A program made the position numbers and the translations under genes. A stretch of 32,162 nucleotides of DNA, from contig PHAW01000006.1 in the NCBI GenBank assembly GCA_002841785.1, forward strand, positions 1 to 32,162. Reading direction: 5' to 3'. Shown here piece after piece: positions 1 to 32,162 of the stretch (within the stretch, counting starts at the first letter, position 1; each line of letters opens with the position of its first letter). The notes below the pieces were generated by a model. That model searched no databases and was not told where the DNA came from. It saw only the letters and a program-made list of their open reading frames with translations. Origin of the DNA: Deltaproteobacteria bacterium HGW-Deltaproteobacteria-3 (GTDB lineage: Bacteria > Desulfobacterota > Desulfobulbia > Desulfobulbales > Desulfurivibrionaceae).

Positions 1-1185
1 AAGGACGACCTCTTCATGGAATGCGGCGGCGGCCGGACCTCGGGGGTTGAGGTTTTGGTTTCCAAGGATATGTCCGAGGTTGAGGACGGCAAGGTCACCG
101 TCGAAGGGCCGGACATCAAGGACATCCAGGTGGGTCAGAATCTGCCCCTCGGCATCCTGGTCGAGGTTGCCGGACGCGGCATGCAGTCGGACTTCGAGCC
201 CATCCTCGAGCGCCAGTTCCATCACCTGATCAACTACATCCAGGGCATCATGCACATGGGCCAGCGGAACATCATGTGGCTCCGGATCGGCAAGGCTGCG
301 GTGGAAAAGGGCTTTTCCCTCGCCCATATCGGCAAGGTGCTGCACGGCAAACTGCATCAGGAGTTCGGCGCCATTGTCGACAAGATCCAGGTCAAGATCT
401 ATACCGAGCTGGACAAGGTGGAAGAGGTGCAGGAGCTTGCCCGCAAGGTCTATGCAGAGCGCGATGAGCGCCTGGGCTCCATGACCGACGAGACCGAAGA
501 GGTCTTCTACTCCTGCACCCTGTGCCAATCCTTTGCCCCGAGCCATGTCTGCGTCATCACCCCGGAGCGGATCGGGATGTGCGGCGCTTACAACTGGCTG
601 GACGGTAAGGCCTCCTTTCAGATCAACCCCACCGGCCCCAATCAGCCGATCCAGAAGGGCGACTGCCTGGATGAGAAGCTCGGCCGCTTCAAGGGGATCA
701 ACGATTTTGTCGATCAGACCTCCCGCGGGGCTGTAACAGATCTTGCCTTGTACTCCCTGATGAACAGCCCGATGACCGCTTGCGGCTGTTTCGAAGCCAT
801 TGCCGCCATGCTGCCCCAGTGTAACGGGATCATGGTGGTCAACCGCGATTACAGCGGCATGACCCCTTCCGGGATGAAGTTCACTTCCTTGGCCGGTATG
901 GCCGGCGGTGGCGCGCAGACCCCTGGCTTCATCGGCGTTTCCAAGCATTTCATGACCAGCCCCAAGCTGTTTGTCGCCGAGGGCGGGTTGCAGCGCATGG
1001 TCTGGCTGCCCAAGATGATGAAGGAAGAGATCAAGGACAAACTCATGGAGCGGTGCAAGGAAATCGGCATGCCGGAATTTTACGACATGATCGCCACCGA
1101 GGAGAACGGCACCACGGAGGAGGAAATCCTCGCCTTCATGAAAAAAGTAGGGCATCCGGCCCTTGAGATGGAAGCGCTTGTTTAA
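1..1185 (+). CDS. acsB: Acetyl-CoA synthase (CODH/ACS alpha/beta subunit), C-terminal part
   Basis: This catalyses acetyl-CoA assembly from CO, a corrinoid-bound methyl group and CoA in the Wood-Ljungdahl pathway. The frame is open from base 1, so the gene begins upstream of the window and 394 residues are visible. Every A-cluster ligand is present: C172, C175, C184 and C194 for the [4Fe-4S] cluster, and the C261-G-C263 motif for the distal nickel. Adding 334 to these numbers gives 506, 509, 518, 528, 595 and 597, the positions I remember for the Moorella enzyme, so the fragment seems to align without gaps and the full protein would be about 728 aa. The corrinoid protein gene acsC follows after 129 nt on the same strand. 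The direction (CO2 fixation or acetate oxidation) cannot be read from the sequence. Confidence 0.96.
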   Translation, partial: KDDLFMECGGGRTSGVEVLVSKDMSEVEDGKVTVEGPDIKDIQVGQNLPLGILVEVAGRGMQSDFEPILERQFHHLINYIQGIMHMGQRNIMWLRIGKAAVEKGFSLAHIGKVLHGKLHQEFGAIVDKIQVKIYTELDKVEEVQELARKVYAERDERLGSMTDETEEVFYSCTLCQSFAPSHVCVITPERIGMCGAYNWLDGKASFQINPTGPNQPIQKGDCLDEKLGRFKGINDFVDQTSRGAVTDLALYSLMNSPMTACGCFEAIAAMLPQCNGIMVVNRDYSGMTPSGMKFTSLAGMAGGGAQTPGFIGVSKHFMTSPKLFVAEGGLQRMVWLPKMMKEEIKDKLMERCKEIGMPEFYDMIATEENGTTEEEILAFMKKVGHPALEMEALV

Positions 1186-1190
1186 GAAAA

Positions 1191-1300
1191 GATAGGTTTA
1201 AGGAGAAAGGTGCAAGGTTAAAGGCGAAAGCGTAACAACTTATTCACGCTTCTATCTCGCGACCTTGTGCCTTTAACCTTTAACCTTTAACCTATTTTCT
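1191..1300 (+). repeat. Imperfect hairpin element with heptad repeats between acsB and acsC
   Basis: The gap is almost filled by an imperfect inverted repeat. The left arm (about 1191-1232) is rich in AAGG/TTAAAGG units. The right arm (about 1247-1299) reads as their complement and includes three tandem CCTTTAA heptads at 1270-1290. It ends in CCTATTTTCT at 1291-1300, directly before the GGAGG ribosome binding site of acsC. The gap after acsC has the same architecture and the same CCTATYTTCT end. I read it as a dispersed repeat family, possibly with an RNA-structure role. It has no T-tract typical of a terminator. Confidence 0.6.
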
Positions 1301-1314
1301 GGAGGAACAGACAG

Positions 1315-2670
1315 ATGGCTTTAACAGGTATTCAAATCCTCAAGATGCTCCCCAAGAAGAACTGCGGGGAGTGCGGCATTCCGACCTGTCTTGCCTTTGC
1401 CATGAAGGTGGCGGCCGGACAGACGGAAATCGGCGAGTGTCCGTATGTGAGCGATGAGGTAAAGGAGCAGATCGGCGAAGCATCCGCCCCTCCGATCCGG
1501 ACCATTAAGATCGGCTCCGGGGACAGCGCCTACACCACCGGCGGCGAAACCTGTCTGTTCCGTCATGAAAAACGGTTTGAGAACCCCACCGGCATCGCGG
1601 TGTTGGTCACCACCGATATGAATGACGGTGATATCGATGGCCGCATCAACCGGTTCAAGACCCTGCGCTACGAGCGGGTCGGCGTTCTGCTCAAGGCTGA
1701 ATTGATCGCAATCAAGGACACCAAGGGCGATGGCGCTGCTTTTACCGCCCTGACCAAGAAGGTGTTGGATTCCGCCGCCGATGCCGGCATCATCCTGATG
1801 AGCGACAAGGCTGACAATCTCAAGGCTGCTGCGGCCGCCTGCGGAGAACGCAAGCCTCTGCTCTACGCCGCCACTGCTGACAATGCCGAGGCCATGGCCG
1901 CTGTGGCCAAAGAGACCGGGTGTGCTCTGGTCGCCAAGGGGACCAATCTCGACGACACCGTGGCGGTTTCCGAAAAGCTTATTGCCGCAGGCCTCAAGGA
2001 TCTGATGCTCGACTCCGGCGCCCGCACGGTTCGTGCCGCCTTGGAAGACAGCGTGGTGGGGCGGCGTTCCGCCATCCGCGCCAAATTCAAACCCCTGGGT
2101 TTTCCGACCATCACCTTCCCCTGCGAGATCTCCGCAGATCCGTTGATGGAGGCCATGGTCGCCTCGGTGCTCATTGCCAAATACGCCGGTATCGTGGTGC
2201 TTTCCGATCTGCAGGGCGATATCCTCTTCCCGCTGCTTCTGGAGAGGCTGAACATCTTCACCGATCCGCAGCGGCCCATGGTGGTTCAGGAAGATGTTTA
2301 CAACATCAACGGCCCCACCGAGGATTCCCCGGTTCTGATCACCTGCAACTTCTCGCTCACCTACTTCATCGTTTCCGGGGAGATCGAGGGAAGCAAGGTG
2401 CCTTCCTGGTTGCTGATCAAGGACACGGAAGGTCTTTCGGTTCTCACCGCCTGGGCGGCGGGCAAGTTCGGCGCGGACATGATCGCCGCGTTCATGAAGA
2501 AATCCGGGATCGAGTCCAAGGTCAAGCATCGGGAGCTTATTATCCCAGGGTATCTTGCCTCCATGAAGGGCGAACTTGAAGAAGAGCTGGCCGGTTGGAC
2601 CATTACCATCGGTCCCCGTGAAGCCGGACATCTGCCCGCCTTCTTGAAGGAATGGAAGCCTGCGGCTTAA
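1315..2670 (+). CDS. acsC: Corrinoid/iron-sulfur protein large (gamma) subunit
   Basis: This subunit carries the [4Fe-4S] cluster and, with the small subunit, the cobamide that passes the methyl group from methyl-tetrahydrofolate to acetyl-CoA synthase. The protein is 451 aa, the usual length for the family. The N-terminal cluster motif has C17, C20, C25 and C42, with the typical NCGECG start. The remainder is a TIM-barrel-like region followed by the C-terminal corrinoid-contacting domain. ATG 1315 is chosen because GGAGG at 1301-1305 sits 9 nt ahead. The gene lies directly after acsB, as in many acs operons. The small subunit acsD and the methyltransferase acsE are not in this window. Confidence 0.95.
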   Translation: MALTGIQILKMLPKKNCGECGIPTCLAFAMKVAAGQTEIGECPYVSDEVKEQIGEASAPPIRTIKIGSGDSAYTTGGETCLFRHEKRFENPTGIAVLVTTDMNDGDIDGRINRFKTLRYERVGVLLKAELIAIKDTKGDGAAFTALTKKVLDSAADAGIILMSDKADNLKAAAAACGERKPLLYAATADNAEAMAAVAKETGCALVAKGTNLDDTVAVSEKLIAAGLKDLMLDSGARTVRAALEDSVVGRRSAIRAKFKPLGFPTITFPCEISADPLMEAMVASVLIAKYAGIVVLSDLQGDILFPLLLERLNIFTDPQRPMVVQEDVYNINGPTEDSPVLITCNFSLTYFIVSGEIEGSKVPSWLLIKDTEGLSVLTAWAAGKFGADMIAAFMKKSGIESKVKHRELIIPGYLASMKGELEEELAGWTITIGPREAGHLPAFLKEWKPAA

Positions 2671-2672
2671 AA

Positions 2673-2811
2673 AATAGGCGCAGGAGCAAGGTTAAAGGAA
2701 CAAGGATAAAATCTTGTGTCCGGCGCCTTAGCCTTTGGCCTTGAACCTTTGGCCTTGAACCTTTAGCCTTGAACCTTTAGCCTTGAACCTTTAGCCTTGA
2801 ACCTATCTTCT
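2673..2811 (+). repeat. Hairpin element with five tandem 14-bp repeats, running up to the next start codon
   Basis: After acsC comes an A/G-rich left arm with GCAAGGTTAAAGG. On the right are five head-to-tail 14-mers, CCTTTGGCCTTGAA twice (2732-2759) and CCTTTAGCCTTGAA three times (2760-2801). The element ends in CCTATCTTCT (2802-2811), and ATG 2812 follows with no gap. The element before acsC has the same end, but there a GGAGG site and 9 spacer bases follow. The repeats are directly adjacent with no unique spacers, so this is not a CRISPR array. Confidence 0.7.
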
Positions 2812-5331
2812 ATGAATATCACAATCAACGGGTATGAAATTGTTGCCGAAGAAGGGATCACCATCCTGGAAGCGGCAAAACGGGCGGATATCCATATTCC
2901 CACTCTCTGCTACGTGAACAAGGGGACTTCGGATATTCCTTGCGAGATCTGCGTGGTCAGCGTGGACGGGATTGAGACGCCGGTGCGCTCCTGTATAACC
3001 CCCGTACAAGAAGGGATGCGGATCACCACCGAGTCCAAGGAATTGCAGGCCAAGCGCGCCGAGCGCATGACCCTCCTGATGGAGACCCATTTCGGCGACT
3101 GCAAAGCTCCTTGCAATCTTACCTGTCCCGGGCAGATCAACGTGCAGGGCTACATCGCCCATGTTGCGAAAGGCCAGTATGAAGAGGCCCTGCGCCTGGT
3201 CATGGAACGCAATCCCTTTCCCTTTTCCGTGGGCCGGGTGTGCCCCCGGTTCTGCGAGACCCGCTGTCGCCGGATTCTTGTGGATGAGCCGGTGTCCATC
3301 AACCATCTCAAGCGCTTTGTCGCTGACTGGTGCATGGCCCACAAGATTGAACTGCGCATCCCCCGTGATGCATCCACCGGCAAAAAAATCGCCGTTATCG
3401 GCGGCGGGCCCTCCGGCTTGACCGGCGCCTACTATCTGGCCCGCAAAGGCCACGATGTCACGGTGTTCGAATCCGCGCCCAAACTTGGCGGCATGTTGCG
3501 CTACGGCATCCCCGACTACAAGATCCCCCAGGATGTGCTTGATTATGAGATCAGCACCATCCTGCGCATGGGAATCAATGTCCGTTTGAGCCAGAAGTGG
3601 GGCGAGGATTTCACCCTGCAATCTCTCAAGGACCAAGGCTACGAGGCCATCCTCATCGCCACCGGCACTCCGGTGGACGAGAGCCTGGATGTTCCGGGTT
3701 GTGCTCTGCCCAAGGTGATCCTGGCTACAAAATTCCTGCGGGATATGTCCGAGGGCAAGGCTGGCAAATACGGCCGCTCCGCCGTGGTTTTTGGCGGTAA
3801 CAATGTGGCCATGGAGGTTGCCCGTTCCTTGTTGCGCAACGAAGTCGGCCAGGTCACCATCATTTATCCCCGGGCCCAGACCGAGATGTCGGCCAACCAG
3901 CGCAATATCCGGGTGGCGGAAAAAGAGGGCGTCCAGTTTCTGCTCATGGCTTCGCCGGTGAACTTCAGCGATACCAATAACGGCATTGCCGTGCAATTGA
4001 TCCGGACCAAGCTTGGTGAGCCCGACGAGAAGGGCATCCGTTACCCCGAGGCGATTCCCGGGTCCACGGTGAACATCAAAGCTGATACCGTCATTGTCGC
4101 GCAGGGCTTAAGCGCCTGCCGCGAGAAATTCGAGGGCGGCGAGTTGGAGTCGACCCTGGAGCTGACCCCGAAATGTAATATCAAGGCCAACCCGAGAACC
4201 TCGCTGACCAACCATCCCGGCATCTACGCGGCCGGTGACGTGACCAGCGGCCCCCGTTCGGTGATCCAGGCCGTGGTTGCGGCTCGGCGGGCAGCGGAGA
4301 ATATCCATGCCCAGGTCATGGGGATTACCAAGACCGTGGCCGAGAGCCGGTTCAACTTCAGCCGGGGTAAGGGCTTCGATGATGTGGATCTGCGGAATTT
4401 CGAGGGTGTCAACATCAAGCTTCGCGAGAAGATGCCCACCCGACCTCCCCAGATCGCCACCCAGGATTTCAGCGAGATCAAGCTCGGGTTTTCGGAACAG
4501 ATGGCAATCACCGAGGCCAAACGCTGCCTCTCCTGCGGCTGTCGCGCCTTTGACCGCTGTGATTTGAAAAAATTGGCCACGGACTTCGGCCTTGATCCAA
4601 GCCGGACCGGGATGGCGGCACAGCCGGTCTATACGGAAAAGATCGCCCATCCTGTGATTCTGGTGGACCTGAACAAGTGCATCTACTGCAAGCGTTGCCA
4701 GAACAGCTGCGAATACAATGCCCTGGAAATCAGCGCCGACGATGTCGATGACAAGGGGCGTCCGGTCGGCTTGCGTTTTAACTTCAAGGAAAACTGTGTC
4801 AATTGTGGCGCCTGTGTGGACAACTGCTCCACCGGGGCCCTGAATAAGAAAGACGTCTTGGTGCCGGTGGTGAACGAGGCCATCCGCGAGGTGCGTTCCA
4901 CCTGTCCTTACTGTGGGGCTGGATGTCAGATCATCCTCAAGGTGAAGGGCAATACCCTGATGGAGGTTACTGCCGATCCGGACCAGGCGCCCAATTACGG
5001 GGCGCTGTGCGTTAAGGGCCGGTTCGGGCATAATTTTGTCCAGCACAAGGACCGTCTGACCAAACCCCTGGTGCGGCGTGGCTCGCAACTGGTGGAGACA
5101 AGCTGGGAAGATGCCTTGAATATTGTGGCCAAGCGTTTCTTCGATATCAAGGCCATGTACGGACCTGATTCCATCTCCGGTTTTAGCTGTGCCAGGGCCA
5201 GTAACGAAGAAAACTATCTGATGCAAAAATTCATGCGGACAGCGATCGGAACGAATAATATCGATCACTGCGCCCGACTCTGACACGCTCCCACGGTGGC
5301 CAGTTTGGCCCTCACCTTCGGCAGCGGCGCA
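2812..5331 (+). CDS. fdhA: Formate dehydrogenase, fused NuoG/GltD-like electron-transfer part (Sec-containing, frame broken downstream)
   Basis: This is the N-terminal part of a very large formate dehydrogenase. Domains in order: a NuoG-type [2Fe-2S] ferredoxin (about 1-80); a GltD-like iron-sulfur region with CNLTC and CPRFC motifs (about 100-180); an FAD/NAD(P)H module with GGGPSG (about 195) and GGNNVA (about 328) dinucleotide motifs; a CLSCGCRAF cysteine patch; two [4Fe-4S] ferredoxin motifs starting CIYCKRC and CVNCGAC; and the CPYCGAGC cluster motif that opens the molybdopterin domain. TGA 5281-5283 is residue 824 in a CARL-U-HAPTV context, the catalytic selenocysteine site. The frame reads on to GSGA (5329-5331), where sequence is missing and the frame shifts. 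ATG 2812 gives the correct ferredoxin start but has no visible ribosome binding site. The likely role is moving electrons between formate/CO2 and NAD(P)H or ferredoxin for the acs pathway. Confidence 0.85.
5281..5316 (+). promoter_or_regulatory. Selenocysteine codon and SECIS-like hairpin, disrupted fdhA
   Basis: UGA at 5281-5283 is followed, after an 11-nt spacer, by a hairpin at 5295-5316 (GGUG...CACC outside, GGCC-AGUUU-GGCC inside, with a bulge). Position and spacing match the intact copy at 24831-24863. The apical loop is AGUUU instead of GGUCU and the stem is interrupted, so SelB binding may be weaker. Confidence 0.6.
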
Positions 5332-5338
5332 CACCAGC

Positions 5339-6862
5339 CATCCCACCATCGGCCTGCGCATTCACCAGGCCGTAGACCGCGGGGCAAAATTGGTGGTGGT
5401 GGACCCCCGCCGGACCAAGCTGGCCGAGCGGGCCGATCTCTGGTTGCGCATCTTGCCCGGCACCGATGTCGCTTTTTTAAACGGCATGATGCAGGTCATT
5501 CTCGAAGAAGAACTCTGGGACAAGAAGTTTGTCGAGGAGCGCACCGAGGATTTTGACGAGCTCGTCCGGCTGGTCAAGAAATATACTCCGGAGATGGTGG
5601 AGAAGATCACCGGCATCAAAGAAGATCAGATGCGCCAGGCCGCCCGGATGTACGCGGCAGAAGGCAGGCACGCTGCTTTCTGGGGTATGGGTATCACCCA
5701 CTATGTCACCGGTACGGACCGGGTGAAATCCATTGCCAACCTGGCCATGCTCTGCGGCAAGATCGGGTTGGAAGGCACCGGCTGCAATCCCCTCCGTGGC
5801 CAGAACAACGTGCAGGGCGCCTGTGACATGGGGGCATTGTTTAATACCCTGCCGGGCTATGGCGGCCTTGAAACTGATGATCTCTTTGACAAGTATGAGA
5901 AGCACTGGGGCATCAAACTCCCACGGCGTCCCGGTAAACCGGCCACCGAGGTCTGGGAAAACGTCTTCAAGGGCCATATCCGCGGCCTCTATGTTTTTGG
6001 TGAGGATCCTGCGGTAGCCGACGCCAATATCGCCCATGTTCAGGCGGCCCTGGAAAAGGTCGATTTTCTGGTGGTTCAGGATATTTTCCTGACCGATACC
6101 GCTAAGATGGCGGATGTAGTGTTGCCCGCCGCCTGTTATGCGGAAAAAGACGGCACTTTTACCTGCACCGAACGGCGGGTCCAGCGGATTCGCAAGGCGG
6201 TTGAGCCGCCGGGCGAGGCCAAACCGGATTGGCAGATCATCTCCATGCTTTCCCAGCGGATGGGCTATCACATGCATTATAATTCCGCTTCGGAGATTTT
6301 TGACGAAATTTGTCAGCTCTTGCCGCAGTACAAGGGACTTTCCTACGAGCGCATTGAAAAGGTGGGCTTACAGTGGCCGGTGCCGGACCAGAATCATCCC
6401 GGCACTGCGGTGTTGCATCGGGAGAAGTTCACCCGCGGTAAGGGGTTGTTTATCCCGGAGGATTACATCCCCCCGGTGGAATTACCCGATGAAGAATATC
6501 CGCTGCTCTTTACCACCGGCCGCGATATTGCCCGGTACAACTTCAGCAGTATGACTGGTAAGACTACGCAGATCGATGAGATCAGCCCTGAGTGTTTTGC
6601 CGAGGTGCATCCCGGGGATGCCCAACGGCTGGGTCTCAAGGAGAAAAACTGGGTTCGGCTTACCTCGCGACGCGGTTCGGTTCAGATGCGGGCCATCATC
6701 ACCGACAAGACCCAGGAAGGTACTATTTTTTGCACCTATAATCATTTGCAGGCGCTGGTGAACATGCTGACCTTGGATGCCTTGGATCGCCTTTCCAGAA
6801 CTCCTGAGTATAAACTCTGCGCCATCAAGGTAGCAGTATTAGGTGATGAGTTGCCGGGTTGA
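5339..6862 (+). CDS. fdhA: Formate dehydrogenase molybdopterin domain, C-terminal part, out of frame with its N-terminus
   Basis: This is the remainder of the molybdo/tungstopterin oxidoreductase, about 507 residues from HPTIGLR to the stop at 6860. It has the PRRTKLAERADL segment, the GxGxTHYVTGTD and PLRGQNNVQGACDMG cofactor-binding motifs, and the C-terminal MopB dinucleotide-binding domain with TGRDIARYNF. Compared with the intact paralogue at 23223-25271, the segment between GSGA and HP (24 residues, including GSNTTEA) is replaced by the 7 nt at 5332-5338. That is a net loss of about 65 nt and a -2 shift. No other stop or shift is seen in either half, so the event is recent or an assembly error. 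If real, no active enzyme is made. Confidence 0.85.
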   Translation, partial: HPTIGLRIHQAVDRGAKLVVVDPRRTKLAERADLWLRILPGTDVAFLNGMMQVILEEELWDKKFVEERTEDFDELVRLVKKYTPEMVEKITGIKEDQMRQAARMYAAEGRHAAFWGMGITHYVTGTDRVKSIANLAMLCGKIGLEGTGCNPLRGQNNVQGACDMGALFNTLPGYGGLETDDLFDKYEKHWGIKLPRRPGKPATEVWENVFKGHIRGLYVFGEDPAVADANIAHVQAALEKVDFLVVQDIFLTDTAKMADVVLPAACYAEKDGTFTCTERRVQRIRKAVEPPGEAKPDWQIISMLSQRMGYHMHYNSASEIFDEICQLLPQYKGLSYERIEKVGLQWPVPDQNHPGTAVLHREKFTRGKGLFIPEDYIPPVELPDEEYPLLFTTGRDIARYNFSSMTGKTTQIDEISPECFAEVHPGDAQRLGLKEKNWVRLTSRRGSVQMRAIITDKTQEGTIFCTYNHLQALVNMLTLDALDRLSRTPEYKLCAIKVAVLGDELPG

Positions 6863-6963
6863 CCTTTTTTGGAGTGCGGTTTTGGCTCCTGATCCGTCAG
6901 TTTTGAAAATAATTGTACTATTGGAAATGCCATGACCGGCATAAGGATACGTAATGAAATGGT

Positions 6964-6979
6964 CACTGTAACAGTGTTA
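6964..6979. promoter_or_regulatory. Overlapping palindromes upstream of hdrA, possible operator
   Basis: CACTGT-A-ACAGTG (6964-6976) is a perfect 6-bp inverted repeat that overlaps a second one, TAACA-G-TGTTA (6969-6979). They lie about 55 nt before the hdrA start. I could not identify a matching -35/-10 pair, so the operator role is a guess. Confidence 0.25.
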
Positions 6980-7032
6980 ACGGTGATGGTTGTTTCGTAA
7001 CGGGTCCTAAATTTTTTAAGTGGAGTTACACG

Positions 7033-10000
7033 ATGGGACAAGCAAAAGATAAAGCTGAGTTGAGCAGCTTGTCTGCTCAAACGAAACTTATGCCCTCTGG
7101 GTATAAAAAATTAGGGACGGTCATGGTCGTCGGCGGCGGTATCGCCGGGGTCCAGGCGGCCCTTGATTTAACCGAGCTTGGCTACTATGTCTATCTGGTA
7201 GAAAAGTCTGCGGCCATTGGCGGAGCCATGGCACAGTTGGATAAAACCTTTCCTACCAACGACTGTTCGCTTTGAATACTCGCGCCTAAGCTGGTAGAGG
7301 CCGGTCGGTCTCCCAATATTGAAATTCTGAGCAACGCTGATTTTCTTTCCCTGGACGGAAAACCAGGCAATTTCACCGCCAAGCTGCGGATGCGTCCGCG
7401 TTATATCGATGCGGACAAGTGCACGGCCTGCGGGCTCTGCACCAAGTACTGCCCACGGCATCTGGTGGATCAGTACAACGAGGGGTTGGCGGTTACGCGG
7501 CCGATCCACATCGATTACGCCCAGGCAGTGCCCGCCACCTATTATATCGATCCGGAGGCGTGCCTGTATCTCAAGCACGGCACCTGCCAGATCTGTGTCT
7601 GCACCTGCCAGAGCAAGGCCATTGATTTCAGCCAGAAGGCTACGGAAAAGGAATTGCAGATCGGTGCGGTGATCATGGCCCCGGGTTTTGGTCGTGTTCC
7701 CGATGAAACCCTGGCCAAGTACAGCTACGGCCAGCATCCGGACGTCATGACCAGCCTGGAGTTCGAGCGACTGCTCTGCGCCTCCGGCCCCTTTGAGGGC
7801 GAGGTCAAGTGCATTTCCGACCGTCGGCATCCCAAGAAAATCGCTTTTATTCAGTGCGTGGGCTCCCGTGATCTCGGCTGCAACAATGGCTACTGCTCCT
7901 CGGTCTGCTGCATGTATGCGATCAAGGAGGCCATGGTTGCCAAGGAACATGATCCCGAGGTGGAGATCACCATCTACTACATGGACATGCGGACCCAGGG
8001 CAAGGGCTTTGATGCCGCCCAGAAGAAGGCAGAATCCATGGGGATCAGGTTTGTCCGGGCCAAGGTGGCTGATGTCATGCCTTGGGACAAGAATCTGAAG
8101 CTGACCTATTCCACCATGGACGGGAAGCACTCTTTTGAGCCCTTTGATATCGTCGTGCTCTCCGTGGGCCTCGACGCTCCGGCCGATGCCAAGAACCTGG
8201 GCGAGATCACCGGTTTTGCCCTGAATGAGTATGATTTCTGCAAGACCGAGACCTTTGCCCCGTTGCTCACCACCAGGCCTGGGGTTATGGTGGCCGGCGC
8301 CTTCCAGGGTCCCAAGGACATCCCGGAAAGCGTCACCCAGTCCAGCGCGGCCGCAGGTATCGCCGCCGGGTTGATTGCCAAGGATCGCGGCAAGGCCCTG
8401 GTGCACAAGACCTATCCCAAGGAGCAGGAAACCGGCAAGGATGAAGAGGTTCGCATCGGCGTTTTTGTTTGCCATTGCGGGATCAACATCGGCAGCGTCG
8501 TCGACGTGCCGGCGGTTGAGCAGTATACGGAAGGGATGGAAGGCGTGGTCTACCATGCCCAGAGTCTGTACAGTTGTTCCCAGGACGCCCAGGAGGTGCT
8601 CAAGGCCAAGATCAAGGAGCATAACCTGAACCGGGTGGTCATTGCTGCCTGTTCTCCGAGAACCCACGAGCCGCTCTTCCAGGAAACCCTGAAGGATGCT
8701 GGCCTGAACCGTTGTCTCTTTGAGATGGTCAATATCCGCGACCACTGCTCCTGGGTCCATGCCAACGAACCGGCGGCCGCGACGCAGAAGTCCAAGGATC
8801 TGGTGCGGATGGGCATTGCCAAGGCCCGTCACATCCAGCCCCTGCCCGAGCAGACCGTGCCGGTTACCAACAAGGCTCTGATTCTTGGTGGCGGGGTGGC
8901 AGGATTGACTGCCGCTTTGACCATTGCCGATCAAGGTTTCCATTCCTATGTGGTCGAAAAGGAAGAGAAGCTTGGCGGCCACCTCCAGCATCTCTCCTAC
9001 ACCCTGCAGGGTGAGACGGTGAGCACGGTTTTGAGCGAGCTGACCGAGAAGGTGAAAAAGAACAAGATGATCGAGGTGCTGACCAGTACTGAAATGACCT
9101 TGGTCAACGGCTTTGTCGGCAATTTCAGCTCGGTGCTCACCACCACTAAGGGCAAGAAAGCCACGGAAACCACCATCGATCATGGGGTGATCATCATCGC
9201 CACCGGCGGCCGCGAGCATCGGCCCGAGATGGTGCTGGGCAACCCGGTGAAGTATTCCGACGCAATAGTTACCCAGCGTGAGCTTGAGCAGCGCTTGGCA
9301 GGCAAGGGCAAGAATCCGGCGCCCAAGTCGGTGGTCATGGTGCAATGCGCCGGTTCCCGGGGGGATGATCTCAACTACTGCAGCAAAGTGTGCTGCAACC
9401 ATGCGGTGAAAAACGCCCTCAAGATCAAATCGCTTGACCCTGCCTCCCAGGTGGTGGTGCTCTACCGCGACATGCGCACCTACGGCTTTGCCGAAGACGC
9501 TTACCGCGAGGCCAGGGAAAAAGGGGTTGTCTTCATCCCCTACACCATGGACAACAGGCCTAAGTTCAAGAGCAGCGGCAAGAAGACCAGCGTTACTTTC
9601 TACGATCCGATCCTCCGCGATGAGGTCACCATGACCCCCGAGGTGCTGACCCTGAGCGTCGGCATCGTGGCCGAAGGAACCGAGGAGATCAGCAAGCTTC
9701 TCAAGGTGCCGGTGAACGAAGACAAGTTCTTCCTTGAGGCCCATGTCAAGCTGCGGCCGGTGGAATTGCCGGTGAGCGGGGTCTATGTCTGCGGCCTGGC
9801 CCATTCGCCCAAGCCGGTGGAGGAGATCATCGTCCAGGCGCAGGCAGCGGCGGCCAAGGCATCCATTCCGCTCTGCAAGGGCTTTGTTTCGGTGGAGCCC
9901 ACCATTTCCTGCGTGGACAAGGAAGCCTGCATCGGCTGCGGCCTGTGCGAATCGCTCTGCCCGTATCAGTCCATCCGGATCATCAAGGACGAAAACGGCA

Positions 10001-10140
10001 AGCGCAAGGCCGAGACCATCACCGCCTCCTGCAAGGGCTGCGGCATCTGTGCCTCGCATTGCCCGGTATTCGCCATTTCCATGGGCGGCTACACCGACGA
10101 ACAGATCAACGCGCAAATCACCGCCTTTGGTGCACAATAG
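7033..10140 (+). CDS. hdrA: HdrA-like FAD/iron-sulfur electron-transfer protein, two-module form, selenoprotein
   Basis: This is the flavin and iron-sulfur core of heterodisulfide-reductase-type complexes, which in known systems bifurcate electrons at FAD. It is 1035 aa when TGA 7273-7275 is read as Sec81; the context NDCSL-U-ILAPKLVE has Cys there in most homologues. Module 1 has GGGIAG (about 33), two ferredoxin-type Cys clusters (about 130-200) and a GSRDLGC...CC motif (about 275-300). Module 2 repeats the plan with CHCGINIG (about 480), GGGVAG (about 616) and GSRGDDLNYCSKVCC (about 773). Two [4Fe-4S] motifs (CIGCGLC, CKGCGIC) close the protein. GGAG at 7022 precedes ATG 7033 by 7 nt. mvhD follows after 15 nt. 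No HdrB or HdrC is nearby, so the usual disulfide-reducing site is absent here. Confidence 0.93.
7273..7312 (+). promoter_or_regulatory. Selenocysteine codon and SECIS-like hairpin of hdrA
   Basis: UGA at 7273-7275 is followed by a 6-bp hairpin at 7297-7312 (GAGGCC / GGUCUC, one G-U pair) whose loop reads GGUC. The loop lies 27 nt after the UGA, within the range known for bacterial SECIS elements. The frame stays open for 955 codons after the UGA with HdrA homology on both sides, so read-through is well supported. Confidence 0.7.
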
Positions 10141-10155
10141 AGGAGTATAGTGGTT

Positions 10156-10737
10156 ATGAGTCAGAACGATTTCAACCCGAAGATCCTGGGTTTTCTCTGC
10201 AACTGGTGCTGCTATGCCGCAGCGGACAGTGCCGGGGTTTCCCGTTACCAGTATCCGCCGAATCTGAGGACCATCCGGGTGATGTGCACCGGGCGTCTTG
10301 ATCCGGCCTTTGTTCTGCGTGGATTCGCCGAAGGCGCCGACGCCATCTTCTCCGGTGGCTGACAACTCGGTGAATGCCATTACCAGGTTGGTAATTACGA
10401 CGCGATGGGTGTGAGTGCAGTGGTGAAAAAGGTTCTGGCCGAGGTCGGGATCAAGCCGGAGCGGTTTGGTCTGCAGTGGGCCTCAGCGGCGGAGGCGCCG
10501 CGCTTTGTCAAACTGATCACCGATTTTACCATGAAGACCAAGGAGCTTGGCCCCATAGGCCAGGCGGAAGGCTTGAGCCCCGAGGAGTTGAAGGTCCGGA
10601 TCGGCAAGGCCCTTGCCCTGGTGAGCGACCGCAAGCTGCGGATCGCCCTGGGCAACGCCACCAAGACCATCCTGAGCAAGACCATCACCGCCGGACTGGA
10701 AGGCGGCGGCGGGGCGGAGGCTGCTGCCAAGAAGTAA
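10156..10737 (+). CDS. mvhD: MvhD/HdrA-associated [2Fe-2S] electron-transfer protein, selenoprotein
   Basis: MvhD passes electrons between a hydrogenase or dehydrogenase and HdrA. It is 193 aa with TGA 10360-10362 read as Sec69. The cluster ligands fall in CNWCCY (about 13-18), MCTGRLD (about 43-49) and GG-U-QLGECHY (67-75). In Cys forms the Sec position is the first cysteine of GCxxGxCHY. The C-terminal tail, about 60 residues, is Ala/Gly/Lys-rich at its end. AGGAG at 10141-10145 sits 10 nt before ATG 10156; a GTG at 10150 is also in frame but only 4 nt from that site. It is probably co-transcribed with hdrA and precedes a hairpin-T terminator. Confidence 0.93.
10360..10395 (+). promoter_or_regulatory. 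Selenocysteine codon and SECIS-like hairpin of mvhD
   Basis: UGA 10360-10362 is followed after 16 nt by a perfect 6-bp hairpin, ATTACC-AGGTT-GGTAAT, at 10379-10395. The GGU in the loop, about 24 nt from the UGA, fits bacterial SECIS elements. Confidence 0.72.
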
Positions 10738-10770
10738 GCGCGGTAAGCAGTACAGAAAAAGATGATCCAA

Positions 10771-10810
10771 CGGGAGGCGCGGACAGTTGTTCGCACCTCC
10801 CGTTTTTTTT
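10771..10810 (+). terminator. Rho-independent terminator after mvhD (repeat copy 1)
   Basis: An 11-bp stem with one mismatch (CGGGAGGCGCG / CGCACCTCCCG, 10771-10802) is followed by eight T (10803-10810), 33 nt after the mvhD stop. Nearly identical copies occur at 21055-21094 and 25374-25412. Copies 1 and 2 also share the AAGATG-TCCA flank upstream. Confidence 0.88.
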
Positions 10811-10874
10811 AAGTAATAAATAGTCGTAGCGACTTTGGCAAATCTAGCCTATAGTTTTTTCCTCTGATTGCTGT

Positions 10875-10911
10875 CGCCTGACATATCAGGAATTTCCTGA
10901 TATGTCAGGCG
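10875..10911. promoter_or_regulatory. Perfect 16-bp inverted repeat made of two palindromic sites; likely activator-binding region
   Basis: The arms CGCCTGACATATCAGG (10875-10890) and their exact complement (10896-10911) are separated by AATTT. Each arm is itself a palindrome of the form CCTGA-N4-TCAGG, giving two sites with centres 19 bp apart. The centre is about 140 bp upstream of the start site predicted from the sigma-54 match, the usual place for an NtrC-family enhancer-binding protein. No T-tract follows, so it is not a terminator. Confidence 0.6.
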
Positions 10912-11007
10912 ATTCCCCTCTCGACGCATTCATCCTCCATTTCGCTATTCTTTCAAGTTCAAATTATTTCAGTATGATGGGAGTTAATCTCCTGGCAACA
11001 ACACTCT

Positions 11008-11022
11008 TGGCACAGATTCTGC
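11008..11022 (+). promoter_or_regulatory. Sigma-54 (RpoN) -24/-12 promoter
   Basis: TGGCACAGATTCTGC matches the consensus TGGCACG-N4-TTGC, with the invariant GG (11009-11010) and GC (11021-11022) at the correct distance. The expected transcript start is about 11034, leaving a leader of nearly 290 nt before the glucan synthase. Confidence 0.7.
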
Positions 11023-11321
11023 TTTTAATAGCAATAGCAAAAAATTAAGCCGAAGTCCAAGCCCAGGCGGATGACACGGATTTAACCATAGTTGAAGCGC
11101 GGGTCAGCTTTTCCTCTCTTGGATGGTGTTGAGGACAAGCAGCTAAAACGCATCCTGCGTGCGAAGTCGGCAACCGCGACATCCTTCCGGTACTATTTCT
11201 CGATCCAGCACTTTGTACAATCTTCTGGAACAGTCCGCACAGTTCCTTTCTGAGTTCTCCGGTCAGATGAAATACTTCATTGTGACAGGATGCTCAGACT
11301 ACGTTGCGTAAAGGATACATC

Positions 11322-14300
11322 GTGGGCGTCGGCATTTTAATTGGTTATTTCGCAAAACATGATGAAGCGCACAAAGCCCTTCGGGAACTGGCGAAGCAGG
11401 GCTTCCGCCGCGCCGCCTTGGTGCATAAGGGGACGAATGGAGATGTTCATACAACAGACCCCTTCCTCTGGCGCCGTGCTTACGGCGTGGTCCTGGCCGC
11501 CATCCTGTCCGGCGGGAGCGCCGGAGTTGTTTTTCTCCTGCTGCACGGGTTGGGTTTGCTTCCGAGCGGCAACTTTTTTCTCCTGACTGTGTTCCTGGCC
11601 GCGATCACAATCTCCGTTTTAGCAGCTCTATTCTGGCTACGACGTTCAAGGTATGGCGTTGAGGCTGGGATCATCCGTGATCACGCCCGCTGGCTTGTGT
11701 CCGGGGAATCCGTTTTAATACTCCTGGCGCCGGTTGAATCTTTACCGCGTCCGGTGGCGTTGCTCCGGGAAAGCGGCGATATTCCACCGGCCCTATTTGT
11801 TATGCATCGCAAATGCGAGCGACGGGTTGAGGCGCGGGGCCACAAGGCACAACTTTCGCCTGCCCAGGTTATTGAGCATGCGCAACGTCATGCCCGGGAG
11901 CAGCAGGTGGACCTGAAGCCGCACCGCGGTTTTGAACTGCTCAAGCGCCTCAAGCAGTCCCGTAAGTGGGTCCACCAAGTATGTACGGATCTTGCCGCGG
12001 CGAGCCGTTTGGAACAGAAAGCCACGCCGGCGGCTGATTGGATCCTTGATAACGAGTACATCCTGGAGGGGAACACCCGTGATGTATTACGGAACCTTCC
12101 CCACCGTTTTTACCAACAACTGCCCACCCTGGCCTCTGATCCCTACAACGGGCTGCCGTGCATCTATGGTCTGGCCAAGGATCTCGTTTCCCATACAGAG
12201 CTGCGCCTTGACCGGGAGAATATCCTGGCGTTTATCGACGCCTACCAATCCGTGCGTACCTTGACCATCGGCGAACTCTGGGCGATCCCCCAGATGCTGC
12301 GCATCGCGCTGATCGAAAGCATCCAGAATCTGGCCGTCACCGCCTTGACCCATCTGCGTGAGCGACAGTTGGCCGATTTCTGGGCGAACCGGTTGATCGC
12401 TTCCAACCGCCGTGATGCCAACCAACTTTTCGCAATCCTGGAGGAACTCGCCACCACGGAATTGCATCCCAGTCCGTATTTTGCTACGCAGTTGGTGGGG
12501 TTACTGTACGACGAGGCCGCCGCATTGGCGCCGGTTAAAAACTGGCTTGAGCGCACACTTAAAACTCCCTTGCATGACCTCAATCTGCGAGAGCAGAACC
12601 GGCAGGTCAGGGAGCAGTTGGCGAGCGGCAATGCCTTCACCAGCTTGCGCCAACTCGCCCTGCTTGACTGGAGGGAGATCTTCGAGCAGCTCAGCCGGGT
12701 GGAGCAGGTGTTGCGTCGCGATCCGTCCGGAATCTATCTTGAAATGGATTTCGCAACCCGCGACCGTTGCCGTCGGGCGATAGAAGACCTTGCCCGCGCT
12801 GCCGGCCAGCCTGAGCAACAGGTCGCCGAGCGTGTCATCACGCTGGCAACCCAGGCAGGGCATGATTCAACAGGAGATGCACAACGCAGCTACGTCGGCA
12901 CCTGGCTGGTCGGCCCGGGACGGGCTGAACTGGTCCGGCTGTTGGCCTGCCATGAGAAGCTCCGTTATCGCATGCTGGAATGGATCTATTGCCATCACCT
13001 CGCCATATACGCCTTCGGCATCGGCGGTTTCTCCGCGCTGTTCGTTTTTCTGATCGTTGTTTTTGGCCTGATCCCCGGCTTCGGCCAGACCGGGCCATCG
13101 CTCGTTATCCAGGCGGGGTTGGTACTGCTCCTGCTCATTCCGGTCAGCCAGTTGGCCATCGAGGTGGTCAATTACCTGATCACCCGATTGTTGCCGCCCC
13201 GCCCCTTGCCCAAGATGGATTTCGAGGATTCCGGAATTCCTGATGCCTTCCGGACCTTGGTGGTCGTGCCGATGATGCTGGCGAATCCGGAAACGATCCG
13301 GAACGAGGCGGAGAAACTGGAAATCCGCTATCTGGCCAACAAGGAAGCAAATCTGTTCTTCAGCCTGTTCTCGGACTACACCGATTCAGCCACGTTTTCC
13401 CGGGAAGAGGACAACGGGCTGCTCGAAATCGCGCGGGCATGCCTGACAGAGCTCAATACACGCCATGGCGGCGAGCGGTTTTTTCTCTTCCATCGGGAGC
13501 GCACCTGGAGCGAATCCGAACAGAAATTTATCGGCTGGGAGCGCAAGCGGGGCAAGCTGGAGGAACTGAACCGGTTGATCGAGGGTACGCGTCCGGAAAA
13601 TGCTCCTGATTTGGTATATGTGGGCGACCCGGACCAATTGGCGGATATCCGTTTCATCATCACCCTGGACAGCGACACCCAGTTGCCGCACGCCTCGGCC
13701 CGTAGACTGGTCGAGACCCTGGCGCATCCCCTCAATCAGCCCCGCTTCGATGCAACAACGGGCAGGATCATGGACGGTTATACCATTATCCAGCCGCGGG
13801 TGAGCCCGACCTTGCCGAGCACGAGCGCCTCGGTCTTCAGCCGGCTTTTCAGCGATGCGGTGGGGATCGACCCCTATACCCAGGCGATTTCCGATGTCTA
13901 TCAGGACTTAAGCGGGGAAGGGTCGTACCATGGCAAGGGGATCTACGATGTCCGCACCTTCAGCCGGGTACTGTCGGGACGGTTCCCGGAAGAGCGGGTG
14001 CTGAGCCATGATCTGCTCGAGGGGGCGCATGTCCGGGTGGGGCTGGCCAGCGATATTGAACTTTTTGATGATTTTCCGCAAGGGTACCAGAGTTACAGCA
14101 AACGGGCCCATCGCTGGATTCGCGGCGACTGGCAGATTGCGGGGTGGATTTTCCCGCGTGTTCCCCTGGCTTCCGGTGAAAAAGTCCCCAACCCGCTCAC
14201 CCTCTTGAACCGCTGGAAGATTCTCGACAACTTGCGCCGCAGCCTTCTGCCTGTTACGAACGTAGGCCTGCTGTTGGCCTCTTGGTTTATTTCCCCGGGA

Positions 14301-17300
14301 ATCGGCGGGGTAGCTGCGCTGGTGGTTGGCATACAACTGCTTTTTCATCCCTTGGCGCAACCATTCACCATAGTTACCACCCGCAAGGGGTTGAGGTATT
14401 TCTCACCTGCCAAGCTGTTGCACGATGTGCTGCGGGCCTTTGTCGATGGTGCGCTGTTGCCGCACCAGGCAGCGGTGGCCCTGGATGCCATCGCCCGGGT
14501 CTGCTACCGCCGCATGATCTCCCAGCGCGACTTGTTGGAGTGGGTGGCCCAGGCCACCCATTGGCGCGCCGACCGTTGGCAGCCGCTCTTTGTCGCAGCC
14601 CTGTCATTTGGAAGCCTCTTCAGCATGATCGTGGGGGCGGCGATCTGGCGCTTCATGCCTGCTAGCCTGCCTGTTGCCATCCCCTGGCTCGTTTTATGGT
14701 TTATTTCCCCACTGCTCGGTTGGCTCCTGAATCTCCGGCCCGCTGAGCAGCCGCGGGAAAAACCGCTGCCGGAAACGGACCGCCGTTTCCTCCGGCAGGT
14801 CGCCCGGCGGACCTGGCGCTATTTCTCTTCCTTTGTCAGCGCCGATACTTCCTGGTTGCCTCCTGATAACTACCAGGTTGCCCATCAGAACAGTCTGGCC
14901 ATGCGAACCAGCCCGACCAACATCGGCCTCTGGATGACCAGCGCTCTGGGCGCCTATGACTCAGGCTACCTGACCATTAACCAGGTCGTGGAAAAGCTTG
15001 CCAATACCATGGCAACCATTGGTCGTCTGGAGCGTTACCAAGGGCATCTTCTCAATTGGTACGATATTCAGACCCTGGTTCCGCTTGAGCCTCGCTATGT
15101 CTCCACGGTTGACAGCGGCAATCTGTTGGGCGCCTTGTGGACTCTGGAGCAGGGGCTTGACGAGTTGACGCACGCTCCCCTCTTGGATGGCAAGGCCTTT
15201 GCCGGCCTGGCCGACACCGGGGAAATCTTGAAACAGGACGCAGCCTTGGAAGAAAATACCGGACTGTATCGCCAAACACTCGACCAGCTCCTGGCTGAAT
15301 GGAAGGCTCCGCCGTCCGGCATCGTCGATCTTCTCCGGTTGCAACGGCGGATGGAGGTCGATGTCAGGGCTTTGGTCGTTGCGGCAGGTGTTAAACCATG
15401 GGTTGGTGAGATTGAGCAACAGGTTGCGGCCTGGGTTCAGAACAGTGACCGCTATCTCACCTGGATCGAGATTCTCGCGGAAAAAACCGCGGAGGAGCTG
15501 GCCCCGCTGGGTTCGGTGGCCCTGCTTGCCATCCAGCATGATCTTGCCAAGGCGCCTTCGCTGCATGATATTGCCCATGACCGGATCGGGTCGATCATGA
15601 TTCTTCGTGCGATCCGCGAGGAATCTCTCCATGCCGGCGATCCCCTAGGCCCCTGGCTAGACCGGGTCTTCAAGGCATTTGCCACTTCGCAGTGGCTGGC
15701 CGGGGAAACCCTGGGAACGGCGACTCGGCTCATTGAGGATGTCCGCGAGTTGTCAGTAGCGCTGGACATGCGATTCCTCTATGACAACGGAAGCAAACTG
15801 TTCTCCATAGGCTTCAATGTTTCCACGGACGTTCTGGACGCTTCCCGTTACGATCTCCTGGCCAGTGAAGCGCGACTCGGTAGTTTCGTTGCCATTGCCC
15901 GGGGTGATATTCCGTTGGAACACTGGTTCTCCATGAGCCGCCTCTACGGCGCCATAGGGAGGCAGCGGGTGCTGCTCAGTTGGGCCGGGACCATGTTTGA
16001 ATACCTGATGCCGCTTTTGTTCCAGTACTCCTATGGCAACTCGCTTTTGGACAAGGCGGCCCGGGAAGCAGTGAGGATCCAGATCGCCTATGGCCGCACG
16101 CGACGGGTGCCGTGGGGTATTTCCGAGTCCGCCTTTGGCAATATGGATCTCAATAAAACCTATCAGTACAAAGCCTTCGGGGTTCCCCTGCTCGGCTTGA
16201 AACGCGGCCTGGAGGAACAACTGGTCATCGCGCCTTATGCCACCTTGCTGGCCTTGAACCTGGCGCCCAGTGAGACCGTGCGGAATCTGAAGCAACTTGC
16301 CGGGTTGGGGCTGCTTGCGGATTATGGGTATTACGAGGCCATGGATTTCAGCCGCCAAACGCAGCGGGTGGGCAAGCGCGGGGTGATAATCAAGACGTAT
16401 ATGGCCCATCACCAGGGCATGGCGTTTCTGGCCTTGACCAACTTCCTGCATGGCAACCCGTTCCCGCGCCGCTTCCATAGCGATCCACGGGTGCGCGCCT
16501 TTGAGGCGCTCCTTCAGGAACGCATCCCGACCCTTCCTGCGCTGCACCTGACCTCAACGCGGGAGAATGAGCCCACGTTGCTGAGCGTAGACCAGATTGC
16601 TCCGGCGGAAAGCATCTTTACCACGCCCCATACCGCCATTCCCCATAGCCTGCTGCTCAGCAACGGCCGCTATGGCGTGATGGTCACCAACAGCGGGGGC
16701 GGCTACAGTCAGTGGGGCGGCCAGGAACTCACCCGCTGGCGGTCGGATCAGACCTGCGATGCAATGGGAACCTTCTGCTACATCCATGAGGCCAATCCGG
16801 ATCGGGTCTGGTCCAGCACCTATCAACCGGCCGATGGGAAGCTGGAGGGGTATTCGGTCAACTTTGCTCTCGACCGGGCCGTGTTCCGGCGTGACGACAA
16901 TGGGCTGCATACCGAAACAGAGGTGATCGTCTCGCCGGAAGATGATGTGGAGATTCGCAGGATTACCTTGATCAACAGGACAACCCGCGCCCGCCATCTT
17001 AACCTCACCAGCTATGTCGAACTCTCCATGGCGCCCCACCGCGCGGATCGCCAGCACCCGGCCTTTAACAAGCTGTTCATCCAGACCGAAGCGCTCCCTG
17101 GGCAGCAAGTTCTCCTTGCCTACCGCAGAGCACGCAGCGAAGACGAGCTGCCTCTGTATGTGGCCCACCGCCTGACCTTTGAGCAGGCAGGGGTTGATGG
17201 CCCGCCTGAAAAAGATTGGCAGTTTGAAACCGACCGGAAACGGTTTATCGGTCGTGGTCACCCCCTTGCCAAACCCATGGGCGCCGTGCAAGAGCTCGGC

Positions 17301-20300
17301 AACAGCCAGGGCTTTGTCTTGGATCCGTGCTTGAGCCTGCGGCGGAGTGTCGTCTTGCAGCCGGGCCAGCACGCTCAGGTTTCCCTGGTGATTGCCGCCG
17401 GTGCAACCCGGGAAAAAGTTTTGCTGTTGATGGATAAATATTCCGAACCCCAGGAGATCAACCGGGCCATGGATTTTGCCTGGGTCTCGGCCCAGCAGCA
17501 GTTGCAGATGCTGCACATTCAGCCCGACGAAGCGCGCCGTTTCCAGCAACTGGCAAGTCACCTGCTGTTTCCCAACCTCCTCTTGCGTGCTGCCGGCGAG
17601 CAACTCGCCGAGAATCGCAAGGGCCAGGCCGGATTGTGGCCCTACGGCATTTCGGGCGACCTGCCCATAGCCCTGGTTACTATTGGGGAGACGCGGGATA
17701 TCAGTCTGGCCCGGCAGATGCTCCAGGCCTACACCTATTGGCGGATGCACGGCTTGTCGGTCGATCTGGTGATCCTCAACGAGGAACCCGGCAGTTATGA
17801 ACGGCCGCTCCAGGAACGATTGGAACGATTGATCCAGGCCCATTCCCTCATGAACGGGACGACCCAACCGGGCGGGATCTTCCTGCGCAATGCCGCGCTC
17901 ATTCCCGAGGAAGATCTGAAGCTCCTCAAGACCGTGGCCAGTGTCATGCTGGTGGCGGCACGCGGCACACTGCCCCAGCAATTGCGGGCGCCGATGGAGG
18001 CGCCTGAGTTGCTGGAAAGGCTGAGCCGAAAACGTGCGGTCCGGGAGCCCTCGGCTCCACTCCCCTTCATGGAGCTGAACTACTTCAACAGCCTTGGGGG
18101 CTTTACCCCGGATGGCCGTGAATACGCGATCTATCTCGGCCCCAATACCAACACCCCGGCACCCTGGGTGAACGTCATCGCCAACCCGACCTTCGGCACC
18201 ATGGTCAGCGAAACCGGGGCCGGCTTTACGTGGTATGGCAACAGCCAGCGCAATCGTCTGACCGGCTGGTCCAACGACCCGGTGCTTGACCCGGCTTCTG
18301 AAGCGCTGTACCTCCGCGACGAGGAAAGCGGCGTATTCTGGTCGCCGACCGCGGCGCCGGTCCGTGAGGAAACCGCCTATCGGGCCCGGCACGGGGCGGG
18401 TTATACGGTCTTCGAGCATAACAGCAACGGGATTGAGCAGGAACTCACCGTCTTCGTTCCGGTGGATGAGAACGGGGGGGTGCCGATCAAGCTCCAGTGT
18501 CTGCGGCTCACCAATGCATCCTCCAGAAGGCGCAGGCTCTCGCTGACCTATTATGTGGAATTGACCCTGGGCGAAAACCGTGAAACCTCGCAGATGCACG
18601 TCCAAACCAACTGGGATGACGAAGCCCAGGCCCTGCTGGGGCAAAACCGCTACCATCCAGAGTACCCGGAGCGGGTCGCCTTCGTGGCCCTGACTCCCCA
18701 GGCCGACTCGTACGGCGGCGACCGCACCGCCTTCATCGGCCGGAATCGCACCTTGGCGAACCCGGCAGCCATGGAACTGACCCACCTTTCACAGCGGACC
18801 GGGGCGGGGCTGGATCCATGCGCAGCACTCCGGGTTACCCTGGAATTGTCGCCGGGTGAGCAACGGGAGATCACCTGTATGCTGGGCCAGGCCGACTCCG
18901 TGGCCCACGCCCGGGAGCTGGTGCTCCGCTTTCAGGAGGAGAATGCTCTGGAAGAGGCGTTCGAGCAGAGCAAAGCGTGGTGGGCTGAACTGCTCGGCAC
19001 CATTGAAGTGCACACCCCGGAACTGGCCGCCGATCTGCTGATCAACCGCTGGCTGCAGTATCAGTCCTTAAGCTGCCGCCTCTGGGGCCGCTCCGCTTTT
19101 TACCAGTCCGGCGGCGCCTTCGGTTTCCGCGATCAGTTGCAGGATGTCCTGGCCTTTCTGTATGCCAGGCCCGAATTGGCCCGCGACCAGATCCTGCTCG
19201 CCGCCAGCAGGCAATTCAAGGAGGGCGATGTCCAGCATTGGTGGCATGAACCTGCCGGGGCAGGAATCCGCTCGCGTATCTCCGACGACCTGCTCTGGCT
19301 TCCATATGTGGTGGCGCAGTATGTCCGGACCACCGGTGATGCGGACCTGCTCAAGGCGGAGGTATCCTTCCTCAACGCTCCCACCCTGGCAGACGATCAG
19401 TATGAGGTGTTTTCCACGCCCGATGTCACCTTTGAACGCGCCACTATTTTTGAGCACTGCCGCCGCGCGGTCAGCCGCGGCCTGACCATCGGGCCCCACG
19501 GCCTTCCCCTGATGGGGACCGGGGATTGGAACGACGGCCTGAATCTGGTGGGCGCCGGGGGCAAGGGGGAGAGCGTCTGGCTCGCCTGGTTCCTTTGCGA
19601 GCTGCTGCAGGGGATGGTCGAAATGTCCAACTTGCTGCAAGAGCCGGAGCTGGGACGAACCTACCAAAAAAAGAGGCAGGACCTGATCCAGAGGGCGGAG
19701 CAGGCGGGCTGGGACGGGGAGTGGTATCTGCGGGGAACCTTCGACGATGGTTCTCCCCTTGGCTCCGCGGAAAACACCGAGGCGCGGATCGATTCCCTGC
19801 CCCAATCGTGGGCCTGGCTTTCCGGCGCCGCCGATCCGGCACGGGCGGAGCAGGGACTTGAGTCGGCCTGGAACCATCTTGTCCGTGAAGATGAAGGGCT
19901 GGTGCTGCTTTTTGCGCCTCCCTTCGACACATCCGAACCCTCGCCCGGCTACATCAAGGGCTATCCTCCCGGCGTGCGGGAGAATGGCGGCCAGTACACG
20001 CACGCCGCCTTATGGATGGCCATGGCCATGGCCCGCAAAGGGGAGGGGGAGCGGGCGGTGCAACTGCTGCGCATGCTCAATCCCATCGAGCACGCCCGCG
20101 ATGCCGAGGCGGTCTGGCATTACGGGGTTGAGCCCTACGTGGTCGCGGCAGATGTCTACCGGTTGCCCGGAAGGATAGGGCAGGGAGGCTGGTCGTGGTA
20201 TACCGGGGCGGCGGCCTGGATGTACCGGGCCTGGGTGGAAGAGGTGCTGGGCCTGCACATCCGGGACGGGCGGATGCGGGTGAATCCGGTCATCCCCGCG

Positions 20301-20534
20301 TCCTGGCCTGGCTTCAGCCTTAGCTATCGACACGGGGAAACGGTCTATGCGATCCAGGTGGAGAATCCGCACGGCTGCGAGTGCGGGGTTGCCTGGGTGG
20401 AGATGGATGGCCAGCGGGTGGCCGGGGGGGTGATCTATCTGGAGCGGGATTTAGTGAAACATCGGGTCGTGGTCAGGATGGGGGAGAGGCAAGAACCGAG
20501 TGAAGATGGAAAAGTACATCCGGTTATGGTATAA
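11322..20534 (+). CDS. ndvB: Cyclic beta-1,2-glucan synthase (GT84 plus GH94), giant membrane protein
   Basis: The enzyme polymerises UDP-glucose into cyclic beta-1,2-glucan, which acts in the periplasm (osmoadaptation, envelope). It is about 3070 aa. Approximate layout: N-terminal extra domain with two membrane helices (about 1-200); membrane pair at 560-630; GT84 glycosyltransferase with the DSDTQ motif near 785 and RAHRWIRGDWQ near 930; further helices at 970-1010 and 1085-1145; a glucoamylase-like domain (about 1160-1720) with DSGNLLGAL and WAGTMFEYLMP; and two GH94-type beta-sandwich/phosphorylase regions ending in GTGDWNDG near 2735, where the GH94 catalytic Asp lies. Proteobacterial homologues are about 2850 aa, so the N-terminus is the surplus. 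GTG 11322 is preferred: AAAGGA lies 6 nt ahead. TTG 11304 is the longer alternative. Preceded by a sigma-54 promoter. Confidence 0.93.
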   Translation: MGVGILIGYFAKHDEAHKALRELAKQGFRRAALVHKGTNGDVHTTDPFLWRRAYGVVLAAILSGGSAGVVFLLLHGLGLLPSGNFFLLTVFLAAITISVLAALFWLRRSRYGVEAGIIRDHARWLVSGESVLILLAPVESLPRPVALLRESGDIPPALFVMHRKCERRVEARGHKAQLSPAQVIEHAQRHAREQQVDLKPHRGFELLKRLKQSRKWVHQVCTDLAAASRLEQKATPAADWILDNEYILEGNTRDVLRNLPHRFYQQLPTLASDPYNGLPCIYGLAKDLVSHTELRLDRENILAFIDAYQSVRTLTIGELWAIPQMLRIALIESIQNLAVTALTHLRERQLADFWANRLIASNRRDANQLFAILEELATTELHPSPYFATQLVGLLYDEAAALAPVKNWLERTLKTPLHDLNLREQNRQVREQLASGNAFTSLRQLALLDWREIFEQLSRVEQVLRRDPSGIYLEMDFATRDRCRRAIEDLARAAGQPEQQVAERVITLATQAGHDSTGDAQRSYVGTWLVGPGRAELVRLLACHEKLRYRMLEWIYCHHLAIYAFGIGGFSALFVFLIVVFGLIPGFGQTGPSLVIQAGLVLLLLIPVSQLAIEVVNYLITRLLPPRPLPKMDFEDSGIPDAFRTLVVVPMMLANPETIRNEAEKLEIRYLANKEANLFFSLFSDYTDSATFSREEDNGLLEIARACLTELNTRHGGERFFLFHRERTWSESEQKFIGWERKRGKLEELNRLIEGTRPENAPDLVYVGDPDQLADIRFIITLDSDTQLPHASARRLVETLAHPLNQPRFDATTGRIMDGYTIIQPRVSPTLPSTSASVFSRLFSDAVGIDPYTQAISDVYQDLSGEGSYHGKGIYDVRTFSRVLSGRFPEERVLSHDLLEGAHVRVGLASDIELFDDFPQGYQSYSKRAHRWIRGDWQIAGWIFPRVPLASGEKVPNPLTLLNRWKILDNLRRSLLPVTNVGLLLASWFISPGIGGVAALVVGIQLLFHPLAQPFTIVTTRKGLRYFSPAKLLHDVLRAFVDGALLPHQAAVALDAIARVCYRRMISQRDLLEWVAQATHWRADRWQPLFVAALSFGSLFSMIVGAAIWRFMPASLPVAIPWLVLWFISPLLGWLLNLRPAEQPREKPLPETDRRFLRQVARRTWRYFSSFVSADTSWLPPDNYQVAHQNSLAMRTSPTNIGLWMTSALGAYDSGYLTINQVVEKLANTMATIGRLERYQGHLLNWYDIQTLVPLEPRYVSTVDSGNLLGALWTLEQGLDELTHAPLLDGKAFAGLADTGEILKQDAALEENTGLYRQTLDQLLAEWKAPPSGIVDLLRLQRRMEVDVRALVVAAGVKPWVGEIEQQVAAWVQNSDRYLTWIEILAEKTAEELAPLGSVALLAIQHDLAKAPSLHDIAHDRIGSIMILRAIREESLHAGDPLGPWLDRVFKAFATSQWLAGETLGTATRLIEDVRELSVALDMRFLYDNGSKLFSIGFNVSTDVLDASRYDLLASEARLGSFVAIARGDIPLEHWFSMSRLYGAIGRQRVLLSWAGTMFEYLMPLLFQYSYGNSLLDKAAREAVRIQIAYGRTRRVPWGISESAFGNMDLNKTYQYKAFGVPLLGLKRGLEEQLVIAPYATLLALNLAPSETVRNLKQLAGLGLLADYGYYEAMDFSRQTQRVGKRGVIIKTYMAHHQGMAFLALTNFLHGNPFPRRFHSDPRVRAFEALLQERIPTLPALHLTSTRENEPTLLSVDQIAPAESIFTTPHTAIPHSLLLSNGRYGVMVTNSGGGYSQWGGQELTRWRSDQTCDAMGTFCYIHEANPDRVWSSTYQPADGKLEGYSVNFALDRAVFRRDDNGLHTETEVIVSPEDDVEIRRITLINRTTRARHLNLTSYVELSMAPHRADRQHPAFNKLFIQTEALPGQQVLLAYRRARSEDELPLYVAHRLTFEQAGVDGPPEKDWQFETDRKRFIGRGHPLAKPMGAVQELGNSQGFVLDPCLSLRRSVVLQPGQHAQVSLVIAAGATREKVLLLMDKYSEPQEINRAMDFAWVSAQQQLQMLHIQPDEARRFQQLASHLLFPNLLLRAAGEQLAENRKGQAGLWPYGISGDLPIALVTIGETRDISLARQMLQAYTYWRMHGLSVDLVILNEEPGSYERPLQERLERLIQAHSLMNGTTQPGGIFLRNAALIPEEDLKLLKTVASVMLVAARGTLPQQLRAPMEAPELLERLSRKRAVREPSAPLPFMELNYFNSLGGFTPDGREYAIYLGPNTNTPAPWVNVIANPTFGTMVSETGAGFTWYGNSQRNRLTGWSNDPVLDPASEALYLRDEESGVFWSPTAAPVREETAYRARHGAGYTVFEHNSNGIEQELTVFVPVDENGGVPIKLQCLRLTNASSRRRRLSLTYYVELTLGENRETSQMHVQTNWDDEAQALLGQNRYHPEYPERVAFVALTPQADSYGGDRTAFIGRNRTLANPAAMELTHLSQRTGAGLDPCAALRVTLELSPGEQREITCMLGQADSVAHARELVLRFQEENALEEAFEQSKAWWAELLGTIEVHTPELAADLLINRWLQYQSLSCRLWGRSAFYQSGGAFGFRDQLQDVLAFLYARPELARDQILLAASRQFKEGDVQHWWHEPAGAGIRSRISDDLLWLPYVVAQYVRTTGDADLLKAEVSFLNAPTLADDQYEVFSTPDVTFERATIFEHCRRAVSRGLTIGPHGLPLMGTGDWNDGLNLVGAGGKGESVWLAWFLCELLQGMVEMSNLLQEPELGRTYQKKRQDLIQRAEQAGWDGEWYLRGTFDDGSPLGSAENTEARIDSLPQSWAWLSGAADPARAEQGLESAWNHLVREDEGLVLLFAPPFDTSEPSPGYIKGYPPGVRENGGQYTHAALWMAMAMARKGEGERAVQLLRMLNPIEHARDAEAVWHYGVEPYVVAADVYRLPGRIGQGGWSWYTGAAAWMYRAWVEEVLGLHIRDGRMRVNPVIPASWPGFSLSYRHGETVYAIQVENPHGCECGVAWVEMDGQRVAGGVIYLERDLVKHRVVVRMGERQEPSEDGKVHPVMV

Positions 20535-20535
20535 T
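20527..20535 (+). promoter_or_regulatory. Extended -10 promoter overlapping the glucan synthase stop codon
   Basis: TGGTATAAT is a full extended -10 (TGn plus TATAAT at 20530-20535) and includes the TAA stop of the preceding gene. No good -35 is seen, as is common for extended -10 promoters. It lies 35 nt before the start of the small secreted protein. Confidence 0.5.
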
Positions 20536-20570
20536 TGTTTTTTGAAAATCATCAAAACAGGAGATGCAAC

Positions 20571-21002
20571 ATGAAGCGTTTTTTGATCGCAATAGCGGTG
20601 GCCGCGGCCACAGTTACCACCCCTGCACTGGCTGCCGACGTTGGCGTCTCGGTCAGCATCGGCCAACCCGGTTTCTATGGCCGGATTGACATCGGAGACT
20701 ACCCGCAGCCACGGGTGCTCTACCGTCAGCCGATAATCGTTGAACGGGTGCAGGTTGTCCGTCCCCCGGTCTATCTGCGCGTACCGCCGGGCCATGCCAA
20801 AAATTGGAAAAAGCACTGCCGCGAATACAATGCCTGCGGCGAACGCGTCTTTTTTGTGCATGACGACTGGTACGAGCGCGAGTATGTCCCGCGTTATCAG
20901 GAAAAACATCGTGACCGCCGGGATGATGATCATGGGAGGGACAAGAAAAACGGCAAGGGGCATGGCAAGGGCAACGGCAAGGATCATGACCGCGGCCGCT
21001 AA
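20571..21002 (+). CDS. Small secreted basic protein of unknown function
   Basis: It is 143 aa. Residues 1-22 form a clear Sec signal peptide: MKRF, a hydrophobic Ala/Val core, then a PALAA cleavage site. The mature part has a Tyr/Arg/Pro-rich stretch (about 40-70), a motif PPGHAKNWKKHCREYNACGERV with two cysteines, and a low-complexity tail of Lys, Gly, His and Asp repeats from about 110. I recognise no enzyme motif; an envelope or periplasmic role is likely. AGGAG at 20559-20563 precedes ATG 20571 by 7 nt. It follows the glucan synthase directly and has its own candidate promoter. A hairpin-T terminator follows. Confidence 0.82.
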   Translation: MKRFLIAIAVAAATVTTPALAADVGVSVSIGQPGFYGRIDIGDYPQPRVLYRQPIIVERVQVVRPPVYLRVPPGHAKNWKKHCREYNACGERVFFVHDDWYEREYVPRYQEKHRDRRDDDHGRDKKNGKGHGKGNGKDHDRGR

Positions 21003-21054
21003 GGCGGTAGCCGAGAGGTAAGCGCTGCAAATAGCAGGGAAGAAGATGTTCCAG

Positions 21055-21094
21055 CGGGAGGCGCGGATGGTTGTTCGCACCTCCCGTTTTTTTT
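21055..21094 (+). terminator. Rho-independent terminator after the small secreted protein (repeat copy 2)
   Basis: The stem CGGGAGGCGCG / CGCACCTCCCG (21055-21086, one mismatch) is followed by eight T (21087-21094). It separates + strand genes from the convergent - strand formate dehydrogenase operon and is almost identical to the copy at 10771. Confidence 0.88.
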
Positions 21095-21185
21095 GTCGAC
21101 GGGATGGAAAGGCTGGTTGCCGACAATCAGCGGCATTTTGGCTGCAATCCCGGCAGTGAAGCCGGCAAACCGGGCGTATCCGTTG

Positions 21186-22031
21186 TCAGCCGTCCAGCTC
21201 CAGGATCTTCAGCTTCCGCAGTTCCGCCAGGCTGAAGACCGGGCCGTCCACGCAGGCCAGTTTGCCGTCCATGTGGCAGTGGCGGCAGATGCCCACCCCG
21301 CATTTCATGTGGCGTTCCATGGTGGTGAGCACCTGATGGTCGCCAAAGCCCATGGCAGCCAGTTTGCCCAACACCGCGCGAAACATCAGGGGGGGGCCGC
21401 AGATCAGGGCCGTGCTTTTGTCCAGCTCCGGGGCGAGATCATCCAGTAAAGCAGTGACCAGCCCCACCGGCCCGTCCCACCCCGGCTCGGCTGCATCCAC
21501 GGTGAGGCGGCAATCCACTCCCTGTTTCCGCCACAGTTCAAGATCACCCTGAAAGGCGATGTCCGAGGGGGTGCGGCTGCCGTAGAGCACGGTGAGTGCG
21601 CCGAACCGGTCCCGCTGGTCCAGGCAGGTGTCGACCACCGCCCGCAAGGGGGCCAGGCCGATGCCGCCTGCCACGAAGAGCAGGTCCCGGCCCGCGAGCT
21701 GCTCCATGGGAAAGGGGCGGCCATATGGGCCGCGCAAGCCGAGGGTGTCGCCAACCCGCAACCCGTGCATGGCGTGGGTGAGCTTTCCGGCCCGCCGGAC
21801 GCTGAGGTGGATATTCCCCGGCCGGGTGGCCGTGGAGGAGATCGAGATGGGCGCCTCCCCGCAATGGGGCATGGAGACCAGCATGAACTGGCCGGGCTGG
21901 TAGCGGAAACCGTCGTTGTACGAGCGGTCGCAAAAGGCAAGGACAAAGGTGGCGATCTGGGAGTTCTCGGCCACGATCTGTTCCACCCTGGCCTGCCTGG
22001 GCAGGTAGATATCGGCAATGGGTTGCGGCAT
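21186..22031 (-). CDS. FAD/NAD(P)-binding oxidoreductase subunit (sulfhydrogenase gamma / AsrB type)
   Basis: The 281-aa diaphorase subunit moves electrons between NAD(P)H, FAD and a [2Fe-2S] cluster. A ferredoxin-NADP reductase-like FAD domain (about 10-100) contains the segment ending GNIHLSVRRAG. The NAD(P) domain has GGIGLAPLR near 125 and CGPPLMF near 215. The C-terminal motif CGVGICRHCHMDGKLAC (about 245-262) supplies the [2Fe-2S] ligands, as in dihydroorotate dehydrogenase electron-transfer subunits. It is the third gene of the - strand fdhA operon, 25 nt after the iron-sulfur subunit. The start MPQPIAD fits the family but has only a weak GGAA upstream. In this context it is likely the NAD(P)+ port of a soluble formate dehydrogenase. 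Confidence 0.88.
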   Translation of the reverse strand: MPQPIADIYLPRQARVEQIVAENSQIATFVLAFCDRSYNDGFRYQPGQFMLVSMPHCGEAPISISSTATRPGNIHLSVRRAGKLTHAMHGLRVGDTLGLRGPYGRPFPMEQLAGRDLLFVAGGIGLAPLRAVVDTCLDQRDRFGALTVLYGSRTPSDIAFQGDLELWRKQGVDCRLTVDAAEPGWDGPVGLVTALLDDLAPELDKSTALICGPPLMFRAVLGKLAAMGFGDHQVLTTMERHMKCGVGICRHCHMDGKLACVDGPVFSLAELRKLKILELDG

Positions 22032-22056
22032 GGCGTGGTTCCGGTTGGGTTGAAGG

Positions 22057-23118
22057 TTACAGGCTGCCCTGGCAGGCGCGCTCCACGAAACGGACGATGT
22101 CGGTGCCGCCGAAGCAGATGCCGACGCAGCGGCCGCATCCCACGCAGCTTGGCCTGCCGTTTTGGCGCACGTCGTCGCGGAGCTTGTGGGTAAAGCGTTG
22201 GCGGATGGCGCCGGTTTTTGCCTGCACCGGATTGTGCCCCCCGGCCATCGCGGTAAAGCCTGCAAAGGTGCAGGCGTCCCAGCTCCGAAGCCTTTGGCCG
22301 CCGGCGTCGTCGAGCTGCTGGTCGCTGATGGTGAAGCAGGTGCAGGTGGGGCAGAGGTAGGCGCAGCCGCCGCAGTCCTGGCAACGCAGGGACAGCTCGG
22401 TCCAGACCTGCTCCGGCACCGTGTCCGCTTCCAGTTGCCGGATGGCCTGCTCCACATGCACCTGGCGGCTGAAGCGGCCGCGTGCCTCCAGAAAGGTCTG
22501 GTAATGGGCGGCTCGGTCCTTGTCGGCGGAGGGGGAGAAGAAAACCTGCCAGCGCTCGATCAGGGCTTGTCCCGGCGCCCGGCCGATCTCCACCAGGAAG
22601 CGGTCGCCCAGATCGGTGAGCTGCAGGTCGCTGCCCATCTCCAGAAAGGGGCCGGAGCCGGTGGCGTTGCAGAAGCAGTTCGGGGCCGGGGAGTTGCAGT
22701 TGACCCCGATCAGCACCGAGCCCTGGCGGCGCCGCAGGTAGAAAGGATCGCGCTGGTGGCGGGAGAAAACCACATCCATGTAGAGCACGGCGGAAAGATC
22801 GCAGGGATGCACCCCGAAGTAAACCGTGGGCGGGATGGTTGCCTGGACCGGCTGGAAATCATAGCCCTCCGCAGTGGTTGTATAGGTGTACAGCCGCTCC
22901 TGCTGGGGCAGGAAAAACTGCTTGAGCGAGTTCTGCGGCGGCTCGGTCAGCTCGATCTCCGCCGCGTCCAGATCGTCGATCACGGTGAACAGCACATCGG
23001 AGTGGCGGTTGCGCACCGGCGCCACCAAGCGGTATTCCTTGGCCAGCTTGCGCAGGAACCCCTTGAGATGATCCTTTTTCAAGAGGTGGCTGTGGGTGGC
23101 GGCGGCTGCGTGGACCAT
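22057..23118 (-). CDS. 4Fe-4S dicluster electron-transfer subunit (sulfhydrogenase beta / AsrA type)
   Basis: It is 353 aa. The N-terminal domain holds GVHPCDLSAV (about 104) and NCNSPAPNCFC (about 142), typical of the HydB/AsrA family. Two ferredoxin motifs follow, CQDCGGCAYLCPTC (about 240) and CVGCGRCVGIC (about 325). It probably wires the formate dehydrogenase catalytic subunit to the FAD subunit. ATG 23118 is chosen because AAGGAA lies about 8 nt upstream and the earlier in-frame codons fall in repeat sequence. In hydrogenases and in anaerobic sulfite reductase this subunit pairs with an AsrB/HydG-like protein, which is the next gene here. Confidence 0.87.
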   Translation of the reverse strand: MVHAAAATHSHLLKKDHLKGFLRKLAKEYRLVAPVRNRHSDVLFTVIDDLDAAEIELTEPPQNSLKQFFLPQQERLYTYTTTAEGYDFQPVQATIPPTVYFGVHPCDLSAVLYMDVVFSRHQRDPFYLRRRQGSVLIGVNCNSPAPNCFCNATGSGPFLEMGSDLQLTDLGDRFLVEIGRAPGQALIERWQVFFSPSADKDRAAHYQTFLEARGRFSRQVHVEQAIRQLEADTVPEQVWTELSLRCQDCGGCAYLCPTCTCFTISDQQLDDAGGQRLRSWDACTFAGFTAMAGGHNPVQAKTGAIRQRFTHKLRDDVRQNGRPSCVGCGRCVGICFGGTDIVRFVERACQGSL

Positions 23119-23146
23119 GGGCGGTTCCTTTTTTGTTTTCGGGCAA

Positions 23147-23228
23147 TCGTAACAACGGCCCTTCGACGGGCTCAGGGCGAACGGATCGGGCGAAGCACCG
23201 GTTTGAGGCATATTCTGCGTTGTTACGA
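23147..23228. repeat. Short repeat element with 11-bp terminal inverted repeats
   Basis: TCGTAACAACG (23147-23157) and its exact complement (23218-23228) flank about 60 bp that include CTTCGACGGGCTCAGGGCGAA (23161-23181). I recognise that inner sequence as resembling a short dispersed repeat found in many proteobacterial genomes. The right arm contains the fdhA stop codon. It may be a miniature mobile element or an RNA hairpin between operon genes. Confidence 0.45.
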
Positions 23229-25271
23229 ATCCATAATCTTTTCCACCCGCACGGCGCAGACCTTGTACTCCGGGCAGCGCGAGCCGGTGTCAAAGGCGTC
23301 GTTGGTGAGCAGGTTGATGGGCGCTTCGGCAAAATGGAAGGTGGTATACACCATGCCCGGCTCCACCTGATCGGTGATCCCGGCGGCCAGGGTGATCTCC
23401 CCCCGCCGGGAGACCAGCCGCACCGTTTCGCCCTGGCGCAACCCTTGCGCCTTGGCATCCAATGGATTGATCTGGAGCACCGCCTGGTTGCATTCCCTGG
23501 TCAGCCGCTCGCTTTTGCGGGTCATGGTGCCGGTGTGGTAGTGGTGGTAGATCCGGCCGGTCATCAGCAATAGCGGGTACTCCGGGCCGGGCAGCTCGCC
23601 GGGCGGGGTGTGGTTGGCAGGCATGAAGTGGCCCCTGCCCCGTGTGAAGTAGTACTTGTGCAGAAAGGGGGTGCCCGGGTGATTGCGGTCCCAGCAGGGC
23701 CATTGCAATCCCCAGTTCTGCTCCAGCCGGTCGTGGTGCATGCCGCCGTAGATGGGGGAGAGCAGGGCGATCTCCTCCATCACCTCACCGCTTGAATCGT
23801 ATTCCATTGCGTAGCCCAAGCGGCGGGAGAGCTCCATGATGATCTCGCTGTCGGCCCGGCATTCGCCCGGCGGGGGTACGGCCTGGCGCACCATCTGCAC
23901 CCTGCGCTCCGAGTTGGTGAAGCTGCCGCTTTTTTCGGCAAAGCAGGCGGCAGGGAAGACCACCTGGGCGAGCCGCGCCGTCTCGGTGAGGAAGATATCG
24001 CTCACCGCCAGAAAATCCAGGCCGCGCAGGGTTTCCTCCACCTTGCTCAGGGTGGGGTCGCTGAGCATGGGGTTTTCGCCCATGATGAACATGCCCCGGA
24101 TCGATCCTTGCGCGCCGCCGTGGGTCATCTCCACCAAGGTCAGGCCGGGTGCTTCCGGCAGCTTTACTCCCCACCCCCGTTCGAATTTCTCCCGGAAATC
24201 CTCGTTGTGCACGTCTTGGTAGCTGGGCAGCATGTTGGGCAGCGCCCCCATGTCGCAGGCGCCCTGCACGTTGTTCTGCCCCCGGAGCGGGTCGACCCCG
24301 GTGTCTTCCTTTTCGATGTGTCCGGCCAGCATGGCCAGGTTGGCGATGGTCTGCACGTTTTCGGTGCCGCAGACGTGCTGGGTAACGCCCAGGCAGTAGC
24401 AGATCACCGCTTTGCGGGCCCGGCCATAGAGCTGGGCTGCCTGGCGGATCAGGGGCAGGGGTACGCCGGTGAGTTCGGCGGTTTCCGCAAGGTCCAGGCG
24501 GTTGAGCATGTCGCGCAGGGCCAGGAAGTTTTCGGTGCGCATCTCAATGAACAGGTCGTCGGCCAGCCCTTCGTCCAGCAGCACCCGCATCATGGCATTG
24601 AGCAGGGGGATGTCGGTGCCGGGGCGCAGGGCAAGGTGGAGATGGCTGCACTCGGCCAACCGGGTGCGGCGCGGGTCGATGACGATCAGCCGGGCGCCCC
24701 GGTCCACTGCTTCCAGCATGCGGCGGGCCACCTGGGGATGGGCCTCGGTGGTGTTGGACCCGGAAACCAGAATCACCTCCGCGTTTTCGATCTCATTGAT
24801 GGAGTTGGTCATGGCCCCGCTGCCGAAGGTGGTGGCAAGACCTGCCACCGTGGGGGCGTGTCAGAGCCGGGCGCAGTGGTCCACGTTGTTGGTGGCAAGC
24901 GCGGTGCGGGCGAACTTTTGCAGCAGGTAGTTCTCTTCGTTGGTGCACTTGGCCGAGGCCAGCACGCCGATGGCCCGGCCGGTGTGCAGATCGCGGATGC
25001 GCCCGAGCTGTTGGGCGGTGAAATCCAGGGCCTCTTCCCAGGTGGTTGGGGTGAGGGCGCCGTTCTTGCGGATCAGCGGGGTGGTGAGCCGGTCGGGATG
25101 GTTGATGGATTCGTGGATGTGCCAGCCTTTGACGCAGAGATTGTCCCGGGAAACCGGGTGATGCCGGCTGGGCTGGCTGCCGCAAACCAGGCCGTCTTTT
25201 ACGTGCAGGTACAGGCCGCAGCCGCAGCCGCAGTAAACACAGGTGGTCAGCACATCAAACGCATCGGGCAT
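23223..25271 (-). CDS. fdhA: Formate dehydrogenase catalytic subunit, selenocysteine and molybdopterin (intact)
   Basis: It interconverts formate and CO2 at a Mo/W bis-pterin centre. It is 682 aa with TGA 24861-24863 read as Sec137 in CARL-U-HAPTV, close to Sec140 of E. coli FdhF. The N-terminal CVYCGCGCG (10-18) plus LCVKG (about 46) hold the [4Fe-4S] cluster. GSGAMTNS, GSNTTEAHP, PRRTRLAE and PLRGQNNVQGACDMG follow in order, and the MopB C-terminal domain ends the protein. The start is MPDAFDV at 25271, with AGGAG about 8 nt upstream; an earlier in-frame start at 25331 lies inside the promoter. It leads an operon with the AsrA-like and AsrB-like subunits, so NAD(P) is the likely electron partner. 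It carries every segment missing from the copy at 2812-6862. Confidence 0.94.
24831..24863 (-). promoter_or_regulatory. Selenocysteine codon and SECIS hairpin of the intact fdhA
   Basis: On the - strand UGA (24863-24861) is followed by 11 nt and a perfect 7-bp hairpin, GGTGGCA-GGTCT-TGCCACC (24849-24831). The GGUCU loop and 11-nt spacing are those of the E. coli fdhF SECIS as I remember it. Confidence 0.85.
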
Positions 25272-25286
25272 TACCGTTTCTCCTGT

Positions 25287-25359
25287 TTGGTGCAGGCCGG
25301 AACACGGATGCGTCCGGACAGCCTGCACCAATTGTAGCAGAGAAACAGCGGCGGATCAA
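25287..25359 (-). promoter_or_regulatory. Sigma-70-like promoter of the fdhA operon overlapped by an inverted repeat
   Basis: On the - strand TTGATC (25359-25354), a 17-nt spacer and TACAAT (25336-25331) form a good promoter. A perfect 11-bp inverted repeat, TTGGTGCAGGC (25287-25297 on + and 25321-25331 as complement), spans the -10/start region to just before the ribosome binding site. An inner CGGA/TCCG pair extends the stem. It could be an operator or a 5' leader hairpin. Confidence 0.55.
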
Positions 25360-25373
25360 AAGGGATAATCGTT

Positions 25374-25412
25374 CGGGAGGTGCGGGCATTGTTCGCACCT
25401 CCCGTTTTTTTT
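25374..25412 (+). repeat. Third copy of the hairpin-T module, oriented against the flanking genes
   Basis: A perfect 11-bp stem, CGGGAGGTGCG / CGCACCTCCCG (25374-25404), is followed by eight T (25405-25412). The T-tract lies on the + strand while both neighbours are on the - strand, and it overlaps the tetR stop codon. It would end + strand transcripts, not those of tetR. No + strand gene is visible before it. Confidence 0.75.
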
Positions 25413-26037
25413 AAGAATTGCTCCCTTCCCGTTTTGCCAGTTCAGCCAAGGCTGTCTCCGTGAGCTGCGGCCTGATCAGGTTCCGCAGCAGGTCGATCCC
25501 CCTTCGCAGCGTCTCGTCATTGATCTCTTCCCCGCCCACCTCCAGGTAATTGAGCCAGAAAAGGGTCACCAGCCAGATTTCCTCGGTAAAGAGAGCCATC
25601 TCCTTTTCCGGCATCGGCTTGAGGGTGCCTGTGGCAACGGAATAGTCGTTGGATTGCCGGATAACGGCCAGCATGGTGTGGTGGGTTTTAAGAAAACGGT
25701 CCTTGAGGAGCTGGTCGTTCAAGATCAGGGAGGTCAGCTCGCGCTTGAAAAACCGGTAGCGCCAGTTGTACGCCTGGATCATGACGAAGGTCTGTTCCAT
25801 CGTCTCCAGGGTGCCGGGCTGGAACCTGTCGAGGATCATCTGGTACTGTTCCAGGCCGTAGGCGTCCATCTGCTCGAAGATGGCGCGGATGATGTCTTCC
25901 TTGTTGCGAAAATGATAGTACAGATTGCCGGGGCTGATGCCGATGGCCGCGGCAATATGGTTGGTGGTCACCCCTTTGGTGCCCTGCTCATTGAAGAGCT
26001 GGAGGGTTGTCTCTATGATCTTGTCCCGGGTTTTCAT
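25411..26037 (-). CDS. TetR-family transcriptional regulator
   Basis: It is 208 aa, standard for the family. The N-terminal helix-turn-helix covers about residues 8-52, with VTTNHIAAAIGISPGNLYYHF as recognition region and the usual KEDII following. The helical C-terminal ligand domain (about 60-200) is not similar to any specific subfamily I can name. It lies 54 nt downstream of the radical SAM gene on the same strand, so both are probably one transcript. The 37-bp palindrome in front of that gene is the obvious candidate operator, implying autoregulation. Confidence 0.92.
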   Translation of the reverse strand: MKTRDKIIETTLQLFNEQGTKGVTTNHIAAAIGISPGNLYYHFRNKEDIIRAIFEQMDAYGLEQYQMILDRFQPGTLETMEQTFVMIQAYNWRYRFFKRELTSLILNDQLLKDRFLKTHHTMLAVIRQSNDYSVATGTLKPMPEKEMALFTEEIWLVTLFWLNYLEVGGEEINDETLRRGIDLLRNLIRPQLTETALAELAKREGSNS

Positions 26038-26091
26038 GGTTCGCTATGTTACCAGACGGAGACAGCCTTGACCATTGTAAAGCCTCCGGCT

Positions 26092-27450
26092 TCAATAATC
26101 CAAATGCGCCAGGCGAATCTTTTTCAGCACGGCGCCGAACAACCGTATCCGCTGAAACATGCCTTGCAGCCCAAAGCGGGCCAGGGTGGGGATGATTCGG
26201 TAAAACGGCACCGCCTTGGCCCAGAGGGTGGCCATTTCCCGGTGAAACTCCGGCAGCGGCAGGGTGGTGGGGAGAAGGGCATGGACCATGTCGTACAGCT
26301 CCGGTTTGTGGCTCAGGATGTCGCCGTACCGTTCGGCATGCAGCTTGGTGCCGGGAAGCGGGGTCATCACGGTGAAGGTGGCGTACTTGTGCTTGAACCG
26401 CCGCACATAGGCGAGCAGATTACGGAAATCCGCACGGCTGTAGTCCGGATTGACCATGTAGGAGGCGTACATCATGATCCCGAGATCATCTAGGATTTTG
26501 ACCGCCTGGCCTTGCTGCGCCGTGGTGATCCCTTTGTTCATGGTCGCAAGCCGTTGGTCGGAAAAATCCTCCATGCCCACGAAAACTTGGGCCAGGCCGA
26601 TTTTTGCCCATTTGGCGAACAATTCCGGGTGGTTTATGATGGTGTCCACCCGGCCATACAGGAAATAGTTCTTGTGTATCCCTGCTTCCCGGATCAAGTC
26701 GGCCAGCCGGTCCATCCGCCGGGCGTCGCACATGGACTCGTCATCGCAGAAAAAGACATTCGGCTCGGCAATGGTCTTCAGTTCAGCCACCACTGCCGCC
26801 GGATCGCGGCGCAGGTATCTTCCGCCGGTGATCTTCCAGAGGGCGCAAAAGTTGCAGCGGGCTGTGCAGCCCAGGGAGGTGCGCACCGAGGCCTGAGGCT
26901 TAAACCATTCGCTGAAGTACTGTTTCCGGCAGCGGGTTGTCAGCGAGCGATCGGGAATAGGGAGGTCATTCAGGTCGGTGTAAGGACGCGGCGGGCTGAA
27001 TATCATCCCCTTCGGGCACGGGACAGCGATCCCTTTGATCTCCGAGAGGCGTGTCCCCGCGGTCAAGGCTGAGGCGATCTCGCGCAGGGTGAAAACCCCT
27101 TCGCCGATGACCACGACATCAATGTCCGGTTCGTTGAAATCTTCCGGCTGCACCGTGGCATGATGCCCGCCCACCACAACGAAGAGCTCGGGGAGCATGG
27201 CCTTGAGACGGGTCGCAAGATTTTTGACAATGCTGACATGGCTGGTGTAGCCGGTAAGCCCCACCAGTTCCGGCTGAAACCTGCGGCAGGCACCCTCGAT
27301 ATCCGGCTCCAAGCGGGCATCAAGGAGTTCCACGGTGTGGCCGTCCAGTTTGAGTCCGGCGCCAAGGTATTCCAAGGCCAAGGGTTCAAACAAGAAAAAC
27401 TGATCAATGAGCGGATTGTGGCTGGGGGGTTGGATGAGCAGAACCTTCAT
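26092..27450 (-). CDS. B12-binding-domain radical SAM protein
   Basis: It is 452 aa. Residues 1-130 form a cobalamin-binding-like Rossmann domain with the VVGGHHAT segment near 93, but without the classic DxHxxG cobalt-ligating motif. The radical SAM core follows, with C195-x3-C199-x2-C202. The C-terminal about 130 residues are of unknown role. The family includes hopanoid and other C-methylases and anaerobic cyclases; the substrate cannot be assigned here. The N-terminal FEPLALEYLGAGL segment is reminiscent of HpnR-like proteins, but no other hopanoid gene is in the window. AGGAGG sits 8 nt before ATG 27450. A TetR gene follows in the same unit. Confidence 0.88.
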   Translation of the reverse strand: MKVLLIQPPSHNPLIDQFFLFEPLALEYLGAGLKLDGHTVELLDARLEPDIEGACRRFQPELVGLTGYTSHVSIVKNLATRLKAMLPELFVVVGGHHATVQPEDFNEPDIDVVVIGEGVFTLREIASALTAGTRLSEIKGIAVPCPKGMIFSPPRPYTDLNDLPIPDRSLTTRCRKQYFSEWFKPQASVRTSLGCTARCNFCALWKITGGRYLRRDPAAVVAELKTIAEPNVFFCDDESMCDARRMDRLADLIREAGIHKNYFLYGRVDTIINHPELFAKWAKIGLAQVFVGMEDFSDQRLATMNKGITTAQQGQAVKILDDLGIMMYASYMVNPDYSRADFRNLLAYVRRFKHKYATFTVMTPLPGTKLHAERYGDILSHKPELYDMVHALLPTTLPLPEFHREMATLWAKAVPFYRIIPTLARFGLQGMFQRIRLFGAVLKKIRLAHLDY

Positions 27451-27468
27451 GGTATATTCCTCCTGTGT

Positions 27469-27505
27469 TTAGAGTATTTATTCTAATCTAGAACAAATAC
27501 TCTAA
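27469..27505. promoter_or_regulatory. 37-bp near-perfect palindrome upstream of the radical SAM/tetR unit, likely TetR operator
   Basis: The arms TTAGAGTATTTATTCTA (27469-27485) and TAGAACAAATACTCTAA (27489-27505) match with one mismatch around a 3-bp centre. Each arm is itself a TAGA...TCTA quasi-palindrome, so two dimer sites with centres 19 bp apart are possible. It is 18 bp upstream of ATG 27450 and much more AT-rich than its surroundings. Confidence 0.65.
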
Positions 27506-27597
27506 TGCGACAAGGGGAAATATGGCCAGGATCAGTATTAATTTTGCAGGATGCAGGAGAGTCTCAGCTCGGCTGTCGGCTCATCATGGAAGGATGG

Positions 27598-28098
27598 CTA
27601 GTCCTTTTCCGGCTTGCCTTCACGCCGCCGCCGAAAAGGCAGATGCGGAGCATGCACCCCTTCGCGCAGCATGAGAAAGCTGGTTTCCAGCAGCTCGACC
27701 CCGGTCAGCACCCCGACCGTGAGCACGGCCAGAACCACGCCGGCATGCTCATGGCCCAGGCCGATGGCCGAGCCGATGGCCGCCAGCATCCAGATCACCG
27801 CCGCCGAAGTGACCCCCTGCACCAAGCCTTCCTTGGCCATGATCACGCCCGCGCCGAGAAAGCCGATGCCGGTGACCACCTGGCCCACCACCCGGCTGGG
27901 GTCGGCGCCCGCCATATCCGCAGTGATCAGCGCGCCCAGGGCGACAAAAACCTCAGTGCCCAGGCAGATCAGGATGCTGGTGCGGATGCCCGCCGGTTTG
28001 CCTCGCAACTGGCGCTCCAGACCGATGATGCCGCCGCAGATGATGGCCACGACGATGCGCTGCCAGAAGATCGGAGTGTACGGGTCGAATACTGGCAT
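27598..28098 (-). CDS. MgtC/SapB-family membrane protein
   Basis: It is 166 aa with about four hydrophobic segments. The family pattern is clear: IICGGIIGLERQLRGKPAGIRTSILICLG near the N-terminus, then GIGFLGAGVIM and VTSAAVIWMLAAIG. The charged C-terminal tail (from about 145) is short, so it lacks the ACT-like domain of Salmonella MgtC and resembles the SapB/YhiD group. Functions proposed for the family concern magnesium stress and envelope homeostasis; nothing here shows which applies. Start MPVFDPY at 28098 is preferred because a GGAG lies about 9 nt ahead; ATG 28113 is an alternative. Confidence 0.88.
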   Translation of the reverse strand: MPVFDPYTPIFWQRIVVAIICGGIIGLERQLRGKPAGIRTSILICLGTEVFVALGALITADMAGADPSRVVGQVVTGIGFLGAGVIMAKEGLVQGVTSAAVIWMLAAIGSAIGLGHEHAGVVLAVLTVGVLTGVELLETSFLMLREGVHAPHLPFRRRREGKPEKD

Positions 28099-28193
28099 GG
28101 TCGGATGCTCCATTGGGGCTGTTTCAGTGAGGTTTCCCCGCAGGGGAAAGTGGTGTTATTCTCAGTGCAGTCTATTGTTGAAATCGCAATGTG

Positions 28194-28541
28194 TCAATCA
28201 GGCTCATGCTCCTGCACCCCCCGAATGCTGAAAAGCGGATCGTCAATCGCCTCGCTGCGGCAGACCGGGCATTTGCCGGGCGACGTCATCCGGTCGCGCT
28301 TTGCAAAAATAAAACCGCAGGCCCTGCACTCTGCCGGGGTTATCGCTAGTACCGCGCCGGTGGCGTGGAGGCTGCGGCGGATATGTTCGAGATGGGAGGA
28401 GACCTCCTTTTCCGGGAGGTGGACAGCGGTGGAGATATCCTTGGCTGAGACCGGCCCCTCGGTGAGAAGCGCGACAATGGCCTGACGGGTTGTCTCCTGG
28501 GCAGTGCGGGGAACCACTGGTTTTCGCGGTTTGTGTTTCAT
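28194..28541 (-). CDS. Predicted transcriptional regulator, winged HTH fused to a zinc ribbon
   Basis: It is 115 aa. Residues about 15-60 form a winged helix-turn-helix (GPVSAKDISTAVHLPEKEV). A zinc ribbon follows with C72-x2-C75 and C91-x2-C94. It resembles the group of predicted HTH/Zn-ribbon regulators described in anaerobes and archaea (COG3357, from memory). The target is unknown. It lies upstream of the MgtC-like gene with a 95-nt gap; joint transcription is possible. A short GAGG is just ahead of ATG 28541. Confidence 0.8.
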   Translation of the reverse strand: MKHKPRKPVVPRTAQETTRQAIVALLTEGPVSAKDISTAVHLPEKEVSSHLEHIRRSLHATGAVLAITPAECRACGFIFAKRDRMTSPGKCPVCRSEAIDDPLFSIRGVQEHEPD

Positions 28542-28590
28542 TGCGCCTCGCCGGAGAGGATGTCGATGGGAGCCAGGCTGGAGAAGTGAT

Positions 28591-29028
28591 TTAGGGGTTG
28601 CTTCGCAAGTCTGCCATCAGAAAAGGGCGGGGCTCCGCGTTGGCAGGCTCGCTGTTGAAGTTCTCTTTCAAACCGGTTTTCAAGGTGGCCAGGAGCGCCT
28701 TGGTTGCGGCAATGAATTCCGCGTCGTGCTCAAGCCTGTTGATGGTGGCATGCAGGACAATCTTCTCTGGGTAGGGGGGATAGCCGGTGGTCACGGTCCA
28801 GGCCAGGGCGTTGGGGCAGTCCGGCACGGAAAAACGGACCCCGCCCATGACATCTTCCTGCCGGAGGTGGAAACGGCCCCAGTGGCGGAAGTATATGACC
28901 CTCCCCAACTCCTCCGCTGCATCCACAGCCTCAACCTCCTCGCAAAAGAAGGGAAGGGTGTCGATGGAGACCTTGTTTCTGATTTCTTTTTGGGTGGTCA
29001 GGATGTCGGCGTATTCGAAAAATTCCAT
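28591..29028 (-). CDS. Conserved-looking protein of unknown function
   Basis: It is 145 aa and cytoplasmic by appearance: no signal peptide or membrane segment. It has a mixed alpha/beta composition, a Trp/Phe-rich stretch RVIYFRHWGRFHLR (about 43-56), a TTGYPPYPEKIVLHATIN segment (about 79-96) and a helical region before a Pro-rich tail. I do not recognise the family. Codon use matches the GC-rich chromosome rather than the cassette region to its right, so I place it outside the cassette array. Confidence 0.65.
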   Translation of the reverse strand: MEFFEYADILTTQKEIRNKVSIDTLPFFCEEVEAVDAAEELGRVIYFRHWGRFHLRQEDVMGGVRFSVPDCPNALAWTVTTGYPPYPEKIVLHATINRLEHDAEFIAATKALLATLKTGLKENFNSEPANAEPRPFLMADLRSNP

Positions 29029-29079
29029 GATTTATTCCGATAACAAAAAAAGAACGGGTTGTTTCTTTTTGATTGATGA

Positions 29080-29144
29080 GTTCAAGGTGGGGGGCGTGGA
29101 GCCGGCTTGCCGGCGGAGCGTCCTTCACGACCGCACTGTTAGAA
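29080..29144 (-). repeat. Degenerate attC-like site at the left end of the cassette array
   Basis: On the - strand, TTCTAAC contains the methyltransferase stop codon. AGTGCGGTCG and GAAGGACGC follow, close to the same positions of the attC at 29859-29927. The central GCCGGC pair is perfect, but the second arm pairs only with wobbles and no GTTRRRY core remains. It looks like a decayed or terminal attC. Confidence 0.5.
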
Positions 29145-29852
29145 ATTTTTTGTGGTCACCCAGCCACCAAATAAATAGGTTTGGTAGAAACGCAAAGGGC
29201 TGGCGAATCCCGCTGCACTCAAGAGGGCAATTAGCTCGCTCTCTGGGATGAAGTCCACATCTCTTTCGATATGGGCGCGGTCTTGAGCCAACTCTTCGGC
29301 AGAAATGCCGTGAGAGGCATAAGACAGCAGCCAGGTGTGCAACAACCGGGAAAAATCGGGAGAGCTTTTGTCACCGAAAAGATCGGCGAGGACAAGCAAG
29401 CCGCCGGGTTTGAGACTTGCCGCAATTGAACGGAAGTAGGCGAGCTTCTCTTCTCGGCCCTTGATGAAGTGGGCTACGAAGACAGAGGATGCAGCGTCAA
29501 ACAGGGCCAGCGATTGATACTCCTGCAACCGACCGTTACAGAACGTGACTCGGTTTGCCATCCCGGCTTCGGCCGCCCTGTTTTGACAAGCGTTGAGCAT
29601 ATCGGGCGAGACATCAACAGCGACAAAGCGCCAAGATGGAAAGCATTTACCGAGGGTGACTATTTCCGCTCCGGTGCCTGCGCCTGCCGAAAGAAACGTA
29701 GAACCTTCCGGCAACCCTTGAAGCCAGGGCACAATCATTTGGTGCAACGCGTCGTAGTTTGGACAAAACAGACGAATCCTGCGGTCGTAATTCGCCGCAA
29801 GGCTTTCGTCAAAGTGTGATGTTACATCGAATTGTTCAGATGGCTGTGTCAT
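29139..29852 (-). CDS. Class I SAM-dependent methyltransferase (integron cassette gene)
   Basis: It is 237 aa. Motif I is LSAGAGTGAE (54-63) and the acidic residue after strand 2 is D80 in VAVDVSP. The GGLLVLADLFG segment (about 155) is the usual post-motif strand. The overall pattern resembles CmoA/UbiE-type small-molecule or tRNA methyltransferases, but the substrate cannot be told. ATG 29852 lies only 6 nt after the GTTAGGC core of the upstream attC, with no ribosome binding site, which is common in cassettes. The TAA stop falls inside the next site's core (TTCTAAC). Confidence 0.88.
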   Translation of the reverse strand: MTQPSEQFDVTSHFDESLAANYDRRIRLFCPNYDALHQMIVPWLQGLPEGSTFLSAGAGTGAEIVTLGKCFPSWRFVAVDVSPDMLNACQNRAAEAGMANRVTFCNGRLQEYQSLALFDAASSVFVAHFIKGREEKLAYFRSIAASLKPGGLLVLADLFGDKSSPDFSRLLHTWLLSYASHGISAEELAQDRAHIERDVDFIPESELIALLSAAGFASPLRFYQTYLFGGWVTTKNF

Positions 29853-29858
29853 GTGATT

Positions 29859-29927
29859 GCCTAACGTAAAAGTGAGGGACGCGAGCCGCCTAGCGGCGAA
29901 GCGTCCCTCTCGACCGCAATGTTAGGC
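29859..29927 (-). repeat. attC recombination site between methyltransferase and CTP-synthase-like cassettes
   Basis: This 69-bp site has GCCTAAC (29859-29865) and GTTAGGC (29921-29927) ends. Inside are perfect 9-bp arms, GAGGGACGC and GCGTCCCTC, around a central GCCGCCTAGCGGC hairpin. The stop codon of the upstream gene is the TAA in the core. Size, core sequence and symmetry are those of an integron attC. Confidence 0.82.
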
Positions 29928-30617
29928 TGCGGAACCAACGACAGCCCCCAAGAATGCAGTAACGAGCGGGTGTGGAACCTCGGGCGTGGAACGTGTCTGC
30001 GGTACGAACAGCGTACCGATGAAAAATGGGTGGCCGGGATACTCAATGACGCGGACTTCGCCCTCAATATCTGAGCCGGAGATACTCAGCGGCCCTTGCT
30101 TCAACTCAAGAATGCAGTCTGGATTAACTCCGAAATTGCAGTAATAGTGTTCCGTGGCGGACAAGCCTCCGTAAACTGTAGCCACCTGAGACCCCGGTAC
30201 AAAACTTAGCTGCATTTCTCGGCCTGCAAGTGAACAGGCCAATTGCGAAATGAAGAGCTTTGAAGCGTATGGATCGTACTCGGCATGTTGAGCGTCCTTG
30301 AATCCAAGGACGTTACGGGCGTATTCGATAACGATATGTTGGAATCCGCCGCAGGTGCCAAAACAGGGGATGTTGTTTTCCCTCGCGTAACGAATAGCCC
30401 ATAGCGTTTTCTCTATGTTTTTGTATGGGCTTCCCGGTGCGACCCATATGCCGGAGTAACGCTCAAATAGTTTTGGTTCGACATCTGCGGTTGAAACCCA
30501 GTCTGCTGATAGATCAGCCCCCAGAACTTTCCGAGAATGCTCAATGGCGGCATTGGTCGAAGCGTGGGGCGGAAATGTTGGTGTGTATTCGCCAAGGAGG
30601 GCGACGGATTTACTCAT
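29922..30617 (-). CDS. CTP synthase C-terminal-like (class I glutamine amidotransferase-related) protein, cassette gene
   Basis: It is 231 aa and resembles only the glutaminase half of CTP synthase; no synthetase domain is present. The nucleophile elbow is FGTCGGFQH with C89. Some members of this group carry selenocysteine there, and it is Cys here. The second half aligns with the CTP synthase tail (EYPGHPFF...PHPLVTAFL), but where CTP synthase has the catalytic HPE, this protein has V205-P206-Q207. Ordinary glutamine hydrolysis is therefore doubtful. ATG 30617 has AGAGGAA about 9 nt ahead and lies 21 nt after an attC core. The stop is inside the attC at 29859-29927. Confidence 0.85.
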   Translation of the reverse strand: MSKSVALLGEYTPTFPPHASTNAAIEHSRKVLGADLSADWVSTADVEPKLFERYSGIWVAPGSPYKNIEKTLWAIRYARENNIPCFGTCGGFQHIVIEYARNVLGFKDAQHAEYDPYASKLFISQLACSLAGREMQLSFVPGSQVATVYGGLSATEHYYCNFGVNPDCILELKQGPLSISGSDIEGEVRVIEYPGHPFFIGTLFVPQTRSTPEVPHPLVTAFLGAVVGSAA

Positions 30618-30638
30618 ACTGTTCGATTCCTCTGAGCA

Positions 30639-30705
30639 GCCTAACGTCTAAATTCACCGGCCTGCGCGGCTTTTCGCGCATGTCCGGTGGAATGGCGGGT
30701 TAGCC
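30639..30705 (-). repeat. attC recombination site between the CTP-synthase-like cassette and the 484-aa gene cassette
   Basis: This 67-bp site reads on the - strand from GGCTAAC (30705-30699) to GTTAGGC (30645-30639). The inner arms CACCGG and CCGGTG pair with an unpaired T next to them, like the extra-helical bases that orient attC recombination. A GC-rich central hairpin (GCGCGG...CGCGC) lies between. It begins directly after the TAG stop of the upstream gene. Confidence 0.8.
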
Positions 30706-32160
30706 CTACTGCTCCTGTAGCACTTCGACATAGTTTGAGAGTTTTCGATTTAAGTACGTCTGTACCGCCGGCAATGTGAATTCCTTCGATGCGGTAAATT
30801 CACATGCAATTGCGTGGCGACGTATGGCTTCGTTGATGACTGCATCGTCGTCACTGGCGGTTAGGGAAAGCTCGCAAACTCGGTAGGGCTCAATGACCAA
30901 GTCTGGGCGGTATCCTAAGAAGCCTGTGCTCCCGGTGTTATATGCAGGATAAATTTCACGGAGAGCTTGTTCATATTGATGCGATCGCGTCTGCCCCGCA
31001 GCCCAAAATGACACGAGGTCCATGGCAGGCGCTGTACTGCAATGAGTGAGCAACTGGTCGAATTCGGTGCGGTAGGTTTCAAGAGTTGTTGCTTGAGTAC
31101 CAGGGCCGTGGTATCGAAGCGAGTAATCGACAATGCTCTTGGTTTTGTCCTGCGCCGTTTTGGAAAGCAAGAGAGATACAAATTGATTTCCGGCGAGAAC
31201 GAGACGAAAACTCCATTCGGATTGGAGTAGTCTGGCTTGGCGCATGCCCCCAAGTTCAAAGGAGTTAGCCCATCCATCCTTATAAGTAACGACGTCAACG
31301 AACGGATTCGGTGCGACGTTGCGATCCAGGTCACCAATATCCAACGTTTCAACGAGGCCGCGAATGTCGTCTCGATCTGTCAATAGGAAGAGCGTCAGGA
31401 GGCACTTTTTCGGAGGACGGCCGATTCTGGTTGGAGATGCCTTTTGAATCGCACGGTCAACAGCCTCAAATACTTCCTTGAACCCCTTTGCGTTTGTTAC
31501 CGCGTGCAGCACGTTCTTCTTCTCATCGACACCAGCACGATCCAAGCAGTACCAGTAGGAAAACGGGTTTAGTCGATTGGTATTAACCCTTACAACTGTT
31601 TCCTTGTCACGTGGTCCCGGGATCGGCATGGTCGTGGATTCTACAAGTCCCTTATGTTGCCTATTTACTTCTTCCTCGAAGGCAAGCGCGAATAGATCGT
31701 CATTGGTAAACATGACGATCATCGCCCCTCGTAACTCTTCTCGGCAAAGTGCAACGAAGCGCTGAGCGGCAGCTGTGACCATTGCTTCTGTTCGACCAAT
31801 CTGGAGAAATTGCTCATCGCTCATTCCAAGAAGACCTTGGACGAAGTAGTGTCGCTCACAATTGTCGGCTACGACAAGACAGGTACGCTTGGTATTGCTT
31901 CCACAAAATGTTTTTGCCTTATTTACCCAGTCTGGCTCACTCTCGATATGCAGAAGAGCTGCAGATGATGTGTTTGAGGCAATTAGGTCAGTGCTCTTTC
32001 CGAATCCAGACACGATACGATGCCAAATGTTGGATTGGTCATAGGCAATTGGTCCGGACCTAACTGAGGTAGGTTGAAAAAAATGGACACCAAAATTCTG
32101 ATCATTCATATTACAGAACGGGGGTGTCAGCATGGGAAAGATTCCGTATGGCCGGTACAC
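30706..32160 (-). CDS. Unknown protein with NTPase-like motifs, cassette gene, start uncertain at window edge
   Basis: Up to 484 aa are visible, with the frame open to the window edge. Possible starts are GTG 32160, ATG 32133 (weak GGAA 9 nt ahead) and ATG 32109. I do not recognise the family. Numbered from 32160, SGFGKST (51-57) resembles a P-loop though the usual GxxxxGK spacing is not met. LVVADNCE (95-102) resembles the Walker B of STAND-type ATPases, and MIVMFTNDD (147-155) could be a sensor strand. The rest is mixed alpha/beta without membrane segments. Together these suggest, but do not show, a AAA+/STAND-like ATPase. Codon use is less GC-rich than the chromosome. The position upstream of an attC marks it as a cassette gene. 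Confidence 0.72.
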   Translation of the reverse strand: MYRPYGIFPMLTPPFCNMNDQNFGVHFFQPTSVRSGPIAYDQSNIWHRIVSGFGKSTDLIASNTSSAALLHIESEPDWVNKAKTFCGSNTKRTCLVVADNCERHYFVQGLLGMSDEQFLQIGRTEAMVTAAAQRFVALCREELRGAMIVMFTNDDLFALAFEEEVNRQHKGLVESTTMPIPGPRDKETVVRVNTNRLNPFSYWYCLDRAGVDEKKNVLHAVTNAKGFKEVFEAVDRAIQKASPTRIGRPPKKCLLTLFLLTDRDDIRGLVETLDIGDLDRNVAPNPFVDVVTYKDGWANSFELGGMRQARLLQSEWSFRLVLAGNQFVSLLLSKTAQDKTKSIVDYSLRYHGPGTQATTLETYRTEFDQLLTHCSTAPAMDLVSFWAAGQTRSHQYEQALREIYPAYNTGSTGFLGYRPDLVIEPYRVCELSLTASDDDAVINEAIRRHAIACEFTASKEFTLPAVQTYLNRKLSNYVEVLQEQ

Positions 32161-32162
32161 GA

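Follow-up and report, generated by a model that had tools for sequence, protein, structure and literature searches.

The window analyzed here is the whole stretch of 32,162 nucleotides from contig PHAW01000006.1 of Deltaproteobacteria bacterium HGW-Deltaproteobacteria-3. The genome is 2.85 Mb in 388 contigs and is 85% complete; all genomes compared were MAGs. The window encodes ndvB, preceded by an upstream gene with its own terminator and followed by a small gene that is probably in the same operon (Table 1). The ndvB product combines glycosyltransferase, glycoamylase-like, and GH94 modules in a single polypeptide, the architecture of the NdvB/Cgs cyclic beta-1,2-glucan synthases. These domains and the match to solved synthases agree with the original prediction that the gene encodes a cyclic glucan synthase. 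Translation likely starts at GTG 11322 rather than at TTG 11304, judging from the ribosome-binding site AAAGGA at 11310.

Table 1. Features of the ndvB control region and neighboring genes (positions in the window)
Feature	Position	Strand	Remarks
Intrinsic terminator of upstream gene, ahead of control region	10771..10808	+	
Perfect 39-bp palindrome, predicted double activator site	10874..10912	.	Fully complementary 19-bp arms separated by 1 nt
Dyad 1, CCTGACATATCAGG, predicted to bind a dimer of an enhancer-binding protein	10877..10890	.	Conserved in 54 distinct sites
Dyad 2, CCTGATATGTCAGG, predicted to bind a dimer of an enhancer-binding protein	10896..10909	.	Conserved in 54 distinct sites
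IHF-like core CAA-N4-TT in AT-rich spacer block (tentative)	10960..10968	+	Core in 23 of 54 sites, under half
Sigma-54 -24/-12 promoter element TGGCACAGATTCTGCT	11008..11023	+	Predicted start near 11034; same spacing at other sites
Predicted ndvB 5' leader	11034..11321	+	288 nt; proximal half also conserved in G016
ndvB, cyclic beta-1,2-glucan synthase	11322..20534	+	PF10091, PF06165, PF17167; 1875 bits against the solved synthases 8rf9 and 8rf0
Small secreted basic protein, probably same operon as ndvB	20571..21002	+	No Pfam match

A direct repeat of 93 bp (82% identical; 10718-10810 and 21002-21094, plus strand) flanks ndvB and the small downstream gene. Both copies carry the same terminator hairpin. 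Nowhere else in the genome does the terminator core occur, and this points to an inserted or duplicated block.

Three other genes on the plus strand of the window contain an in-frame TGA. An HdrA-like gene has one at 7273-7275 (TNDCSL-U-ILAPKLVE), and the MvhD-like gene that follows it has one at 10360-10362 (SGG-U-QLGECH), each where Cys is usual. Both products are probable selenocysteine proteins. A formate-dehydrogenase-like gene at about 5281-5390 also probably encodes selenocysteine (HCARL-U-HAPTV). Its frame breaks soon after the TGA, from a frameshift or an assembly error.

The control region upstream of ndvB contains two CCTGA-N4-TCAGG dyads and a -24/-12 element. The original prediction described the dyads as a perfect 16-bp inverted repeat. 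Both sites are present as described; the repeat itself is larger, with the two dyads (14 bp each, 19 bp from center to center) forming the halves of a 39-bp palindrome. The window has two copies of the dyad motif where 0.03 would be expected, a number that none of the shuffles reached. Dyad 2 lies 98 bp from the sigma-54 element and about 112 bp from the -12 GC, in keeping with the predicted distance of about 115 bp. The dyads are thus at the distance of upstream activator sequences (about 100-200 bp upstream), and they are conserved along with the promoter. Read with one more nucleotide, the element is TTGGCACAGATTCTGCT (11007-11023), with the canonical GG-N10-GC. When TGGCACAGATTCTGCT was scored on its flanks, 7 of 8 positions agreed with the consensus. 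Matches to the -24/-12 element with up to three mismatches numbered 60 in the window, against 59.7 expected. On its own, the match is at chance level and unremarkable, and the case therefore rests wholly on its pairing with the dyads and on conservation. The combination of the dyads with the element is far beyond chance. The genome also contains an rpoN gene.

The pairing recurs in this genome and in its relatives. The palindrome is present in five copies in the genome, and each of these double dyads has a TGGCAC...TGC element 98-100 bp away on one side. Three genomes of the same genus (G004, G007, and G014) contain 15 further double dyads. Across the four genomes, a sigma-54 element lies at 97-101 bp in 20 of 20 cases. 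Among 97 relatives searched with up to two mismatches, double dyads were found only in these four genomes. The original prediction made its case depend on conservation in relatives. The two elements recur as a pair with constant spacing, ahead of ndvB in three species and ahead of some 50 other genes, and the predicted layout of a sigma-54 element with activator dyads upstream is supported.

We scanned 84,980 species genomes for the exact motif, leaving the promoter out of the pattern, and retrieved 42 stretches with 45 sites. Nine of the sites were in MAGs titled Desulfobulbaceae, Desulfurivibrio sp., or Deltaproteobacteria, apparently those of G007, G004, and G014. The remaining sites were in MAGs titled Nitrospirae, Nitrospiraceae, or Thermodesulfovibrio-type, with one titled just "bacterium." Among these species, the double dyad is confined to the Desulfobulbales group and to MAGs that are nearly all Nitrospirota. 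A sigma-54 element lies 96-101 bp from the dyad at all 43 scanned sites with sufficient flanking DNA; two sites at a contig or stored-sequence edge were left out of this count. Only 74 of 75,482 random positions in the same loci (0.1%) have an element at this spacing. The consensus of the dyads over 54 distinct sites is CTGAYATRTCAG, with conservation in the scanned set partly imposed by the search pattern. No plasmid relatives of the promoter were found. In one scanned locus (L090, 1194-1226), a single double dyad is flanked by two sigma-54 elements, one per side, at distances of 97 and 98 bp. It is apparently one symmetric enhancer for two divergent promoters.

The spacer between the dyads and the promoter was not part of the search pattern, and its conservation is not imposed by the scan. 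It contains an AT-rich block, conserved over the 54 sites, about 30-53 nt before the -24 element. An IHF-like core is located 38-50 nt ahead of the -24 element in 23 of the 54 sites; shuffles gave a mean of 1.3 and a maximum of 5. The genome contains three HU/IHF-family genes, possible candidates for IHF.

Among the relatives, those with ndvB are G007, G014, G016, G023, and G004, whose copy is truncated at a contig end. The dyads and the sigma-54 element lie upstream of ndvB in G007 and G014, and ndvB has the site in all three testable genomes that carry the activator described below. In G016, from the same genus, ndvB follows the same upstream gene and terminator, but the genome encodes no orthologue of that activator and the locus has neither the dyads nor the sigma-54 element. 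At the sequence level, these loci are a natural on/off comparison. In G023 (L069, G023:C36), the sequence ahead of ndvB is different and resembles a transposase gene where the sigma-54 control region would otherwise be.

A second, basal promoter near ndvB is possible, because the proximal leader is also kept in G016 despite the lack of a sigma-54 element there. The double-dyad site might then first drive something else, such as a small RNA or the leader, with ndvB transcribed mainly from the basal promoter. The 288-nt length of the leader and its conserved proximal half fit this arrangement. We consider it unlikely, since no Rfam family was found in the window, the leader has no unusual structure, and three species keep the site ahead of ndvB, G014 among them despite its different upstream neighborhood. 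In the favored reading, the sigma-54 promoter would dominate over any basal promoter at ndvB.

A genome search for the dyad pair had been proposed as a route to the regulator, and it led to a candidate enhancer-binding protein linked to the dyads. In G007, a set of three genes lies immediately before one dyad. The first encodes a hybrid kinase of 1,104 amino acids (PAS-PAS-HisKA-HATPase-REC-REC-HPt). The second, at L042:12878-14401 on the minus strand, encodes a REC-AAA+-Fis protein of 507 amino acids with a GAFTGA motif, and the third encodes a PAS-AAA+-Fis protein of 578 amino acids. The candidate activators match PF00072, PF00158, and PF02954, the domains of NtrC-type proteins, and GAFTGA is present in P0002 and P0003. 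Nine scanned loci, of which six are from Nitrospirota, have a homologous activator gene whose end is no more than about 30 bp from a double dyad. Within the genus, activators with more than 70% identity are encoded by G004, G007, G014, and G015. In the HGW-Deltaproteobacteria-3 genome, the activator and the kinase are seen solely as contig-end fragments; the N terminus of the kinase is at the edge of contig C248 (93% identity over 411 amino acids). Activator orthologues track the dyads, occurring in just the dyad-bearing genomes of the genus. The dyad of G015 is degenerate, a 32-bp double dyad CCTGATATGCCAGCAAATTCCGGCATATCAGG located after its activator gene and followed by TTGGCATACATTCTGC.

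The likely activators of the double dyads are thus, from linkage and co-occurrence, the NtrC-type enhancer-binding proteins encoded beside the hybrid kinase. The control region could also be genuine and yet be bound by another enhancer-binding protein, with the linked pair merely a target or a neighbor. A first look found 118 enhancer-binding-protein-like candidates in the genome, and adjacency alone is not binding. This reading appears improbable to us, as the linked activator gene directly precedes a dyad in nine loci from two phyla and, within the genus, is present where the dyads are. Known alternatives also fit poorly: the PEP-CTERM box motif is of the TTTACA type, and the NtrC and PrsR models score well below the cut-off.

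The palindrome folds as a very stable hairpin (z -7.7) and is repeated five times in the genome, but the view that it is a terminator, a REP/MITE-like element, or a transposon end near a chance -24/-12 match is highly implausible and was ruled out, given the missing T-tract, the terminator already present after the upstream gene, and a sigma-54 element at 96-101 bp from each copy that could be tested, a spacing reached by 0.1% of random positions.

The genes just downstream of the sites include those for NdvB, VWA-OmpA proteins, an ice-binding-like lipoprotein, DUF5670 operons, and BON lipoproteins. Further families are CsbD, LTXXQ (Spy/CpxP-like), entericidin, Usp, CHRD, PRC-barrel, YflT, and ABM-domain proteins. 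Such families are typical of envelope-stress and general-stress regulons. The original prediction spoke of nitrogen- or stress-type sigma-54 control. The targets fit the stress type; the nitrogen type is unsupported. No nitrogen-metabolism family is present among the 25 targets shown. Identically built sigma-54 switches, present in a few sulfate-reducing relatives and in the distant Nitrospirota, probably switch on cell-envelope and stress genes together.

By every testable feature, the control region combines a sigma-54 promoter and an NtrC-type activator site. We think it very probable that 10874-11023 is a complete sigma-54 control region, activated by the linked NtrC-type pair and running an envelope/stress regulon that includes ndvB. 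Two NtrC-type activator dimers would bind the two dyads of the palindrome at about -157 to -125. The spacer DNA would loop, perhaps aided by an IHF/HU-type bend. The activator hexamer would then hydrolyze ATP and open the RNA polymerase-sigma54 complex at the -24/-12 element, and the ndvB transcript is predicted to begin near 11034. The most likely activator is the tandem REC-AAA+-Fis and PAS-AAA+-Fis pair beside the PAS-PAS hybrid kinase (HisKA-REC-REC-HPt), which would pass an inducing signal through a phosphorelay. The circuit would govern an envelope-protective and stress regulon, with the cyclic glucan synthase as one member.

The activators of this genus and of Nitrospirota form one clade (support of 99/98), apart from the tested activators of the rest of the family and order. 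The kinase of G007 is 84% identical over 918 amino acids to that of a Thermodesulfovibrionia MAG. These two similarities suggest transfer between the phyla, in one direction or the other. An ABC-transporter ATPase gene beside the regulon (G000:C312, 31399-32079) is closely similar by eye to one in L107, from a Thermodesulfovibrionales MAG, which is consistent with transfer of a larger block. Tentatively, and with some doubt on our part, an entire stress circuit may have moved between Nitrospirota and one Desulfobulbales genus. It would comprise the hybrid-kinase phosphorelay, two sister activators with near-identical DNA-binding domains, and the double-dyad/sigma-54 cassette. The cassette would have been placed before resident envelope genes such as ndvB, with sigma-54 in the role that RpoS, SigB, or EcfG has elsewhere.

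The system shares with NtrC-family sigma-54 promoters the -24/-12 element and two dyads about 125-157 bp upstream of the start, and with NtrC-family activators the AAA+ domain with GAFTGA and the receiver and Fis domains. It differs in the dyad consensus, the 19-bp center spacing, and the 96-101-bp gap, which are unmatched to any described activator, and in its two sister activators (REC and PAS versions) with a shared HTH. The PEP-CTERM box with PrsK/PrsR similarly combines a sigma-54 element and an upstream activator motif at many single-gene, cell-exterior targets, but its motif 1 contains TTTACA and its spacer is near 63 nt (PMC1569441), and both motif and spacing differ here. Identity with that regulon was ruled out; the sites have no TTTACA-type motif, and PEP_resp_reg scores below the cut-off. 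Desulfovibrio vulgaris, a sulfate reducer, also has sigma-54 activators tied to envelope and general stress, with regulons such as those of DVU3305, DVU1419, and DVU3381; the text of that report gives no motif like the one here, with neither a TCAGG nor a CCTGA string (PMC4641369).

In the literature searched, mostly without subscription journals, we found no description of ndvB/cgs under sigma-54 control or of a sigma-54 regulon with such targets. The dyad strings gave nothing in literature text beyond a match in an ulvan-degradation paper. The regulon is apparently undescribed, and its novelty lies in the motif, the regulator, the set of targets, and its occurrence in two phyla.

For a sigma-54 regulon in two mostly uncultured groups, the analysis defines a sharp motif, lists targets, and puts forward a candidate regulator. 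The ndvB loci with and without the cassette offer a natural experiment on the recruitment of resident genes by a shared regulator. Cyclic glucan synthesis is grouped here with envelope-stress genes, and the role of cyclic glucans outside rhizobia thereby becomes testable.
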